Shown here one piece after another: positions 1-64,000 of a DNA stretch of 64,000 bases. The position numbers and the translations under genes are program-made. The notes beneath the pieces are model-generated. The model had not been told where the DNA came from and did not search any database. It saw nothing but the letters and a program-made list of their open reading frames with translations. Positions within the stretch are counted from its first letter, which is position 1; every line of letters begins with the position of its first letter. Source of the DNA: Streptomyces xiamenensis (lineage in GTDB: Bacteria; Actinomycetota; Actinomycetes; Streptomycetales; Streptomycetaceae); NCBI RefSeq assembly GCF_000993785.3, contig NZ_CP009922.3, positions 1,488,001-1,552,000 on the forward strand. The letters are read 5' to 3'.

Positions 1-27
1 CCCCGCTGCGGTCACTGCCACGGTCAT
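1..27 (-). CDS. start of an unidentified gene running off the left edge
   Basis: An ATG on the minus strand at 27 opens a frame (MTVAVTAAG) that leaves the window after nine codons. A GAGGG ribosome-binding site lies six bases upstream of it, which is good spacing for Streptomyces. Nothing can be said about function. The call rests only on the start context. Confidence 0.3.
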
Positions 28-139
28 CGCGTGCCCTCGTCTCTCGCCTCGCGCCCACCGGTGCTCGCCATCCTGGGCGATGACCGCCCGCCGCCCGGGG
101 ACCCCGGGGCGGCGCGTGTCGTACGGGGGCGGCGCCCGC

Positions 140-1491
140 TCACTCCAGTTCGCGGGCCTCCTCCGGGCGGGAGCGCGCCAGTTCGGCCAGGGTGCCCAGG
201 GCGGCGTCGAGGACCTGGTGCGAGGGGGTGGCCAGGGCGATGCGCACCGCGTGCGGGGCGTGGGCCGGGTTGGTGGTGAAGGCGGCGGCCGGGGCCAGGG
301 CGATGCCGTGGCGGGAGGCGGCGGCCAGGAAGGTGTCGGCGCGCCAGGGGGCGGGGAGTTCCCACCACAGGTGGTCGGAGCGTTCGTCGGCCCGGATGCT
401 GAAGCCGGCCAGCCGCTCGCGGGCGATGCGCTGGCGCGCCGCCGCCTCCTCCCGTTTCGCGGCGGCGATGGTGGCGGCCGTGCCGTCGGCGAGCCAGCGG
501 GTGGCGGCGGCCAGCGCGTACGGCGCCGCGGTCCACGCGCCGGACCGTACGGCGGTGGCGATCTGCTCGGTCAGGGCGGGCGGGGTGAACGCGAAGCCCA
601 CGGTCAGCCCGGCCGAGATCCGCTTGGACAGGCTCTCCACCAGCACCGTGTGGTCGGGCGCGAGCGCGGCCAGCGGCGGCACGTCCTCGCGCAGGAAGGA
701 GAACACGGCGTCCTCGATGAGCGGCAGGTCCAGTTCCCGCACGGTGGCCGCGACCGCCTCGCGCCGGTGCGGGGGCATGGTGACGGTGAGCGGGTTGTGG
801 AGGGTGGGCTGGAGGTAGACCGCGCGCAGCGGGGTGCGCTGGTGGGCGGCGCGCAGGGCGTCGGGGCGTACCCCGTCCTCGTCCATCTCCAGCGGTACGA
901 GGGTGACGCCGAGCCGCGCGGCGATCCCGGCGGCGGGCGGGTAGGTGAACCGTTCCACCCCCAGCCGTTCCCCCGGGGCACCAGGGCGGAAATGGTGGCG
1001 GCGATGGCCTGCCGGGCGCCGGCGGTGAACAGGGTGTGCGCGGGGTCCGGCGTCCATCCGGCGCGGGCGAGCCCGGCGGAGGCGGCGGCCCGTGCCTCGG
1101 GAGTGCCGCGGGCCCCGACCTGCCACAGCGCGGCGGTGAGGACATCGGCGCGCAGCATGCCGCTGAGCCCGCGGGCGAGCAGGGCGGCGTGATCGGGGGA
1201 GGCGCCCGGGCGGTTCATGCCGAGTTCGACGCGCCCGGCGGAGGGGTCGGCCGGTTCGGAGAGCCAGGGTCCCGGGGCGATCGGGGTGGCGCGCACGAAG
1301 GTGCCGCGGCCGACCTCGCCGACGGTGAGCCCGCGCCGGGCCAGTTCGGTGTAGACGCGGGCGGCGGTGGAGGCGGCGATGGCGTGCCGGCGGGCGAACT
1401 GCCGCTGCGGCGGCAGCCGGTCGCCCGGCCGCAGCCGGCCCTCGGCGATGTCCGCCGCGATCCGGTCGGCGATCAGCCGGTAATCCTCCAT
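140..1491 (-). pseudogene. MocR-type GntR/aminotransferase-like transcriptional regulator, frameshifted
   Basis: The first part, from ATG at 1491, is a GntR winged helix (MEDYRLIADRIAADIAEGRL, then LPPQRQFARRHAIAASTAARVYTEL) followed by the start of a class I aminotransferase fold. At the C run at 970-974 the frame is lost. The rest of the aminotransferase domain continues in another frame (GERLGVERFTYP, then VESLSKRISAGLTVGF with the PLP-lysine region) to the TGA at 140. One extra G on the coding strand would restore a protein of about 450 residues, normal for MocR regulators, which sense PLP or amino compounds. The gene is divergent from the hydrolase at 1606, its probable target. A real mutation and a homopolymer sequencing error both fit. 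Confidence 0.85.
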
Positions 1492-1505
1492 GCGCCACAC
1501 CCCGT

Positions 1506-1566
1506 ATTGCTCTCGTCCCGCACATTGCACTGAGTTCAATGATGTTATTGCACTCGGATATTGCTC
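1506..1566. promoter_or_regulatory. four ATTGCWC direct repeats, candidate MocR operator
   Basis: ATTGCTC or ATTGCAC occurs at 1506, 1524, 1547 and 1560, all in the same orientation, in the 114-bp gap between the divergent MocR-like regulator and the hydrolase. MocR-family regulators such as GabR and PdxR are known to bind direct repeats, so this is the likely control region of both genes. The assignment is inferred from position and repeat pattern. Confidence 0.5.
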
Positions 1567-1605
1567 CGGATAGCCTCGATCCGTCAAGGTCCCACAGGAG
1601 GAACC

Positions 1606-2412
1606 ATGCGGAACACGGCGTACGAGGACCGGGGCACCGGCGCACCCCTGCTGCTGGTGCACGGGCACCCCTTCAACCGCACCATGTGGCACCCCCAGAC
1701 CGAACACCTCGCCGCCGCCGGCCACCGGGTGATCGTCCCTGACCTGCGCGGCTACGGCGACACCCCGCCCGCCGGCGACCACACCACCCTGGACGTCTTC
1801 GCCCACGACCTCGCGGCCCTCCTGGACCGGCTCGGCGTCGCCCGCTGCGCCGTCGGCGGGCTGTCCATGGGCGCCCAGATCGCCCTGGAGTTCTACCGGC
1901 TCTTCCCCGAGCGGGTCACCGCCCTCGTGCTCGCCGCCGGCAGCCCGCGCGCCGACTCCGCACCCGCCCGCCGGGTGCGCCGCACCACCGCCGATCGACT
2001 GTTGCGCGAGGGCATGACCGCGTACGCGGACGAGACCCTGCCGAAGATGGTGTGCCGCGACACCCTCCAGACCCGGCCGGACGTCAACCGGCACGTACTG
2101 GCGATGATGGACACCACCGACCCGGCCGGCGCCGCCGCCGCCCTGCGCGGGCGCGCCGAACGCCCCGACTACCTCACCCTGCTCCCGCGCATCACCGTGC
2201 CCACGCTGATCGTGGTCGGCCGGCACGACGAGTTCACGCCGGTCGCCGAGGCCGAGCTGATGCACCGCCACATCCCCGGCTCGCGGCTGGAGATCATCGA
2301 GTCCGCCGGGCACCTGCCGAACCTGGAGCAGGAGTCGGCCTTCAACGCCGCCCTGGCCGGGTTCCTGACGGAGCACAGCCCTCTGGCCCGATCGGGTGGT
2401 TCGCCCGGCTGA
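1606..2412 (+). CDS. alpha/beta-fold hydrolase
   Basis: This 268-residue single-domain hydrolase has an oxyanion-hole motif (LLLVHGHPFN), a nucleophile elbow GLSMGAQ with Ser at about residue 87, an acid in the GRHDEF segment and a histidine in SAGHLPNLEQ. That is the complete catalytic triad of the epoxide hydrolase/esterase/3-oxoadipate lactonase group. The start is the ATG at 1606 behind an AGGAGG site. Longer in-frame starts lack such a site. No signal peptide is visible, so it is probably cytoplasmic. It is divergent from the broken MocR-like gene, so loss of that regulator may change its expression. The substrate cannot be predicted from sequence. Confidence 0.9.
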   Translation: MRNTAYEDRGTGAPLLLVHGHPFNRTMWHPQTEHLAAAGHRVIVPDLRGYGDTPPAGDHTTLDVFAHDLAALLDRLGVARCAVGGLSMGAQIALEFYRLFPERVTALVLAAGSPRADSAPARRVRRTTADRLLREGMTAYADETLPKMVCRDTLQTRPDVNRHVLAMMDTTDPAGAAAALRGRAERPDYLTLLPRITVPTLIVVGRHDEFTPVAEAELMHRHIPGSRLEIIESAGHLPNLEQESAFNAALAGFLTEHSPLARSGGSPG

Positions 2413-2460
2413 CCCGGCGCGCGCCCCCCGCCCCCTCGGCGCGCTGTGCAGACTTCGCTG

Positions 2461-2631
2461 ATGGCAGACGTGGCCTTCATCGCGCTGACGATCGGGTGCT
2501 TCACGGTTCTGGTGCTGATCGTGAAGGGGGTGGCCCAGGTGAGCGACGCGCACCGGGCCGCCCACGGCGAGACAGCCGGCGAGCCGCACCCTCGCCCGGC
2601 GGGCGGAGAAGCGGACAGGGGAAAGCGGTGA
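2461..2631 (+). CDS. small membrane protein upstream of kdpF
   Basis: This 56-residue protein has one hydrophobic segment (VAFIALTIGCFTVLVLIVKG, residues about 4-23) followed by a charged, proline-rich cytoplasmic tail. Its stop overlaps the kdpF start (GTGA), so it is translationally coupled to the Kdp operon. Small one-helix proteins of this type often precede kdpF in actinobacterial operons, and their role is not established. There is no strong ribosome-binding site in front of the ATG at 2461. The alternative start at 2446 would add five residues. Confidence 0.65.
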   Translation: MADVAFIALTIGCFTVLVLIVKGVAQVSDAHRAAHGETAGEPHPRPAGGEADRGKR

Positions 2632-2717
2632 GCTGGGAGAACATCCTCGGCCTCGGCGCCAGTGGCGCGCTGCTGCTCTACCTGTTGTGGGTGCTGCTCT
2701 TCCCGGAGCGCTTCTGA
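2628..2717 (+). CDS. kdpF: KdpF, small subunit of the potassium-transporting ATPase
   Basis: This is a 29-residue single-helix peptide starting [10 protein letters not shown] and ending in LFPERF, the typical C-terminal signature of KdpF. KdpF stabilises the KdpABC complex in the membrane. The GTG start overlaps the stop of the preceding small gene, and its stop overlaps the kdpA ATG (TGATG), so translation is coupled through the operon. Confidence 0.92.
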
Positions 2718-4374
2718 TGAACGACGCCGCCGCCGGCCTGCTGACCATCGCCGCGCTGGTGGCGCTGCTCGCCCTCGTCCACGTCCCGCTCGGCGACTAC
2801 CTGGCGCGCGTCTACACCGGCGAGCGGCACCTGGGCGTGGAGCGGCTGCTGTACCGGATCGCCCGCGTCGACCCGCGCGCCGACCAGCGGTGGACGGCGT
2901 ACGCGCTGTCGCTGCTCGCGTTCTCCGCCGTCTCCGCCCTGTTCCTGTACGCCTTTCTGCGGCTCCAGGGGGTGCTGCCGCTGGCGCAGGGGCACGCGGG
3001 GGTGCACCCCTCCGGCGCCTTCAACACCGCCCTCTCCTTCGTCAGCAACACCGACTGGCAGTGGTACGCGGGCGAGACGACGCTGGGGCCGCCGGCGCAG
3101 ATGGCGGGCCTGGCCGTGCAGAACTTCCTGTCGGCGGCCGTGGGCCTGGCCGTGGCGGTGGCGCTGATCCGGGGCTTCGCCCGCTCCCGCACCGACCGGC
3201 TCGGCAACTTCTGGGTGGACCTGGTCCGCGGCACGGTGCGGGTGCTGCTGCCGCTGGCGGTGCTCGCCGCGATCGTCATGGCGGCGGCCGGAGTGGTGCA
3301 GAACTTCCACGGAGTACGCGAGATCGTCACCCTGGGCGGGGACCGGCAGGCGCTGACCGGCGGCCCCGTCGCCTCCCAGGAGGCCATCAAGCTGCTGGGC
3401 GGCAACGGCGGCGGCTACTACAACGCCAACGCGGCGCACCCCTACGAGAACCCCAACCCGTTCACCAACTTCTTCCAGGTCTTCCTGCTCCTGCTGATCC
3501 CGTCCGCGCTGCCCCGCACCTTCGGGCGGATGACCGGCTCGCCCCGGCACGGCTGGGCGGTGCTGGCGGCGATGACCGCGCTGTGGGCGATCGGGCTCGC
3601 CGCCGTCACCACGGCCGAGGCGACGCACCACGGGGACGTGCCGCAGGCGGTGGGTGCGGCGACGGAGGGCAAGGAGTGGCGGTTCGGGGTGTGGAACAGC
3701 GCCCTGTACGCCAACGCCACGACCACCACCTCGACCGGGTCGGTGGACGCGGCGCACGAGAGCTTCACCCCGCTGGGCGGCGGGATGCTGCTGCTGAACA
3801 TGCTGCTGGGCGAGGTCGCGCCGGGCGGGGTGGGCGTGGGCCTGTACGGGATGCTGGTGCTGGCGATGCTGGCGGTGTTCCTGGCCGGGCTGATGGTGGG
3901 GCGGACTCCGGAGTACCTGGGGAAGAAACTGCGGCAGCGGGAGATCACGCTGCTGGCGCTGTACGTCCTGGCGATGCCGTTCGCGGTGCTGACGGGCACC
4001 GCCCTGGCGCTGGCGTTCCCCGAGCCGCGCGCCAGGATCCTGGCGGGCCCGCCGCACGGGCTGAGCGAGGTGCTGTACGCGTACGCCTCGGCCGGGAACG
4101 GCAACGGCAGCGCGTTCGCCGGGCTCGGCGCGGACACCACCTTCTACACCACCACCCTGGGGCTCGTGATGCTGATGGGCCGTTTTGTGCCGATGGTGCT
4201 GGTGCTGGCGCTGGCCGGGGCGCTCGCCGCCCAGCACCGCACCCCCACCGGGGCGGGCACCCTGCCCACCCACACCCCGCTGTTCACGGGACTGCTGGTC
4301 ACGGTGGCCGTGGTGGTGGCCGGGCTGACGTTCTTCCCGATGCTGGCCCTGGGCCCGCTGGCCGAGGGGCTGCG

Positions 4375-4378
<4 letters not shown>
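2717..4378 (+). CDS. kdpA: KdpA, potassium-binding channel-like subunit
   Basis: This 553-residue polytopic protein is the potassium-selective subunit of the KdpFABC P-type ATPase used for high-affinity uptake when potassium is scarce. Selectivity-filter loops of the four pseudo-repeats are visible: [10 protein letters not shown] near residue 105, [19 protein letters not shown] near 229, [16 protein letters not shown] near 334, and [12 protein letters not shown] near 460. Length and order match the family. The ATG at 2717 overlaps the kdpF stop, and its own stop overlaps the GTG of kdpB, so the subunits are made together. Confidence 0.97.
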
Positions 4379-6441
<2,063 letters not shown>

Positions 6442-6446
6442 GCGCC

Positions 6447-7019
6447 GTGGTCCTGTCGGTACTGCGCCAGGCCGCCGCGGGCCTGCGAGTCCTGCTGCTG
6501 ATGACCGTGCTGTGCGGGCTGGCCTACCCCGTGGTCATCTGGGGCGTCGCCCAGACCGCGTTCCACGACCAAGCCAACGGCTCCCTCGTGCACGCCGGGG
6601 GCCGCGTCGTCGGATCCTCCCTGATCGGCCAGGACTTCGGCGGCCCGCTGTGGTTCCATCCGCGCCCGGGCGGCTACGACCCGCTGGCCACCGGCGGCAG
6701 CAACCTCGGCCCCAGCAGCGCGCGGCTGCTCGCGGAGGTACGGCTGCGGCGGTCCTCGGTCGCGCGCACCGAGCACGTACCGGCGCACGAGGTGCCCCCG
6801 GACCCGCTGACCGGGTCGGCCAGCGGCCTGGATCCGCACATCTCCCCCGAGTACGCCCGCCAGCAGGTGACCCGGGTGGCCAGGGCACACGGACTGACGG
6901 AACAGCAGGTGCGCGAGCTGGTCGACTCCCACGTGCAGGGCCGCACCCTGGGCTTCCTGGGGCAGGAGCGGGTCAACGTCCTGCGGCTGAACCTGGCCCT
7001 GGCCGCGAAGGCCGGGTGA
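6447..7019 (+). CDS. kdpC: KdpC subunit
   Basis: This 190-residue protein has one N-terminal membrane helix (LRVLLLMTVLCGLAYPVVIW) and a periplasm-side domain with the family motifs GSSLIGQDF, WFHPRPGGYDP and SNLGPSS. KdpC holds KdpA and KdpB together and is required for transport. It starts five bases after the kdpB stop with GTG and is followed seven bases later by the KdpD-like gene, so it belongs to the same transcription unit. Confidence 0.95.
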   Translation: MVLSVLRQAAAGLRVLLLMTVLCGLAYPVVIWGVAQTAFHDQANGSLVHAGGRVVGSSLIGQDFGGPLWFHPRPGGYDPLATGGSNLGPSSARLLAEVRLRRSSVARTEHVPAHEVPPDPLTGSASGLDPHISPEYARQQVTRVARAHGLTEQQVRELVDSHVQGRTLGFLGQERVNVLRLNLALAAKAG

Positions 7020-7026
7020 GAGGGCG

Positions 7027-8127
7027 GTGTCCCGTGGCACGCTGCGCGTCTTCCTGGGGGCGGCCCCGGGGGTGGGCAAGACCTACGACATGCTGGCGGA
7101 CGGCAGACGGCGCGCCGCGCTCGGCGGCGACGTGGTCATCGGCTTCATGGAGGACCACGGCCGCGAACCCACCCGCAGGATGGCCGAGGGGCTGGAGACC
7201 GTCCCCCGCAGGGAGATGACCTACCGGGGCGCGCGGTTCACCGAGATGGACCTGGACGCGGTGCTGGCGCGCCACCCCGAGGTGGCGCTGGTGGACGAGC
7301 TGGCCCACACCAACGTCCCCGGCAGCCGCAACGCCAAGCGGTGGCAGGACATCGACGAACTCCTGCGGGCCGGCGTCCATGTGGTGTCCACCGTCAACAT
7401 CCAGCATCTGGAGTCCCTGAACGAGGTGGTGGAGAACATCACCGGGGTCGTCCAGCGCGAGACCGTACCGGACGAGGTGGTGCGCCGGGCGGACCAGATC
7501 GAGCTGGTGGACCTGTCGGCGCAGGCCCTGCGCCGCCGCATGGAGTACGGCGACATCTATCCGCGGCACAAGGTCGCCGACGCGCTCACCCACTACTTCC
7601 GGGAGGGCAATCTGACCGCGCTGCGCGAACTGGCCCTGCTGTGGGTGGCGGACCGGGTGGAGGAGGCGTTGCAGCGGTACCGGGGCGAGCAGGGCATCCA
7701 GACGCCGTGGGCGACGCGCGAGCGCGTGGTGGTGGCGCTGTCCGGCGGCGCCGAGGGCACCACCTTGATCCGCCGGGGCAACCGCATCGCCCAGCGCGGG
7801 GCGGGCGGCGAACTGCTGGCGATCCACGTCCGGCGGGACGACGGGCTGCGCGAGGCTCCCAGCGAGACCATCGCCCGGCAGCGGGCGCTGGTGGAACGCC
7901 TGGGCGGCACCTTCGAGCTGGTGACGAGCGACGATCCGGCGGCGGCGGTCCTGGAGTTCGCCCGTGGGGTGAACGCCACCCAACTGGTGATCGGTGCCAG
8001 CCGCCGGGGCCGGGTGAAGTCCCTGCTGGCGGGCAAGGGCGTGGGCACCTCGATCGTGGAGGGCTCGGGCGACTACCTCGACGTGTACATCGTCACCCAC
8101 GAGGAGGCGGCCCACGGCCGGCTGTAG
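7027..8127 (+). CDS. KdpD N-terminal sensor half without histidine kinase
   Basis: The 366-residue product matches only the cytoplasmic N-terminus of KdpD. It has the KdpD domain with Walker A GAAPGVGKT (about residues 11-19), the VDELAHTNVPGSRN block near 90 and the HYFREGNLTALRELALLW segment, then a universal-stress-protein-like domain from about residue 235 (VVVALSGGAEG to VIGASRRGRVKSLLAG). The four membrane helices and the HisKA/HATPase domains of full KdpD (about 850-900 residues) are absent, and no kdpE follows. The stop is clean, and the next DNA encodes another protein on the opposite strand. Stand-alone KdpD N-terminal proteins are known in a few bacteria such as cyanobacteria. Its effector here is unknown. 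Confidence 0.92.
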   Translation: MSRGTLRVFLGAAPGVGKTYDMLADGRRRAALGGDVVIGFMEDHGREPTRRMAEGLETVPRREMTYRGARFTEMDLDAVLARHPEVALVDELAHTNVPGSRNAKRWQDIDELLRAGVHVVSTVNIQHLESLNEVVENITGVVQRETVPDEVVRRADQIELVDLSAQALRRRMEYGDIYPRHKVADALTHYFREGNLTALRELALLWVADRVEEALQRYRGEQGIQTPWATRERVVVALSGGAEGTTLIRRGNRIAQRGAGGELLAIHVRRDDGLREAPSETIARQRALVERLGGTFELVTSDDPAAAVLEFARGVNATQLVIGASRRGRVKSLLAGKGVGTSIVEGSGDYLDVYIVTHEEAAHGRL

Positions 8128-8145
8128 CGGGCCAGCGGTGCGGTG

Positions 8146-8439
8146 TCAGTGGGCCCGGACGCGGGTGGGCCACTGCTGGGTGCGGTCGCCGCCGTAGCAC
8201 TGGTCGCAGGGTTCGAGCACGGCGCGGTCGAAGACGCCGCTGTGTATGTAGCGGTAGGACAGGCCGGTCGAGCCGTCGCAGCCTGGGGTGCGGCAGGGCT
8301 GCGCGGTGGCGAAGGCGAAGCCGCCGTCCGGGGCGACGATGGCCACCTGCTCACAGGTGAGGCACGGGAAGCAGTACACGCCGCCCCGGGTGGTGATGGC
8401 GGACATCCCCTGGGGGGCGTTGCAGCCGGGGCATTCCAC
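8146..8439 (-). CDS. small zinc-ribbon-like hypothetical protein
   Basis: The predicted 97-residue protein is rich in paired cysteines: CPGC at residues 3-6, CFPCLTC in the middle, CRTPGC, and CDQC near the C-terminus. Two or more zinc-binding sites are likely. A GTG start at 8439 retains the first pair; a start at the internal ATG (MSAITTRGG) would lose it. It is convergent with the KdpD-like gene, 18 bases apart. I do not recognise the family. The regular cysteine pairing argues that it is a real gene. Confidence 0.65.
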   Translation of the reverse strand: MECPGCNAPQGMSAITTRGGVYCFPCLTCEQVAIVAPDGGFAFATAQPCRTPGCDGSTGLSYRYIHSGVFDRAVLEPCDQCYGGDRTQQWPTRVRAH

Positions 8440-8557
8440 CCTCGAAGGCTAGGCCCGTCGCCGCGGCCCGGGTGCCGTCCCGTCGCTGCCCGGAGGCATG
8501 GCAGGGGCGTTGCGCTGGGCGGACGGGAGTCGCCCGGACATCCGTACGAAGAGTGAG

Positions 8558-8595
8558 GGGCCGCCCGCGCGGGGGTGGGAGTGCGCGGGCGGCCC
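8558..8595 (-). terminator. hairpin terminator after the antiporter operon
   Basis: Perfect 13-bp arms (8558-8570 and 8583-8595) with a 12-base loop begin three bases past the antiporter stop. There is no strong T-tract, which is usual for Streptomyces terminators. Confidence 0.7.
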
Positions 8596-8598
8596 GGT

Positions 8599-9834
8599 TC
8601 AGGAGGGGGCGCCCTGGGGGTCGGTGGCTTCCAGGGCGGGTCCGGTGACGGGATTCGCCCCGGTCGCGGCGCGGCGGCCGGCCCGCCATTCCAGGACCTT
8701 CATGCCGACCGGCTGGGCCCAGCGGGTGGCGAACGGGCCCACGATGACCAGGATCAGGACGTACGCGGTGGCGATCGGCGCGATGCGTGGTTCGACGCCG
8801 CTGGCCAGTCCCGCTATGACGATGGAGAACTCTCCCCTGGCCACCAGGGCGCCGCCGGCCCGCAGCCGGCCGCGCGGCCCGATGCCGGCGCGCTTGGCCG
8901 CGTACCAGCCGGTCGCGATCTTGGTGATGGTCGTGACGACGGCGAGCAGCAGCGCGGGGACCAGCACCGGCGGGATGTCGCCGGGCACGGTCGACAGGCC
9001 GAAGAAGACGAAGAAGACGGCGGCGAAGAGGTCGCGCAGCGGGGTGAACAGCTGGCGGGTGTTGTGGGCGACCTCGCCGGACAGGGCGATGCCGACGAGG
9101 AAGGCGCCGACGGCGGCGGAGACCTTCAGCTGCTGGGCGAAGCCGGCCACCAGCAGGGTCAGGCCGAGGACGACCAGCAGCAGCATCTCGGGGTTGTCGG
9201 AGGAGACCGCCTTGGAGATGAACCGGCCGTGCCGCAGGGCCACGTACAGCGCGGTGGCGGCCGTACCGAGGGCGATCAGCAGGGTGAGGCTGCCGCCGGC
9301 CAGGCCGACGCCGGCCAGCATGGCGGTGAGCAGCGGGAGGTAGGCCGCCATCGTGAGGTCCTCGATGACGAGGATGCCGAGGATGACGGGGGTCTCGCGG
9401 TTGCCGAGGCGGCCGAGGTCGGTGAGGACCTTGGCGATGACACCGGAGGAGGAGATGTAGGTGACGCCGGCCAGGGCGGTGGCGCCGACCGGACCCCAGC
9501 CCAGCAGCAGGCCGGCGACCGCGCCGGGGGTGGCGTTCAGCACGAAGTCCACGATGCCCGAGGGGTACTGGGTCTTCAGGCTGTCGACGAGTTCGGCGGG
9601 GCTGTACTCCAGACCGAGCATCAGCAGGAGCAGGATGACGCCGATCTCGGCGCCGATCTCGATGAAGCCCTCGGTGGTGGTGAGCGGCAGCAGGCCGCCG
9701 GAGCCGAAGGCCAGTCCGCCGATGAGATAGAGCGGAATGGGGGAGAGCCCGAGGCGGCCGGCCAGGCGCCCGACGATGCCGAGCCCGAACACGACCGCGC
9801 CCAGCTCGATGAGCATGGTGGTGGTTTCGTGCAT
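8599..9834 (-). CDS. cation:proton antiporter, CPA2/KhtU type
   Basis: This 411-residue membrane protein has the Na+/H+ exchanger fold of the CPA2 group, with about 12 hydrophobic segments and the motifs GLEYSPAELVDSLK and SSSGVIAKVLTDLG typical of potassium/proton antiporters. It lacks an attached RCK domain, which is supplied by the gene just upstream. Together they resemble the KhtT/KhtU or YhaTU pairs that export potassium in exchange for protons. The ATG at 9834 lies six bases after the stop of the regulatory subunit, so the two are co-transcribed. Its position beside the kdp operon pairs potassium import with export. Confidence 0.9.
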   Translation of the reverse strand: MHETTTMLIELGAVVFGLGIVGRLAGRLGLSPIPLYLIGGLAFGSGGLLPLTTTEGFIEIGAEIGVILLLLMLGLEYSPAELVDSLKTQYPSGIVDFVLNATPGAVAGLLLGWGPVGATALAGVTYISSSGVIAKVLTDLGRLGNRETPVILGILVIEDLTMAAYLPLLTAMLAGVGLAGGSLTLLIALGTAATALYVALRHGRFISKAVSSDNPEMLLLVVLGLTLLVAGFAQQLKVSAAVGAFLVGIALSGEVAHNTRQLFTPLRDLFAAVFFVFFGLSTVPGDIPPVLVPALLLAVVTTITKIATGWYAAKRAGIGPRGRLRAGGALVARGEFSIVIAGLASGVEPRIAPIATAYVLILVIVGPFATRWAQPVGMKVLEWRAGRRAATGANPVTGPALEATDPQGAPS

Positions 9835-9840
9835 ACGCGT

Positions 9841-10320
9841 TTATCCCCCAGCGATGATGTCGGCGAGGTCGGAGACACCCTCGCGGGTGCCCACGACCAG
9901 CAGCGTGTCCCCTGCCTCAAGTCGGTAGTCGGGACCGGGCGACGGGTGGGCGCCGGTCCTGCGCAGCACGGCGACTATGGAGGCGCCGGTGCGGGTGCGT
10001 GCCCTGGTGTCGCCGAGCGGGCGGCCCCGGTAGGGCGAGTCCGGGCCGATGGCGATGCGTTCGGTGATCAGGTCCAGGCCGATCTCGCCGGGGGCGAAGG
10101 CGGCGCTGGTGCTGTCCGGCGCGATGAGGGAGGCCAGTTTGGCGGCCTCCTCGGCGTCCAGCGGCACGGTGCACTGGCAGGAGTCGGGGTCCTCGGGGTC
10201 GTAGAACCCCAGGAAGCGGCGGCCGTCCTCGTGGGCGACGACGGAGACGTGCCGTCCGTCCCGGGTGCTGATGTCGTATTGAACGCCCACGCCCGGCAGC
10301 GTGGTTCGTTTGGTGCCCAT
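9841..10320 (-). CDS. antiporter regulatory subunit with TrkA-C (RCK-C) domain, KhtT type
   Basis: This 159-residue soluble protein starts MGTKRTTLPGVGVQYDIS, the usual opening of KhtT-like subunits. Its C-terminal RCK-C domain runs from about residue 70 (GEIGLDLITERIAIG) to the end (YRLEAGDTLLVVGTREGVSDL). RCK-C domains of this kind bind small ligands such as c-di-AMP and gate the partner antiporter. The ATG at 10320 is chosen over an upstream start that gives an unrelated extension. It is divergent from the ArsR-like regulator, with the tandem operators in between. Confidence 0.9.
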   Translation of the reverse strand: MGTKRTTLPGVGVQYDISTRDGRHVSVVAHEDGRRFLGFYDPEDPDSCQCTVPLDAEEAAKLASLIAPDSTSAAFAPGEIGLDLITERIAIGPDSPYRGRPLGDTRARTRTGASIVAVLRRTGAHPSPGPDYRLEAGDTLLVVGTREGVSDLADIIAGG

Positions 10321-10377
10321 GAGTGTGTCGCGCCCTCCACAGCGGCAGTGTCGGAGCCGAGAATAGTGGTGAGAAAC

Positions 10378-10421
10378 GCAAAGAAGTCTTTGGAAAGAAG
10401 TCATTGCAAAGATATCTTTGC
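10378..10421. promoter_or_regulatory. three tandem 16-bp palindromic operators, 14-bp period
   Basis: GCAAAGATATCTTTGC at 10406-10421 is a perfect palindrome. Imperfect copies lie at 10392-10407 (12 of 16 matching) and 10378-10393 (13 of 16), each overlapping the next by two bases. The array ends 18 bases before the regulator's ATG, so bound protein would block its promoter. The other edge is about 57 bases from the antiporter regulatory gene. The binder is most simply the adjacent winged-helix regulator. Confidence 0.75.
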
Positions 10422-10439
10422 GGTTCTAGGGTGGTGCTC

Positions 10440-11093
10440 ATGACCGATCCCGAGAACCCGTACGCCCCCCACGACAACCGCGATGTCGTCGTCCTCGACG
10501 CCAAGGGTCTGCGCGCCCTCGCCCACCCCGTGCGGGTGCAGTTGCTCGGTCTGTTGCGGCGCAACGGGCCCTCCACCGCGACCCTGCTCGCCGGGCGGCT
10601 CGGGCTCACCTCGGGAGCCACCAGCTACCACCTGCGGCAGCTCTCCGCCGCGGGCTTCGTGGAGGAGGACGAGGAGCGCGGAAACGCCCGGGAACGCTGG
10701 TGGCGTTCGGTCCACCGGCTCACCTCCTTCGGCGACCTCACCCTGCGCGATCGCGAGCCGGAGGCGACCCTCGCCTTCCTCCAGTCGGTGGCCGTCTCCC
10801 ATGCCCAGGCCACCCAGCGCACCCTCAACGAACTGGACACCATGCCGCGCGAATGGCGCGAGACGCTAGGCCTGGGCGATCGGCTGCTGCGACTCACCCA
10901 GCAGGAGGCGCGACAACTGCGCAACGAGCTGGACGAGGTCGTCGCCCGGTACCGGCCGGCCTCCGCCACCGGCCCCGGGGAGGCGCCCGAAGGTGCCGAA
11001 GGGGTCCAGGTCGTGCTGCATGTTTTGCCCGACCTTGAGGGATCTTTTGACTCCGCCGGGCGAGAGCTTGACCAGAACGAGGACGAACGATGA
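10440..11093 (+). CDS. ArsR-like winged-helix transcriptional regulator
   Basis: The 217-residue product has a winged helix at about residues 15-85 (LRALAHPVRVQLLGLLRRNG, then TSGATSYHLRQLSAAGFVEED), of the ArsR/HTH_20 type, followed by a helical C-terminal half. No metal-binding cysteine cluster is visible, so it probably does not sense metal. It overlaps the downstream MFS gene by four bases (ATGA) and is preceded by three phased operators. This is the usual layout of an autoregulated repressor controlling an efflux pump. GTG codons six and nine bases upstream of the ATG are alternative starts. Confidence 0.9.
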   Translation: MTDPENPYAPHDNRDVVVLDAKGLRALAHPVRVQLLGLLRRNGPSTATLLAGRLGLTSGATSYHLRQLSAAGFVEEDEERGNARERWWRSVHRLTSFGDLTLRDREPEATLAFLQSVAVSHAQATQRTLNELDTMPREWRETLGLGDRLLRLTQQEARQLRNELDEVVARYRPASATGPGEAPEGAEGVQVVLHVLPDLEGSFDSAGRELDQNEDER

Positions 11094-12418
11094 AGGGTGT
11101 GGAGGAGCGCCGCAGCCTTCGCCCGCTGGCCGGGGTGCTCGGCGCGCTCGCGGTGGCCCAGACCGGCACCAAGATCTCCACCCTCGCCCTGCCCTGGTTC
11201 GTGCTCACCAGCACCGGCAGCGCCGTGCAGACGGGGCTGGTGGCGCTCTTCGAGATGGTGCCCTACGTGGTGCTCAAAGGGCTGGCCGGGCCGGTCGTCG
11301 ACCGGATCGGGCCCCGCCGGATCTCCTGGACCATGGACCTGGCCAGCGCGCTGCCCGCGCTGCTCATCCCGATCCTGTACGCCGCCGGGGCCCTGTCCTT
11401 TCCGGTACTGCTCGGCCTGGTGGCGCTGATCGGGGCCAGCCGGGGGCCGGGCGACCTGGCGAAGATGGTGCTGGTGCCGGAGGCCGCCGAACGCTGCCGA
11501 ATCCCGATGGAACGCGCCACCGGACTGGCGGGCACCACCGAACGCCTCGCCTCCACCATCGGACCCGGCCTGGCCGGCCTGCTGGTGGCGGCCATCGGCC
11601 CGGTGCCCTCGCTGACCGTCATCGCGGGCTGTTTCGCACTGGGTTCGCTGATCATCGCCGTGTTCCTGCCGCGTGGCATGGGCGCACCGGCCCGGCCCGA
11701 CCCGGCGAGCGGCGAGAGCGAAGAGGACGGCTACTGGCGGCGCTTCGCCCAGGGCTTCACGGTGCTGCGGCGCGATCCGCTGCTGCTGTCCCTCGCCCTC
11801 ATGGTGGCGGTCACCAACCTGCTGGACGCGGCGTTCATGTCGGTGCTGCTGCCCGTGTGGGCTCAGGGAGCGGGACACGGACCGGAGGTGGTCGGGCTGC
11901 TCGGCACCGCCGCCGGGATCACCGCCATGGCCGGCAGCCTGACCGCGGCGGCCCTCGCCCACCGGCTGCCCCGGCTGCCGGTCTACATCATCGGCTTCCT
12001 CATCGCGGGCGCTCCGCGCTTCCTCGTCCTGGCGGCCGACGCGTCGCCGTGGGTGGTGCTGGCGGTCTTCGCCGTCAGCGGCCTGGGGGGCGGCTTCCTC
12101 AATCCGATCATCAGCGCGCTGATCTTCGAACGGAGCCCGCGCACCCATCTGGGCCGCGTCCAGGGTCTGGTCAGCTCGCTCGCGTGGTCCGGCATCCCGT
12201 TCGGCGGTCTGGCCGCCGGCGCCGCCATCGGCGCCATCGGACTGGCACCCGCGCTCGTCACCGGTGGCATCCTGTACGCGATCACCACTCTCCTGCCCGG
12301 TCTGCTCCCCCAGTGGCGGGTGATGGACCGGGCCCGGCGGGCCGCCCGCGCGGCGCCGCCCTCCGACACCCCCTCCCCGACCCCGGTGGAACATCCACGG
12401 ACCACCACGGAACGGTAG
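11090..12418 (+). CDS. MFS transporter, probable exporter
   Basis: This 442-residue protein has about 12 membrane segments and the MFS-3 type fold. The loop 2-3 motif region (GPVVDRIGPRR) and a short charged tail are visible. It is translationally coupled to the ArsR-like regulator, which suggests induction by the compound it exports. The substrate is unknown. A strong hairpin follows directly. Confidence 0.9.
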   Translation: MKGVEERRSLRPLAGVLGALAVAQTGTKISTLALPWFVLTSTGSAVQTGLVALFEMVPYVVLKGLAGPVVDRIGPRRISWTMDLASALPALLIPILYAAGALSFPVLLGLVALIGASRGPGDLAKMVLVPEAAERCRIPMERATGLAGTTERLASTIGPGLAGLLVAAIGPVPSLTVIAGCFALGSLIIAVFLPRGMGAPARPDPASGESEEDGYWRRFAQGFTVLRRDPLLLSLALMVAVTNLLDAAFMSVLLPVWAQGAGHGPEVVGLLGTAAGITAMAGSLTAAALAHRLPRLPVYIIGFLIAGAPRFLVLAADASPWVVLAVFAVSGLGGGFLNPIISALIFERSPRTHLGRVQGLVSSLAWSGIPFGGLAAGAAIGAIGLAPALVTGGILYAITTLLPGLLPQWRVMDRARRAARAAPPSDTPSPTPVEHPRTTTER

Positions 12419-12424
12419 GGGGAA

Positions 12425-12479
12425 GAACCCGCCCGGCCGGCCCTGTGGTGTGAAGTCCCCCCGCCGGCCGGGCGGGTTC
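12425..12479 (+). terminator. 16-bp stem hairpin after the MFS gene
   Basis: Perfect inverted arms at 12425-12440 and 12464-12479 (GAACCCGCCCGGCCGG and its complement) begin seven bases after the MFS stop and enclose a 23-base loop. This ends the regulator-MFS unit. Confidence 0.75.
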
Positions 12480-12542
12480 GCTCAGCGGTCGGACATCACC
12501 GTGGCTCGCGGATTCCCGGTGGAATTCACTACGTTGCGGCCC

Positions 12543-13532
12543 ATGGAGACCACCCCGAGCAAAACGTTCCGGTCCCTCGACCTCGGCGCCGGGGACGACG
12601 GCCGCTGGGCCGCCCTGATACGCGAGACCTACCCGCCCTCCGTGGTCGCCGACTGGCTGACCGCCGAGGGCCGCACCGACGCGGGTGCGCTTGCCGCCCG
12701 CCGGCTGTTCGCGACCCACCTGCCGGAGCTGCTGCCGTCCCTGCGCCGGCTGACCGCCCAGCTGGAGGACATCCCGCACGCCGGGACGTTTCTCACCCTG
12801 GCCGCCGTCCGCCCCTTCTGGTCCGGCTGCACCCAGATCGGCAGCGGCGGTGAACTCCTGCGCACCTACGACTTCGCGCCGGACGGCGTCGAGGGCACCT
12901 TCGTCCGCTCACACCTGCTGCGCCCCGTCATCGGTACCCAGGAGGGCGGCTGGGGCCTGCTGGACGGGATGAACGACGCCGGTCTCGCCATCTCCCTCAC
13001 CTTCGGCGGGCGCAAGGTCCACGGGCCGGGCTTCGCGGTGGTGCTGGTGATCCGCTGGCTGCTGGAGACCTGTACGTCCGTGGACCAGGCGCTCACACGG
13101 CTGCGCACCGTCCCCGTCCGCATCCCGCAGAACCTCACCCTGGTGGACGCCACCCGCTCCGTCACCGTGTATCTCGGCCCGGACATCCCCATGACCGAGG
13201 CCCCCGACGCCTGCGCCGCCAACCATCAGTCCGAGACGGTGCCGAAGGAGGCGGAGGAGGCACAGCGGGCGCGGCACAGCCGGGAACGGCTGGCCGTCCT
13301 GCGCGCCGCGGGGCCCGATGTGGCGGCCCTGCTGCGCCCGCCGCTGCACAAGGACGGACACGCGCAGGGGTTCGGCACCGTCTACAGCGCCCACTACCGC
13401 CCGGCGGAGGGCGTCGTCACCTACCACTGGCCGGACGCCGACAGCTGGCGGCTGTCGTTCGGCTCCTTCACCGAGGAGACCAGGACGGTGCGCCTGGGCA
13501 GGCCCCGACCGGCACCGGCACGGCGCACCTGA
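12543..13532 (+). CDS. C45-family (acyl-CoA:6-APA acyltransferase-like) Ntn-hydrolase
   Basis: The 329-residue protein resembles the C45 peptidase/acyltransferase family, whose members cleave themselves to expose a catalytic N-terminal cysteine. The candidate is Cys96 in WSGCTQIGSGG. Downstream family-like features are GMNDAGLAISLTFGG and the NHQ segment (CAANHQSE). No penicillin gene is nearby, and most bacterial relatives are amidases or acyltransferases of unknown substrate. There is no signal peptide. The ATG at 12543 is chosen; upstream sequence forms the preceding terminator. Confidence 0.8.
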   Translation: METTPSKTFRSLDLGAGDDGRWAALIRETYPPSVVADWLTAEGRTDAGALAARRLFATHLPELLPSLRRLTAQLEDIPHAGTFLTLAAVRPFWSGCTQIGSGGELLRTYDFAPDGVEGTFVRSHLLRPVIGTQEGGWGLLDGMNDAGLAISLTFGGRKVHGPGFAVVLVIRWLLETCTSVDQALTRLRTVPVRIPQNLTLVDATRSVTVYLGPDIPMTEAPDACAANHQSETVPKEAEEAQRARHSRERLAVLRAAGPDVAALLRPPLHKDGHAQGFGTVYSAHYRPAEGVVTYHWPDADSWRLSFGSFTEETRTVRLGRPRPAPARRT

Positions 13533-13566
13533 TCCGTCCGGGCCGGCCCGGACGGTCCTGGCACGC

Positions 13567-13601
13567 CGACAGCCCCCGGCCGGAAGGGCCGGGGGCTGTC
13601 G
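13567..13601. terminator. bidirectional hairpin terminator between convergent genes
   Basis: Perfect 15-bp arms (13567-13581, 13587-13601) with a five-base GGAAG loop sit between the C45-like gene and the convergent aldolase gene. Confidence 0.8.
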
Positions 13602-13644
13602 GGTCCGGTGGAGGCGGCCGTGTTCCGCCGCCACCGGGTGCGGG

Positions 13645-14325
13645 TCACGCCGGGCCGCCGCCCGGGTGCCACGGGGTGCCATAGCGCTCCGCCAGGCTGG
13701 TGGCCTCCGCGTCGGTGAGCAGCCGGGGGGTGCGGCCGTTCAGCAGGAGGAGGAGGTGGGCGGTCTCCTCCAGCTCTATAGCTGCGTCGGCCGCCGCCGC
13801 CATCGTGGTGCCCGAGGTGACCGGGCCGTGGTTCTGGAGCAGCGCCGCCCGGAACGGGAAGTCCAGCTCGCGCAGGAGCACGGCCTGCGGCACATCGCCG
13901 GGCTCCGCGTACGGCAGCAGCGGGGTCTGCCCGACCCGCATCACGAAGTACGGGGTCAGCGGCGGCACCGCGCTCCGGTCCGACCAGGGCGGCAGGCACG
14001 AGTACGCGGCGGCGTGCGCGCTGTGCAGGTGCACCACCGCCGTCGCCTCCGGGTCGCGCTGGTAGAGCGCCAGGTGCAGCGGGAACTCCTTGGAGGGCCG
14101 CGGCCCTTCCAGCAGTGCCCGCTCCAGTGGGGTGTCCACCGGGGCGCCGGCGTCCAGGACGGCCAGGCCCTCGGGGTCCAGCGCGTCCAGCCGGGCACCG
14201 GTCGGGGTGATGTAGATGCGGTCGCCGATCCGGACGCTCAGATTGCCCGAGGCGCCCGGGCTCAGCCCGGCGGCGGTGAGCTCACGCCCCGCCGCGACGA
14301 GTTCGTGGCGTGCGTCGCTGCTCAT
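13645..14325 (-). CDS. class II aldolase/decarboxylase, OtnC-like
   Basis: The 226-residue protein is a class II (zinc) aldolase-family member. It has a substrate phosphate-type loop GASGNLSVR, the zinc-binding HLHS pair near residue 97, and a third histidine in NHG near 155. In sugar-acid pathways this family (OtnC) decarboxylates 3-oxo-tetronate 4-phosphate to dihydroxyacetone phosphate. The kinase gene just upstream makes that role likely here. The ATG at 14325 is used. A TTG at 14364 would add 13 residues and overlap the kinase stop by eight bases. Confidence 0.88.
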   Translation of the reverse strand: MSSDARHELVAAGRELTAAGLSPGASGNLSVRIGDRIYITPTGARLDALDPEGLAVLDAGAPVDTPLERALLEGPRPSKEFPLHLALYQRDPEATAVVHLHSAHAAAYSCLPPWSDRSAVPPLTPYFVMRVGQTPLLPYAEPGDVPQAVLLRELDFPFRAALLQNHGPVTSGTTMAAAADAAIELEETAHLLLLLNGRTPRLLTDAEATSLAERYGTPWHPGGGPA

Positions 14326-14356
14326 ATCCGGTTCCAGCTCCCGTTCGGTCCGTGTG

Positions 14357-15631
14357 TTACGCAAGGGCCTGCCAGCCCGCCGTGAAGATGTCGCGGTGGC
14401 CGAAGTTGCCCGACTTCAGGGCGAGGTTGTACGCGCGGCCGTCGGCCGCCGTGCCGTGGGCCCACGAGACGCCGGGCGCCAGCGACGGGCCCAGCTCCAG
14501 GCGCTGTACGTCCAGTGCCTGCACCACGCTGCCCGAGGTCTCGCCGCCGGCCACCAGGAACTGCCGGGCGCCGGCCTCGGCGAAGGCGGTGGCGCAGCCG
14601 GCCAGCGCCTCCTCCATGACCTCGGAGGCCGGACGTTCGCCCGCGGGCGGTGCCTTCTCCAGGTCGTCGAGGGAGTCCACCGCATACACCAGCACCGGCT
14701 CGCCGGGGGCCCGGCTCCAGCGCTCGCGCGCCCAGGCGGTCAGCCGGGCGACCTCGCCGGGCAGGTCGGCCCGCAGCGCGGCCAGGTCCAGCTTGTGGTG
14801 CGCCAGCTGCTCGCGGGCGTCGGCGATCTGGCCGCGGGTCGCGGAGGAGGCGCTGCCGGCCAGGACCGCGCGGTGTCCCGCCGTCACCGGCATCGCGTCG
14901 GTGGCGGGGGCGTCCGCCACCGCGGGCAGTCCCAGCGCGAGGCCCGAGCCGCCGGTCACCAGCGGGTCCCCGGAGGTGACCTCGGCGATGATCGCGAGGT
15001 CGCTCTCGTCCAGGGCGTCGACGACCACGTAGGTGCCTTCCGCCGCGTCGATCGCCGCCCGCAGGGCCGCCGCTCCGGCGCGGACCGTCTGGAGCGGCAC
15101 GGTCGCCACCCGGTGGGTGGTCTGCGGGCGCAGCAGCGCGGCCACGTCCGAATCGGTCATCGGGGTCAGCGGGTGGTGCCGCATCGAGCTCTCGCTCAGC
15201 AGCTGCCCGCCGACGAACAGATGCCCCTGGTAGACCGTGCGCCCGGTGGCGGGGAAGGACGGCACCACGACCACCTTGTCCGCGCCGAGCTCCGCCGCCA
15301 GCGCGTCGGCCACCGGGCCGATGTTGCCGGCCGGGGTGGAGTCGAAGGTGGAGCAGTACTTGTCGTAGAAGCGCTCGCAGCCCAGCCGCCGCAGGGCATC
15401 GAGCGCCGCCACGGACTGCCGTACCGCGTCCGCCACCGGGGCGGTCCGCGTCTTCAGCGCGACCACCACCGCGTCCATCCCGGCGACCCGCAGATCCGCG
15501 AGCTGCTCGTCGCTGGGGACACCCAGGGTCACGCTGGTGCGCAGTCCCCGGGCGACCCAGTTGGTGGCGAGGTCGGTAGCACCGGTGAAGTCATCGGCCA
15601 CGCCGCCCCATCTGACCTGTCCTGCCGCCAT
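14357..15631 (-). CDS. DUF1537 four-carbon sugar-acid kinase, OtnK-like
   Basis: This 424-residue protein belongs to the DUF1537 kinase family. The N-terminal domain begins WGGVADDFTGATDLATNW, with the diagnostic DDFTGA motif. The C-terminal nucleotide-binding region contains VAGGETSGSVVQAL. These enzymes phosphorylate 3-oxo-tetronate, D-threonate, D-erythronate or apionate-derived acids. Pairing with a class II aldolase favours a 3-oxo-tetronate or related acid. It is divergent from the dehydrogenase gene at 15828 with a 196-bp control region between. Confidence 0.92.
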   Translation of the reverse strand: MAAGQVRWGGVADDFTGATDLATNWVARGLRTSVTLGVPSDEQLADLRVAGMDAVVVALKTRTAPVADAVRQSVAALDALRRLGCERFYDKYCSTFDSTPAGNIGPVADALAAELGADKVVVVPSFPATGRTVYQGHLFVGGQLLSESSMRHHPLTPMTDSDVAALLRPQTTHRVATVPLQTVRAGAAALRAAIDAAEGTYVVVDALDESDLAIIAEVTSGDPLVTGGSGLALGLPAVADAPATDAMPVTAGHRAVLAGSASSATRGQIADAREQLAHHKLDLAALRADLPGEVARLTAWARERWSRAPGEPVLVYAVDSLDDLEKAPPAGERPASEVMEEALAGCATAFAEAGARQFLVAGGETSGSVVQALDVQRLELGPSLAPGVSWAHGTAADGRAYNLALKSGNFGHRDIFTAGWQALA

Positions 15632-15722
15632 GCGTCGTCACCGTCCGTTACGCCGTTCCTACGTATCCAGGCGAGAGGCGCGTGATGCTCCCGCGCCAAT
15701 CTGTGAATTTATGGTACTACAG

Positions 15723-15750
15723 TTGACGCTCATGTTAATTGGCGTTACGT
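15723..15750 (+). promoter_or_regulatory. promoter and inverted repeat before the dehydrogenase-permease genes
   Basis: TTGACG (15723-15728) and TTACGT (15745-15750) are spaced by 16 bases as -35 and -10 elements. An imperfect inverted repeat, TGACGC (15724-15729) with GCGTTA (15742-15747), overlaps both boxes and is a candidate site for the DeoR-type regulator encoded at 18796. The surrounding sequence (about 15695-15760) is unusually AT-rich for the window. Confidence 0.4.
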
Positions 15751-15827
15751 TCGCGCTGCATAGGCGGGTTCACCCGATTCACCCGCCGACGCAGCACACG
15801 CAGCAGCACCAGCGCCAGGAGGGCACC

Positions 15828-17237
15828 ATGAACGCCGAGCCGCACGGGACGCGGGAAACCGTCACGTACGCACTGACGGGCGCGCGCGGCGGCTTCGCCC
15901 GTACGCTGCTGGCCCAGACCCGGTTCACCCCGGACGTCGAGCCGGCCGTACTGTGCGACCTCGACACCGAAGGGGTACTGGCGCTCGCCGCCGAGCTGGG
16001 CTTCCCCGCCGAGGGACCCGGCTCCCTCACCGTCGCCACCGACCGGGCCGGCATCGAGGCCGCCCGCGCCGCGGGACGCACCGCCGTGATCGCGGACATC
16101 TCCCTGCTGGCCGGCGCCGCCTACGACATCCTTGTCGAGGCCACCGGCAGCCCGGCCGTGGGGTACCGCGCCGCGCGCACCGCGCTCACCGGCGGCCACC
16201 ACGTGGCGATGGTCAGCAAGGAGGTCGACTCCGTCAGCGGCATCGAACTCGCCTCCCTCGCCGCCGACAGCGGTCTCGTCTACACCACCGCCACCGGCGA
16301 CCAGCCCGCCAACCTCATCCAGCTCTTCACCTGGGCCCACGGCCTGGGCCTGGAGATCGTCGCCATCGGCAAGTCCGGCGAGTACGACCTCGTCTTCGAC
16401 CCCGAGCGCGGCACCGTCACCCAGCTCGACGAGACCATCGACGCCCCGGCCCTCGGCGGCCTGCTGAAGCTGGACCGGGAGAGCCCCGAAGGCGTCCGCA
16501 CCACCCTGGCCGCCCGCGCCGAGGCCGTCGCCGGCCTCAAGCGCAGCGCCGCCGCCGACTACTGCGAGATGTCCGTCGTCGCCACGAGCACCGGCTTCAC
16601 CCCCGATGTCGAGGCGATGCACTACCCGGTGGCCCGTACCGCCGAACTCGCCGACGTCTACGCCTTGCGCGAGCACGGCGGCGTCGTCACCCGTCCTGGT
16701 GTCGTGGACGTCTTCAGCGTGCTGCGGCTGCCCGAGGAAGCCAGCTTCGCCGGCGGCGTGTTCGTCGTGGTCCGCACCCACGACACCGTCACCTGGGAGC
16801 TGCTGCGGCAGAAGGGACACGTCGTCAGCCGCGACGGCCGCTACGCCTGCGTCTACCTCCCCTACCACCTGATGGGCGTCGAGACCCCGACCACCCTGCG
16901 CGACGCCGTGCTGCGCGGCATCCCCGCCGGCTCACCCTCCCCCGCCCAGCACGCCGTACTCGCCGGGCGCGCCACCGAGGACCTGAGCGCCGGCACCGTG
17001 CTGACCATGGGCGGCCACCACCACGAGGTGACAGGTGTGGCGCCGGTGCTGCTGGCCGCCGCCGACGCCCCGGCCGACACCGCGCCGCTGTACCTGGCCG
17101 CGCACGCCACCCTCGTACGGGACGTGGCGGCCGGTTCGCTGCTCACCCTCGACGACGTGAGCGGCTACGACCCCGACCTGCTCGCCGCCTGGAACGCCGG
17201 GCGCGACGCGTACCCCACCGCCCCCACCACCCCCTGA
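15828..17237 (+). CDS. homoserine-dehydrogenase-like oxidoreductase with C-terminal SAF domain
   Basis: The 469-residue protein has an N-terminal NAD(P)-binding fold (YALTGARGGFARTLL, then VEATGSPAVGYRAARTAL) like homoserine dehydrogenase. A central region contains GKSGEYDLVFDP. A C-terminal SAF domain runs from about residue 380 (LAGRATEDLSAGTVLTMGG to VAAGSLLTLDDV), as in sialic acid synthase and altronate dehydratase. Its location suggests that it oxidises the sugar acid before phosphorylation, replacing the LtnD/DenD dehydrogenases of characterised pathways. That is inference. The ATG at 15828 follows an AGGAGGG site. Confidence 0.85.
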   Translation: MNAEPHGTRETVTYALTGARGGFARTLLAQTRFTPDVEPAVLCDLDTEGVLALAAELGFPAEGPGSLTVATDRAGIEAARAAGRTAVIADISLLAGAAYDILVEATGSPAVGYRAARTALTGGHHVAMVSKEVDSVSGIELASLAADSGLVYTTATGDQPANLIQLFTWAHGLGLEIVAIGKSGEYDLVFDPERGTVTQLDETIDAPALGGLLKLDRESPEGVRTTLAARAEAVAGLKRSAAADYCEMSVVATSTGFTPDVEAMHYPVARTAELADVYALREHGGVVTRPGVVDVFSVLRLPEEASFAGGVFVVVRTHDTVTWELLRQKGHVVSRDGRYACVYLPYHLMGVETPTTLRDAVLRGIPAGSPSPAQHAVLAGRATEDLSAGTVLTMGGHHHEVTGVAPVLLAAADAPADTAPLYLAAHATLVRDVAAGSLLTLDDVSGYDPDLLAAWNAGRDAYPTAPTTP

Positions 17238-17303
17238 CTCCCCCACGCTCTCCCCTCCCCAGGACGGCCGCAGTGACGCGGCCATGAAACAAAGAGGTTC
17301 GCC

Positions 17304-18707
17304 ATGTCCGACGCCTACACGCTCTTCGCGTTCGGCGCGGCGATCGCGGCGCTGGTGCTGCTGATCGCCAAGTTCAAGGTCCACCCGGTGGCCACCTTGT
17401 TCATCATCGTCACCTCGCTGGGCCTGGTGCTCGGCATGGGCGGTGCCAAGACGATCGAGCTGGTCACCACCGGCTTCGGCAACACCCTGGCCAGTGTGGG
17501 TCTGCTGGTCATCTTCGGCTGTGTGCTGGGGAAGATGCTGGAGCTGAGCGGCGCGGCACTGCGGATCACCAAGGCGGCGCTGAGCCTGTTCTCGGGCAAG
17601 AAGGTGCCGTGGGCCGTCGCGCTGGCCTCGACGGTCGTCGGTATCCCGCTGATCGCCGACACCGTCGTGCTGATGCTGATCCCGGTGGTCTCGGCCATCG
17701 CGTACCAGTCGAAGATGTCGATGATGCGGCTGGGCCCGATCCTGTACATCGGCGCCTACGTGATGACCTCGCTGGTGCCGCCGGGCCCCGGCCCGCTGGC
17801 CGCCACCTCGCTGCTGGGCGTGGACCTGGGTGAGGCGACGCTGTGGGGCCTGGTCGTGGCCATCCCCGGCATCATCGTCGCCACGATCTACCTGCTGACC
17901 ATCAAGACGCACGTCGACCCCAAGCCGGAGTTCACCGACCACCTCGCGGGCGCCGGTGCGGCCGCGGGTGACGGCGGCGGCAAGCCCCGTCTTTCCCTGG
18001 GCGGTTCCGGTACCGACGCGGACGGCGAGACCGAGCGCGAACTGCCCCCGCTGTGGATGTCGCTGGTCCCGATCTTCCTGCCGATCGTGCTGATCATGTC
18101 CAGCTCGTTCGTGGTCGACCTGTTCGAGGCGGACAACGCCGTCGGCGGGGTGCTGGCCTTCCTCGGTGAGCCGGTCATAGCCCTGTTCATCGGCTGTCTG
18201 GCCGCGCTGCCGCTGTTCGGCCGCCGCTGGTCGAGCAAGGAGACCCTGAACGACCTGTTCGAGGCCGGTCTGAAGCTGGCCGCCATGCCGCTCGCCCTCA
18301 CCGGTGTCGGCGGCGCGCTGGCCACCATCATCCGGGACACCGAAGTGGCGGACTCCGTCGCCGAGATGATCCAGGACTGGGGCCTGTCCCCCATCATCGT
18401 GCCGTTCCTGGTGGCCGCGGCCATCTGCACCATCACCGGTTCGAATATCCTCGGCGTGATGACCGCCGCGGCGATCATGGAACCGCTCGCCGAGGGCCTG
18501 GGCATCTCCGCGCTCGCCATCTACTTGGCGTGCGGCACCGGAGCGCAGATCATGAAGCACGCCAACTCCTCGGGCTTCTGGGTCACCACCACCCTGTCCA
18601 ACATGACGGTCGGCCAGGGCATCCGCTCCATCGGGGTGGCCTCGGCCCTGTCCGGGGTGACCGGCTTCGCGATCGTGTACGCCCTGTACGGATTCGGCGT
18701 CATCTGA
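17304..18707 (+). CDS. GntP-family gluconate/sugar-acid:proton symporter
   Basis: This 467-residue permease has about 12-14 hydrophobic segments. GntP-type motifs include the opening FAFGAAIAALVLLIAKFKV, SLVPPGPGPLAATSLLGVDLG in the middle, and HANSSGFWVTTTLSNM near the C-terminus. The family imports gluconate, threonate and similar acids, so it probably supplies the substrate for the adjacent dehydrogenase and kinase. It starts 66 bases after the dehydrogenase stop behind an AAAGAGG site and is probably co-transcribed with it. Confidence 0.93.
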   Translation: MSDAYTLFAFGAAIAALVLLIAKFKVHPVATLFIIVTSLGLVLGMGGAKTIELVTTGFGNTLASVGLLVIFGCVLGKMLELSGAALRITKAALSLFSGKKVPWAVALASTVVGIPLIADTVVLMLIPVVSAIAYQSKMSMMRLGPILYIGAYVMTSLVPPGPGPLAATSLLGVDLGEATLWGLVVAIPGIIVATIYLLTIKTHVDPKPEFTDHLAGAGAAAGDGGGKPRLSLGGSGTDADGETERELPPLWMSLVPIFLPIVLIMSSSFVVDLFEADNAVGGVLAFLGEPVIALFIGCLAALPLFGRRWSSKETLNDLFEAGLKLAAMPLALTGVGGALATIIRDTEVADSVAEMIQDWGLSPIIVPFLVAAAICTITGSNILGVMTAAAIMEPLAEGLGISALAIYLACGTGAQIMKHANSSGFWVTTTLSNMTVGQGIRSIGVASALSGVTGFAIVYALYGFGVI

Positions 18708-18725
18708 CCCATCCGGCGACGGCCC

Positions 18726-18747
18726 GGCCGGCAGACCTCTGCCGGCC
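18726..18747 (+). terminator. hairpin after the permease gene
   Basis: GGCCGGCAGA and its complement (18726-18735, 18738-18747) form a tight hairpin just past the gntP-like stop. It may only attenuate readthrough into the DeoR gene, which lies 49 bases further on. Confidence 0.5.
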
Positions 18748-18795
18748 GGCCGGGCCGGTCCACGGAAAGACCGACAGGCACAAGGAGGCACCACG

Positions 18796-19608
18796 GTGTC
18801 GTCAGAAGGGTCTCCCGGCTCCGCGGACACCCCGCTGATCCCGGATCAGCGCCGGGAGCTGCTGATCAAGCTGCTGCGCGGGCACTCGGTGCTCAGCGTG
18901 CACCAGCTGACCGAGCTGCTCGGGGTCTCCCACATGACGGTACGGCGCGACATCGCCGCGCTGGAGCGACAGGGGCGCGCCGTGTCGGTGCCCGGCGGGG
19001 TACGCATCGCCGGGCAGCTGCATCATGAGCCGAGCTTCATCGACAAGTCGACCATGGACCAGCCGGCGAAGCTCGCCATCGCCGCCCGCGCCGGGGAACT
19101 CCTCCAGGACGGCACCACCGTGTACCTGGACGCCGGCACCACCTGTCAGGCCCTGGTCCCGCACATCGTGCGGCGCCAGGGCATGACGGTGGTGACCAAC
19201 GACTTCACCACGGCCAACGCCCTGATGGGCAACCCGGACGTGGAGGTCATCCACACCGGTGGCCGCATAGAGCACGCCAACCGCTCCACCGTGGGGCGGC
19301 TCGCCGCGCAGACGCTGACGCAGCTGGCGCTGGACATCGCCTTCGTCTCCACCAGTTCGTGGGACCTGCAGCGCGGGGTGACCACGCCGTCCTCCGCGAA
19401 GGTGGAGGTCAAGCAGGCGGCGATGGCGAGCGCCTCGCGGTCGGTGCTGCTGACCGGGTCCGCCAAGTACGGCACCTTCGGCATGTACCGGGTGGCGGCG
19501 CTGAGCGAGTTCGAGTCGATCGTGACGGACGAGGGCCTGTCGCCCGCGGCACGCGAGACGCTGCGTGCCCAGGGCATCGCCACGTTCGTGGCCACCGCTA
19601 CAGAGTGA
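18796..19608 (+). CDS. DeoR-family transcriptional regulator
   Basis: The 270-residue protein has a DeoR helix-turn-helix at about residues 15-70 (RRELLIKLLRGHSVLSVHQL, then GVSHMTVRRDIAALERQGRA). The sugar-phosphate sensor domain contains YLDAGTTCQALVP and VVTNDFTTANAL. Such proteins usually repress sugar catabolic genes and release DNA on binding a phosphorylated intermediate. It begins with GTG behind AAGGAGG at 18782-18788 and probably controls the sugar-acid genes on both sides. Confidence 0.93.
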   Translation: MSSEGSPGSADTPLIPDQRRELLIKLLRGHSVLSVHQLTELLGVSHMTVRRDIAALERQGRAVSVPGGVRIAGQLHHEPSFIDKSTMDQPAKLAIAARAGELLQDGTTVYLDAGTTCQALVPHIVRRQGMTVVTNDFTTANALMGNPDVEVIHTGGRIEHANRSTVGRLAAQTLTQLALDIAFVSTSSWDLQRGVTTPSSAKVEVKQAAMASASRSVLLTGSAKYGTFGMYRVAALSEFESIVTDEGLSPAARETLRAQGIATFVATATE

Positions 19609-19675
19609 TGAGCGGACTGTCACAACACTGATCGGCGGGGGCGGATGTCCGGCGCGGTGAGGCATCATCGGCCAC

Positions 19676-21115
19676 ATGGGGATTGTCGCCGGTCTGGACA
19701 GCTCGTCCGTTTACACCCGCATCGTGGTCTGTGACACCGATACGGGCCAGGTGGTACGGCACGGCCACGCCGACCACCCGAAGGAAGAAGCCACCCCCGA
19801 GGCGTGGCTGCACTCCCTGGGGGAGGCAGCCGGCGGCGGCGTCCTGGAGGACGTCGCCGCGATCGGGGTCGCCGCGCAGCCGCACGCCGTGGTCGCGCTG
19901 GACGAGAGCGGAGCGCCGGTACGGGCCGCCTCCCCGGGGGTGGGCGGCGAGGACCGCGCCCGCACGGCCGCGCTCGACGCCGCGGCCCGGGAACTGACCG
20001 ACGCGCTCGGCGGCCCCGACACCTGGACCCGCGCGGTGGGCTCCGTACCCCAGGGCGGACAGCCGGTGGCCCGGCTGCGCCGGCTCGCGCGCGAACACCC
20101 CGAGGCGGCGCGGCGGGTCGCCGGGGTGGCGCTCGCCCAGGACTGGCTCGTGTGGCAACTGCTGGGCCGTCCGGCACGCATGGCCACCGACCGGGGCGGG
20201 GCCTCCAGCACCGGCTACTGGTCGCCGGTGGGCGGTGAGTGGCGGCCCGAACTCGTCGAACTCGCCCTGGGACACGCGGTCGCGCTGCCCGAGGTCCTCG
20301 CCCCCGCCCAGCCGGCCGGGCGCACCCCGGAGGGCCAGCTGATCTCGGCGGGCACGGGCGAGACGATGGCGGCGGCCTTCGGGCTCGGCGTGGGCCCCGG
20401 CGACGCGGTGCTCTCCCTCGGCGCCTCCGGCTCGGTCTGCGCCGTCCACCACGCGGCGCTGCCGCCCGACAGCAGCGGCGCGGTCACCGCGTACGCGGAC
20501 GCCACGGGCCATCACCTGCCGGTGGTCCGCACCCTCAACGCGGTACGGGTGCTGCGCGGCACCGCGGAACTGCTCGGCTGCGACCTGCCCGCACTCTCCG
20601 ACCTCGCGCTGCGCTCGACGCCGGGCGCCCACGGGCTGGTCTTCCTGCCGTACCTGGCGGGCGAGCGGGTGCCCGCTCTCCCGCACGCGGCGGGCACCCT
20701 GACCGGCCTGCGCCGGGAGAGCATGAAGCCCGAACACCTGGCCCGGGCGGCGTTCGAGGGGATGCTGTGCGGCCTGGCGGACGCGGCGGACGTGCTGCGC
20801 GAACGCGGCGTACGGATCGACCGGTTCTTCCTGCTGGGCGCGGCGGCGGACCTGCCGGCGGTGCGGGAACTCGCCCCCGCGCTGCTCGGCGCCCCGGTGG
20901 TGATCCCCGCCCCGGCCGCCTATACCGCGCTGGGTGCGGCCCGCCAGGCGGCCTGGGCCCTGGGGGTCGAACAGGGCCGGCTGACCCCGGACACCCCGCC
21001 GAAGTGGCCCGAGCAGGACGGGGAGACCTACCACCCGGGCGATGACCTGCCCACGGGGAAGGCCATCCGCCAGCAGTACGGGGCGGTCCGGGACACCACT
21101 CACCCGCAGGGGTGA
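19676..21115 (+). CDS. FGGY-family carbohydrate kinase, xylulokinase-like
   Basis: This 479-residue ASKHA-fold kinase opens with IVAGLDSSSVYTRIVVCD, the phosphate-1 loop. Its second-domain motifs are VLSLGASGSVCAV and FLPYLAGERVPALP, as in xylulokinases. The exact substrate is uncertain. It lies 67 bases after the DeoR gene and is convergent with the sigma-factor gene. Co-location with the DUF1537 kinase means the island carries two kinases of unrelated fold, so it may handle two substrates or two steps. Confidence 0.9.
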   Translation: MGIVAGLDSSSVYTRIVVCDTDTGQVVRHGHADHPKEEATPEAWLHSLGEAAGGGVLEDVAAIGVAAQPHAVVALDESGAPVRAASPGVGGEDRARTAALDAAARELTDALGGPDTWTRAVGSVPQGGQPVARLRRLAREHPEAARRVAGVALAQDWLVWQLLGRPARMATDRGGASSTGYWSPVGGEWRPELVELALGHAVALPEVLAPAQPAGRTPEGQLISAGTGETMAAAFGLGVGPGDAVLSLGASGSVCAVHHAALPPDSSGAVTAYADATGHHLPVVRTLNAVRVLRGTAELLGCDLPALSDLALRSTPGAHGLVFLPYLAGERVPALPHAAGTLTGLRRESMKPEHLARAAFEGMLCGLADAADVLRERGVRIDRFFLLGAAADLPAVRELAPALLGAPVVIPAPAAYTALGAARQAAWALGVEQGRLTPDTPPKWPEQDGETYHPGDDLPTGKAIRQQYGAVRDTTHPQG

Positions 21116-21134
21116 CGCGCTCCCCGGCCGCCGG

Positions 21135-22205
21135 TCAGTCCAGGTAGCCGCGCAGCTGGTTGGCGTACGCGTGGTCGCGCAGTTTGCCCAGCGTCTTGTG
21201 CTCGATCTGCCGGATGCGTTCACGCGTCACGCCGAACAGCCGGCCGATCTCCTCCAGCGTCCGGGGCCGCCCGTCCGTCAGGCCGTAGCGCAGCTCGACC
21301 ACCCGCCGCTCCCGGTCGCCCAGCGTGGACAGCACCGCCTCCAGCTGCTCCCGCAGCAGCAGGAACGCCGCCGACTCCGCCGGCGAGGGGATGTCCACGT
21401 CCTCGATCAGGTCGCCCAGGTTGACGTCGTCCTCCTCCCCCACCGGGGACTGGAGGGAGATCGGGTCCTGGGCGAGCCGCAGGATCTCCGTCACCCGGGC
21501 CGCCGTCAGACCGAGCAGGACGCCGACCTCGGCCGGGGACGGCTCGTAGCCGCGCTCCTGAAGGACCCGTCGCTGTACCCGCACCACCCGGTTGATCAGC
21601 TCCACCACATGCACCGGGACGCGTATCGTGCGGGCCTGGTCGGCGATCGCCCGCGACATGGCCTGGCGGATCCACCAGGTCGCGTACGTGGAGAACTTGA
21701 AGCCCCGGGCGTAGTCGAACTTCTCCACCGCCCGGATCAGCCCCAGATTGCCCTCCTGGACCAGATCCAGCATCGTCAGCCCGCGCCCGATGTACCGCTT
21801 GGCGACGGAGACGACCAGCCGCAGGTTCGCCTCGATCAGCTGCCGCTTCGCGCGCCGGCCGCGGACCACGAGCTGGTCGAGGTCCAGGGCGAGCCGGGGG
21901 TCGTGCCGCTGTGCGCCGTGGGCCGCCGCCAGGCGCTCCTCGGCGAACAGCCCGGCCTCGATGCGGCGGGCCAGCTCCACTTCCTCCGCCGCCGTCAGGA
22001 GCGGAATGCGGCCGATCTCCCGCAGATACTGCCGGAAGAGGTCGGCCGACGCGCCCGACGCCGACGCCGACGCCGTTGGAGCGGGTGGCTTCCGGACCCG
22101 AACCGGTGCCGGAACATCAAGGATCTGGCTCTGCACGGGCGACACGGGCGACCTCCACAGTGATCGCGACCGGCGCGTGGGGGGCAGTCCGGTCACGAGA
22201 GGCAT
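21135..22205 (-). CDS. hrdA: RpoD-paralogue sigma factor, HrdA-type
   Basis: The 356-residue protein carries sigma-70 regions 1.2, 2, 3 and 4 and lacks region 1.1. Region 2 includes [28 protein letters not shown]-type sequence and the promoter -10 recognition block [20 protein letters not shown]. Region 4.2 is [19 protein letters not shown]. It is too short for the essential HrdB. Position next to dnaG matches the hrdA locus as I recall it from S. coelicolor, so the symbol is a best guess; HrdC or HrdD would be the alternatives. The N-terminal 45 residues are low-complexity, and the start at 22205 is uncertain. Confidence 0.88.
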
Positions 22206-22298
22206 GCGTCCATTTTTTGTGCTGGCGGCTCCTGGTGTGCTATGCCCAATTACCCCGCTGTTACACGGGGTTCACGCGCCGGGGTGGACGGCGCCCGG

Positions 22299-24212
22299 TC
22301 AGCCGTACAGCGCCGCCGGGCCGCGCGCCTGCAACGCCGTGCGGTACTGCTGAAGTGTCCACAGCTGCTGCCGTTCCTGGGCGGCCTGGCTGTTGGCGGA
22401 CTGCGCCTCGATGCGGCGCGCGACGATCTCCAGGTCACGCATGCGCTGTTCGACGGCGGCCAGCCGGACCCGCACCAGATGCTCGCCCGCGTACCGCTCG
22501 TCGGGGGCGCGCGAGGTCAGTGGCGCCTCGACGGTCAGCTCCCGGATGAGCACGCGCACGGTGTCGTCCGGCGCCGCGTCCAGCACCCGGGTCACCAGGT
22601 TCTCGTCGGCGTCGGTGACGCCGCCGGCCGCCGCGATGAGCCGGCGCACCAGTGTGTACGGCGGTGCGGTGAACTCGCTCTCCTCGTACGCGTCGAAGGC
22701 CGGTGCCACCAGATGCGGGAACTGGAGGGCGAGCTTCAGGAGTTCGCGTTCGACCTGGTGGGCCGGATTGTCGGGGTCGAGGGCCGGGCCGCGCCGCTCG
22801 GGCACGGCGGGGGCCGCCGGCGCCGGAACGGACCTGCGCCCGCGCGGGGACTCGCCGCGCTGCTTGCGCTCGCGCTCCCAGCGGGCCAGCTGGGCCACCC
22901 GCTGGACGACGAACCGCTCGTCGGGGATGCCGACCAGACCGGCCAGCCGGACGGCGTACTCGTGCTGGAGGGAGGAGTCCTTCATCTGCGCCACCACCGG
23001 GGTGGCCTGCTCCAGCGCCGCCGAACGGCCCTCCGCCGTGTCCAGATTGTGCCGCGCGATGATCGACTGGACGGCGAACTCGAACAGCGGCGTCCGGTTC
23101 TCCACCATCTCCGCCACGGCCTGGTCACCGTGCGCCAGCCGCAGGTCGCACGGGTCCATCCCGCCCGGCGAGATCGCGATCGATGTCCTGGCCGCGAACC
23201 GCTGGTCGTCCTCGAACGCGCGCAGCGCCGCCTTCTGCCCGGCCGCGTCGCCGTCGAAGGTGAAGACCACCTCCCCGGCCCGGTGCGAGCCGCTGTCGTC
23301 CATCAGCACCCGGCGCAGGATCTTGATGTGCTCGGCGCCGAAGGCGGTGCCGCAGGTGGCGATGGCGGTGGTGATGCCCGCCAGATGGCAGGCCATGACG
23401 TCCGTGTACCCCTCGACCACCACGGCGCGGTTGTCCTTGGCGATGTCGCGCTTGGCCAGGTCGATGCCGTACAGCACCTGCGACTTGCGGTAGAGCGGTG
23501 TCTCCGGGGTGTTGAGGTACTTGGGACCGTTGTCGTCCTCGCGCAGCTTGCGGGCGCCGAAGCCGACCACCTCGCCCGTGATGTCGCGGATGGGCCAGAT
23601 CAGCCGGCCCCGGAAGCGGTCGATGGGGCCGCGCCGGCCGTCCTGGGCGATGCCGGAGGTGATCAGCTCGCGGTCGGTGAAGCCCTTGCCGCGCAGGTAG
23701 CGCACCAGCTGGTCCCAGCCGGCCGGGGCGTACCCGACGCCGAAGTGGGTGGCGGCCTGCTCGTCGAAACCGCGCTCGGAGAGGAAGCGGCGGCCGATCT
23801 CGGCCTCGGGCGAGGCGAGCTGCTCGGTGAAGAACGCGGCGGCCACCTTGTGCGCCTCGATCAGCCGGGTGCGTTCGCCCTGCTGCCGGTTGCTGTTGTA
23901 CCCGCCCTGCTCGTAGCGCAGCGTGATGCCGGCCTGAGCGGCGAGCCGCTCGACGGACTCGGCGAAGGTGAGGTGCTCCAGCTTCATCAGGAAGCTGATG
24001 CTGTCGCCGCCCTCCTGGCAGCCGAAGCAGTGGAAGAGGCCCTTGCTGGGCGACACCTGGAAGGAGGGGGATTTCTCGTCGTGGAAGGGGCACAGGCCCT
24101 TCAGGTTGCCCCCGCCGGCGCTGCGCAGCTGGAGGTACTCGGACACGACGGAGTCGATCGGGACCGCGTCCCGTACCGCCTTCACGTCGTCGTCATTGAT
24201 CCTGCCCGCCAC
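22299..24212 (-). CDS. dnaG: DNA primase
   Basis: The 637-residue primase synthesises RNA primers for replication. The zinc-binding motif at the N-terminus uses Cys41, His44, Cys62 and Cys65 (CPFHDEKSPSF, then HCFGCQEGG). The TOPRIM core follows with VVVEGYTDVMACHLAG and the FDGDAAGQKAA acidic motif. A C-terminal helical DnaB-binding region closes the protein. Length is normal for actinobacteria. It lies 93 bases upstream of the sigma-factor gene in the same direction. Confidence 0.97.
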   Translation of the reverse strand: MAGRINDDDVKAVRDAVPIDSVVSEYLQLRSAGGGNLKGLCPFHDEKSPSFQVSPSKGLFHCFGCQEGGDSISFLMKLEHLTFAESVERLAAQAGITLRYEQGGYNSNRQQGERTRLIEAHKVAAAFFTEQLASPEAEIGRRFLSERGFDEQAATHFGVGYAPAGWDQLVRYLRGKGFTDRELITSGIAQDGRRGPIDRFRGRLIWPIRDITGEVVGFGARKLREDDNGPKYLNTPETPLYRKSQVLYGIDLAKRDIAKDNRAVVVEGYTDVMACHLAGITTAIATCGTAFGAEHIKILRRVLMDDSGSHRAGEVVFTFDGDAAGQKAALRAFEDDQRFAARTSIAISPGGMDPCDLRLAHGDQAVAEMVENRTPLFEFAVQSIIARHNLDTAEGRSAALEQATPVVAQMKDSSLQHEYAVRLAGLVGIPDERFVVQRVAQLARWERERKQRGESPRGRRSVPAPAAPAVPERRGPALDPDNPAHQVERELLKLALQFPHLVAPAFDAYEESEFTAPPYTLVRRLIAAAGGVTDADENLVTRVLDAAPDDTVRVLIRELTVEAPLTSRAPDERYAGEHLVRVRLAAVEQRMRDLEIVARRIEAQSANSQAAQERQQLWTLQQYRTALQARGPAALYG

Positions 24213-24262
24213 ACCGGCAGTCTACGGCCGACCGCCGACAGCTCGGCTGCCGATCCGGTCCC

Positions 24263-24871
24263 TCACCGCCCGGGGCCGGAAGGACGTCCGAAGTCCGAGG
24301 TGTCGAGATCACAGCTGAAGGGCTCGGGGATCGCCAAGGACTGTCCGAAAGAGACGGCCCGGTGGGCCCGGTACCCATTCGGCGAAGGGTCCCAGAAGAC
24401 GGTGGCCTCTTCGGCCTGCATGTCCAGGAGCAGATAGACGGGGACATGGCGCCCGTACACAGCGAGCTTGTCCTTCACGTCGGCCCCGCGGGTGGAGGGC
24501 GAAGTCAGCTCGGCGACGAGAGAGAGGGCGGCCCCGTTGACAGGACCCTGCAACTGCTCGAATGCCCCCGTGTCCGCCACGTACAAATCCGGCCCGAAGG
24601 CACGCTTGGCTTTCGGAAAGGCGAAAAGAAAGGGCGATGTGCTCGCGCGGTGCCCTTCGGGGACGTGCGGAGCCAGGCGTTCCCTCAGGGACTCCATGGC
24701 CCGGAAGTAGTAGGGCCGCTGCCACGGCGTCACAACGATCGTCCCCTTGATGATCTCGGCCTTGAAGCCATCCGGAGTGTCCAGGTCCAGAGCGATCTGG
24801 AGAAGATCCTCGAACTCCCCGGGGGAGCCGTCATCCGCCACGACCGCCGGTCGCTCCAGCACCGTTGTCAC
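24263..24871 (-). CDS. Uma2-family (DUF820) PD-(D/E)XK endonuclease-like protein
   Basis: The 202-residue protein has the Uma2 fold seen widely in Streptomyces and cyanobacteria. The nuclease-core segment is FGPDLYVAD, followed by LVAELTSPSTRGADVKDKLAVYG and VPVYLLLDMQ. It holds the candidate Asp, Glu and Lys catalytic residues, though a biochemical role is not established for the family. The GTG at 24871 has AAGGAGG six bases upstream (24878-24884). Base composition is visibly less GC-rich than dnaG beside it, which may indicate transfer. It sits 50 bases upstream of dnaG on the same strand. Confidence 0.85.
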   Translation of the reverse strand: MTTVLERPAVVADDGSPGEFEDLLQIALDLDTPDGFKAEIIKGTIVVTPWQRPYYFRAMESLRERLAPHVPEGHRASTSPFLFAFPKAKRAFGPDLYVADTGAFEQLQGPVNGAALSLVAELTSPSTRGADVKDKLAVYGRHVPVYLLLDMQAEEATVFWDPSPNGYRAHRAVSFGQSLAIPEPFSCDLDTSDFGRPSGPGR

Positions 24872-24991
24872 CACGAACCTCCTTCGGACTGGGTCCGGCA
24901 CGCTCCGCTCCCTCACCCTAGGCCCAGCTGATCATCCCACCGCCCTTGTCACGGTAAGGCCATGCGAAAGAGTTAACGACGGGACCCGGGT

Positions 24992-26737
24992 TTACGGACG
25001 CGGAATGTTACGCAGATTGGAGCGGGCCATCTGCACCATTTTGCCCACGCCGCCGTCCAGCACCATCTTCCCGGCCGACAGGGCGAAGCCGGTGACCATC
25101 TCGGCCTTGATCTTCGGCGGGATCGACAGCGCGTGCGGGTCGGTGACCACGTCCACCAGGGCCGGGCCCTTGTGCTTGAAGGCGGACCGCAGCGCGGACC
25201 GCAGTTCCTTGGGCTTCTCCACCCGCTGCGCGTGCACCCCCACCGCCTCCGCGACCGCCGCGAAGTCCGGGTTGTGGTGAGAGGTGCCGTACGCCGGCAG
25301 CCCCGCCACCAGCATCTCCAGCTCCACCATCCCGAGCGTGGAGTTGTTGAACAGCACCACCTTCACCGGCAGGTCGTACTGGACCAGGGTGAGGAAGTCC
25401 CCCATCAGCATGGTGAACCCGCCGTCCCCCGACATCGAGATCACCTGCCGCCGCCGGTCGGTGAACTGTGCGCCGATCGCCTGCGGCAGGGCGTTGGCCA
25501 TCGATCCATGACTGAAGGACCCGATCACCCGCCGCCGCCCGTTCGGGGTGAGATAGCGCGCCGCCCATACGTTGCACATCCCGGTGTCCACGGTGAAGAC
25601 CGCGTCGTCGGCGGCCTCCTCGTCCAGTACCGAGGCCACGTACTCCGGGTGGATCGGGGTGTGCTTCTCCACCTTCTTGGTGTACGCGCTGACCACCCCC
25701 TCCAGCGCCTCCGCGTGCTTCTTCAGCATCCGGTCCAGGAAGCGCCGGTCGGTCTTGGCACGGACCCGCGGGGTCAGACAGTCCAGGGTCTGCTTCACGT
25801 CCCCCCACACCGCCAGGTCCAGGGTGGAGCGCCGGCCCAGATGTTCGGGGCGGACATCCACCTGGGCGATCTTGACCTCCTTGCCCGGCAGAAACGCGTT
25901 GTAGGGGAAGTCCGTGCCGAGCAGGAGCAGCAGATCGCACTCGTGGGTGGCCTCGTACGCCGCGCCGTAGCCCAGCAGTCCGCTCATACCCACGTCGTAC
26001 GGGTTGTCGTACTGGATCCACTCCTTGCCGCGCAGCGCGTGCCCCACCGGTGCCTTCACGCGTTCGGCGAACCGCATCACCTCCGCGTGCGCCCCCGCCG
26101 TCCCGCTGCCGCAGAACAGCGTGACCCGGTCCGCCGCGTCCACCATCCGCGCCAGCTTCTCGATCTCGCCGTCCGCGGGGCGGACCGAGGGACGGCTGGT
26201 GACCAGGGCGTGTTCCTCGGCGCGCTCGGCGACCTGCTCGCCCGCGATGTCCCCGGGCAGCGCGACGACGCTCACCCCGCCCCGGCCCACCGCGTGCTGG
26301 ATCGCGGTCTGGAGCACCCGCGGCATCTGCCGCCGGTTGGAGATCAGCTCGCAGTAGTGGCTGCACTCGCGGAACAGCTGGTCCGGGTGGGTCTCCTGGA
26401 AGAAGCCGGTGCCGATCTCGCTGGAAGGGATGTGGGAGGCGAGGGCGAGCACCGGCGCCATGGAGCGGTGGGCGTCGTACAGGCCGTTGATGAGGTGCAG
26501 ATTGCCGGGGCCGCAGGAGCCCGCGCAGGCGGCGAGCCGGCCCGCGATCTGGGCCTCGGCACCGGCGGCGAAGGCGGCGGTCTCCTCGTGCCGCACCTGG
26601 ATCCAGTCGATGGAGCGGTCGCGCCGGATCGCGTCCACCACCGGGTTGAGGCTGTCCCCGACGACGCCGTACAGGCGCCGCACCCCGCTGCGCACCAGGG
26701 TGTCCACAAACTGTTCCGCCACGGTCTGTCTGGCCAT
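24992..26737 (-). CDS. poxB: pyruvate dehydrogenase (quinone), PoxB-type
   Basis: This 581-residue thiamine-diphosphate enzyme converts pyruvate to acetate and CO2, passing electrons to the quinone pool. The catalytic glutamate lies in RHEETAAFAAGAEAQ at about residue 51. The ThDP/Mg2+ site is SGDGGFTMLMGDF followed by VLFNNSTLGM. A central FAD-binding domain gives the overall size expected for PoxB. Acetolactate synthase is the main alternative, but the opening ARQTVAEQFVDTLVRSGVRR and the overall pattern fit PoxB better. Confidence 0.92.
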   Translation of the reverse strand: MARQTVAEQFVDTLVRSGVRRLYGVVGDSLNPVVDAIRRDRSIDWIQVRHEETAAFAAGAEAQIAGRLAACAGSCGPGNLHLINGLYDAHRSMAPVLALASHIPSSEIGTGFFQETHPDQLFRECSHYCELISNRRQMPRVLQTAIQHAVGRGGVSVVALPGDIAGEQVAERAEEHALVTSRPSVRPADGEIEKLARMVDAADRVTLFCGSGTAGAHAEVMRFAERVKAPVGHALRGKEWIQYDNPYDVGMSGLLGYGAAYEATHECDLLLLLGTDFPYNAFLPGKEVKIAQVDVRPEHLGRRSTLDLAVWGDVKQTLDCLTPRVRAKTDRRFLDRMLKKHAEALEGVVSAYTKKVEKHTPIHPEYVASVLDEEAADDAVFTVDTGMCNVWAARYLTPNGRRRVIGSFSHGSMANALPQAIGAQFTDRRRQVISMSGDGGFTMLMGDFLTLVQYDLPVKVVLFNNSTLGMVELEMLVAGLPAYGTSHHNPDFAAVAEAVGVHAQRVEKPKELRSALRSAFKHKGPALVDVVTDPHALSIPPKIKAEMVTGFALSAGKMVLDGGVGKMVQMARSNLRNIPRP

Positions 26738-26779
26738 CGCTCATGCACCTCCACGAGCAACGTAACCGCATATGTGGCG

Positions 26780-27235
26780 TTATGCCCGGCTGGGGATCTT
26801 CCGGATGAAGACGTAGTGCGGGCCGACGCCCTCGATCACGAACTCCTCGCCGCGCACCGCGTAGCCGTGCCGCTCGTAGAAGCCGCGCGCCCCGGTGCGG
26901 CCGTTGCACCACAGCAGCCCGGCCCCGCGCTCCGCCGCCTCCCGCTCGGCCGCCGCCAGCACGGCCGCGCCGTAGCCCAGGCCACGCACGACCGGGTCGC
27001 TCGCCATCCCCCGGAACCGGTACGCCGTGGTGTCGCCGTCCAGCGGATCCGGGAACAGCGTGACGCACCCCAGCACCCGCGTCCCGGCGCCCTCGTACGC
27101 GGCGAGGTGGAACGTCCCCGGCAGCGTGTCCTCGGCGAACTCGGCGCTCGCGGCCGGCAGCCCCGGACGCAGCACGTCCCGGCGCAGCCGGAAGACCTCG
27201 GAGACGGGGACGACGGCGGTACGGATGGCACTCAT
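26780..27235 (-). CDS. GNAT-family N-acetyltransferase
   Basis: The 151-residue protein is a single GNAT domain. The acetyl-CoA-binding stretch is FRGMASDPVVRGLGYGAAVL, and the C-terminal motif is ARGFYERHGYAVRGEEFVIEG with the conserved tyrosine. It resembles the ElaA/YjcF-like small-molecule acetyltransferases. The substrate is unknown. It lies 42 bases downstream of poxB start-side DNA on the same strand and has its own start at 27235. Confidence 0.88.
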   Translation of the reverse strand: MSAIRTAVVPVSEVFRLRRDVLRPGLPAASAEFAEDTLPGTFHLAAYEGAGTRVLGCVTLFPDPLDGDTTAYRFRGMASDPVVRGLGYGAAVLAAAEREAAERGAGLLWCNGRTGARGFYERHGYAVRGEEFVIEGVGPHYVFIRKIPSRA

Positions 27236-27275
27236 GCCGCCACTGTAGTGAGGGCGGCCGGAAGCGCCTCGCCGG

Positions 27276-28271
27276 TCAGTCGATCTCCAGGATCTGCCCC
27301 ACCGGGCGGCGCGGCGAACCGGGCACCGGCGGCCCGTACCCGAGCCGGATCACCATCTGCACCTGCCCCATCCCCGACTCGGGATCACGCACCGGCCAGC
27401 GCAGCTCCGACCACTCCAGCACCTGGGTGGTGAGCCCGGTGGACAGCCCGTACTCGGTGCACAGCAGCAGCACCCGTTCCATCGCCTGCCCCGCCCGCAG
27501 CCAGTCCGCCGGCCGGTCCTCGGCGGTGCCCAGCAGCGCCAGCTGCGGTTCCTCCTCGAACGGGGTGGGGTCCCCCTGCTCGAACGCGCTGTGCCGCCCG
27601 GCGAGATCCCGCACCGGGATGCTGTGGTAGCCGCCGTACGGGCCGAGCACCTGCTCCACCACGCCGTCGGTCGCGGTCCGCGCCTCCTCGGGGGTACGGG
27701 TCCAGCGCTCACGCTCCTCGGCGCGCGCCGGGGTCGCACGGTCGCGGCCCTCCGCGTCGCGGACCAGCTCCAGGATGGCCCGCACGTGCCAGATGGACGG
27801 GAAGTGCAGCTGACCGCCTTCCCGCTCCGCGGCCGCGCGCAGCCTGGCGCGCACCGGCTCGGGCACCAGCTCGTCGCGGAACGGCACCCGGCTGCTGTGC
27901 CGCCGGGTGAGGGTCGGGTGCAGCCGGGCCAGCTCCTGGTCGGGGGCGTCGGCGGGGGCCAGCCGCACGGTGGCCAGCAGCCGGGGATCGTAGGGGTCGG
28001 GCAGCAGGGTGACGACCGGCTCCCAGCCCGCGTGGGCGGCGGCCACCCGCAGATTGAACAGGGCGGCGCCGCAGCCCAGATGCAGCGCGCGGCCGTGCGG
28101 GTCGGTGTGCGGGAGGGTGCGGTCCAGGGCGGCGCGCAGCTGGAAGGTGGCGGCGTCGCGCAGGTAGCGGAACCGCCAGGGCTGCGCGTTGAACATGGAG
28201 GGCGCCGTCCCTGCCGCCGCCGCCAGCGAGGTCACGGTCTGCTCATCGGGCTTCGCGTCCCGCACGACCAC
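27276..28271 (-). CDS. Acg-type nitroreductase-family protein
   Basis: The 331-residue protein has two degenerate nitroreductase modules, as in the mycobacterial dormancy protein Acg. Visible blocks are TAPSMFNAQPWRFRYLRDAA near the N-terminus and LLLCTEYGLSTGLTTQVLEW near the C-terminus, with RHSSRVPFRDELVP between. Acg-like proteins may bind FMN but often lack reductase activity and are linked to redox stress. The start is the GTG at 28271; a GTG at 28265 is also possible. Upstream sequence as far as 28391 is in frame but looks non-coding. Confidence 0.85.
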   Translation of the reverse strand: MVVRDAKPDEQTVTSLAAAAGTAPSMFNAQPWRFRYLRDAATFQLRAALDRTLPHTDPHGRALHLGCGAALFNLRVAAAHAGWEPVVTLLPDPYDPRLLATVRLAPADAPDQELARLHPTLTRRHSSRVPFRDELVPEPVRARLRAAAEREGGQLHFPSIWHVRAILELVRDAEGRDRATPARAEERERWTRTPEEARTATDGVVEQVLGPYGGYHSIPVRDLAGRHSAFEQGDPTPFEEEPQLALLGTAEDRPADWLRAGQAMERVLLLCTEYGLSTGLTTQVLEWSELRWPVRDPESGMGQVQMVIRLGYGPPVPGSPRRPVGQILEID

Positions 28272-28421
28272 CTGCCGCCACCTCGCTCGTCCGCTCCGTC
28301 CGCGCCGGTGCTTCGCACCTGTATGCCACCCTATGCCGCGCCGGGCGGAACACCAGGCGGAACACCGGCGGACCGGCCGGTTCCCCGGCACCGGCCGCGC
28401 CCGGGGAACCGGAGCGGCGGG

Positions 28422-29684
28422 TCAGAGCGAGCCGAGGTCCGTCGCCGGGTCGGCCAGCGCCGCCGCGTCCACCGGGCGGCCCGACCGGATCAGCTCCTGG
28501 ATCGGCCCGGTGACGTCCCACACGTTCATGTTCAGCCCGGCCAGGACGCGGCCCTCGGCGCTCAGCCAGAACGCGATGAACGCCCGCTTGCCCACCTCGC
28601 CCCGGTACACCACCCGGTCGTACGAGCCGTGCGGCGCCCAGCCCGAGTACTCCAGGCCGGCGTCGTACTGGTCGGAGAAGAAGTACGGCACCCGGTCGTA
28701 GGTCACCTCCTGCCCGAGCATCGCGCGGGCCGCCGCGGGTCCCGAGTTCAGGGCGTTCGCCCAGTGCTCCACCCGCAGCCGCCCGCCGTCCGGCGCCGGG
28801 AAGGCCGCGATGTCGCCGGCCGCCCAGATGTGCGGATCGCTGGTGCGCAGCGAGGCGTCCACCGCCACCCCGCCGGTGTCCTCGGCCAGCTTCAGCCCGG
28901 CGGCCCCGGCCAGCGCCGTACGGGGCCGCACCCCGATCGCCGCCAGGACGGCGCGGGCCGGGATCTCCTCGCCGTCGTCGGTGACCACCCCGGCGACCTG
29001 CCCGTCCCGCCCGCTGATCGAGGCGAGCCGGCGGCCGAAGCGGAACTCCACCCCGTGCTCCTGGTGCAGCCCGGTGAACACCTCCCCCAGCTCCGGGCCC
29101 AGCACGCCGTGCAGGGGGGTGGGCGAGGGCTCCACGACCACCACGGGCGAGCCCAGCTCGCGGGCCGCCGCCGCCACTTCCAGGCCGATCCAGCCGGCGC
29201 CCGCGATGACCAGCGGCTCCCCCTGCCGGGTGCGGTCGGCCAGCACGGCGCGCAGATGGTCGGCGTGCGCGAGGCGGCGCAGATGGTGCACGCCGGCCAC
29301 GCCGCGCGCGCCGGGGATCTGGAGCCGGTGCGGCTCCGCGCCGGTGGCCAGCAGCAGCGCGTCGTACGGCACGCGGGCGCCGTCACCGAGCCGCACCTCC
29401 CGCTCCTCGCGGTCGATGTGCACGGCCTGCTGCCCGAGGTGCAGTTCGACGTGGTGGGTGGCGTACCAGGACGGCTCGTGGACGAACACGCTCTCCTTGG
29501 CCGCACGCCCGGCGAGGTATCCCTTGGACAGCGGGGGACGCTCGTAGGGCTGCTCGTGCTCGTCGCCGATGAGGATGACCCGGCCGCCGAAGCCCTCCTC
29601 CCGCAGGGTCTGGGCGGCCTTGGCGCCCGCCAGCCCTCCTCCGATGATCACGAACGTGCGGTGCATGCCGTCCATACCGTCCAC
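28422..29684 (-). CDS. FAD/NAD(P)-dependent ferredoxin-reductase-like oxidoreductase
   Basis: The 420-residue flavoprotein has two Rossmann folds: FAD-binding FVIIGGGLAGAKAAQTL at the N-terminus and NAD(P)-binding VIAGAGWIGLEVAAAARELG near residue 150. An FAD-contact segment, IWAAGDIAAFP, follows later. The C-terminal reductase domain is present. It resembles rhodocoxin/putidaredoxin reductases that feed cytochromes P450 or dioxygenases. No ferredoxin or P450 is adjacent. The GTG at 29684 is chosen because AAGGAGG lies six bases upstream. Confidence 0.9.
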   Translation of the reverse strand: MDGMDGMHRTFVIIGGGLAGAKAAQTLREEGFGGRVILIGDEHEQPYERPPLSKGYLAGRAAKESVFVHEPSWYATHHVELHLGQQAVHIDREEREVRLGDGARVPYDALLLATGAEPHRLQIPGARGVAGVHHLRRLAHADHLRAVLADRTRQGEPLVIAGAGWIGLEVAAAARELGSPVVVVEPSPTPLHGVLGPELGEVFTGLHQEHGVEFRFGRRLASISGRDGQVAGVVTDDGEEIPARAVLAAIGVRPRTALAGAAGLKLAEDTGGVAVDASLRTSDPHIWAAGDIAAFPAPDGGRLRVEHWANALNSGPAAARAMLGQEVTYDRVPYFFSDQYDAGLEYSGWAPHGSYDRVVYRGEVGKRAFIAFWLSAEGRVLAGLNMNVWDVTGPIQELIRSGRPVDAAALADPATDLGSL

Positions 29685-29730
29685 GCGCTGCCTCCTTGCC
29701 GCAGGTGTCCCCTGCTGTGCTGGGGGATGG

Positions 29731-31050
29731 TCACCCCCACACATACCCCGGGGACGACGCGGTGAGGCGGGCGTGCAGGGAGCGTGCCGATGCGTCCGTG
29801 AGCGCGGCGATCTGATCCACGATCACCCGGAGGGCGGATGCGTCATCGCTCGCGGCGGCGTAAAGGGCGCGGTGCTGCGGGTCCAGTCCGTGGGGCGCGC
29901 GGCGGATGAGGGCGTCGCCGAGTTCGGCGAGCAGCTCGCGCTGGCGGCCCCGGCGGAGTTCCTGGTCGGGGCGCTGCATGACGTACACGTCGGCCACCGC
30001 CTTGAGGACGGCGCACTCCAGCCGGGTGTCGGGCGGGACGATCAGTTCGGCCGCGTAACGGTGCAGCGGGCCGGGGCCGTACCGCTCGCGGGTCGCCTGC
30101 TCGGCGGCGAGGCAGAACCGTCCGATGAGCTGACTGGTGGCGTCCTTGAGCCGGGCCTGGGCGGTGGCGGAGCCGTCGTAGCCGTGCGGCCACCAGTGCT
30201 GGTCGAGCAGCCGGTCGAGGGCGGCGGCCAGGTCGGTGTCGCCGGTGGACGGCGGGGCGTAGCGGGCCCGGACCACGCGGAAGATCTCGGCGCGCTCGGG
30301 CTCGGCGAGCAGCAGGGCGGGGTCCAGGTGCCCGGCGTGCAGGCCGTCCTCGACATCGTGGACGGAGTAGGCGACGTCGTCGGACCAGTCCATGACCTGC
30401 GCCTCGAAGCAGCGGCGGTGGCCGGGGGCGCCCTGGCGGAGCCAGTCGAAGACGGGCAGGTCGTCCTCGTAGGCGCCGAACTTGGGGGAGGCGGGATCGG
30501 TGGGGTGGCCGCCGCGCGGCCAGGGGTACTTGGTGGCGGCGTCGAGGGTGGCGCGGGTGAGGTTGAGGCCGACGGACCGGTGGAAGGGCTCGGAGAATCG
30601 TTTCGGCTCCAGCCGGGTCAGCAGCCGGAGCGACTGCGCGTTCCCCTCGAACCCGCCGCAGGGCGCGGCGATCTCGTCCAGCACCCGCTCCCCGTTGTGC
30701 CCGAACGGCGGGTGGCCCAGATCGTGCGCGAGGCAGGCGGCCTCCACGATGTCCGAGTCGCAGCCGAAGGCCGTCCCCAGATCCCGGCCCACCTGCGCGC
30801 ATTCCAGCGAGTGGGTGAGCCGGGTACGGGGGCTGGCGTCCCAGGCGTGCTCGGCCACGGCCGCTCCGGTCGGACCGCCGTGGCCGGTGTCCGGGGTGAC
30901 CACCTGGGTCTTCCCCGCCAGCCGCCGCAGCGCGGCGGAGTGCTGCACCCGCGCCCGGTCCCGCTGGAATGCGGTCCGCCCGGAGCGTTTGTCCGGCTCG
31001 GGGTCCCACCGCTCGGCATCGGCTGGGGCGTACGCGGCGCTGTGTTGCAT
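29731..31050 (-). CDS. dgt: deoxyguanosinetriphosphate triphosphohydrolase-like protein
   Basis: The 439-residue HD-domain protein cleaves dNTPs to nucleosides and triphosphate, affecting nucleotide pools. Metal-binding residues appear as [31 protein letters not shown] (the HD pair near residue 108) and [15 protein letters not shown]. The size fits type-1-like Dgt proteins of actinobacteria. It lies 46 bases upstream of the flavoprotein start. Confidence 0.94.
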
Positions 31051-31143
31051 ATCCCGACATTAACCGGCGGGGATGACAGCGGGGTGCCGCCGGGGTGGTG
31101 CGGTGGTGCGGCGGCCCGGTGGCGGTCCCGGACCGGCCCGCCC

Positions 31144-32424
31144 TCAGCGACCGCCGGGACCGGCCTGGGTCTGCGGCTCCGCGGGGGCCGGCTCGGCCGG
31201 GGCCGGCTCCGCCGTCACGGGCCCCGGCACCGCCACCGGTTCCTCGGGAGCCGGGCGCCAGCGGCGGCGGGTCAGCGCGGCGGTGAGGGTGAGCGGGACG
31301 GTCAGGGCACAGGCGATGCCGAACAGCAGGGCGTAGTGCCCGCGTTCGGCCAGCGGCCCGGCGGCGGTCGCGGCGGCCGAGGAGCCGATGAACAGAGCTC
31401 CGGCGAAGAACGCCACCGCGGTGCCGCGTGCCTGCGGCACCACCGAGGTGACCCACGTCTGGAGCGAGGAGTGCATGAACGACCAGCCGCCGCCCAGCAG
31501 CAGGGCGGTGACGAAGACGGCGGGCAGCGTCACCCAGGCGGTGACGATCCCGTACCCGGCGCACATCTGCGCCCCGCCGATGGCGATCAGCCCCCACACC
31601 GGCAGCCGCCCGGTGAGCATCCGCACCAGCCGGGAGAAGATCACGACGCCGACCCCGTACATCGCGGTGGCGAGCCCGGCGACGGTCGCGCTCACGCCAC
31701 GCGCCTGGAGCGCGGTGGCCAGCAGGGTCATGGTGCCGAGCAGCACCGCGCCCTCCACGAAGGCCAGACCGAAGACGGTGAGCGCCCACCGGTTGCGCAG
31801 CACCGCGCCGAGGTGGCCGCCGATGCCGCCCGCCGAGCTCGCGGCGCGCCGGGGTTCGGGGAGGGTGCGCAGGGCGTACGAGCAGATCACCGCGCATACG
31901 GCGGGCGCGGCGAACACCAGCCGCCAGTCCACGGCCTCGGCCAGCACACCGGCGACGGCGGTGGCCAGTGCCGTGCCGACCGCCATGACGGCCATCAGGT
32001 CGGAGAGCGCGCGCTGACGGCGGGCGGCGGGGACGGTGTCGCCGAGGTAGGTGAGGGAGGTGGGGACGACGGCGCCGTAGCAGGCACCGGCGACGATCCG
32101 GGCCGCGATCAGGACGTGGGCGTTGGGCGCGAGCGCGGAGACCGCGCCGGCGAGGGCCGCGATCAGCAGCGTCCAGCGCATGACGCGGACCCGGCCGACG
32201 CGGTCGGAGAGTATGCCCCACAGAGGCTGGGACAGGCCGTAGGCGAGGAAGTAGGCGCTGGCGGTGAAGACGGCGGTGCCGAGCGGGATACCGAGCCCGG
32301 TGGAGATGAGGATCAGCAGCGGGCTGATGGCGAACCGGTCGAAGCAGCTGACGAAGCCCGCCGCCGAGAGGGCGATGGGGGGACGGCTGCTCACCGGAGC
32401 GCTCAGCGGCTTGTCGAGTTTCAT
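31144..32424 (-). CDS. MFS transporter, DHA1-like
   Basis: The 426-residue protein has 12 predicted membrane segments. The loop 2-3 motif is PLWGILSDRVGRVRVMR. The last 35 residues are Pro/Ala/Glu-rich (PAEPAPAEP) and probably disordered. Despite lying near nitrate genes, it lacks the nitrate signature of NarK proteins and looks like a drug/proton antiporter. The substrate is unknown. Confidence 0.88.
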   Translation of the reverse strand: MKLDKPLSAPVSSRPPIALSAAGFVSCFDRFAISPLLILISTGLGIPLGTAVFTASAYFLAYGLSQPLWGILSDRVGRVRVMRWTLLIAALAGAVSALAPNAHVLIAARIVAGACYGAVVPTSLTYLGDTVPAARRQRALSDLMAVMAVGTALATAVAGVLAEAVDWRLVFAAPAVCAVICSYALRTLPEPRRAASSAGGIGGHLGAVLRNRWALTVFGLAFVEGAVLLGTMTLLATALQARGVSATVAGLATAMYGVGVVIFSRLVRMLTGRLPVWGLIAIGGAQMCAGYGIVTAWVTLPAVFVTALLLGGGWSFMHSSLQTWVTSVVPQARGTAVAFFAGALFIGSSAAATAAGPLAERGHYALLFGIACALTVPLTLTAALTRRRWRPAPEEPVAVPGPVTAEPAPAEPAPAEPQTQAGPGGR

Positions 32425-32781
32425 GTAGGGAACCTGCCCGGTGTGGTGCCGACATGCCGCGTGAGGTGCCGGTGGTCGTGCGCTCGGTCGGTGAGGCCGG
32501 CGGCGGTGGCCCGGGGGGCAGGCCGCGCCGCGAGGGGCGCGGGGTGGCCGGGGAAGACCTCACCGCTCCCGTCACGGTGCGGTCGCCCCGTCCGGGCGCG
32601 TGTCCGCGTGGTCGCCGTGCCGTTCATGCGAGAAACGTACAAGATCCGCCGGATGCGGCGTGGGGCGCGCTCGCCCCCCGGACAACAGCACCCCGGCCCG
32701 CGGGCACGGCAGGAACGCGCGGATCTCAGCGACGACGTGCGCGGATCCGCCGGGCCGCCGAACCGGCTGCCGCTCCCTCCG
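32425..32781. other. 357-bp intergenic region between MFS and sirohydrochlorin chelatase genes
   Basis: No gene is well supported here. One minus-strand frame, 32421-32627 (ATG at 32627, 68 residues, Arg/Pro/His-rich, MNGTATTRTRARTG at its start), has no clear ribosome-binding site and no recognisable domain, so I do not call it. The MFS promoter must lie in this stretch. No convincing terminator is visible for the upstream chelatase gene. Confidence 0.6.
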
Positions 32782-33579
32782 CTATCCCTCGCTCGCCACC
32801 AGCGCGGGCCGCCGCGTCGCCGGGGCCGGGGTGGGGGCGGGCTCCGGGATCGCGCCGCGCGCCTGGTCGTAGCGGTGCAGCAACAGCCGGGCCAGCGCCG
32901 GGTGCGCGCCCAGCGGGGCGGCGGCCACCCCCGGCGCCGCCTCGGCGCACCGGGTGGCGAACAGGCCCGGCGCGGTGAAGCAGGAGGCGACGGCGATCCT
33001 GCTCCGCCCGCTGCGGCGCAGTTCGGCGACCGCCTCGGCCACCGTGGGCCGGGCGGCCGAGGCGTACGCGGGCCGTACCGGTACGCCGCCGAGCCGGTCG
33101 GCGAGCATGTGGGCGGTGTATTCGGTCCCGGCCGCCGATTCGGGGTCCAGCGATCCGGCCGCCGCCAGGACGACACCGTCCGCGTCCGGGTCGGCGGAGC
33201 GCCGGTAGCCGGCCTCCACCAGCCGGCTGTGCAGGGCGTCGACCAGCAGCGGGTGCGGCCCCAGGCAGGCGGCGGTGGTCACGGTCAGGCCCCCGCGTAC
33301 CCGCTCCAGCACCCCGGGGATGTCGTGCTTGACGTGGTACCCCCGGCTGAACAGCAGCGGCACCAGCACCGCCCGGCCACCACCGCCCGCGCCGAGCCCC
33401 GCCAGGGTGTCGGCGAGACGCGGGGTGTTGTTCTCCAGATAGCCGGCCTCGACGCGCAGTCCCGGCCGCAGCGCGCGCACCAGGCGCAGCAGGGCGGTGA
33501 TGCTCCGTTCGGCGCGGGGGTCGGGAGAGCCGTGGGCGACGGCCACCAGGGTGGGGGTGGGAATCGTGCGGGCGCTCAT
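32782..33579 (-). CDS. sirohydrochlorin chelatase (CbiX/SirB-like)
   Basis: The 265-residue protein has two CbiX-like halves. The N-terminal half starts LVAVAHGSPDPRAERSI with the metal-ligand histidine, and a second cluster is LLFSRGYHVKHDIPGVL. It inserts iron (or cobalt) into sirohydrochlorin. Siroheme is the cofactor of the nitrite reductase encoded at 43222, which explains its position divergent from nasA. A GlnR-like box lies about 35-50 bases upstream of its start. Confidence 0.9.
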   Translation of the reverse strand: MSARTIPTPTLVAVAHGSPDPRAERSITALLRLVRALRPGLRVEAGYLENNTPRLADTLAGLGAGGGGRAVLVPLLFSRGYHVKHDIPGVLERVRGGLTVTTAACLGPHPLLVDALHSRLVEAGYRRSADPDADGVVLAAAGSLDPESAAGTEYTAHMLADRLGGVPVRPAYASAARPTVAEAVAELRRSGRSRIAVASCFTAPGLFATRCAEAAPGVAAAPLGAHPALARLLLHRYDQARGAIPEPAPTPAPATRRPALVASEG

Positions 33580-33601
33580 GCCGCCAGCCTGGGCCCATGG
33601 C

Positions 33602-33628
33602 GTTGCCGCTGTGTTGCGCGGGTGTCAC
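33602..33628 (-). promoter_or_regulatory. candidate GlnR box for the chelatase gene
   Basis: Read on the minus strand, GTGAC-N6-GCAAC-N6-GCAAC fits the GlnR pattern gTnAc-n6-GaAAc with 11-bp phasing. The first half-site is perfect and the others have one mismatch. It lies in the expected position before the siroheme gene. Confidence 0.55.
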
Positions 33629-33691
33629 CAATGCCGCGCCCCGGGCTCACCCCGCGCCCCGTACGCGGGGTGAGCGATGCGCGCCGGGGCC

Positions 33692-33718
33692 GTAACCCCG
33701 GGGCGGGGCCCGCGTAAC
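33692..33718 (+). promoter_or_regulatory. candidate GlnR a-sites before nasA
   Basis: Two GTAAC half-sites start at 33692 and 33714, exactly 22 bases apart, the spacing of successive gTnAc sites in GlnR boxes. The intervening GaAAc position (33703-33707) is degenerate. GlnR control of nasA is established in S. coelicolor. Confidence 0.5.
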
Positions 33719-33732
33719 ACCGCCGTCGCACG

Positions 33733-35820
33733 ATGGCCCGCATGAGCCCCGATATGACAGACATCACGGACACGCATTGCCCGTATTGCGCGCTGCAGTG
33801 CGCGATGGGGCTGCGCCGGGTGCCGCAGGGTGTTCCGCGGGTGGTGGAGCGGGGCGCGCTGTGCGGGAAGGGTGCCACGGCCACCGCCGTACTCAATCCG
33901 GGTGCCCGGCTGACCCGGCCGCTGGTGCGCGGAGCGGACGGCGAGCTGGCTCCCGCGGACTGGGACGAGGCGCTGGCGCGGGTGGCGCGGGGCCTGTCGG
34001 GGGCGCGGGAGCGGTACGGGGCGGACGCGGTCGCGGTGTTCGGCGGCGGTGGGCTGACGAACGAGAAGGCGTACGCGCTGGGGAAGTTCGCCCGGCTGGT
34101 GCTGGGCACCTCGCAGATCGACTACAACGGCCGGTTCTGCATGTCCTCGGCGGCGGCGGCCGGGAACCGGGCGTTCGGCCTGGACCGGGGGATGCCGTTT
34201 CCGCTGGCCGACATTCCGCGCACCGGCTGCGTCATCCTGGTCGGCTCGAATCTCGCGGAGACGATGCCGCCCGCGCTGCGCTACTTCACCGAGCTGCGCG
34301 CGAACGGCGGCACGCTGATCGTGATCGACCCGCGCCGTACCCGCACCGCCGAACAGGCCGATCTGCATCTGGCGCCCCGCCCGGGGACGGACCTGGCGCT
34401 GGCGCTGGGGCTGCTGCACCTGGTGGTGGCCGGGGGGCGGGTGGACGAGGCGTTCGTGGCGGAGCGCACGAGCGGCTGGGAGGAGGCGCGGGCGGAGGCG
34501 ATGGCGCACTGGCCGGAGCTGGTGGAGCGCATCACGGGGGTACCGGTGCCCCAGCTGCGGGAGGCGGTGGAGCTGTTCTGCGCGCCGGAGGCGGCGATGG
34601 TGCTGACGGCGCGCGGGCCCGAACAGCAGTCGAAGGGCACCGACACCGTCTCGGCCTGGATCAATCTGTGCCTGGCGACGGGCCGGGCGGGGCGCCCGTA
34701 CTCCGGCTACGGCTGTCTCACCGGGCAGGGCAACGGGCAGGGCGGGCGCGAGCACGGGCAGAAGGCCGACCAGCTGCCCGGCTACCGGATGCTCACCGAC
34801 CCGGCGGCGCGCGCCCACGTGGCCGGGGTGTGGGGCGTGGACCCCGCCGTGCTGCCGGGGCCGGGGCGCAGCGCGTACGAGCTGCTGGAGGCGCTCGGCG
34901 GCCCGGACCCGGGCGGGATCAGGGCGCTGCTGCTGATGGGTTCCAACCCGGTGGTCTCGGCGCCGCGTGCCGCGCACATCGAGGAACGGATGCGGTCGCT
35001 GGACTTTCTGGCGGTGTGCGACGTCGTGCTGTCGGAGAGCGCGCGGCTGGCGGACGTGGTGCTGCCGGTCACCCAGTGGGCGGAGGAGAGCGGCACGCTG
35101 ACGAATCTGGAGGGCCGGGTGCAGCTGCGGCGCCGGGCGGTGCCGGTGCCGGACGGGTGCCGCAGCGATCTGGCGGTGCTGCGCGGGCTGGCGCGGCGGC
35201 TGGACTTCGCGGGGTGGGACGAGGGTTTCCCCGAGGAGCCGGAGCGGGTCTTCGAGGAGCTGCGGCGGGCCTCCGCCGGCGGCACGGCGGACTACGCGGG
35301 GATCACGTACGCGCGGATCACGGCGGAGGGCGGGGTGTTCTGGCCGTGTCCGGCCGAGGATCATCCGGGGACGCCGCGGCTGTTCCTCGACCGGTTCGCG
35401 ACGCCGGACGGACGGGCGCGGTTCACGGCGGTGGGGCACCGTCCGGCGGCGGAGGAGCCGGACGCCGAGTATCCGGTGCTGCTGACCACGGGGCGGGTGC
35501 TGGCGCAGTACCAGTCGGGGGCGCAGACGCGGCGGGTGGCGGAGCTGAACGCGGCGGCGCCGGGGCCCTTCGTCCAGGTGCATCCGCGGCTGGCGGCGGC
35601 GCTCGGGGCGGCGGAGGGCGACCGGCTGGTGGTCGTGTCGCGACGGGGGCGGGCGGTGGCGCCGGCCCGGATCGACGCGGGTATCCGGCCGGACACGGTG
35701 TTCATGCCGTTCCACTGGCCGGGTGAGGGGCGGGCGAACACGCTCACCAATCCGGCGCTCGATCCCACCTCCCGGATGCCGGAGTTCAAGATCTGCGCGG
35801 TGCGGGTGGAGCGGGAGTGA
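33733..35820 (+). CDS. nasA: assimilatory nitrate reductase, molybdopterin catalytic subunit
   Basis: The 695-residue protein reduces nitrate to nitrite in the cytoplasm. The N-terminal 4Fe-4S site is CPYCALQC with a fourth cysteine in ALCGKG. Molybdopterin-binding blocks follow: DYNGRFCMSSAAAAG, GSNLAETMPP and LMGSNPVVSAP. The C-terminal dinucleotide-binding domain includes LLTTGRVLAQYQSGAQTRR. It lacks the extra C-terminal BFD-like iron-sulphur domain found in some NasA proteins. The ATG at 33733 is used; ATGs at 33742 and 33754 are also possible and would leave more room for the GlnR site upstream. Confidence 0.94.
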   Translation: MARMSPDMTDITDTHCPYCALQCAMGLRRVPQGVPRVVERGALCGKGATATAVLNPGARLTRPLVRGADGELAPADWDEALARVARGLSGARERYGADAVAVFGGGGLTNEKAYALGKFARLVLGTSQIDYNGRFCMSSAAAAGNRAFGLDRGMPFPLADIPRTGCVILVGSNLAETMPPALRYFTELRANGGTLIVIDPRRTRTAEQADLHLAPRPGTDLALALGLLHLVVAGGRVDEAFVAERTSGWEEARAEAMAHWPELVERITGVPVPQLREAVELFCAPEAAMVLTARGPEQQSKGTDTVSAWINLCLATGRAGRPYSGYGCLTGQGNGQGGREHGQKADQLPGYRMLTDPAARAHVAGVWGVDPAVLPGPGRSAYELLEALGGPDPGGIRALLLMGSNPVVSAPRAAHIEERMRSLDFLAVCDVVLSESARLADVVLPVTQWAEESGTLTNLEGRVQLRRRAVPVPDGCRSDLAVLRGLARRLDFAGWDEGFPEEPERVFEELRRASAGGTADYAGITYARITAEGGVFWPCPAEDHPGTPRLFLDRFATPDGRARFTAVGHRPAAEEPDAEYPVLLTTGRVLAQYQSGAQTRRVAELNAAAPGPFVQVHPRLAAALGAAEGDRLVVVSRRGRAVAPARIDAGIRPDTVFMPFHWPGEGRANTLTNPALDPTSRMPEFKICAVRVERE

Positions 35821-35935
35821 GGGCGCGGCGGGGCGGGCGGGGGGACGGGGGAGAAAGTGAAAGGGGCCGGAGTGAAAGGGGGCGCTTCATGGTGAACCGG
35901 GTTGCGCTGCCGCCCGCACCCCGGAGCATGGAAGG

Positions 35936-36319
35936 GTGACCGACACCACGCAGCACACCACGCATCTGAACGCCCTGGCCGAGCACCATCTGGACCGGGC
36001 CCGCGCGGCGGAGCACGGCCGCAGCGCCCATCTGTTCCTGCACGACGGCCCGCTGCGGCAGAGCGTGATCGCGCTGACGGCGGGCGCCGAACTGGAGGAG
36101 CACAACGCGCCGCCCGCTGCCAGTCTCTATCTGGTGCGGGGCGCCGTCCAGGTGGTGCCGGCCGGTGACGGCGCGGCCGGGATCCCGCTGACGGAGGGCG
36201 AGATCATGAAGATCCCGCAGGTGCGGCACTCGGTGGTGGCGCTGGAGGACGCGGTGCTGGTGCTCACCTCGGTGACGGCGGTGCCGGACGCGCTCACGCC
36301 CGGCGCCGGCTGGGGCTGA
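35936..36319 (+). CDS. cupin-domain protein
   Basis: The 127-residue protein is a single small cupin barrel (LRQSVIALTAGAELEEHNAP, SLYLVRGAVQVV, GEIMKIPQVRHSVVALEDAVLVL). The usual metal-binding His/Glu set is only partly kept. It starts with GTG at 35936. Function is unknown. It is convergent with the AraC-type gene, and 115 bases of DNA separate it from nasA, so it may read through from there. Confidence 0.82.
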   Translation: MTDTTQHTTHLNALAEHHLDRARAAEHGRSAHLFLHDGPLRQSVIALTAGAELEEHNAPPAASLYLVRGAVQVVPAGDGAAGIPLTEGEIMKIPQVRHSVVALEDAVLVLTSVTAVPDALTPGAGWG

Positions 36320-36361
36320 GGCCACGCCCCCACCCTCGGCGCGGACGCGTGAGGGCCACCG

Positions 36362-37327
36362 CTATCCGGCGCTCAGGCGGTGCAGGCTGGGGCTGATGCC
36401 GCGTTCCCGCTTGAAGGCGGTGCTGAGCGCGAAGCCGCTCCCGTAGCCGACCCGGCGGGCGACGGCGTCGAGGGTGGCGGCGGGTTCGCGCAGCAGGTCG
36501 GCGGCGAGGGCGAGTCGCCAGTCGGTGAGGTACGCCATGGGCGGCCGGCCGACGAGAGTCGCGAAGCGCCGGGCGAAGGCCGCCCGCGAGACCCCGGCGC
36601 GGGCGGCGAGGGCGGCGACCGTCCAGGGGTGGGCGGGGTCCTCGTGCAGCAGGCGCAGCGCGCGGCCGACGACCGGGTCGGCCTGCGCCCGGTACCAGGC
36701 GGGGGCCCGGGCCTCCGGGCGGGCGAACCAGGCGCGCAGCACGGCGATGAGGAGCAGGTCCAGCAGGCGGTCCAGGACAACGCTCTGGCCGGGCCGGTCC
36801 TTGCCGATCTCCTCGGCGACGAGCGGCAGCAGGGGGCAGTCCCAGTCGGCTTCGCGCAGGACGAGCAACTGCGGCAGGGCCCGCAGCAGCCGGCCGCTGA
36901 CCTCGCCGTCGACGTGGTAGGTGCCGATGAGCAGTTGGGCGGCGCCGTCGGGTCCGCTGCCCCAGGTGCGGACGCCGAGGTCCAGTTGCTCGCACAGCCC
37001 TTCGCCCTCGGGGGTGGTGGTGACGTCCCCGGGGTGCACCACCACCTGCACCGGGACATCCGTACCACTGCCGACGCGGTACGGGGCGGGGCCGCGCACC
37101 ACGGCGATGTCACCGGTGTCGATCCGCACCGGTTCCTGGTCCTGGACCTGGCCCTGGTCCTGGTCCTGGCCCCCGGGGGTGATCCAGGTGGTGTCGCGCA
37201 GGGCGCACAGAACGGTCAGCGGGGCGCGGTCCCGGACCTGTACGCACCAGGGCGGGTCGAAGACGGCGCGCAGCAGGAAGGCGCGGTGGGCGCGGGGGCC
37301 TTCGAGCAGGCTCGCGAGACTGTCCAT
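36362..37327 (-). CDS. AraC-family transcriptional regulator with N-terminal cupin
   Basis: The 321-residue protein has an N-terminal cupin_6-like sensing half and a C-terminal AraC DNA-binding domain with two helix-turn-helices (VAALAARAGVSRAAFARRFA, then DAVARRVGYGSGFALSTAFK). A short Gln/Asp repeat (GGQDQDQGQVQDQEP, about residues 52-66) interrupts the cupin part and comes from a repeated CTGGTC-type DNA tract. The ATG at 37327 is preceded by TAATCT seven bases upstream, suggesting a leaderless transcript. It is divergent from the NmrA-like gene, its probable target. Confidence 0.9.
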   Translation of the reverse strand: MDSLASLLEGPRAHRAFLLRAVFDPPWCVQVRDRAPLTVLCALRDTTWITPGGQDQDQGQVQDQEPVRIDTGDIAVVRGPAPYRVGSGTDVPVQVVVHPGDVTTTPEGEGLCEQLDLGVRTWGSGPDGAAQLLIGTYHVDGEVSGRLLRALPQLLVLREADWDCPLLPLVAEEIGKDRPGQSVVLDRLLDLLLIAVLRAWFARPEARAPAWYRAQADPVVGRALRLLHEDPAHPWTVAALAARAGVSRAAFARRFATLVGRPPMAYLTDWRLALAADLLREPAATLDAVARRVGYGSGFALSTAFKRERGISPSLHRLSAG

Positions 37328-37337
37328 GAGGGAGAGA

Positions 37338-37369
37338 TTAGACGCCCGCACATGGCGGCGAGCGTCTGA
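37338..37369. promoter_or_regulatory. inverted repeat between AraC-type and NmrA-like genes
   Basis: TTAGACGC (37338-37345) and GCGTCTGA (37362-37369) pair over seven of eight positions around a 16-base spacer. The left arm overlaps the probable -10 element of the AraC gene. It is a candidate site for the adjacent regulator and could serve both directions. Confidence 0.45.
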
Positions 37370-37409
37370 GGGATGGCCGCCGGACGGCCCGGGGCGTGGA
37401 ATGGGATGC

Positions 37410-38240
37410 ATGAACACCACGCTGATCACGGGCGGTACCGGCAAGACCGGCCGCCGTATCGCCGCCCGGCTGACGGAGCGCGGCATCACCGTACGTCTCG
37501 GTTCACGCGCCGGACGGCCGCCCTTCGACTGGCACGACCGCACCACCTGGGAGCCGGCCCTGGCGGATGTGTCCGCCGTCTACCTCGCCTACGCGCCCGA
37601 CGTCTCGGCGCCCGGCGCGGCCGGGACCCTGGACGCCTTCGCCAGGCTGGCGGTGGCGCGCGGAGCGCGCCGCCTGGTGCTGCTGTCCGGGCGCGGCATG
37701 CCGTCCGCCGTACCGGCGGAGGACGCGGTACGGGGCGCGGGCGCGGAGAGCTGGACGGTGCTGCGGGCCTCGTGGTTCGCGCAGAACTTCAGCGAGGACT
37801 TCCTGCTGGACGGGGTGCGGCAGGGAGAGTTCGTCCTTCCGGCGGCGGAGGGGGTGACCGAACCCTTCGTCGACGCCGACGACATCGCGGACGTCGCGGT
37901 GGAGGCACTGACCGGCCACCTCCCGGCGCACGCCGGTGCGACCTACGAGCTGTCCTCACCGCGCCTGCTCACCTTCGAGGAGGCGGCGGGGGAACTGTCC
38001 GCGGCGGCGGGCCGGGAGATCCGCTACCGCCGGGCGGGCCCGCGGGCGTACCGGACCGTGCTGACGGAGGCCGGACTGCCCCCGGCGGAGGCCGAGTTCA
38101 CCGCGGACCTGTTCACGGACGTGCTGGACGGCCGCAACGCACGGGTGACGGACGGCGTACGGGCGGCCCTGGGACGTGCTCCCCGGGACTTCACCGACTA
38201 CGTGAAGGAGGCTGCGGCGACCGGCGTGTGGCAGGGATGA
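37410..38240 (+). CDS. NmrA/NAD(P)-binding atypical SDR protein
   Basis: The 276-residue protein opens with a Rossmann motif TLITGGTGKTGRRIAARL. It lacks the YxxxK catalytic pair and shows the NmrA-like blocks LRASWFAQNFSEDFLLDG and EPFVDADDIADVAVEAL. Relatives are quinone reductases (QOR2-like) or redox sensors. Divergence from the AraC regulator with a shared inverted repeat suggests inducible expression. The ATG is at 37410. Confidence 0.9.
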   Translation: MNTTLITGGTGKTGRRIAARLTERGITVRLGSRAGRPPFDWHDRTTWEPALADVSAVYLAYAPDVSAPGAAGTLDAFARLAVARGARRLVLLSGRGMPSAVPAEDAVRGAGAESWTVLRASWFAQNFSEDFLLDGVRQGEFVLPAAEGVTEPFVDADDIADVAVEALTGHLPAHAGATYELSSPRLLTFEEAAGELSAAAGREIRYRRAGPRAYRTVLTEAGLPPAEAEFTADLFTDVLDGRNARVTDGVRAALGRAPRDFTDYVKEAAATGVWQG

Positions 38241-38299
38241 GTGGATAGCCTCCCGGGGAACACCAGGCATCCGCGAACCACCCCCCGGGAGGCGCTCAC

Positions 38300-38626
38300 A
38301 TGACGGCCGAGCACGTACTGGTGCACGTCACGACGGACAGCGAGGAGTCCGCACACGGACTCGCGGACTCGGCGGTGCGGGCGCGGCTGGCGGCCTGCGC
38401 GCAGATCGAGGGGCCGATCACCAGCGTGTACTGGTGGGAGGGGGAGGTCCAGCAGGGACAGGAGTGGCGGGTGAGCTGCAAGACCACGGCCGCCCGCTAC
38501 CCCGCCCTGGAATCCCATCTGCTGGACCGCCACCCGTACGACACCCCCGAGATCATCGCCACCCCGATCACCGGCGGCAGCGCGGCCTACCTGGCGTGGG
38601 TCACCGAGGAGGTCAGCAGTTCTTGA
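38300..38626 (+). CDS. cutA: CutA1 divalent-cation tolerance protein
   Basis: The 108-residue protein matches CutA1 over its length: LAACAQIEGPITSVYWWEGEVQQ and KTTAARYPALESHLLDRHPYDTPEIIATPI are the family signatures. It forms stable trimers, and its role in metal tolerance remains debated. The ATG follows a GGGAGG site. Its last 14 bases overlap the end of the convergent lamin-tail gene. Confidence 0.95.
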   Translation: MTAEHVLVHVTTDSEESAHGLADSAVRARLAACAQIEGPITSVYWWEGEVQQGQEWRVSCKTTAARYPALESHLLDRHPYDTPEIIATPITGGSAAYLAWVTEEVSSS

Positions 38627-39068
38627 ACTCCACGCGGGAGTTGTTGTAGGAGCACGAAGCCACCTTCGTGCCGTTGGACTTGCGCAGGGTGGCGGTGTCC
38701 TTGTCGTTGTTCCAGACGTACGCACCACGGTTCTGGTACACGTTGGCGGCCGTGTTCTTGCCCGAACCCGTCCGTACCTTCACCGACTTGCCGGCACCCA
38801 GGCTGAACGTGCCGAAGGTGTAGGTGTGCTTCTGGGCGTCGGTCAGCGTCCAGCCCTTGAGACTGACGGCCTTGCTGGTGGAGTTGGTGATCTGCACCCA
38901 CTCGCCGTTGAGGCTGGCGTTGCTGCGGTCGTCCTTGCCGGGACTGTTGTAGTAGATCTTGGTGATCTTCACGGACCCGGCGGCCTGGGCGCTGCCCGCC
39001 GTACCCAGCGGCAGCAGCACGGCCACGGCGAAGGCGGCCAGAAGCGCGGTTAAGCGTGCGTGTGTCAT
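38613..39068 (-). CDS. secreted lamin-tail-domain protein
   Basis: The 151-residue protein has a signal peptide (MTHARLTALLAAFAVAVLLP, cleavage near SAQAA) followed by one lamin-tail domain (VKITKIYYNSPGKDDRS, EWVQITNSTSKAVSLKGWTL, ending VASCSYNN). Such small secreted proteins are common in Streptomyces, and their role is unknown. Two cysteines near the C-terminus could form a disulfide. Codon use is less GC-biased than in neighbouring genes. The 3' end overlaps cutA by 14 bases. Confidence 0.9.
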   Translation of the reverse strand: MTHARLTALLAAFAVAVLLPLGTAGSAQAAGSVKITKIYYNSPGKDDRSNASLNGEWVQITNSTSKAVSLKGWTLTDAQKHTYTFGTFSLGAGKSVKVRTGSGKNTAANVYQNRGAYVWNNDKDTATLRKSNGTKVASCSYNNSRVEFKNC

Positions 39069-39264
39069 CGTCGTTCTCCCTGCGGTTTCACACTGTCGCC
39101 ATATCGGGCGACAAGATGAAGCAGATCTTAGGGAAACGTGATGAGTTGGCGCAGGCATTCGTGGCAACGCGTACACCTCGTGCGGCGGCACGTTCGGCGC
39201 GTCACGTTGGCACCGTTCCAGGGGTCATGGCAGACAGAGAACCCCCTTGCGATGCGGAGAAGCC

Positions 39265-40050
39265 ATGACAGCGCCCTTTCTGGTCACCGGCGGCACGGGC
39301 ACCCTCGGACAGCACGTCGTCCCCCTGCTGCGGCAGGCCGGCCACCCGGTGCGCGTCCTGAGCCGACGTCCCCGCCCCACCGGTGACGGCCGCGACGGGG
39401 AGGACGGCGGCCTCACGTACGTGACCGGGAACCTGCTGGAGAACGAGGGCGTCGAGGCAGCCGTGGCCGGCGCCACCACCGTCGTCCATCTGGCCGGCGG
39501 CCCCAAGGGCGACGACGAGGCCACCCGCAACCTGGTGCGCGCCGCGACCGAGGAAGGCGTGCGGCACCTGGTGCTGATCTCGGTCATCGGCGCGAACCGG
39601 GTCCCGATCGGGTACCACCGCATGAAGCTCGGCACCGAGGTGGCCGTCGCCGAGTCCGGCATTCCCTGGACCACGCTGCGCGCGGCCCAGTTCCACGAGT
39701 TGCTCCACACCGTGCTGGCGAAGATGACGCGGCTCCCGGTCGTTCCGGCACCGCGCGGGGTGCGCGTGGAACCGGTCGACTCACGCGATGTGGGCGCCCG
39801 GTTGGCGGAACTGGCCCTGGGCGAACCTGCCGGCCTGGTCCCCGACCTGGCCGGCCCCACCGTGTACGGGCTGGACGAGCTGATCCACTCCTACCTGCGC
39901 TCCACCGGCACCCGCCGCCCGGTGCTCCCCCTCCCCCTCCCCGGAAAGGCCGGCCGCGCCCTGCGCGCCGGCACCAACCTGGCCGCCGAGGGCGCGGACC
40001 GGGGACGTCACACGTGGGAGGACTTCCTGTCGGGCCGGGTCGACGCGTAG
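39265..40050 (+). CDS. NAD(P)-binding atypical SDR protein
   Basis: The 261-residue protein starts with the Rossmann motif FLVTGGTGTLGQHVVPLL. It shows LVLISVIGANRVPIGYHRMK, where the Y-x3-K pair is present, and then EPVDSRDVGARLAELALG. It belongs to the NmrA/SDR_a5-type proteins. The ATG at 39265 follows GGAG with five-base spacing. The last 43 bases overlap the convergent membrane-protein gene. The substrate is unknown. Confidence 0.88.
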   Translation: MTAPFLVTGGTGTLGQHVVPLLRQAGHPVRVLSRRPRPTGDGRDGEDGGLTYVTGNLLENEGVEAAVAGATTVVHLAGGPKGDDEATRNLVRAATEEGVRHLVLISVIGANRVPIGYHRMKLGTEVAVAESGIPWTTLRAAQFHELLHTVLAKMTRLPVVPAPRGVRVEPVDSRDVGARLAELALGEPAGLVPDLAGPTVYGLDELIHSYLRSTGTRRPVLPLPLPGKAGRALRAGTNLAAEGADRGRHTWEDFLSGRVDA

Positions 40051-40436
40051 ACAGCGGCAGCCGTCAGGGACACCACGCCCAGCACCAGCAGCGCGTACAG
40101 GGCGGGGTTGACCCAGCCCGGCACCATCTCCGTGCCCTGGCACACGACGCCGAGCGGGAAGTGCCGCCGCGACTCCGGGGGCTCGTCCGTACCCAGCTCG
40201 AGGAGACAGACGCTGTCGGGAAACAGGAAGCCTCCCGCGTACGTTCCGACCGCGTGCACGTACAGCGTCCCCGCGCCGCTCCACGCCAGCGCGGCGCCGA
40301 ACAACAGCGGCTTGGCACTGGGCACCCTCGGCAACCCCCCGGGCAGCAGCCATCGCGCCAACTGCACGACCACCGTGAGCACCGACATGGCGAAGATCAC
40401 CGGCGACACCCACAGCAGAACAGCCACGAACACCAT
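40008..40436 (-). CDS. small membrane protein of unknown function
   Basis: The 142-residue protein has three hydrophobic segments: VFVAVLLWVSPVIFAMSVLT near the N-terminus, PLLFGAALAWSGAGTLYVHA in the middle and YALLVLGVVSLTAAAVYA near the C-terminus. An extracytoplasmic loop between the last two holds two cysteines (DSVCLLEL and GVVCQGTE). I do not recognise a family. The ATG at 40436 is chosen because upstream sequence in frame is low-complexity. Confidence 0.7.
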   Translation of the reverse strand: MVFVAVLLWVSPVIFAMSVLTVVVQLARWLLPGGLPRVPSAKPLLFGAALAWSGAGTLYVHAVGTYAGGFLFPDSVCLLELGTDEPPESRRHFPLGVVCQGTEMVPGWVNPALYALLVLGVVSLTAAAVYASTRPDRKSSHV

Positions 40437-40653
40437 CACGAGACGGCTCCCCACAGAACCCGGACTACCGGGGCCATCATCTCCCGTGCACCGCCTGGAG
40501 CTTGGTGATGCGAGCCGACCGCGTGCGGCGCACCGACCGTACGGCGGGGCCCGACCACCGCGTGTACGGCCCGCCGGTACGGCGCAGGATCCGGGGACCC
40601 CGCCCGCCACCACGCCCCCACCCACCGAGCAGGTACGAGAGCCGAGAAGAACC

Positions 40654-40857
40654 ATGAACACCGTGTCCGGCGATGCCACGGAAGAGGAGGCGCGGCGGCT
40701 GCGCCACGCACTGCTCGGCCAGGAGCTGCGGAACTTCGAAGAGGAGCACGGCGCGTTCTCCGCCGGAGAACTGGCCGAGGCACACGAGCGGATCTCCGCC
40801 GCCTTCGGCCGGGGCTCCGGGGGAACGCGGCCCGAGCGCACTTCCCGGGACCGCTGA
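40654..40857 (+). CDS. small charged hypothetical protein
   Basis: The 67-residue protein is highly charged and predicted to be helical (EEEARRLRHALLGQELRNFE, then ELAEAHERISAAFG), with a disordered Arg/Gly tail. The amphipathic pattern suggests a small binding or regulatory protein, perhaps an antitoxin-like partner, but no toxin is adjacent. The ribosome-binding site is weak. The call rests on amino-acid pattern. Confidence 0.5.
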   Translation: MNTVSGDATEEEARRLRHALLGQELRNFEEEHGAFSAGELAEAHERISAAFGRGSGGTRPERTSRDR

Positions 40858-41048
40858 TCCGGGCTCTGCGGGCCTGCTCGTGACGTGATGGAGCGTCCGG
40901 TGCGGGGGGACTCAACCCCGCGTTTCCCCCGGTGTGGAGACGGACCCCGGCCGCGATTCCCATGCCGCCCCGAAGCTCACCGTTGCGTGCGCGACCGTCG
41001 CGCCGGGCCGGGCGTCTCATCGACGGGCGGGGCTGATTCGCCTCTGAG

Positions 41049-41567
41049 CTACCAGATGTCGCCGTCCCGCCAGTCGCAGATCAGCTCGCCCGTGACGTCC
41101 AGCGGGACCGGCCCCGGCAGGATGTGCACCGTGCCGTCCGACTCCTCCGTGCGCGCGATGCCCATCGGGGTCAGCGCCCAGGTGCGGCCCTGCCACGGCT
41201 GCCAGCCCCTGGCCGGCCAGTACGCCGCCACCCCGGGCGGGGCCGACAGCGCGCCCAGGTCGTACGCCGCCGCGATCACCCGTTCCAGGACGGCCGTCAC
41301 CGTGCGGGCGTGCCCCCGCCCCCGGTGGTCGGGGTGGACGCCCAGCGCCTCGACGTACCCGGTGCGCAGCGCCCGCCCGCCGTGGATCAGCCGGCGCTGG
41401 ACCACCGCGCCGTGCGCGATCAGCCGGTCGTCCTCCCACACCATCGTGTGCATGCCGCCCAGCGCGTGGTCCCAGTCATGTTCGATCAGGCCCAGCAGCG
41501 CCCGGATCGCCCGCAGCGTCGCCGTCGACAGCTCCGCCGTGTGGGCCGTTCGTACCTGAAGGGGCAT
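41049..41567 (-). CDS. AAC(2')-I-family aminoglycoside 2'-N-acetyltransferase
   Basis: The 172-residue GNAT protein matches the AAC(2')-I family throughout: DWDHALGGMHTMVWEDD, VVQRRLIHGGRALRTGYVEA, the acetyl-CoA loop GVHPDHRGRGHA, LGALSAPPG, and the ending ELICDWRDGDIW. These enzymes acetylate the 2'-amino group of gentamicin- or tobramycin-like drugs. In mycobacteria and Providencia the gene is chromosomal, with a possible housekeeping role. The ATG at 41567 follows GGAGG with six-base spacing. Whether it confers resistance cannot be judged from sequence. Confidence 0.9.
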   Translation of the reverse strand: MPLQVRTAHTAELSTATLRAIRALLGLIEHDWDHALGGMHTMVWEDDRLIAHGAVVQRRLIHGGRALRTGYVEALGVHPDHRGRGHARTVTAVLERVIAAAYDLGALSAPPGVAAYWPARGWQPWQGRTWALTPMGIARTEESDGTVHILPGPVPLDVTGELICDWRDGDIW

Positions 41568-42037
41568 CTCTTTCCTCCACTGGTGCGGGTCGGACGCGGG
41601 TACGGCCGGTGTCGGGTCCGGAGCCGGGGCGCGGCCGGGGCGGCGCGGCACCCCGGGGGCCGGCCGGTCCGGGCGGCCGCGCGGCGGAGGCGAACAGCGT
41701 CCCGGGCGGCGGCGCGGGCACATCGTCCGGGCGCGCGGAGAGCGCCCACAGGCCGGTGGCCAGCAGCCCGCCGGCCCCATGCCCAGGCGCACGGTGTGCG
41801 GGGCGAGCCGTAAAGGTGCTGGCCAGGTCGCCGTCATGCCCGGCAGCGTACGGGCGCGCGCGGCCGGCGGAGCGGCCGTTAAGGGGCGCATAAGGGTGGC
41901 CTGAGCGGACCTTAATCCGCGGTGAGACGGGCAGCCGGAAGGGCTCACACCGGCCCGGTGCACCCGCTGAGGGCAGCGTTGCGCGGGGGAAACGGCGGTG
42001 ATGCGGGCGGGTAACGGAGGGCCCGCACGCTCAGGGC
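41568..42037. other. 470-bp region with a possible broken small gene and the nir promoter
   Basis: On the minus strand, an ATG at 41837 opens MTATWPAPLRLAPHTVRLGM. Inserting one G in the GGGG run at about 41775-41778 would continue as GAGGLLATGLWALSA and run on to the stop at 41476, overlapping the acetyltransferase start. This could be a decayed one-helix membrane protein, or chance, because a ribosome-binding site is lacking. The right end (41978-42015) carries the GlnR-like box for the nitrite genes. Confidence 0.4.
41978..42015 (+). promoter_or_regulatory. candidate GlnR box before the nasB-nirBD operon
   Basis: GTTGC-N6-GAAAC-N6-GATGC-N6-GTAAC gives four half-sites at an exact 11-bp period (41978, 41989, 42000, 42011). 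GAAAC and GTAAC are perfect GlnR half-sites. The box ends 22 bases before the operon's ATG. GlnR activation of nirB is established in S. coelicolor. Confidence 0.6.
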
Positions 42038-43222
42038 ATGGAACCTGTGGTGATCGTCGGCGGCGGAATGGCCGCCGCCCGGCTGGCGCGCCGGCTCGAC
42101 GCGCCCACCACCGTCATCGCGGGCGAGCGGCACCCCGCGTACAACCGGGTGCTGCTCGCCGGGGTGCTGGCGCGGCAGTACGGCCCGGAGGTGATCGCCC
42201 TGCCCGCGCCGGGCCCCGGCGTGCGCTGGCGCGCGGGGGTACGGGCCATCGCCGTCGACACCGCCGCCCGCGAGGTGGTGTGCGACGACGGGACCCGGGA
42301 GCCCTACGGCACCCTCGTGCTGGCCACCGGCGCCGCGCCCGTGCTGCCACCGCTGCACGACGGGGAACTGCCCGAAGGCGTACGGGCCTTCCGCACCCTG
42401 GACGACGCCCTCGCCGACCCGGGCGAGCGCGCCGTCGTGGTCGGCGGCGGGCTGCTGGGCGTGTCGGCCGCCGCCGCCCTCGCGGTGCGCGGCGTGGACA
42501 CGGTGCTGGTCCAGCAGGGCGAGCGGCTGATGGAACGCCAGCTGGACGCCGCCGCGTCCACGCTGCTGCGGGAGCAGCTGACCGCGCTCGGCGTCGAGGT
42601 GCACACCGAGTGCCGGGTGCGGCGGCTGCGCCCCGGCGGCGTGCTGCTGGCCCGGGGGTCCCCCCGGCCGGAGGCTGGGGGGCGTTATGAACTGGCCGCC
42701 GACACCGTGTTCCTGGCCTGCGGGGTGCTGCCGCTTTCCGGTCTCGCCCGGGACGCCGGGATCGCGGTGGGCCGCACCGGCGGCATCGTCGTGGACGAGC
42801 GGCTGCGGACCTCGCAGCCGCACGTCCACGCCATCGGTGACTGCGCCGAACACGCGGGCGTCACCCACGGGCTGGCCGGTGCGGCTCTCGAACAGGCCGA
42901 TGTGCTCGGCGACCTGCTCAACGGCCGCGCCGAGGCCGCCTATCACGGCTCGCGCCCGCTGTACCGGCTCTCCCTCCCCGGCCCGATCGACGTGGCCGCC
43001 TTCGGCACCGCCTCCCCCACCGACGGTGACGACACCGTCCGGCTCACCGACGCCACCCGTGGCACGTACCGCAGCCTCGTCGTGCGCGGCGACCGGCTGC
43101 GCGGCGGCGTACTGGTCGGCGATCTCGGCGCGGTCGGTCAGCTCACCCGCGCCTGGGAGTCCGACGAAGCCCTCCCCGCCACGCCGCTGCTGCACCTGCT
43201 CACCCACGACGGAGGAAACTGA
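42038..43222 (+). CDS. NasB-like FAD-dependent oxidoreductase of the nitrite reductase operon
   Basis: The 394-residue flavoprotein has FAD-binding PVVIVGGGMAAARLARRL at the N-terminus, LVLATGAAPVLPP near 100, NAD(P)-binding AVVVGGGLLGVSAAAALA near 145, and HAIGDCAEHAG near 270. It corresponds to the reductase part of NasB/NirB and probably transfers electrons from NAD(P)H to nitrate or nitrite reductase. Residues about 206-217 (LARGSPRPEAGG) are encoded by the dispersed 28-bp element and interrupt an otherwise typical sequence. Its stop overlaps the nirB ATG by one base. Confidence 0.9.
   Translation: MEPVVIVGGGMAAARLARRLDAPTTVIAGERHPAYNRVLLAGVLARQYGPEVIALPAPGPGVRWRAGVRAIAVDTAAREVVCDDGTREPYGTLVLATGAAPVLPPLHDGELPEGVRAFRTLDDALADPGERAVVVGGGLLGVSAAAALAVRGVDTVLVQQGERLMERQLDAAASTLLREQLTALGVEVHTECRVRRLRPGGVLLARGSPRPEAGGRYELAADTVFLACGVLPLSGLARDAGIAVGRTGGIVVDERLRTSQPHVHAIGDCAEHAGVTHGLAGAALEQADVLGDLLNGRAEAAYHGSRPLYRLSLPGPIDVAAFGTASPTDGDDTVRLTDATRGTYRSLVVRGDRLRGGVLVGDLGAVGQLTRAWESDEALPATPLLHLLTHDGGN
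42654..42681 (+). repeat. dispersed 28-bp element, copy 1, within the nasB-like gene
   Basis: This GC-only palindromic-looking element begins GGGGGTCCCCCC and is identical over 28 bp to the copy at 46295-46322 on the other strand. It lies in frame and encodes the core of LARGSPRPEAGG. Similar short G/C-rich elements are scattered through Streptomyces genomes. Confidence 0.8.
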
Positions 43223-45837
43223 TGTCCACGGACACCGACACGGACAAGGCCCAGGACACCGGCACCATCGTGCTCATCGGTCACGGCATGGTCGGTCAGC
43301 GCTTCCTCGAGGAACTGGCCGAACGGGGCGTCACCGCCCGCTCGCGGGTGATCGTCCTCGCCGAGGAGCCCCGCCCCGCCTACGACCGGGTGAAGCTCAC
43401 CTCCTACTTCTCGGGCGTCACCCCCGACGAACTCTCCCTCACCCCGACCGGCTTCGCCGACCTGCACGGCATCGAGCTGTGCCTGTCCGACCCGGCCGAG
43501 TCCATCGACCGCGCCGCCCGTACGGTCACCGCCCGCTCGGGGCGCGTCATCCGCTACGACACGCTCGTCCTCGCCACCGGCTCGGCGCCCTTCGTGCCGC
43601 CGGTCGAGGGCCGGGACGCCGCCGGCTGCTTCGTCTACCGCACCATCGAGGACCTGCTGGCCATCGAGGAGTGGGCGAAGGCCGACCGCACCACCACCGG
43701 CATCGTCGTCGGCGGCGGGCTGCTCGGTCTGGAGGCGGCGGGCGCCCTGCGCGGGCTCGGACTCGCCACCCACATCGTGGAGTTCAACCCGCGCCTGATG
43801 CCCGTCCAGGTGGACGAGGGCGGCGGCGCCGCGCTGCGCCGCACCGTGGAGGACATGGGGCTGACCGTGCACACCGGAGTGGGCGGGCAGCGCATCCTCA
43901 CCCACCCCCAGGACGGCACCGTCACCGGGATGTCTCTGTCGGACGGCTCCGCCGTCGAGGCCGAACTGGTCATCTTCTCCGCCGGGGTTCGCCCCCGCGA
44001 CGGCCTGGCCCGGGACGCCGGGCTCGCGGTCGGCGAACGCGGCGGCATCACGGTGGACGAGCGCTGCGTGTCCGTCACCGACCCGGCCGTGTACGCCATC
44101 GGCGAGTGCGCCCTGGCGGCGGACGGCCGGGTGTACGGCCTGGTGGCGCCCGGCTACGACATGGCCGCCACCGCCGCCCGCACCATCGCGGGGCAGGATG
44201 CGAGCGGGTTCCACGGGGCGGACACCTCCACGAAGCTGAAGCTGCTGGGGGTGGACGTGGCCTCCTTCGGCGACGCGCACGGCACCGCGCCGGACTCGCT
44301 GGACGTCGTGTACGCCGACTCCCGCTCCGGCGTGTACAAGAAGCTGGTCATCGGCGGCGACGGCACCCTGCTGGGCGGGGTGCTGGTCGGCGACGCGGAC
44401 GCCTACGGCCTGCTGCGCCCGTTCACCGGCAGCGTGCCGCCCGCCCCGCCCGAGCAGCTGGTGCTGCCCGCCGGGCTCGCCCCGCCCACGGCGCAGGGTC
44501 CGGGGGCGCTGCCCGACGACGCGGTCGTGTGCAGCTGCCACAACGTCACCAAGGGCGCCATCCGCTCCGCCGTCACCGATCACTCCTGCGCCTCGGTCCC
44601 CGAGGTGAAGAAGTGCACCAAGGCGGGTACGGGCTGCGGCAGTTGCGTCAAGGTGCTGGGCCGGCTCGTCAACGAGGAGCTGGCGGCGGGCGGCGCGGTC
44701 ATCGACACCGGGCTGTGCGGCTGCTTCGCACAGACCCGGCAGGAGCTGTACGAGATCGTGCTGGCCCTGCGGGTCACCAGCTACCAGCGGCTCCTTGACC
44801 AGTACGGGCGCGAGGCGGCGCGCGGCGGCGAGGGCTGCGAGATCTGCAAGCCGGCCGTCGCCTCCATCATCGCCTCGCTCGCCCCCGCCATCGGCGCCGG
44901 GACGCACGTGCTGGACGGTGAACAGGCCGCCCTCCAGGACACCAACGACCACTTCCTCGCCAACATCCAGCGCAACGGCTCCTATTCGATCGTGCCGCGC
45001 ATCCCCGGCGGGGAGATCACCCCCGAGCGGCTCATCGTCATCGGGGAGGTGGCCCGCGACTTCGGCCTCTACACCAAGATCACCGGCGGGCAGCGCATCG
45101 ACATGTTCGGGGCCCGCGTCGACCAGCTGCCCGCCATCTGGGGGCGGCTGGTGGCGGCCGGTTTCGAGTCGGGGCACGCGTACGGGAAGTCGCTGCGCAC
45201 CGTCAAGTCCTGTGTGGGCTCCACCTGGTGCCGCTACGGCGTGCAGGACAGCGTGCGGATGGCCATCGATCTGGAGCTGCGCTACCGGGGGCTGCGCTCC
45301 CCGCACAAGCTCAAGTCGGCGGTCTCCGGATGCGCCCGGGAGTGCGCGGAGGCCATGGGCAAGGACTTCGGGGTGATCGCCACCGCCAACGGCTGGAACC
45401 TGTACGTCGGCGGCAACGGCGGCGCGACCCCGCGGCACGCCGATCTGCTGGCGCAGGACCTGTCGGACGCCGAACTCGTGCGGCTCATCGACCGGTTCCT
45501 GATGTTCTACATCCGCACCGCCGACCGTCTGGAGCGCACCTCGGTGTGGCTGGAGCGGATCGAGGGCGGTCTCGACCACGTACGGGATGTCGTGGTGCAC
45601 GACTCCCTGGGCATCTGTGAGGAGCTGGAAGCGCTGATGGCGGCACATGTGGCCGGCTACCGCGACGAGTGGGCGCAGGCGATCAACGACCCGGACAAGC
45701 TGCGCCGGTTCGTCTCCTTCGTCAACGCGCCGGGGGTGCCCGATCCGAGCGTGCGGTTCGTCCCCGAGCGCGGGCAGTCCAAGCCGGACCTGGTGCTGCT
45801 GTCCGGCCCGGAGATCCCGGTCGGGGGGCGGGCCTGA
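43222..45837 (+). CDS. nirB: nitrite reductase (NAD(P)H) large subunit
   Basis: The 871-residue protein reduces nitrite to ammonium. From the N-terminus it has an FAD domain (IVLIGHGMVGQRFLEEL), an NAD domain (GIVVGGGLLGLEAAGAL), a BFD-like 2Fe-2S site (Cys437 and 439 in CSCHN, then CTKAGTGCGSC), and a second iron-sulphur motif region. A siroheme/4Fe-4S domain follows, with SCVGSTWCRYG near 663 and SGCARECAEAMG near 703. All cofactor cysteines are present and length is normal. It needs siroheme, whose chelatase is at 32782. nirD follows with overlapping stop/start. Confidence 0.97.
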   Translation: MSTDTDTDKAQDTGTIVLIGHGMVGQRFLEELAERGVTARSRVIVLAEEPRPAYDRVKLTSYFSGVTPDELSLTPTGFADLHGIELCLSDPAESIDRAARTVTARSGRVIRYDTLVLATGSAPFVPPVEGRDAAGCFVYRTIEDLLAIEEWAKADRTTTGIVVGGGLLGLEAAGALRGLGLATHIVEFNPRLMPVQVDEGGGAALRRTVEDMGLTVHTGVGGQRILTHPQDGTVTGMSLSDGSAVEAELVIFSAGVRPRDGLARDAGLAVGERGGITVDERCVSVTDPAVYAIGECALAADGRVYGLVAPGYDMAATAARTIAGQDASGFHGADTSTKLKLLGVDVASFGDAHGTAPDSLDVVYADSRSGVYKKLVIGGDGTLLGGVLVGDADAYGLLRPFTGSVPPAPPEQLVLPAGLAPPTAQGPGALPDDAVVCSCHNVTKGAIRSAVTDHSCASVPEVKKCTKAGTGCGSCVKVLGRLVNEELAAGGAVIDTGLCGCFAQTRQELYEIVLALRVTSYQRLLDQYGREAARGGEGCEICKPAVASIIASLAPAIGAGTHVLDGEQAALQDTNDHFLANIQRNGSYSIVPRIPGGEITPERLIVIGEVARDFGLYTKITGGQRIDMFGARVDQLPAIWGRLVAAGFESGHAYGKSLRTVKSCVGSTWCRYGVQDSVRMAIDLELRYRGLRSPHKLKSAVSGCARECAEAMGKDFGVIATANGWNLYVGGNGGATPRHADLLAQDLSDAELVRLIDRFLMFYIRTADRLERTSVWLERIEGGLDHVRDVVVHDSLGICEELEALMAAHVAGYRDEWAQAINDPDKLRRFVSFVNAPGVPDPSVRFVPERGQSKPDLVLLSGPEIPVGGRA

Positions 45838-46205
45838 TGACGACGGCGACGACGACGGTGGAGGTGCTCAGCGGAGGGCGCTGGGTGCCGGTGTGCGCGG
45901 CGGACGAGCTGGTCCCGGGGCGCGGCGTGGCGGCGCTGCTGCCGGACGGGCGGCAGATCGCGGTCTTCCTTGACCGTACGGGTGCGGCGTACGCGATCGG
46001 CAACCGGGACCCGTTCACCGGGGCCTATGTGCTCTCGCGCGGGCTGCTGGGGTCGGCGGGCGGCAGCGCGTTCGTGGCCTCGCCGCTGCTGAAGCAGCGG
46101 TTCGATCTGCGGACCGGGCGCTGTCTGGACGACGATGACGACGCCCGTGCCGTACCGGTGTTCGCGGCGCGCCGTCAGCCGGCGGCGGCAACCGTGACGT
46201 CGTAG
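45837..46205 (+). CDS. nirD: nitrite reductase small subunit
   Basis: The 122-residue protein has the Rieske-like NirD fold (WVPVCAADELVPGRGVAALL, FLDRTGAAYAIGNRDPFTGAYVLSRGLLG) without cluster-binding Cys/His pairs, as is normal for NirD. It supports NirB. The ATG overlaps the nirB stop by one base. The convergent GH65 gene ends only seven bases away with no hairpin between, so transcripts may overlap. Confidence 0.95.
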   Translation: MTTATTTVEVLSGGRWVPVCAADELVPGRGVAALLPDGRQIAVFLDRTGAAYAIGNRDPFTGAYVLSRGLLGSAGGSAFVASPLLKQRFDLRTGRCLDDDDDARAVPVFAARRQPAAATVTS

Positions 46206-46212
46206 GCCGGCG

Positions 46213-48714
46213 TCACGGGGCGGTGTGCCCGGGCAACGGCATGAGCCGGTCCTCGCCCGGGGCCACCTCGAAGCCGATCCCGTCCAGCTGGCCTCCCCCA
46301 GCCTCCGGCCGGGGGGACCCCCTGGCGAGCTGCACCCGGACCGGCTCCTCCTCCCACGGCGGCACGCCGACCCACAGCTGGCCCGGCTTCATCCGCACCT
46401 GGATGCCGCCGTCGCTCTGGTAGCGCAGCGAGAAGCCGTACTCCGACAGTTCCGGCAGCGGCGCCGGGTCCATCCACAGAACGCCGTCGCGGGTCTCCAG
46501 GCCGGTCAGTCCGCGCTGCAGGAGATCGAGGGTGCCGGCCATGGCGCCCAGATGGATGCCCTCGGCGGTCGTACCGCCCTGGATGTCGGCGACGTCGCTG
46601 GCCAGCGCCTCCTGCAACTGCCCCCAGGCGTCCCGGTGCCGGGCGCGGGCCAGCACCCAGGCGTGCACGAGGCCGCTGAGTGTGGAGCCGTGGCTGGTAC
46701 GGGCCAGGTAGTAGTCGACGGTCCGCCGCCAGGTCGCCTCGTCCAGGTCGTAGCCGAGCCGGCCGAAGAGCCGCCCCAGGTCGCCGGGGGTGAACAGGTA
46801 GCCGAGCATGAGCACATCGGCCTGCTTGGACGCCTGGTAGCGGTTGACGCTGTCGCCGTCCGCCTCCAGGATGCGGTCGAGTCGCCGGATGTCGCCGTGG
46901 CGTTCGCGCAGCGCGACCCAGTCCAGCTCGGCCAGCTCGCCATACCCCTCGAACTGGCTGACCACGCCCCGGTGGAAGGGCACGTGCAGCCGCCGGGAGA
47001 TGTCGTCCCACATCTCGGGCTCGCCGGGGCGCATGTCGATGCGGTCGTAGAGGTCCTCCCGGCGGGAGGCGGGCAGTTCACGCGTGAGTTCCAGCGCCCG
47101 CGCCAGCACCCACGCGGCGGTGACGTTGGTGTAGGCGTTGTCGTCGAGCCCGGGCCGGTCCGCGTCCGGGTACCCCTCGTGGTACTCGTCGGGGCCCACC
47201 ACCCCCAGGATGCGGTAGCGGCCCATGCTCGCGTCGAAGACGGCCGAGTCCGCCCAGAAGCGGGCGATCTGCACCAGCATCTCGGCGCCCTTGGTGTGCA
47301 GGAACTCGGTGTCGCCGCTGGCCTGTCCGTACCGCCACACGTTGTACGCGATGGCCGAGCCGACATGGTGCTGGAGCCGGGAGTGGTCGGGCAGCCAGCG
47401 TCCCGAACGCGGGTTGAGATGCACCTCGGGTGTCTCCTCGCGGCCGTCGCTGCCGCTCTGCCACGGGTAGCGGGCCCCGTCCCGGCCGATCGCGCGGGCG
47501 GCGTGCACCGCCTGCGGCAGCCGCCGGTAGCGGTACATCAGCAGCGCCCGCGACACCTCGGGGAAGTGCAGGTTCAGGTAGGGCAGCACGAACAGTTCGT
47601 CCCAGAAGACGTGCCCGCGGTACGCCTCGCCGTGCAGCCCGCGCGCCGGGACGCCCACGTCCAGGTCGGCGGTGTGCGGGGAGAGCGTCTGGAGCACGTG
47701 GAACAGGTGCAGCCGCAGGATGTGCCCCGCCTCGCCCGGCGCCTCGATGTCCGCGCGCCGCCACAACCGCCCCCAGGCCGCGACGTGCGAACCGAGCAGC
47801 TCGGCGAAGTCCCCCGCCCGGCGGACGCGTTCGACGGCCGCCTCCAGCGGGCCGCTGATCGCCCGGTCGCGGGAGGTGTGCAGGGCGACGGTCTTCTCGA
47901 CGGTGACCGGCTCGCCGGGAGCCAGGGGGACGGTGAGCCGCTGGGCGGCGCGGCGGCCGACCAGCTTGTCGGTGACGGCGATCCGTTCGGGCGGCGGCCC
48001 GCTCACGCAGCGGGTGCGGGCGGCGAGCGCGACGTGGATGGCGGAGCGGGTGGTGCGGCAGTGCAGCCACACCGTGTCGGGCTCCTCCTCCACCACGCCG
48101 GTCCTGACCTGGGTGAGGTGGGCGCTGGCCAGGTCGCGGTAGCGCCGCACCCCGGTGTTGGCGACGGTGCCGTCGATCGCGGAGTCGATCTCGATGGTGC
48201 CGCTCCAGTCCTCGGCGGTGAAGGTGGTGCGCAGCGCCGCCAGATGCGGGTCGCCCATGTGCACCAGGCGGCTCTGCTCGACGCCCAGATGCCGGCCGTG
48301 CGCGTCGCGGAAGCGCAGCGCGCGGTTGAGGGTGCCCTGCCGCAGGTCCAGCCACTGCCGGTAGAGCAGCAGTCCGCCGCGTTCGCGGTCGGGGGAGAAC
48401 CAGCGGCCTGCGGGGCCGTCGTCCGGGTGGACGCGGAAGCGCAGCGGCAGCCAGTTGGGAAGGTTGACGATGTCCTCGTTCTCGATGTCGCGGCCCGCGA
48501 CGTGGGAGGTGAGCCGGTTGTAGCAGCCGGCCGCGTATGTGCCCGGGTAGTGGGCCGCGCCCGCGGTGACCTCGGGGGCGGCACCGCGGGTGGCGAAGTA
48601 GCCGTTGCCCAGGGTGCACAGGGCTTCCCGCAGCCGTTCGGCGCGCGGGTCGTAGCCCTCGTACGCCCAGATCCACTCGTCGGTCAGCCGGCCCAGCTCG
48701 ATGGTGGTCGCCAT
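46213..48714 (-). CDS. glycoside hydrolase family 65 disaccharide phosphorylase
   Basis: The 833-residue protein is a GH65 enzyme of the maltose, trehalose or kojibiose phosphorylase type. It releases beta-glucose 1-phosphate. The catalytic acid is the glutamate in GVVGPDEYHEGY near residue 509. Other family blocks are FWDELFVLPYLNLHFPE and YQASKQADVLMLGY. Disaccharide specificity cannot be fixed by eye. The C-terminal region contains LARGSPRPEAGG from the dispersed element. The ATG at 48714 lies four bases after the stop of the HAD gene, so the two form an operon. Confidence 0.93.
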   Translation of the reverse strand: MATTIELGRLTDEWIWAYEGYDPRAERLREALCTLGNGYFATRGAAPEVTAGAAHYPGTYAAGCYNRLTSHVAGRDIENEDIVNLPNWLPLRFRVHPDDGPAGRWFSPDRERGGLLLYRQWLDLRQGTLNRALRFRDAHGRHLGVEQSRLVHMGDPHLAALRTTFTAEDWSGTIEIDSAIDGTVANTGVRRYRDLASAHLTQVRTGVVEEEPDTVWLHCRTTRSAIHVALAARTRCVSGPPPERIAVTDKLVGRRAAQRLTVPLAPGEPVTVEKTVALHTSRDRAISGPLEAAVERVRRAGDFAELLGSHVAAWGRLWRRADIEAPGEAGHILRLHLFHVLQTLSPHTADLDVGVPARGLHGEAYRGHVFWDELFVLPYLNLHFPEVSRALLMYRYRRLPQAVHAARAIGRDGARYPWQSGSDGREETPEVHLNPRSGRWLPDHSRLQHHVGSAIAYNVWRYGQASGDTEFLHTKGAEMLVQIARFWADSAVFDASMGRYRILGVVGPDEYHEGYPDADRPGLDDNAYTNVTAAWVLARALELTRELPASRREDLYDRIDMRPGEPEMWDDISRRLHVPFHRGVVSQFEGYGELAELDWVALRERHGDIRRLDRILEADGDSVNRYQASKQADVLMLGYLFTPGDLGRLFGRLGYDLDEATWRRTVDYYLARTSHGSTLSGLVHAWVLARARHRDAWGQLQEALASDVADIQGGTTAEGIHLGAMAGTLDLLQRGLTGLETRDGVLWMDPAPLPELSEYGFSLRYQSDGGIQVRMKPGQLWVGVPPWEEEPVRVQLARGSPRPEAGGGQLDGIGFEVAPGEDRLMPLPGHTAP
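46295..46322 (-). repeat. dispersed 28-bp element, copy 2, within the GH65 gene
   Basis: This is an exact copy of the element at 42654-42681, again in the sense orientation of its host gene and read in the same frame (LARGSPRPEAGG). It lies about 36 codons before the GH65 stop, in a linker-like part of the C-terminal domain. Confidence 0.8.
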
Positions 48715-48718
48715 GGGC

Positions 48719-49480
48719 TCACCTCGCCTCGGGGGCCAGCAGTTCGCCGAGGTCGCCCACCACCAGGTCGGCGCCGTGCTCGCGCAGTTCGCCCGCGCTG
48801 ATGGCGGTTGCGGCCCGGTCCACGCCGATGACGAGGGAGAACTCGCCGCGACGGCCCGCCTCGACCCCGGCCAGGGCGTCCTCGACGACGGCGGAGGCGT
48901 CCGGCGGGACGCCCAGGCGGCGGGCGCCCTCCAGGAAGAGCGCGGGGTCGGGCTTGCCGCGCAGCGCCAGGTGCGCGGCGTCGTTGCCGTCGACGACGGT
49001 CTGGAAGAGGGTGCGGACGCCGGTGTGCGCGAGCAGGTCGCGGGCGTGCCGGGAGGAGGAGACGGCGGCGCAGGGGACGCGTTCCTCGTACAGGGCGTGC
49101 AGCAAACGTACGGTGCCGGGCCACGCGTCCACCGAGCCGTCGCCGAGGCGGCGCATGAACTCCTCCTCCTTGCGGGCGGCGACGGCACAGACACTGGCCG
49201 TGCCGGGCGGGTCCTCGGGGTCGCCGAAGGGCAGCCCGATGCCGCGCTGGGTGAGGAAGGAGGCGGCGCCGTCCAGCCGGGACTTGCCGTCGACGTACCG
49301 CCGGTAGTCCTCGGTGGCGTCGAACGGTGCCTGGCCGTGCTCGCGCAGCACCGGGTCGAAGGCGGCCTTCCAGGCGGTGGCGTGTGCGGGGGCCGAGTCG
49401 GTGATGACCCCGTCGGTGTCGAAGACGACGGCCCGGCACGCTTCCAGCTCCGGAACGGTGATGGCACTCATGCTTTCCAT
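48719..49480 (-). CDS. beta-phosphoglucomutase-like HAD hydrolase
   Basis: The 253-residue HAD-superfamily protein has motif I VVFDTDGVITDSAPAHATAW with the nucleophile and acid/base aspartates, motif II CAAVSSSRHA, motif III lysine in RGKPDPALFLEGA, and motif IV VVEDALAGVEAG. These fit beta-phosphoglucomutase, which turns beta-glucose 1-phosphate into glucose 6-phosphate. Coupling to the GH65 phosphorylase four bases downstream strongly supports this. The ATG at 49480 (AGGGG five bases upstream) is preferred to that at 49471. Confidence 0.92.
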   Translation of the reverse strand: MESMSAITVPELEACRAVVFDTDGVITDSAPAHATAWKAAFDPVLREHGQAPFDATEDYRRYVDGKSRLDGAASFLTQRGIGLPFGDPEDPPGTASVCAVAARKEEEFMRRLGDGSVDAWPGTVRLLHALYEERVPCAAVSSSRHARDLLAHTGVRTLFQTVVDGNDAAHLALRGKPDPALFLEGARRLGVPPDASAVVEDALAGVEAGRRGEFSLVIGVDRAATAISAGELREHGADLVVGDLGELLAPEAR

Positions 49481-49521
49481 GGGAACCCCTGTTCGCCTGG
49501 TCGGCAACGGCAGCCGGGTGC

Positions 49522-49560
49522 GGGACGGGCGCGGGAGGGTCGGGGACGGGCACGGGAGGG
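49522..49560. repeat. two 18-bp G-rich direct repeats
   Basis: GGGACGGGCGCGGGAGGG (49522-49539) recurs with one change at 49543-49560, a 21-base offset. The G-triplets could form a G-quadruplex on the plus strand, just upstream of the HAD-GH65 operon start. Confidence 0.5.
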
Positions 49561-49599
49561 GTGGTGCGGGACGCGGGCCGGCGCTGACCGGCAGCCCGG

Positions 49600-50286
49600 T
49601 CACCGGGCCTGGATCTCGCTCCCGGAGACCCGTTCGGCCCGGATCCGCACCCACAGCTGGCGGTCGCTGCCGGCCCACGATTCGGTGTGCGCGGCCTCGT
49701 CCAGCTGCCGGCGGGTCTCCTCGTCGGTGACCAGGGAGGCGCGGCCGACGATGAGCACGCTCCATGCCTCACTGCGTGCCTCGTCGATGTGATCGACCTC
49801 GAAGGCGACCTCGTGGCCGGCGGCGGAGGCGACGGGAGAGTCGGGGGAGGTGCGCAGCACGACGCTGTCGCCGACGATGGAGTAGTTGACGGGGTAAATA
49901 CCGGGTCCGTGCTCGTTCTCGACGCCGATCCGGCCCACCCCGTACTGTGGGATGCGGGCCCGGGACGCCGTGGCGTCGAGGGCTACCAGTTTCGCCTCGC
50001 GGTTGGCGTGGCCACCGCCCGAGGACAGGTCCGAGCCGGTCAGCTCGGCGACGGTGGTGTCCAGGGCGCGGGCGACCCGGGTCAGTGAGCTGAAGCTGGG
50101 CGAGGCCGCGTGCTCCTCCAGGTACGCCAGGTACTCGGGGGCGACCCCGGCCCGGTCGGCGACGTCCTCGCGGCTGAGTCCGAGCCGTTCGCGCAGCATG
50201 ACGACACGGCGTCCGATGTCACTGCGGTGCTGCGACGGCTGCGACGGCTGTTGCGGGCGCGGTTGCCGGTGCCGTGGTCCTGCCAT
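49600..50286 (-). CDS. XRE helix-turn-helix fused to a pyridoxamine-phosphate-oxidase-like domain
   Basis: The 228-residue fusion has an XRE/Cro helix-turn-helix at residues about 22-80 (IGRRVVMLRERLGLSREDVA, then GVAPEYLAYLEEH). A split-barrel flavin- or F420-binding domain follows from about 95 (RIGVENEHGPGIYPVNYSIV, VAFEVDHIDEARSEAWSVLI). This fusion is common in Streptomyces and may link flavin redox state to DNA binding. The N-terminal 20 residues are Gln/Pro-rich. Targets are unknown. Confidence 0.9.
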   Translation of the reverse strand: MAGPRHRQPRPQQPSQPSQHRSDIGRRVVMLRERLGLSREDVADRAGVAPEYLAYLEEHAASPSFSSLTRVARALDTTVAELTGSDLSSGGGHANREAKLVALDATASRARIPQYGVGRIGVENEHGPGIYPVNYSIVGDSVVLRTSPDSPVASAAGHEVAFEVDHIDEARSEAWSVLIVGRASLVTDEETRRQLDEAAHTESWAGSDRQLWVRIRAERVSGSEIQAR

Positions 50287-50383
50287 GCGCGACCACCTCC
50301 CTCACCTCTCCAGCATCGCGCCCGGGTGCGGGGACCGCTCGTCGATCACGCGGTCACGGGGCCGGCGCCCGGGGCACCGGGGC

Positions 50384-50917
50384 TCAGAACTCGTCGTACG
50401 GCTCCCCGTCGGCGTTGATCAGGAGGTGGCCGGGGCTGGTCCTGGCCATGGCGTCCCGCAGCCCGGTCAGCAGCGCGACCCGGTCGGGGCGGCCGAGCCC
50501 CAGGGCGCGGGCGGCGGACTGGCCGCCGCTCGCGGCGAACTCGGGAAGCTCGGCCAGTTCCTCGTCGAGTTCGGCGAGCACCTCGGCGACGGGACGGGCC
50601 CGGCCGCGCGCGCTCAGGTGGAGGTACTCCTTCCAGAAGGGCACCCCGGCCATCAGCTCCAGGGCGGCGCGCAGCGAGTCGGCGATCAGCGCGCACTCGC
50701 CCTCGGAGGAGGCGTAGAGCACGGCGGTGCCGTCGACCAGGAAGTAGCTGCCGCCGGCGCCGCAGCCGGCGACGGGCACGAGGGTGGCGCCCGACCGCAG
50801 GGACAGCCCTGGCTCCACCGGGTCCAGACGAGTCACGTCGAAGTCGCAGGGCCACTCGAAGTACCGGAACAGCTCGGGCCGTTCGGCTATTCTCGCCAGC
50901 AGCTCGGGGTCGCTCAT
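50384..50917 (-). CDS. conserved-looking hypothetical protein, possibly SUKH-like
   Basis: The 177-residue soluble protein starts SDPELLARIAERPELFRYFE. A central beta-rich part contains VPVAGCGAGGSYFLVDGTAV, followed by helices. The pattern of Gly-Gly-x-aromatic followed by a strand and helix is reminiscent of SUKH/SMI1 immunity-type proteins, but the match is weak. No toxin gene is adjacent. I do not assign a function. Confidence 0.7.
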   Translation of the reverse strand: MSDPELLARIAERPELFRYFEWPCDFDVTRLDPVEPGLSLRSGATLVPVAGCGAGGSYFLVDGTAVLYASSEGECALIADSLRAALELMAGVPFWKEYLHLSARGRARPVAEVLAELDEELAELPEFAASGGQSAARALGLGRPDRVALLTGLRDAMARTSPGHLLINADGEPYDEF

Positions 50918-51025
50918 GGGGCGAACGCTACGCCAGTCGGCCCGCCTCGGAGGAGCCCTTGGCCCGACAGCCGGTGATGAGGCGGGACGGCCGGAGCCCG
51001 GGCGGGAACGGGGTGGACCGCCCCG

Positions 51026-51508
51026 TCATCCGTTGCGGACCTCGGTGACGGTGACGGCGAACACCGGGTGGTCGGGGGCGGCGCGGCGCAGTTCCTCGGT
51101 GGTCGAGTCGGGGCCGACACCGTTGAAGAAGGCGCCGGTCTCGGCCTTCCAGCGCTTGAGGTAGGCGCGCAGCAGCTCCGGCTTGTCGTCGTCGGCGACC
51201 TCGGTGGCGGTGAACACCTCCACCTTCTTGCCGAGGCGCAGTTCGCCGCCGCCGACCACCCGCATGTTGCGGGTCCACTGGACGTGGCCGCGCGGGGCCA
51301 CCAGATACAGCTGCCCGTCGTACCGGAGCGGGTTGACGGGGGTACGGCGCCACTCGCCGCTCGTGCGGCCGCGCACGGCCAGCACGCGGGAGCCACGGAC
51401 GCTGATGCCGCGCCGCGTGAGCCACGCCATCAGGGGGTTGAACACCTTGTTGGTGAGCCACCCGGGCTGCTTCACGTGGACGGTCCGCTCCGGCCGCTGC
51501 TCGCTCAT
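51026..51508 (-). CDS. F420-dependent (Ddn-type) nitroreductase-family oxidoreductase
   Basis: The 160-residue split-barrel protein fits the deazaflavin-dependent nitroreductase family: VKQPGWLTNKVFNPLMAWLT, RGRTSGEWRRTPVNPLRYDG and LVAPRGHVQWTRNMRVVGGG. These bind coenzyme F420H2 and reduce quinones or nitroaromatics. It is divergent from a TetR gene with shared operators, so expression is probably inducible by a toxic substrate. The ATG at 51508 follows an AAGGGGAAGTGCC leader. Confidence 0.9.
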   Translation of the reverse strand: MSEQRPERTVHVKQPGWLTNKVFNPLMAWLTRRGISVRGSRVLAVRGRTSGEWRRTPVNPLRYDGQLYLVAPRGHVQWTRNMRVVGGGELRLGKKVEVFTATEVADDDKPELLRAYLKRWKAETGAFFNGVGPDSTTEELRRAAPDHPVFAVTVTEVRNG

Positions 51509-51529
51509 GGCACTTCCCCTTCTCGCTTC

Positions 51530-51597
51530 GAGAGCACTGCTCTCACTTGAGAGCAATAGTTGCACTATCACCGCACACAAGCAAGAGCACTGCTCTC
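51530..51597. promoter_or_regulatory. paired 15-bp palindromes, candidate TetR operators
   Basis: GAGAGCACTGCTCTC at 51530-51544 is a perfect palindrome around one central base. A copy with one change lies at 51583-51597, and a GAGAGCA half-site at 51549-51555. They flank both starts of the divergent TetR and F420-oxidoreductase genes, 53 bases (about five helical turns) apart. Confidence 0.8.
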
Positions 51598-51619
51598 GAA
51601 ACAGTGGCAGAATGTTCGT

Positions 51620-52327
51620 ATGACAGCGATCAGAGGAGCCAGGGAACGCGCCCGGCGCGAGGTGACGGCCGCCATCAAGAACGAGGCCCGGGCGCAGCTG
51701 GCCGCCGATGGGGCCGCCAAGCTCTCCCTGCGTGCCGTCGCCCGCGAGCTGGGCATGGCCTCATCCGCCCTCTACCGCTACTTCCCCAGCCGCGACGACC
51801 TGCTGACCGCGCTCATCATCGACGCGTACGACATGGTCGGTGAAGCCGCCGAGAGCGCCCTGGCGGCCGCTCCGCCGTCCCGCCCCCCGCTGGAGCGCTG
51901 GCTGGCCGTCTGCCACGCCGTACGGGAGTGGGCGCTCGCCCACCCGCACGAGTACGCGCTCATCTACGGCTCGCCCATCCCCGGCTACGCCGCCCCCGCG
52001 TCCACCGTCGGACCGGCGTCCCGGGTCGCCCTCACCCTGATCGCCGTCATCGCCGACACCCACGCGCGCGGCGACCTGGCCCCGCCCGCCAACAGCCGGC
52101 CGCACGACGTCGTCACCCCGGAACTCACCCAGTACACCCGGACCATGCCGCCCGAGGCGGCCCCCGCCCTGATCACCGCGTGGACCACGCTCTTCGGCCT
52201 GATCAGCTTCGAACTCTTCGGCCACTTCCACAACGTGGTGCGCGACCCCGGGGAGTTCCTCACCCGCACCATGACCGCGCGGGCCGGGGACGTGGGCCTC
52301 CCCGGTACCGGGCCGGACAAGCCCTGA
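51620..52327 (+). CDS. TetR/AcrR-family transcriptional regulator
   Basis: The 235-residue protein has the TetR helix-turn-helix at residues about 10-60 (AAKLSLRAVARELGMASSAL, then YRYFPSRDDLLTALI). The WHG-type C-terminal ligand domain contains LIYGSPIPGYAAP. It probably represses itself and the divergent F420-dependent oxidoreductase through the paired palindromes. The ATG at 51620 lies 22 bases after the second palindrome. Confidence 0.93.
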   Translation: MTAIRGARERARREVTAAIKNEARAQLAADGAAKLSLRAVARELGMASSALYRYFPSRDDLLTALIIDAYDMVGEAAESALAAAPPSRPPLERWLAVCHAVREWALAHPHEYALIYGSPIPGYAAPASTVGPASRVALTLIAVIADTHARGDLAPPANSRPHDVVTPELTQYTRTMPPEAAPALITAWTTLFGLISFELFGHFHNVVRDPGEFLTRTMTARAGDVGLPGTGPDKP

Positions 52328-52345
52328 GCCCCGCCCCGGCGGCCA

Positions 52346-52377
52346 CCGGCCGATGACCCCGCGGGGTCATCGGCCGG
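52346..52377. terminator. bidirectional terminator, perfect 32-bp palindrome
   Basis: The 32 bases are fully self-complementary, giving a 14-bp stem with a CGCG loop. They lie between the convergent TetR and xylanase genes, as expected for a shared terminator. Confidence 0.8.
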
Positions 52378-52402
52378 CGCCGTCCCGCGGCAAGGGCCAG
52401 GC

Positions 52403-53824
52403 TCAGGCGGTTCCCGCCGTGCAGGCGGTGCCGTTCAGGCTCACCACCGGGGCCGAGTAGACCGCCCCGCTGTTGGTCTGGAAGCCGAAGCTGAACGTGC
52501 CGCCCGCCGGCACCGTGGCGTTGTGGGCCACGTTGCGCGCGGTCACCGTCGTCCCGGACTGGGTGAGCTGGGTGTTCCACGAGCTGGTCACCGACTCGCC
52601 CGCCGGGAGAGCGAACGTCGCCGTCCAGCCGTTCAGCGCCTGCCGGGCGGTCACCCGCACCTCCACCACGGACCCGGCGTTCCACCGGTTGGCCACCTGG
52701 TAGGCGGCCGTGCAGTCCGCGCCCGGCCCGGGCCCCGGATCGCCGCCGCCCGGCGAGCCGCCGAACGCCGTCAGGATCCCGTTGTAGGCCGGCTTCGGCT
52801 GGTAGTTGTCGTCGTAGGGCAGCGCCGCGCCCTCCCCCGGGAAGGTGCCCGGCACCCACGAGTCACGGTCGCTGAAGCCCCACACCGTGACGCCCGAGCA
52901 GCGCGAGACGTTCAGGCACGCCTGCACCACCTGCGCGAACTGCTGGGACTGCCGCTGCAGTTTGGCCGCGTCGGAGGGCGTCCGCATGCGGATGTCCAGT
53001 TCGGTGACCACCACCTCCACGCCCAGATCCGCGAACCGCTGCAGGTTGGCCTGGTAGTCGCTGGGCAGCTGGTCCAGGATGAGATGCGACTGGAAACCGA
53101 CCCCGTCGATGGGCACGCCCTGGGCACGCAGATCACGCACCAGGTTGTACATGCCGTTGCTCTTCGCGTTGATGCCGTCGGTGTTGTAGTCGTTGATGAA
53201 CAGCTTGGCGTTCGGGTCGGCCGCCCGCGCCGCGCGGAACGCGTTGGCGATGTAGTCGCGCCCCAGCACCTGGTACCACTTGGAGTTGCGCAGCGAACCG
53301 TCCTCGTTGAACGCCTCGTTCACCACGTCCCAGCGGTTGATCTGGCCGCGGTAGCGGCCCATCACCGTGGAGATGTGGGTGTTCATGATCTGGTTCATCT
53401 CGGTGCCGCTGAAGTTGCCGTTCTGGAGCCAGCCCGGCATCTGGCTGTGCCACACCAGGGTGTGCCCGTACACCTGCTGGCTGTTGGCCTGCGCGAACTG
53501 CATGAGCCGGTCCGGGGCCGCCCAGTTGAACGTGCCGCGCTGCGGCTGGATGGCGTCCCACTTCATGGCGTTCTCGGCGGTGACGCTGCTGAACTCGCGC
53601 GCCGCGATCCCGTTGTACGTGGCGTCGCTGAGCCGGTGGTCGGCGATCGCCGTTCCGATGAATTTGCCGCTTGTTGACGCGGCTTCGCGTAAGGTCGCCA
53701 ACTGAGCCGATGGCGATTCTTCCACCGACGTCTGGGATGCCTGTGCGCCGCCGTGCAACGCCGCACCGGAGAGCAGGACTCCGGCGGCGATGACGACCGC
53801 GGCTCTGCGCATCAGGGGAAACAT
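52403..53824 (-). CDS. secreted endo-1,4-beta-xylanase, GH10 with CBM2
   Basis: The 473-residue enzyme has a signal peptide (MRRAAVVIAAGVLLSGAALH, cleavage near AQA), then a GH10 catalytic domain with TAENAMKWDAIQPQRG, acid/base glutamate in WDVVNEAFNED (near residue 168) and nucleophile in VVTELDIRM (near 272). A short Gly/Pro linker leads to a C-terminal family 2 carbohydrate-binding module (CTAAYQVANRWNAGSVVEV to LNGTACTAG). It cuts xylan outside the cell. The ATG at 53824 is chosen after AGGGA. It is divergent from the LacI regulator. Confidence 0.96.
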   Translation of the reverse strand: MFPLMRRAAVVIAAGVLLSGAALHGGAQASQTSVEESPSAQLATLREAASTSGKFIGTAIADHRLSDATYNGIAAREFSSVTAENAMKWDAIQPQRGTFNWAAPDRLMQFAQANSQQVYGHTLVWHSQMPGWLQNGNFSGTEMNQIMNTHISTVMGRYRGQINRWDVVNEAFNEDGSLRNSKWYQVLGRDYIANAFRAARAADPNAKLFINDYNTDGINAKSNGMYNLVRDLRAQGVPIDGVGFQSHLILDQLPSDYQANLQRFADLGVEVVVTELDIRMRTPSDAAKLQRQSQQFAQVVQACLNVSRCSGVTVWGFSDRDSWVPGTFPGEGAALPYDDNYQPKPAYNGILTAFGGSPGGGDPGPGPGADCTAAYQVANRWNAGSVVEVRVTARQALNGWTATFALPAGESVTSSWNTQLTQSGTTVTARNVAHNATVPAGGTFSFGFQTNSGAVYSAPVVSLNGTACTAGTA

Positions 53825-53868
53825 GGCCGTCCCTTTCCTTGTCATGCCCCCGCAGGCTGACGGGACCG

Positions 53869-53896
53869 TTGTAAGGGTGACCATGGCGGACGTCAA
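53869..53896 (-). promoter_or_regulatory. probable xylanase promoter
   Basis: On the minus strand TTGACG (53896-53891) and TTACAA (53874-53869) are spaced by 16 bases, about 45 bases before the xylanase ATG. The inverted repeat at 53902-53927 lies directly upstream. Confidence 0.5.
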
Positions 53897-53899
53897 CCC

Positions 53900-53927
53900 T
53901 TCCGGAATAATGTTGAAAAACTTCCGG
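53900..53927. promoter_or_regulatory. inverted repeat in the xylanase/LacI gap
   Basis: CCGGAA (53902-53907) and TTCCGG (53922-53927) pair perfectly around a 14-base AT-rich spacer, and TTCCGGAA (53900-53907) is itself a palindrome. It is a candidate site for the LacI regulator encoded at 53961. Confidence 0.45.
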
Positions 53928-53960
53928 CGGGAGTCGGACGTCGTCAGAAAGCAGGGGAAC

Positions 53961-55016
53961 ATGGCGGTGCAGCGCGGGAACAAGGACCAGGGCGACGGAC
54001 GGCGGAAGGTCACCATCACCGCCATCGCCCGCGAGGCCGGTGTCTCGGTGCCCACCGTCTCCCGGGTGGTCAACGGCCGCTCCGACGTGGCGCCAGACAC
54101 CAGGGCCCGGGTGGAGGACCTGCTGCGGCAGTACGGCTACCGCCGCCGCACCGTGGCCCCCGGCGACCGGGCGGCGCTGCTCGACCTGGTCTTCAACGAC
54201 CTCGACAGCCCCTGGGCGGTGGAGATCATCCGGGGGGTGGAGGAGGTCGCCCACGCGTCGGGGGTGGGCACGGTGGTCTCCGCCATCCACGACCGGGCCG
54301 GCGCCGCGCGCCAGTGGATGAAGAACCTGCGGGCCCGCGCCTCGGACGGCGTGATCCTGGTGACCAGCGCGCTGGAGCCCGTCCTGCACAAGGAACTGCA
54401 CCGGCTCGGCGTGCCCCTGGTGGTGATCGACCCGGCCGGCTCCCCCGCCCTGGACGCCCCGACGATCGGCGCCACCAACTGGGCGGGCGGCATGGCCGCC
54501 ACCGGACACCTGCTGGAACTCGGCCACCGCCGTATCGGGTTCATCGCCGGCCCGCCGCGCCTGCTGTGCAGCCGCGCCAGGCTCGACGGCTACCGGTCCG
54601 CGCTGGAGGACGCCGGGGTGCCGGTGAACGACGAACTGATCGTCCCCGGCGACTTCTACCACGAGTCGGGGTTCACCGGCTGCGAGACGCTGATGGCCCT
54701 GCCCGAGCCGCCGACGGCGGTGTTCGCGGCGAGTGACCAGATGGCCCTCGGCGCGATCGAGGCGCTGCGCCGCAAGGGCCTGCGGGTCCCGCAGGACGTG
54801 AGCGTGGTGGGCTTCGACGACCTCCCCGAGATGCGCTGGTCGGCGCCGCCGCTGACCACGGTGCGGCAACCGCTCGCCGAGATGGGCAAGATGGCCGCCC
54901 GGACCGTGCTGCGCCAGGCACAGGGCGGCGACATCGACGCCCCGCGCCTGGAACTGGCCACGGAACTGGTGGTCCGCGCCAGCACGGCCCCACCCGCCCC
55001 GCGCCCGGCGGACTAG
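53961..55016 (+). CDS. bxlR: LacI-family regulator of xylan use, BxlR-like
   Basis: The 351-residue protein has a LacI helix-turn-helix at about residues 15-65 (ITAIAREAGVSVPTVSRVVN) and a periplasmic-binding-protein-like sensor domain (LVFNDLDSPWAVEIIRGVEE, IGATNWAGGMAATGHLLELG, SVVGFDDLPEMRWSAPPLTT). Its place between a xylanase and bxlEFGA matches the bxlR repressor arrangement known from Streptomyces. It probably releases DNA on binding xylobiose. The ATG at 53961 is preceded by AGGGG. Confidence 0.9.
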   Translation: MAVQRGNKDQGDGRRKVTITAIAREAGVSVPTVSRVVNGRSDVAPDTRARVEDLLRQYGYRRRTVAPGDRAALLDLVFNDLDSPWAVEIIRGVEEVAHASGVGTVVSAIHDRAGAARQWMKNLRARASDGVILVTSALEPVLHKELHRLGVPLVVIDPAGSPALDAPTIGATNWAGGMAATGHLLELGHRRIGFIAGPPRLLCSRARLDGYRSALEDAGVPVNDELIVPGDFYHESGFTGCETLMALPEPPTAVFAASDQMALGAIEALRRKGLRVPQDVSVVGFDDLPEMRWSAPPLTTVRQPLAEMGKMAARTVLRQAQGGDIDAPRLELATELVVRASTAPPAPRPAD

Positions 55017-55400
55017 CCACGGTGTGGTGCGGTGGTGCCCGCCGGCCACCACCGTGCCGGCCGAGGGCCGGAGAGCCGCGCGGCGCCCTGGACGGCCGCA
55101 CGGCCCGACCACACCACCGCTGGGCCGGCCGGTCGCCGGGACGGAGTCCGGGAACGGCGGCCGGACGGCGCTCGGCACGCCGACGCGACGGGGCGAACCG
55201 CAGGCCGTGCACACCCGCCCCGGCGCCCGGTCACGCCGCAACGGCTAAGCGCCGGGCGGCCGGCGGCCCCGTGACGTTCACCGGGCCCGCCACTCCCCCG
55301 CCGTGCCGCGACCGGCCCTGCCCCGGGGCGTGACGTTCGCGCGCCCGGTGCCGTACCGCCCGCGGGGCCGGACCCGCGGAAAGCGGGCGTGTGCAAACCG

Positions 55401-55429
55401 TTGACGCCAACCTCCCGTCGCCGTAACTT
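55401..55429 (+). promoter_or_regulatory. bxlE promoter
   Basis: TTGACG (55401-55406) and TAACTT (55424-55429) are spaced by 17 bases, a good match to a vegetative promoter. Transcription would start about 45 bases before the bxlE ATG. Confidence 0.6.
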
Positions 55430-55444
55430 TCTTCGGCACCTGGT

Positions 55445-55458
55445 CCGATAATTTTCGG
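55445..55458. promoter_or_regulatory. candidate LacI-type operator before bxlE
   Basis: CCGATAATTTTCGG is an inverted repeat matching its complement at 12 of 14 positions. It sits just downstream of the -10 element, the usual place for a repressor site. The probable binder is the adjacent LacI protein. Confidence 0.5.
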
Positions 55459-55479
55459 CGATTTTCCGGAAGGTGTGCG

Positions 55480-56775
55480 ATGCGTATACGTACCCTGCGT
55501 GCCCTCGCGGCCACGGCAGCGTGCGCCGTTGCCGCGACCGCCCTGGCGGCCTGTGGCAGCAGTGGGCCCAACCGCGGCGACGGCGACAGCCTGTCCGTGT
55601 GGGTCTATCAGGACGGCTCGACGGTCATCCAGGAAGAGTTCGTCGAGAAGTTCAACGAGACCTCCGACATCAAGCTCGATCTGGTCCAGATCCCGGGTGA
55701 CAACTACACGGACCGGATGCGCACCGCCATGGGCAGCCCCAACGCGCCCGACATCTTCTTCAACTGGGGCGGCGGCAGCATCAGCGACTTCGTCGCCGAG
55801 GACATGCTGATCGACCTCACCCCGATCCTCGACGAGGACCCGGAGTTCAAGGACGCCTTCATCCCCTCCATCCTGGACTCGGGCTCCGTGGACGGCCGTT
55901 ACTACGGCATCCCGATGCGCGGCGTGCAGCCGGTGATCCTCTTCTACAACAAGACCGCCTTCGCCGAGGCCGGCGTCGAGCCGCCCGCCACCTGGGACGA
56001 TCTCCTCCACGTCATCGACGTCTTCATCGACCGCGACACCGTCCCGGCCGTCGTCGCCGGCGCCGACCCGTGGACCGAGCTGATGTGGCTGGAGTATCTG
56101 CTCGACCGGCGCGGCGGTGCCGAGATCTTCGAGCGGATCCGCAACGGCGACGCGACCGGCTGGGAGGACCCGGCCGTGCAGTGGATGGCCGAGGCCGTCA
56201 AGGAACTGGTGGACGCCGGGACCTTCGGCAACAACTTCCGCTCGGTCAACTACACCGCCGACGGCGCCTCCACCTTCTTCGCCCAGGGCGGCGGCGTCAT
56301 GCACCTCATGGGCAGCTGGGAGTACGCCAACCAGCTCTCCCAGCAGCCCGAGTTCGCCGCCGAGGACCTGGGCTTCGCCACCTTCCCCACCGTCCCGGAC
56401 GGTACCGGCGACCCGCGCGCCGTCGTCGGCAACCCCACCAACTACTGGTCGGTCAGCTCCAGCGTGGAGGGCGAACGCCTGGACGCCGCCCTGGAGTTCC
56501 TGAGGATGTCCGCGAGCGACGAGTACGCCCAGGCCCTCATCGACAACGGCGACATCCCCACCACCTCCGGCGCCGAGAGCCTGCTGGACTCGCACGCCAA
56601 CCCGGAGTTCGCCCGCTTCCAGTACGACATGGTCGCCGAGGCCCCGTCCTTCACGCTCTCGTGGGACCAGGCGCTGCCCGCCGGCGACGCGCCCGCCCTG
56701 CACGACAACATCGAGAAGCTGTTCGGCGGCCAGATCAGTCCCGACGCGTTCGTCGCCGCGATGCGGAATCTGTAG
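55480..56775 (+). CDS. bxlE: xylobiose ABC transporter substrate-binding lipoprotein
   Basis: The 431-residue protein has a lipoprotein signal (TACAVAATALAACGSSG-type region with lipobox LAAC, Cys26) and an SBP_bac_1 fold (SVWVYQDGSTVIQEEFVEKF, IFFNWGGGSISDFVAEDMLI, VMHLMGSWEYANQL). It captures xylo-oligosaccharides outside the membrane for BxlFG. No ATPase gene is present; Streptomyces use the shared MsiK ATPase. The ATG follows GGAAGG. Confidence 0.93.
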   Translation: MRIRTLRALAATAACAVAATALAACGSSGPNRGDGDSLSVWVYQDGSTVIQEEFVEKFNETSDIKLDLVQIPGDNYTDRMRTAMGSPNAPDIFFNWGGGSISDFVAEDMLIDLTPILDEDPEFKDAFIPSILDSGSVDGRYYGIPMRGVQPVILFYNKTAFAEAGVEPPATWDDLLHVIDVFIDRDTVPAVVAGADPWTELMWLEYLLDRRGGAEIFERIRNGDATGWEDPAVQWMAEAVKELVDAGTFGNNFRSVNYTADGASTFFAQGGGVMHLMGSWEYANQLSQQPEFAAEDLGFATFPTVPDGTGDPRAVVGNPTNYWSVSSSVEGERLDAALEFLRMSASDEYAQALIDNGDIPTTSGAESLLDSHANPEFARFQYDMVAEAPSFTLSWDQALPAGDAPALHDNIEKLFGGQISPDAFVAAMRNL

Positions 56776-56788
56776 GCGGGCACCCCAC

Positions 56789-57685
56789 GTGACCACCCTC
56801 TCCCCGCGCCGCACCGGCCGCCCAGGCATCGCCTGGGCGGTCCCGGGCCTGCTGTTCTTCGTCTTCTTCGCCGCCGCGCCCATGGTCATCGTCGGCTATC
56901 TGTCCTTCACCAACTGGGACGGCCTGTCCGACCCGTCCTGGAGCGGCACCGACAACTGGACCCGGCTGTGGAACGACGACGCCATGCGCCAGGCCATCGG
57001 CCTGAGCCTGCTGCTCACCCTCCTCACCTGGCTGTTCCAGACCCCGATCGCCCTGCTCCTGGGCGTGTGGGCGGCCGGCCGGCAGCGCAACCGCGCCGTG
57101 CTGTCCGCGATCTTCTTCCTGCCGCTGCTGGCTTCCTCCGTCGCGCTCGCCCTGCTCTGGAAGACGATCTTCGACCCGAACCTGGGGCTCAACGCCCAGA
57201 TCGCCGAGTGGTTCAATCTCTCCTCGGCCGACCTGCTGGGCTCCCCGCGCGGCGCGTTCGCCGCCGTCCTGTTCGTCACCGCCTGGCAGTTCATCCCGCT
57301 GCACACGCTCATCTACCAGGGCGGGGCCCGTCAGATCCCGCAGTCCCTGTACGACGCGGCGTCCATCGACGGCGCCGGCACCGTACGCCAGTTCTTCGCC
57401 ATCACGGTCCCCCAGCTGCGCAACACCATCGTCACCTCCACCGTGCTCATGGTGGTGGGCGCGCTCACCTACTTCGACACCATCCTGATCCTCACCCGCG
57501 GCGGCCCCGGTGACGCGACGACGATCGTGCCGTTCCTGATGTACCGCACCGGGTTCCAGGCGTTCGACCTCGGCTACGCGAGCGCCGTGGCCACCGCCCT
57601 GGTCATCACTGCCACCGCCGTCTCGCTGCTGCTGGTGCGGCTGACCGGCTTCAGCAAGATGCGCAGCACCCGGGAGGGGATATGA
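56789..57685 (+). CDS. bxlF: xylobiose ABC transporter permease
   Basis: The 298-residue permease has six membrane segments and the binding-protein-dependent transport EAA loop (YDAASIDGAGTVRQFFAITVP), which contacts the ATPase. The long first periplasmic loop fits the MalF/UgpA group. It begins with GTG 13 bases after bxlE and overlaps bxlG by four bases. Confidence 0.93.
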   Translation: MTTLSPRRTGRPGIAWAVPGLLFFVFFAAAPMVIVGYLSFTNWDGLSDPSWSGTDNWTRLWNDDAMRQAIGLSLLLTLLTWLFQTPIALLLGVWAAGRQRNRAVLSAIFFLPLLASSVALALLWKTIFDPNLGLNAQIAEWFNLSSADLLGSPRGAFAAVLFVTAWQFIPLHTLIYQGGARQIPQSLYDAASIDGAGTVRQFFAITVPQLRNTIVTSTVLMVVGALTYFDTILILTRGGPGDATTIVPFLMYRTGFQAFDLGYASAVATALVITATAVSLLLVRLTGFSKMRSTREGI

Positions 57686-58545
57686 GCGGCACCGGCGACA
57701 CGAGGAGCACCAGCCGCAGGCCGGCGGCCTGGCGCCGCGCCAATCTCCCGGCCGGGGCGGCGGCCGTCCTGTGGCTGGTGATCGTGGCCGTCCCGCTGTA
57801 CATCCTGGTGGCGTCCACGGTGCAGAGCCGGAGCACCTACCTGGAGAACGGCCCGCTCTCGCTGCCCACCGAGTTCACCCTGGACAGCTACCGCCGGGTC
57901 CTGGAGGGCGACTTCCCGCGCTATCTCCTCAACACCCTGATCGTCACCGTCTCCTGCGCGGCCCTGGTCATCGTGCTGGCGGTGACCGTGGCCTACAGCG
58001 TCATCAGGACCCGCTCGCGGACCTCCCGGCGGATCTTCCAGCTGTTCCTGCTGGGCCTGGCGATCCCCTCCCAGGCGGTGATCATCCCCGTCTATCTGAT
58101 GATCACCGAACTCCAGCTGTACGACACGCTGCTGGCGATCATCCTGCCCACCGCCGCCTTCTCGCTCCCGGTGAGCGTGCTGATCCTGGTCGGGTCGATG
58201 CGCGACATCGAGGAGGAGCAGTACGAGTCGATGGCGCTGGACGGCGCGAGCCCGGCCCGGGTGCTGTGGCAGCTCGTGGTGCCGATGACCCGCGGCGGCA
58301 TCTCCACCGTCGGCGTGTTCTCCGCACTCGGCGCCTGGAACGGGTTCATGTTCCCGCTGATCCTCACCCAGTCGAGGGAGAACCGGGTGCTCACGCTCGG
58401 ACTGTACGACTACATCGGCGAGTTCCGGGTGGACATCCCCGCCCTGCTGGCCGCCGTGGTGCTGTCCATCGTGCCCATCTTCACCGCCTATCTTTTCGCC
58501 CGCCGCCAGTTGATCAACGGCCTGATGGGCGTCGGCGGTCGCTGA
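57682..58545 (+). CDS. bxlG: xylobiose ABC transporter permease
   Basis: The 287-residue second permease of the MalG/UgpE group has six membrane segments and the EAA loop YESMALDGASPARVLWQLVVP. With BxlF it forms the channel. It is coupled to bxlF by ATGA overlap. Confidence 0.93.
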   Translation: MSGTGDTRSTSRRPAAWRRANLPAGAAAVLWLVIVAVPLYILVASTVQSRSTYLENGPLSLPTEFTLDSYRRVLEGDFPRYLLNTLIVTVSCAALVIVLAVTVAYSVIRTRSRTSRRIFQLFLLGLAIPSQAVIIPVYLMITELQLYDTLLAIILPTAAFSLPVSVLILVGSMRDIEEEQYESMALDGASPARVLWQLVVPMTRGGISTVGVFSALGAWNGFMFPLILTQSRENRVLTLGLYDYIGEFRVDIPALLAAVVLSIVPIFTAYLFARRQLINGLMGVGGR

Positions 58546-58588
58546 CCCTCGCGCGCAACCCTCCCCCCGTAAAGGAGCCCTGACCCTC

Positions 58589-60865
58589 ATGGAGCACCAG
58601 CAGTGGCAGGACCCGTCCCGTCCGGCCGCCGAACGCGCCGCCGACCTCCTGGCCCGGCTGACCCTGGAGGAGAAGCTGGCCCAGCTGAGCAGCATCTGGC
58701 CCGGCTCGGACGGCGACGGTGAGGACGTGGCCCCGCTCCAGGGCTCGCTGACCGAGCCCGAGCTGGACCTGAACGCCCTGCTGCCGCACGGCCTGGGCCA
58801 GGTGACCCGCCCCTTCGGCACCAACCCGGTGGATCCGGCCGACCGCGCCCGCACGCTGGCGGACGACCAGCGCAAGGTCGTCGCCGCCAACCGGCACGGC
58901 ATTCCGGCGCTCGCGCACGAGGAGTGCCTGACCGGGTTCACCGCCTGGCAGGCGACCGTGCTGCCCACCCCGCTGGCCTGGGGCGCCACCTTCCACCCCG
59001 AACTGGTGGAGGAGACCGCCCGGCTGATCGGCGACTCCATGCGCTCGGTGGGCATCCACCAGGGGCTCTCCCCGGTGCTGGACGTGGTGCGCGACCCGCG
59101 CTGGGGCCGCACCGAGGAGACCATCGGCGAGGACCCGTACCTGGTGTCCACCATCGCCACCGGGTACGTGCGGGGCCTGGAGTCGGCCGGCGTCGTCGCC
59201 ACCCTCAAGCACTTCGCCGGGTACGCGTCCTCGCGCGGCGCCCGCAACCACGCCCCGGTGTCGATGGGCCCGCGCGAGCTGGCCGATGTGGTGCTGCCGC
59301 CGTTCGAGATGGCGCTGCGCGAGGGGGGCGCCCGCTCGGTGATGGCGACGTACGTCGACCTCGACGGGGTACCGGCCCACGGCGACGCCTGGCTGCTGAC
59401 CCGGCTGCTGCGCGAGGAGTGGGGCTTCACCGGCACGGTGGTCTCCGACTACTTCGGCGTGACCTTCCTGGAGACCACGCACGGGGTGGCCGGCTCCCCG
59501 GCCGAGGCGGGCGCCCTGGCGCTGACGGCGGGCGTGGACGTGGAACTGCCGGCGGTACGGGCGTTCGGCCTGCCGCTGCTGAAGGCCGTACGGTCCGGCG
59601 AGGTCGACGAGGCCCTGGTGGACCGGGCGGCGCTGCGGGTGCTGACGCAGAAGGCCGAACTGGGGCTGCTGGACCCCGGCTGGTCCCCCGAACCGAGCGC
59701 TCTGGCCGACGGTTCCGGCACGGTGGATCTCGATCCGCCGCAGCTGCGCGCCGCCGCCCGCCGACTGGCCGAGGAGTCCGTCGTCCTGCTGGCCAACCCG
59801 CGTGGGGTGCTGCCGCTGGCGCCGACCGCCCGGATCGCGGTGACCGGCCCGTTCGCGGACGAGGTGGCGGCCATGCTCGGCTGCTACAGCTTCCCGCGCC
59901 ATGTCGGGGTCGAACACCCCGAGCTGCCCCTGGGGGTTGAGGTGCCGACCCTGCTGGAGTCGCTGCGCGCCGAACTCCCCGACGCCGTGATCACCACGGA
60001 GGGGACGGACGGCGCGGAGGTCGTCGTGGTCGCGGTCGGCGACCGCTCGGGGCTGTTCGGACGCGGCACCTCGGGTGAGGGCTGCGACGCCGCCGATCTG
60101 GAACTGCCCGACGGGCAGGGCGCGTTGCTGGACGAGTTGCTGGCGGCCGAGGACGGCCCGCCGGTGGTCCTGGTGCTGTGCGCGGGGCGGCCGTACGCGC
60201 TGGGCCGCTGGGCGGACCGGCTGGCCGCGATCGTGCAGACGTTCTTCCCCGGCGAGGAGGGCGGCCCGGCGCTGGCCGGGGTGCTCTCCGGCCGGGTCAA
60301 CCCCTCGGGGCGGCTGCCGGTCGGCGTGCCCGCGCTCCCGGGGGGCCAGCCCTGGACGTACCTCGCCCCGCCGCTCGGTCTGCTGGGCGACGCCAGCAAC
60401 ATCGACCCCACCCCGCTGTACCCCTTCGGGCACGGGCTGTCGTACACCTCCTTCGCGTGGGACGCGCCGTCGCTGTCCACCCGCACCACGGACACCGGCG
60501 GCGGCGCGGACGTCGAGATCACCGTCACCAATACGGGTGATCTCGCGGGCACCGAGGTGGTGCAGCTGTATCTGCACGATCCGGTCGCCGCGGTCGTCCG
60601 TCCCGTCAACCGGCTGATCGGCTTCGCCCGGGTGGAGCTGGCGGCCGGCGCCAGCGCCCGGGTGCGGTTCGCCTTCCACGCCGATCTGGCCGCGTACACC
60701 GTGGCCCCGGGCCGCCGCGTCACCGATCCCGGCGACCTCGAACTGCGGCTCGCCGCCTCCAGCGGCGACATCCGGCACCGGCTGCCGCTCACCCTCACCG
60801 GCCCCGAACGCGTCGTCGGACACGACCGGCGGCTGCGCTGCCCCGCGGAGGTGATCGCGGGCTGA
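58589..60865 (+). CDS. bxlA: beta-xylosidase, GH3
   Basis: The 758-residue enzyme has GH3 N- and C-terminal domains plus a C-terminal fibronectin-III-like domain. The nucleophile is the Asp in TVVSDYFGVTF (about residue 287), and the substrate-binding KHFAGY motif is near 210. It has no signal peptide, so it acts in the cytoplasm, hydrolysing imported xylobiose to xylose. It is the last gene of bxlEFGA, 43 bases after bxlG. Confidence 0.94.
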   Translation: MEHQQWQDPSRPAAERAADLLARLTLEEKLAQLSSIWPGSDGDGEDVAPLQGSLTEPELDLNALLPHGLGQVTRPFGTNPVDPADRARTLADDQRKVVAANRHGIPALAHEECLTGFTAWQATVLPTPLAWGATFHPELVEETARLIGDSMRSVGIHQGLSPVLDVVRDPRWGRTEETIGEDPYLVSTIATGYVRGLESAGVVATLKHFAGYASSRGARNHAPVSMGPRELADVVLPPFEMALREGGARSVMATYVDLDGVPAHGDAWLLTRLLREEWGFTGTVVSDYFGVTFLETTHGVAGSPAEAGALALTAGVDVELPAVRAFGLPLLKAVRSGEVDEALVDRAALRVLTQKAELGLLDPGWSPEPSALADGSGTVDLDPPQLRAAARRLAEESVVLLANPRGVLPLAPTARIAVTGPFADEVAAMLGCYSFPRHVGVEHPELPLGVEVPTLLESLRAELPDAVITTEGTDGAEVVVVAVGDRSGLFGRGTSGEGCDAADLELPDGQGALLDELLAAEDGPPVVLVLCAGRPYALGRWADRLAAIVQTFFPGEEGGPALAGVLSGRVNPSGRLPVGVPALPGGQPWTYLAPPLGLLGDASNIDPTPLYPFGHGLSYTSFAWDAPSLSTRTTDTGGGADVEITVTNTGDLAGTEVVQLYLHDPVAAVVRPVNRLIGFARVELAAGASARVRFAFHADLAAYTVAPGRRVTDPGDLELRLAASSGDIRHRLPLTLTGPERVVGHDRRLRCPAEVIAG

Positions 60866-60907
60866 GACACTGGCCCGGCGGCGCCGTACGGTCCTACGCT
60901 TGACGGT

Positions 60908-61852
60908 ATGGGCTGGACGGTACGGGACATCCCGGATCTCAGGGGCCGCACCATCGTGGTGACCGGCGCCAACAGCGGGCTGGGCTATGTCACCGCCCGT
61001 GAGCTGGCGCGGCGCGGCGCGCATGTCGTGCTCGCCTGCCGGGACCGGCGGCGCGGCGCACAGGCGCTGGAACGGCTGCTGGGGCAGGTGCCCGAGGCGC
61101 GGGCGGAGCTGCGGCTGCTGGATCTGGGGGATCTGTCGTCGGTACGGGCGTTCGCCGCCGGGTTCGCGGATCAGCCGCTGGATGTGCTGATCAACAACGC
61201 GGGGCTGATGGCCGTGCCGTACGCGACGACCACGGACGGCTTCGAGACGCAGTTCGGGGTGAACCACCTGGGGCACTTCGCGCTCACCGGACTGCTGCTC
61301 GATCAGCTGCTGGCGACACCGGGCGCGCGGGTGGTGACGGTCTCCAGCCTGCTGCATCTGACCGGCCCCGGGGTGCTGGGCGAGGAGCGCCACTACCGGC
61401 GCTGGCGCGCCTACGGCCGCTCGAAGACCGCGAATCTGCTGTTCACGCATGAACTGGCGCGCCGGATCGAGGCGTCGGGTGCCGATCTGCTGGCCGCCGC
61501 CGTGCATCCGGGCTACTCGGAGACCGCGTTGCACGCCAAGGGGCCGCGGCTGGCGGGCAGCGGCACGGGCCGGCGCATCGCGCGCATCGGCAACCGGCTG
61601 TTCGCCACCGACCCGGAGGTGGGCGCCACCCCGACGCTGTACGCGGCGACCGCCCCCGATGTGAGCGCCGACTCGTTCACCGGGCCCAGCGTGATGGGCG
61701 TGCGGCGGCTGCGCGGCGGCCCCGGAGCCGGCTGGCGCGCGCCGTGGACCCGCCGCGACCGGCTGGCCGAGCGCCTGTGGGAACGCTCGGAGGAACTGAC
61801 GGGCGTCCACTACGACGCCCTGCCACCGGTGCGGGCCGCGTCCGCGGACTGA
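60908..61852 (+). CDS. short-chain dehydrogenase/reductase, retinol-dehydrogenase-like
   Basis: The 314-residue classical SDR has the cofactor motif VVTGANSGLGYVTARELA, NNAG (DVLINNAGLMAVPY), and the catalytic YxxxK pair in AYGRSKTANLLFTHEL. It resembles the RDH/WWOX-like group acting on aldehydes or alcohols of hydrophobic substrates. TACGCT lies eight bases before its ATG, so the transcript may be leaderless. It is probably not part of the bxl operon. Confidence 0.93.
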   Translation: MGWTVRDIPDLRGRTIVVTGANSGLGYVTARELARRGAHVVLACRDRRRGAQALERLLGQVPEARAELRLLDLGDLSSVRAFAAGFADQPLDVLINNAGLMAVPYATTTDGFETQFGVNHLGHFALTGLLLDQLLATPGARVVTVSSLLHLTGPGVLGEERHYRRWRAYGRSKTANLLFTHELARRIEASGADLLAAAVHPGYSETALHAKGPRLAGSGTGRRIARIGNRLFATDPEVGATPTLYAATAPDVSADSFTGPSVMGVRRLRGGPGAGWRAPWTRRDRLAERLWERSEELTGVHYDALPPVRAASAD

Positions 61853-61854
61853 GC

Positions 61855-61880
61855 GCGGCGCGGGCCCGGTCCCGCGCCGC
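61855..61880. terminator. bidirectional hairpin terminator
   Basis: Perfect 10-bp arms (61855-61864, 61871-61880) with a six-base loop lie between the convergent SDR and TctC-type genes. Confidence 0.7.
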
Positions 61881-61897
61881 CGCCGAACGGCGACCGG

Positions 61898-62917
61898 TTA
61901 CGTCTGTGCGTCCCCCGCCGCGACGGTCACCGGCGGGAAGGCGTTCAGCAGCCGGGACACCCGGGCGTTTTCCGCCGTCAGGAACCGTCCGAAGTCCGCA
62001 CCCGTCAGGTAGGAGTCCGTCCACCCGTTGTCCCGCAGCGCCCGCCGCCACTGCGGGGTGGCGTGCAGCGCGTCCAGGACCGCCGTCGTCCCGGCCAGGT
62101 CCCGCTCGCTCAGCCCTGGCGGGGCCAGCAGCCCGCGCCAGTTGGTGACCGCCAGGTCGAACCCGCTCTCCCGCAGCGTGGGCGCGTCGAGCCCCGCCAG
62201 CGGCCGCTCGCCGGTCACCGCGAGCACCCGCAGCTCCCCGGCGGCGATCGCGTGCCGGTACTCGCTGATCCCGCTCATGATGAAGTCCACACCGTGGCTG
62301 AGCAGCGCCGCCAGCAGCCCGCCGCCGCCGTCGTACACGGCCGACCGCACGTCATCGGGTGCGATCCCGGCCGCCTCGGCGGTCAGCATGAGCGCCAGGT
62401 GGTCGGGGCCGCCGGGGAGCGAACCGATGCCCGCCCGCAGGGCGCCGTCCCGCCAGGCGGACACGAGCGCGGCCAGCGTGCGGTACGGCGAGTCCGGCGC
62501 GACGATCACCGCCTCCGCCTCGTCCACCAGCCGCGCCACCGGCGTCGCGTCCGCGATCCGGGTCGGGTTGCGTTCGGCGTGGGTGGTGACGCTGCCCACC
62601 AGGCCCAGGCCCATCTGGAGCAGCAGCCGGTGGTTGCCCGCCTCGTGGACGAGCCGGGTCAGCGCGACGGTGCCCGAGCCGCCCGTCAGGTTGAAGACCT
62701 CCACCGCCTCCACCAGTTCGGCGTCGCTCAGGGTGACGGCCAGGGTGCGGGCGGTGTAGTCGTAGCCGCCGCCCGGGATGTTGGGCACCATGAGCCGCAG
62801 TTCGTGGTGCGGCACGGGGCCGCTCGCGGCGCAGCCGGCCGCGCCCACCGCCCCCAGCAGCAGGCCGCCGAGGGTGCCCGCGCCGCCCGCGAGCAGCGTC
62901 CTTCGCGTGGTACTCAC
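61898..62917 (-). CDS. TctC-type tricarboxylate-binding lipoprotein
   Basis: The 339-residue protein has a twin-arginine-like signal (TTRRTLLAGGAGTLGG) with a lipobox ending at Cys29 (AAGC). A Bug/TctC fold follows, with VPNIPGGGYDYTARTLAV and NLTGGSGTVALTRLVHEAGN. It would bind citrate or similar acids for a TctAB transporter, but no tctA or tctB lies beside it. The GTG start is at 62917. It is divergent from a CitA/DcuS-type kinase, which suggests regulation by that system. Confidence 0.9.
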   Translation of the reverse strand: MSTTRRTLLAGGAGTLGGLLLGAVGAAGCAASGPVPHHELRLMVPNIPGGGYDYTARTLAVTLSDAELVEAVEVFNLTGGSGTVALTRLVHEAGNHRLLLQMGLGLVGSVTTHAERNPTRIADATPVARLVDEAEAVIVAPDSPYRTLAALVSAWRDGALRAGIGSLPGGPDHLALMLTAEAAGIAPDDVRSAVYDGGGGLLAALLSHGVDFIMSGISEYRHAIAAGELRVLAVTGERPLAGLDAPTLRESGFDLAVTNWRGLLAPPGLSERDLAGTTAVLDALHATPQWRRALRDNGWTDSYLTGADFGRFLTAENARVSRLLNAFPPVTVAAGDAQT

Positions 62918-62999
62918 CGCCCGCCCTTCCGCCCGTCGCCATTGAGGTACCTAGGATGCAACACCAGCGCATGTCCGAAGAAGGGAGGCGGAGCCAGTG

Positions 63000-64000
63000 A
63001 TGTCGGTACGTGCCCGGCTGCCCCGCCTCACCCTCGCCGGACAGTTCCTGGTCCTGCAGCTGGGGCTGATCGTGGTGGTCCTCGGCGTCATCGCGGCGGT
63101 CACCGTCGCGCAGGCGGACGCCGAGTTCCGGCGGGCGGAGGGCGGCCGGCTGCTGAGCGTCGCCGAGACGGTCGCCGCCCAGGACGCGGTGCGGGTCGGC
63201 CTCTCCGACCCGCACCGCGAGGGCATCCTCCAGACGGCCGCCGAGAACGCCCGCAGCGTCTCCAGCGCCTCCACGGTGGAGATCACCGGCACCGACCGGA
63301 TCGTGCTCACCGCCGCCGACCCGCGCCGGATCGGCACCGAGCTGCCGCTGGGCGGATCGCAGGTGCTCGGCGGCCGGTCCTGGATCGGCATCACCACCGC
63401 GGACGGCCACACCTCCCTGGTGGCGCACGTGCCCGTCTTCGGCGAGGACGGGCGGCTGCTGGGCATCGTCTCGGCCGGCCGCGACTACCAGAGCCTGACC
63501 GAGCGCATCGCCGCCGCCGCCCCGCAGATGCTCGCCTATCTCGGTATCGCCAGCGCGCTCGGCGCGCTCGGCTCCTACCTGCTGGCGCGCCGCATCAAGC
63601 GGCAGACCCTGGGCATGGAGCCGGAGGCCATCACCGCGCTCGCCGAACACCGCGAGGCCATGCTGCACGGCATCAAGGAGGGCGTGCTCGGCCTGGACCG
63701 GCAGGGCAGGGTCACCCTCGTCAACGACGCGGCCCGGGACCTGCTGCGACTGCCGGGCGACGCCCCGGGCCGTACCCTCGCCGACCTCGGTGTCGAGCCC
63801 CGGCTGCACGACGTGCTGACCGGCCGCTCTCCCGGGCACGACCAGGTAGTGTTCACTGCCGACCGGGTGCTGACCCTCAACCGGATGCCGCTGATCACCC
63901 GGGGCCAGTCCGCCGGGTCCGTGACCACCATGCGCGATCTGACCGAAATAGCCGCCCTCCAGCACCAGCTGGAGACCACCCGCAGCGCCACCGACACCCT
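63000..64000 (+). CDS. CitA/DcuS-type sensor histidine kinase, 3' end outside window
   Basis: The visible 333 residues show a first membrane helix (FLVLQLGLIVVVLGVIAAV, about 15-34), an extracytoplasmic PAS-like (sCache) domain to about 175, a second helix near 180-196, then ARRIKRQTLGMEPEAITALA, the highly conserved linker of the CitA/DcuS family. A cytoplasmic PAS domain follows (HGIKEGVLGLDRQGRVTLVN). The kinase core lies beyond the edge. Such sensors detect citrate or C4-dicarboxylates. The ATG at 63000 is used; a GTG at 62997 is equally possible. Confidence 0.92.
   Translation, partial: MSVRARLPRLTLAGQFLVLQLGLIVVVLGVIAAVTVAQADAEFRRAEGGRLLSVAETVAAQDAVRVGLSDPHREGILQTAAENARSVSSASTVEITGTDRIVLTAADPRRIGTELPLGGSQVLGGRSWIGITTADGHTSLVAHVPVFGEDGRLLGIVSAGRDYQSLTERIAAAAPQMLAYLGIASALGALGSYLLARRIKRQTLGMEPEAITALAEHREAMLHGIKEGVLGLDRQGRVTLVNDAARDLLRLPGDAPGRTLADLGVEPRLHDVLTGRSPGHDQVVFTADRVLTLNRMPLITRGQSAGSVTTMRDLTEIAALQHQLETTRSATDT

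Follow-up and report, generated by a model that had tools for sequence, protein, structure and literature searches.

By analysing a stretch of 64,000 nucleotides of the Streptomyces xiamenensis genome (the window) we found a gene cluster which probably represents tetronate catabolism in a new form and which probably gives a function to the so-called 'DLO2' proteins. We think it rather likely that the cluster encodes a three-enzyme pathway, in which the DXR-II-like oxidoreductase DRL oxidizes a tetronate directly to 3-oxo-tetronate and thereby replaces the dehydrogenase LtnD or DenD together with the isomerase OtnI. If this is true, one branch of the DXR-II superfamily would obtain a substrate class and a pathway, and tetronate catabolism would be cut from four enzymes to three with a chemistry other than that of the known bypass.

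The gene cluster

A preliminary description of the window had placed OtnK- and OtnC-like enzymes, a GntP permease and a DeoR regulator around a central dehydrogenase, and all of these genes lie where it had placed them (Table 1).

Table 1. Genes and candidate regulatory region of the cluster (positions within the window)
Feature	Position	Strand	Evidence
OtnC-like class II aldolase-family decarboxylase	13645..14364	-	PF00596 146 bits
OtnK, 3-oxo-tetronate kinase (DUF1537: PF07005+PF17042)	14357..15631	-	NF043035 458.8 bits, cut-off 350
Conserved block, candidate DeoR operator/promoter	15700..15754	.	Alignment of window and seven relatives
DRL, DXR-II-like NAD(P)-dependent oxidoreductase, proposed tetronate dehydrogenase	15828..17237	+	PF21135 98.9 bits
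GntP-family permease, proposed sugar-acid uptake	17304..18707	+	PF02447 289 bits
DeoR-family repressor, YgbI-like	18796..19608	+	DeoRC 158 bits

The kinase is 41% identical to YgbK of E. coli and reaches 117.4 bits with the model of the 3-oxo-isoapionate kinase OiaK (NF042436). Since it scores as a 3-oxo-tetronate kinase and stays far below the OiaK cut-off of 700, apionate is an unlikely source of its substrate. Thus, of the variant pathway for threonate, erythronate or apionate that had been suggested, the four-carbon sugar-acid cluster is retained, whereas apionate is unlikely. The OtnC-like protein has NF043034 as its best family by far (200.6 bits, below the cut-off of 250) and is nearest to the solved sequences 6voq and 6vop, both named 'Aldolase' (E 1.6e-37 and 3.4e-37); its gene is listed with a TTG start, and an ATG at 14325 is equally likely. 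The DRL gene starts with ATG and is preceded by AGGAGG. The permease scores 259.2 bits with TIGR00791 (cut-off 292.75) and the regulator 251 bits with the YgbI model (cut-off 400), both below the cut-offs; the regulator is 43% identical to E. coli YgbI. An FGGY kinase (19676–21115) was left out of the cluster, because among the loci tested only the nearest relative, L009, has one. A C45 acyltransferase (12450–13532) was likewise rejected as a member; among the 30 related loci it is seen only in L009.

The ygbIJKLMN cluster of E. coli and the Ralstonia- and Brucella-type clusters (for the Brucella gene list see the available text of PMC10580937) have OtnK, an Aldolase_II-type OtnC, GntP and a YgbI-like DeoR regulator in common with the window. 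Clusters of the ygb type comprise LtnD or DenD plus OtnI, a DeoR regulator and a GntP or MFS transporter. Compared with E. coli, YgbJ (LtnD) and YgbM (OtnI) are missing in the window, and a single DRL protein is found instead.

The central protein

The central protein had been described as homoserine-dehydrogenase-like with a SAF domain. The kinship of the folds holds, but both Pfam matches are below threshold: the NAD-binding domain of homoserine dehydrogenase scores 16.1 bits (cut-off 24) and SAF (PF08666) 15.1 bits (cut-off 21), so that the label 'SAF domain' rests on fold kinship and not on a Pfam score. A single Pfam family, PF21135 ('Oxidoreductase DRL, catalytic domain'), exceeds its cut-off. 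The profile of DRL matches DXR-II of Brucella abortus (PDB 3upl, 3upy) with E 2.5e-54 for 3upl, and the structure model (pLDDT 92.4) predicts the same fold over the whole length (3upl: Z 37.1, rmsd 2.5 Å, 396 aligned residues, 25% identity), compared with a predicted Z of about 16 for homoserine dehydrogenase. The fold of the latter is related, but the conserved neighbours of DRL are sugar-acid genes. We assign the central protein to the oxidoreductases with a DRL/DXR-II fold; it is not a plain relative of homoserine dehydrogenase.

In a tree, the OtnK-linked proteins and their kin (51 rows) form one clade with a support of 100/99, apart from 3upl and from L142–L144; ten rows (fragments and near copies) were left out of this tree, which carries long-branch warnings. 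In the alignment, all 43 OtnK-linked rows have Lys131, Asp244 and KSxEY, and in the same three places all 32 rows of DXR-II and other PF21135 proteins have Val/Ala/Leu, Thr/Ser and KGKNN. The whole signature of the OtnK-linked clade is K131, Q159, KSxEY, D244 and HHH. As five members of the clade without a nearby OtnK (L037, L038, L099, L104 and L105, two of them with PdxA) carry it too, it is a mark of the clade and no proof of the pathway. Lys131 aligns with a lysine of a homoserine dehydrogenase (3mtj), which we take to be the TANK-motif lysine. Any roles of these residues in DRL are read from the alignment and stay putative. Asp44 was considered as a sign of NAD preference and dropped, being present in many relatives and not separating the clades.

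The equivalents of Lys191, Glu232 and Tyr322 of DXR-II are retained in the window DRL, whereas R320, K193 and T229 are replaced. Lys191, Lys193 and Thr229 anchor fosmidomycin in DXR-II according to the available text of PMC3847144; Lys193 corresponds to Gly184 and Thr229 to Asp244 in DRL. The same source lists Nocardiopsis, Arthrobacter and Streptomyces among the DLO2 hosts (Carretero-Paulet 2013, PMC3847144), genera which also have OtnK-linked DRL proteins here, and gives Pro, Ser or Ala for position 229 of DLO2. In the OtnK-linked rows, column 243, the neighbour of the 229 equivalent, is Ala (39) or Pro (4). The window DRL thus probably belongs to the DLO2 clade, the clades being matched by genus list and position-229 classes; the available text of PMC3847144 gives the DLO2 proteins no function.

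Absence of LtnD and OtnI

The preliminary description had seen neither the usual tetronate dehydrogenase nor OtnI, and both the gene content of the cluster and profile searches of the genome bear this out. The LtnD model NF043037 has no reported match in the genome at E≤1e-60 (20 of the 34 candidate places being scored), and the OtnI model NF043033 has none at E≤1e-40 and one weak match (E 2.1e-4). Among 32 genomes with DRL clusters none has OtnI above the cut-off; 12 of them, S. xiamenensis included, have no OtnI match at E≤1e-40, and 20 have a weaker protein of the OtnI family elsewhere in the genome.

Among 392 genomes taken as Streptomyces (G553 has the same DRL as S. harbinensis) 68 OtnK loci were found. 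An OtnI-like isomerase is present in none of the 21 DRL loci compared with 39 of the 41 loci with an LtnD-, 2-Hacid_dh- or Iso_dh-type dehydrogenase (Fisher 1.4e-14, with rows that are not independent). Before this comparison L165 and L182 (OtnI present, dehydrogenase type unassigned), L088, L175 and L176 (DeoC type) and L089 (3HCDH) were removed, and L152 was scored as lacking OtnI though its contig ends before OtnI could show. Only one flank of L178 is visible, because the locus begins at a contig end, and L180 takes up an entire contig of 6,391 bases; in the two genomes concerned (G731 and G745) there is no OtnI above the cut-off. 'OtnI-like' takes in the TIM-barrel proteins of Iso_dh clusters, from which the isomerase HMM was partly built. 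The Iso_dh and 2-Hacid_dh types are assumed from their families to act at C2. Since the Iso_dh-type loci L174 and L119 lack OtnI as well, a missing isomerase is no proof.

A sample at the level of the class (394 genomes, 33 OtnK loci) contained 13 DRL loci, one of which (L118) belongs to a divergent racemase-linked branch, six loci with OtnI and ten of the DeoC type; the rest are L119 with an Iso_dh-type dehydrogenase and no OtnI, L130 and L131, in which no dehydrogenase was recognized, and L111, which is cut by a contig end. For the first loci pooled, the corresponding fractions were 0/17 and 12/13 (Fisher 1.5e-7), and with a few hand-made genus groups p was 0.14.

Matches to the isomerase HMM also occur at some distance or weakly: at L123 one of 59.5 bits lies about 4 kb away from the cluster, those in the DRL loci L017, L032, L030 and L107 score less than 27 bits, and at L176 one of 100.7 bits is again about 4 kb away. 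At L027 a match of 200 bits lies 4.5 kb off together with an LtnD-like gene, presumably the arrangement of hydroxypyruvate isomerase and tartronate semialdehyde reductase.

Recurrence of the cluster

A search for the trio of DRL, OtnK and OtnC in other genomes had been proposed, and the three genes are indeed adjacent, in shuffled order; this holds for 28 of the 30 related loci and for 8 of the 12 plasmid loci opened among the 40 DRL matches listed of 104 matching records (1159 plasmid records match OtnK). The hosts are Actinomycetota and alpha-, beta- and gammaproteobacteria, and as the trio recurs in many genera, the cluster is more than chance. The samples overlap (the DRL proteins are identical in L116/L009, L113/L022, L115/L019 and L117/L020), and therefore the counts of the related loci, the class and the Streptomyces samples are not additive. 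A Klebsiella plasmid (L100) carries DRL together with DeoR and GntP, and LtnD and OtnI are absent; its OtnK, which shares 52% identity with YgbK of E. coli, and its OtnC (300.2 bits on NF043034) are both above the cut-offs. Four loci (L025, L026, L027 and L126) have a lactonase-like Amidohydro_2 gene beside DRL.

The swap of the dehydrogenase took several changes on the kinase tree, a quick tree of 62 chosen kinases with SH-aLRT support only: the label DRL needs seven changes, at least five of them on starred branches. In three to four of five independent pairs DRL and OtnI change in opposite directions and in none in the same direction (p 0.125, an underpowered test). At L089 a protein of the 3HCDH family stands in the place of DRL, again with no isomerase and with a DeoR regulator of 61% identity. 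It is above no NCBIfam cut-off and most similar to 3-hydroxybutyryl-CoA dehydrogenases (3mog, 2e-51); lambda-crystallin, which is L-gulonate 3-dehydrogenase and belongs to the 3HCDH family as well, ranks well lower (3ado, 2.3e-33).

Proposed pathway and alternative explanations

In the pathway that we infer, with its substrate, product, oxidation at C3, cofactor and regulation, GntP would import the tetronate (L-threonate, D-erythronate or an isomer) and DRL would convert it with NAD(P)+ to 3-oxo-tetronate, most likely by taking the hydride from C3, so that one step would equal the two of LtnD or DenD plus OtnI. OtnK would then phosphorylate C4 and the OtnC-like enzyme would decarboxylate the 3-oxo-tetronate 4-phosphate to DHAP, with the YgbI-like DeoR protein repressing both divergent operons. 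The position C3 is suggested by the missing isomerase and by the one 3HCDH locus, L089. The titles and abstract openings that we screened among open-licence articles in PMC do not connect any DRL/DXR-II-like protein with the breakdown of tetronates.

The loss of both LtnD and OtnI would also be accounted for if DRL were bifunctional, that is if it oxidized C2 like LtnD and then used the same active site to shift the carbonyl to C3, by an enediol chemistry related to the reductoisomerization of DXR. The nearest solved relative is in fact a reductoisomerase, and DRL has Lys182, Glu247 and His347 in common with the four DXR-II rows of the alignment. Nevertheless, two of the three fosmidomycin anchors (K193 and T229; anchors from the available text of PMC3847144) are replaced, and the 3HCDH stand-in at L089 suggests simple 3-dehydrogenation; we thus regard bifunctionality as unlikely, if worth keeping in mind. 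Slightly more doubtful still is its extension to the whole DLO2 branch, which would then consist of widespread oxidative sugar-acid isomerases that dehydrogenate an unphosphorylated tetronate and shift the carbonyl to C3 at one site; DXR-type chemistry would be run oxidatively and catabolically and would have been recruited several times for an unrelated dehydrogenase-plus-isomerase pair. A formal reversal of DXR-II chemistry on a branched sugar acid (e.g., a 2-C-hydroxymethyl acid), by which OtnK would be supplied with a linear oxo acid, would suit the predicted DXR-II fold, but K193 and T229 are lost, the kinase is not of the apionate type by the OiaK model, and on chemical grounds a reverse retro-aldol reaction would yield a 2-oxo and not a 3-oxo product. 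We consider this very improbable.

An OtnI-free route is on record: the available text of PMC12540250 describes a three-step L-threonate bypass in Arthrobacter with 2-OtnK and 2-OtnC. DRL could accordingly be a 2-dehydrogenase, with OtnK and OtnC acting on 2-oxo-tetronate. However, the bypass keeps LtnD and its OtnC is of the F_bP_aldolase type, whereas Aldolase_II, the type found in the window, marks the 3-oxo route (PMC12540250), and the window OtnK passes the cut-off for 3-oxo-tetronate kinases; this makes a 2-oxo route improbable. A true DXR-II for isoprenoid synthesis, located here by chance, would share the Pfam family and the fold, but the genome has its own DXR-I (368.7 bits, cut-off 315.7), the DRL clade is separate and DXR-II residues are absent. 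Furthermore, none of the four DLO1/DLO2 proteins tested could complement a dxr mutant (available text of PMC3847144). We have therefore rejected an isoprenoid role, which appears hardly conceivable.

Direct 3-oxidation by DRL would also call for caution in annotation, as not every PF21135 member would be an isoprenoid enzyme; relatives of DRL are labelled 'homoserine dehydrogenase', 'flagellar biosynthesis protein FlgA' or 'SAF domain-containing protein' in public records. The Streptomyces clusters and L100, a ygb-like operon in which this swap is seen too, are open to direct testing.

The divergent promoter region

The conserved block between the divergent genes contains TGTGAAT (15702–15708). 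On either strand this motif occurs in 19 of 34 upstream regions, many from close relatives, compared with a mean of 1.07 (maximum 5) in 200 rounds of dinucleotide shuffling; as the shuffles ignore the relatedness of the regions, it is a candidate operator only. The motif is absent from nearly all Nocardiopsis-type upstream regions and from L033, L036, L093, L095 and L096. Repeats of TGTGAA are also seen in L089, L130 and L131.

Layout of the cluster

The cluster is composed of two divergent operons on either side of a 196-base gap, with genes for an OtnC-like protein and OtnK in one and for the oxidoreductase (hereafter DRL), a GntP permease and a DeoR regulator in the other; here the preliminary description was accurate. 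OtnK scores above its NCBIfam cut-off (458.8 bits, cut-off 350), OtnC is the best-matching family of the OtnC-like protein but below cut-off (200.6 bits, cut-off 250), and the regulator is YgbI-like (251 bits, cut-off 400; 43% identity to E. coli YgbI). The E. coli K-12 operon ygbI–ygbN codes for DeoR, LtnD, OtnK, OtnC, OtnI and a GntP-family permease, and the window cluster resembles this operon without ygbJ (LtnD) and ygbM (OtnI) but with the oxidoreductase.

The FGGY-family kinase gene directly downstream of the DeoR gene (xylulokinase model 246.7 bits, cut-off 380) is present, among the context-tabulated loci of the related and plasmid sets, only in the nearest relative L009. The C45-family acyltransferase gene, convergent with the OtnC-like gene (NF040521 102.7 bits, cut-off 85), occurs among the 30 related loci likewise only in L009. 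The genome, on whose one contig (5.96 Mb) the window spans 1488001-1552000, has a second, weak DUF1537 kinase-like match (44.7 bits).

Coordinates of the cluster, its neighbors and compared loci
Feature	Coordinates	Strand
Whole cluster	13645-19608	both
OtnC-like and OtnK genes		minus
Oxidoreductase (DRL)	15828-17237	plus
GntP permease and DeoR regulator genes		plus
FGGY-family carbohydrate kinase	19676-21115	
C45-family autoproteolytic acyltransferase	12450-13532	
Second DUF1537 kinase-like match	G000:C1:2746993-2747691	
Streptomyces cluster with 3-hydroxyacyl-CoA-dehydrogenase-family protein	L089:5137-9176	
Klebsiella plasmid cluster, OtnK-OtnC-DeoR-GntP-DRL	L100:2790-8332	
DRL with PdxA and tripartite tricarboxylate transporter	L099:1089-8317; L105:2831-8347	
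Divergent DRL with Asp/Glu-racemase-family protein, OtnK and OtnC	L106:6968-10993; L108:6707-10738; L118:6047-11114	
DXR-II-like gene with E1 alpha/beta and E2 genes (Sinorhizobium, Aminobacter plasmids)	L143:3950-8576; L144:3947-8573	

Family of the oxidoreductase

The preliminary description took the oxidoreductase for a homoserine-dehydrogenase-like SAF-domain protein in place of LtnD/DenD, with OtnI absent. In outline this stands, as the dehydrogenase is unusual and OtnI is absent, but the family has to be revised: the SAF match (15.1 bits, cut-off 21) remains below threshold, and the sole Pfam family above cut-off is PF21135, the catalytic domain of DRL (DXR type II). In the divergent relative L118, SAF does exceed the cut-off (31.8 bits). 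Among solved proteins, Brucella DXR-II comes closest (3upl/3upy; phmmer 1.1e-29, profile 2.5e-54). A predicted structure built from the window and related loci (mean pLDDT 92.4, pTM 0.90) superimposes on 3upl over its full length (Z 37.1, rmsd 2.5 Å, 396 residues, 25% identity), and DXR-I and homoserine dehydrogenases are next best, near Z 16. The closest protein is that of Streptomyces harbinensis (89%), which is also found in G553, a genome of the window's genus; on this ground that genus is treated as Streptomyces. The names 'homoserine dehydrogenase', 'flagellar biosynthesis protein FlgA' and 'SAF domain-containing protein' given to plasmid DRL proteins (L097, L102, L101 and similar) are likely mislabels.

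A role in isoprenoid synthesis is improbable, since the genome encodes a DXR-I (368.7 bits, cut-off 315.7), the protein falls in a separate clade and DXR-II residues are replaced. A branch with support 100/99 in an 85-protein tree, near which the program flags long branches, separates the OtnK-linked proteins with their close kin (51 rows) from the 3upl group. Among OtnK-linked rows (43/43, some near-identical) Lys131, Gln159, Lys182-Ser-x-Glu-Tyr, Asp244, Lys329, His331 and His397-399 are invariant; all 32 rows of DXR-II and other PF21135 proteins have Val, Ala or Leu at the place of Lys131, Glu at that of Gln159 and Lys-Gly-Lys-Asn-Asn beginning at Lys182. Five clade members without a nearby OtnK share these residues, which therefore mark the clade. 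Lys131 is aligned to a lysine of the homoserine dehydrogenase 3mtj, presumably that of the TANK motif, and may be the base accepting the proton of the oxidised hydroxyl. Of the residues named in PMC3847144, the window protein keeps Lys191 and Tyr322 but has Gly for Lys193, Asp for Thr229 and Leu for Arg320. The same paper describes DLO1 and DLO2 as uncharacterised sister families, of which four members were unable to complement a dxr mutant, and places DLO2 in hosts including Nocardiopsis, Arthrobacter and Streptomyces. Because of these host genera, the window dehydrogenase probably belongs to the DLO2 branch; it has the DXR-II fold but is not classed as DXR-II.

Two plasmid-borne DXR-II-like proteins (L143, L144; 64 and 69% identity to 3upl over ~192 residues) have TPP-dependent E1 alpha/beta and E2 genes of the acetoin-dehydrogenase type directly after them, which hints at DXR-II-like chemistry in catabolism.

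DRL in place of dehydrogenase and isomerase

Within a sample of 392 Streptomyces genomes, OtnK was above cut-off in 66, at 68 loci. An OtnI-like gene is found at none of the 21 loci with DRL, at 24 of 25 with LtnD (the remaining one stops at a contig end), at 6/6 with a 2-Hacid_dh dehydrogenase and, as an OtnI-like TIM barrel, at 9 of 10 with an Iso_dh-type dehydrogenase; two loci have OtnI and a dehydrogenase type that was not recognised, three a DeoC-type aldolase and one a 3HCDH protein. An isomerase profile search agrees with this tabulation. The contrast of 0/21 with 39/41 gives a Fisher p of 1.4e-14 on related rows, and a crude test on few genus groups p 0.14. In a class sample of 394 genomes DRL is found at 13 of 33 OtnK loci, none with OtnI in the cluster.

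Genome-wide, OtnI exceeded its cut-off in none of the 32 genomes with DRL clusters; in 12 of these, the window's included, nothing matched at E<=1e-40, and the other 20 carry a weaker member of the family, which in G962 belongs to a second OtnK locus. PF21135 is present in 6 of 101 Streptomyces genomes. Five of these have an OtnK-linked DRL and gave no match to OtnI or to LtnD at E<=1e-60 (for LtnD, 20 of 34 candidates were scored). In the sixth, G035, the PF21135 protein is divergent and OtnK is not nearby.

The association that the preliminary description proposed to check does recur. A search with the window protein gave 30 loci, and at 28 of them OtnK and OtnC adjoin DRL. These 28 belong to Streptomyces, Nocardiopsis, Streptomonospora, Glycomyces, Kocuria, Arthrobacter, Microbacteriaceae and Amycolatopsis and vary in gene order and transporters; the two exceptions are alphaproteobacterial (L037, L038). 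On plasmids the trio is present at 8 of 12 loci examined, out of 104 matching records (two Comamonadaceae, Klebsiella, Paracoccus, Alloyangia, Palleronia, Ancylobacter, Agrobacterium), and missing from L099, L105, L104 and L107. L099, which also has an IlvD/Edd dehydratase beside DRL, and L105, neither with OtnK or OtnC close by, perhaps point to another substrate or another route. As some clade members lie without OtnK, substrates may differ within the family.

Repeated exchange on the kinase tree

On a quick OtnK tree of 62 chosen proteins the label DRL changes 7 times, at least 5 of them on starred branches, and DRL (including the racemase-linked branch) against OtnI alone changes 5 times. 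To judge from this tree, the exchange took place more than once. The Klebsiella plasmid OtnK clusters with E. coli YgbK (99*, 52% identity); its cluster, with OtnK (545.6 bits) and OtnC (300.2 bits) each above cut-off, is a DRL variant of the ygb-type operon situated between insertion sequences on a conjugative plasmid. By megablast, no near match turned up among 5,426 E. coli genomes, nor did any further plasmid record of the DRL gene. Kinases from Comamonadaceae loci with DRL join those from Streptomyces loci with LtnD and OtnI (97*). DRL and OtnI change in opposite directions in 3–4 of 5 independent pairs and in the same direction in none (p 0.125), five pairs being too few for significance.

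The divergent DRL branch with the racemase-family protein has ~30% identity to the window protein, and this racemase family is also found in OtnK clusters of the Iso_dh and 2-Hacid_dh types. OtnK–OtnC clusters with a DeoC/LacD-type aldolase (L127-L129, L132, L134-L139, L088, L175, L176), several of which also have a racemase, are a further, unexplained variant; the queries used revealed no dehydrogenase in them.

Proposed reaction

The window cluster probably represents a novel version of the tetronate pathway, for which we offer substrate, product, cofactor and regulation as proposals; in open-licence PMC literature we found no report assigning a DRL or DXR-II-like protein to tetronate catabolism. 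In the known pathways, according to PMC12540250, LtnD forms 2-oxo-tetronate, whose carbonyl OtnI shifts to C3, and the resulting 3-oxo-tetronate is phosphorylated by 3-OtnK. A single enzyme making the OtnK substrate without OtnI would either oxidise C3 directly or combine oxidation with isomerisation. We suggest that DRL makes the kinase substrate directly by C3 oxidation, so that OtnI would not be needed. By analogy, L089 speaks for direct oxidation over oxidation with isomerisation: this one locus, the sole one of its type among the 68, has OtnK, OtnC and a DeoR with 61% identity to that of the window, no isomerase in the cluster and the 3-hydroxyacyl-CoA-dehydrogenase-family protein in the dehydrogenase place. 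The best solved relatives of that protein are 3-hydroxybutyryl-CoA dehydrogenases (2e-51), and lambda-crystallin 3ado, which we take to be L-gulonate 3-dehydrogenase, is more distant (2.3e-33). An Arthrobacter bypass without OtnI, also described in PMC12540250, has an OtnC of the F_bP_aldolase type, whereas the OtnC-like protein of the window is an Aldolase_II. An Amidohydro_2 protein is encoded beside DRL or one gene away in L025, L026, L027 and L126; that of L026 comes nearest to an L-fucono-lactonase model (85.7 bits, cut-off 400). This would suit a pathway that starts from a lactone or an acid.

Regulation

Part of the 196-base gap is conserved between the window and seven relatives. TGTGAAT, found in 19 of 34 upstream regions (mean in shuffles 1.07), Comamonadaceae and Microbacteriaceae included, and missing from nearly all those of the Nocardiopsis type, is a candidate operator. 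Next to OtnK in L089, L130 and L131, where the DeoR proteins are related, there are TGTGAA repeats as well.
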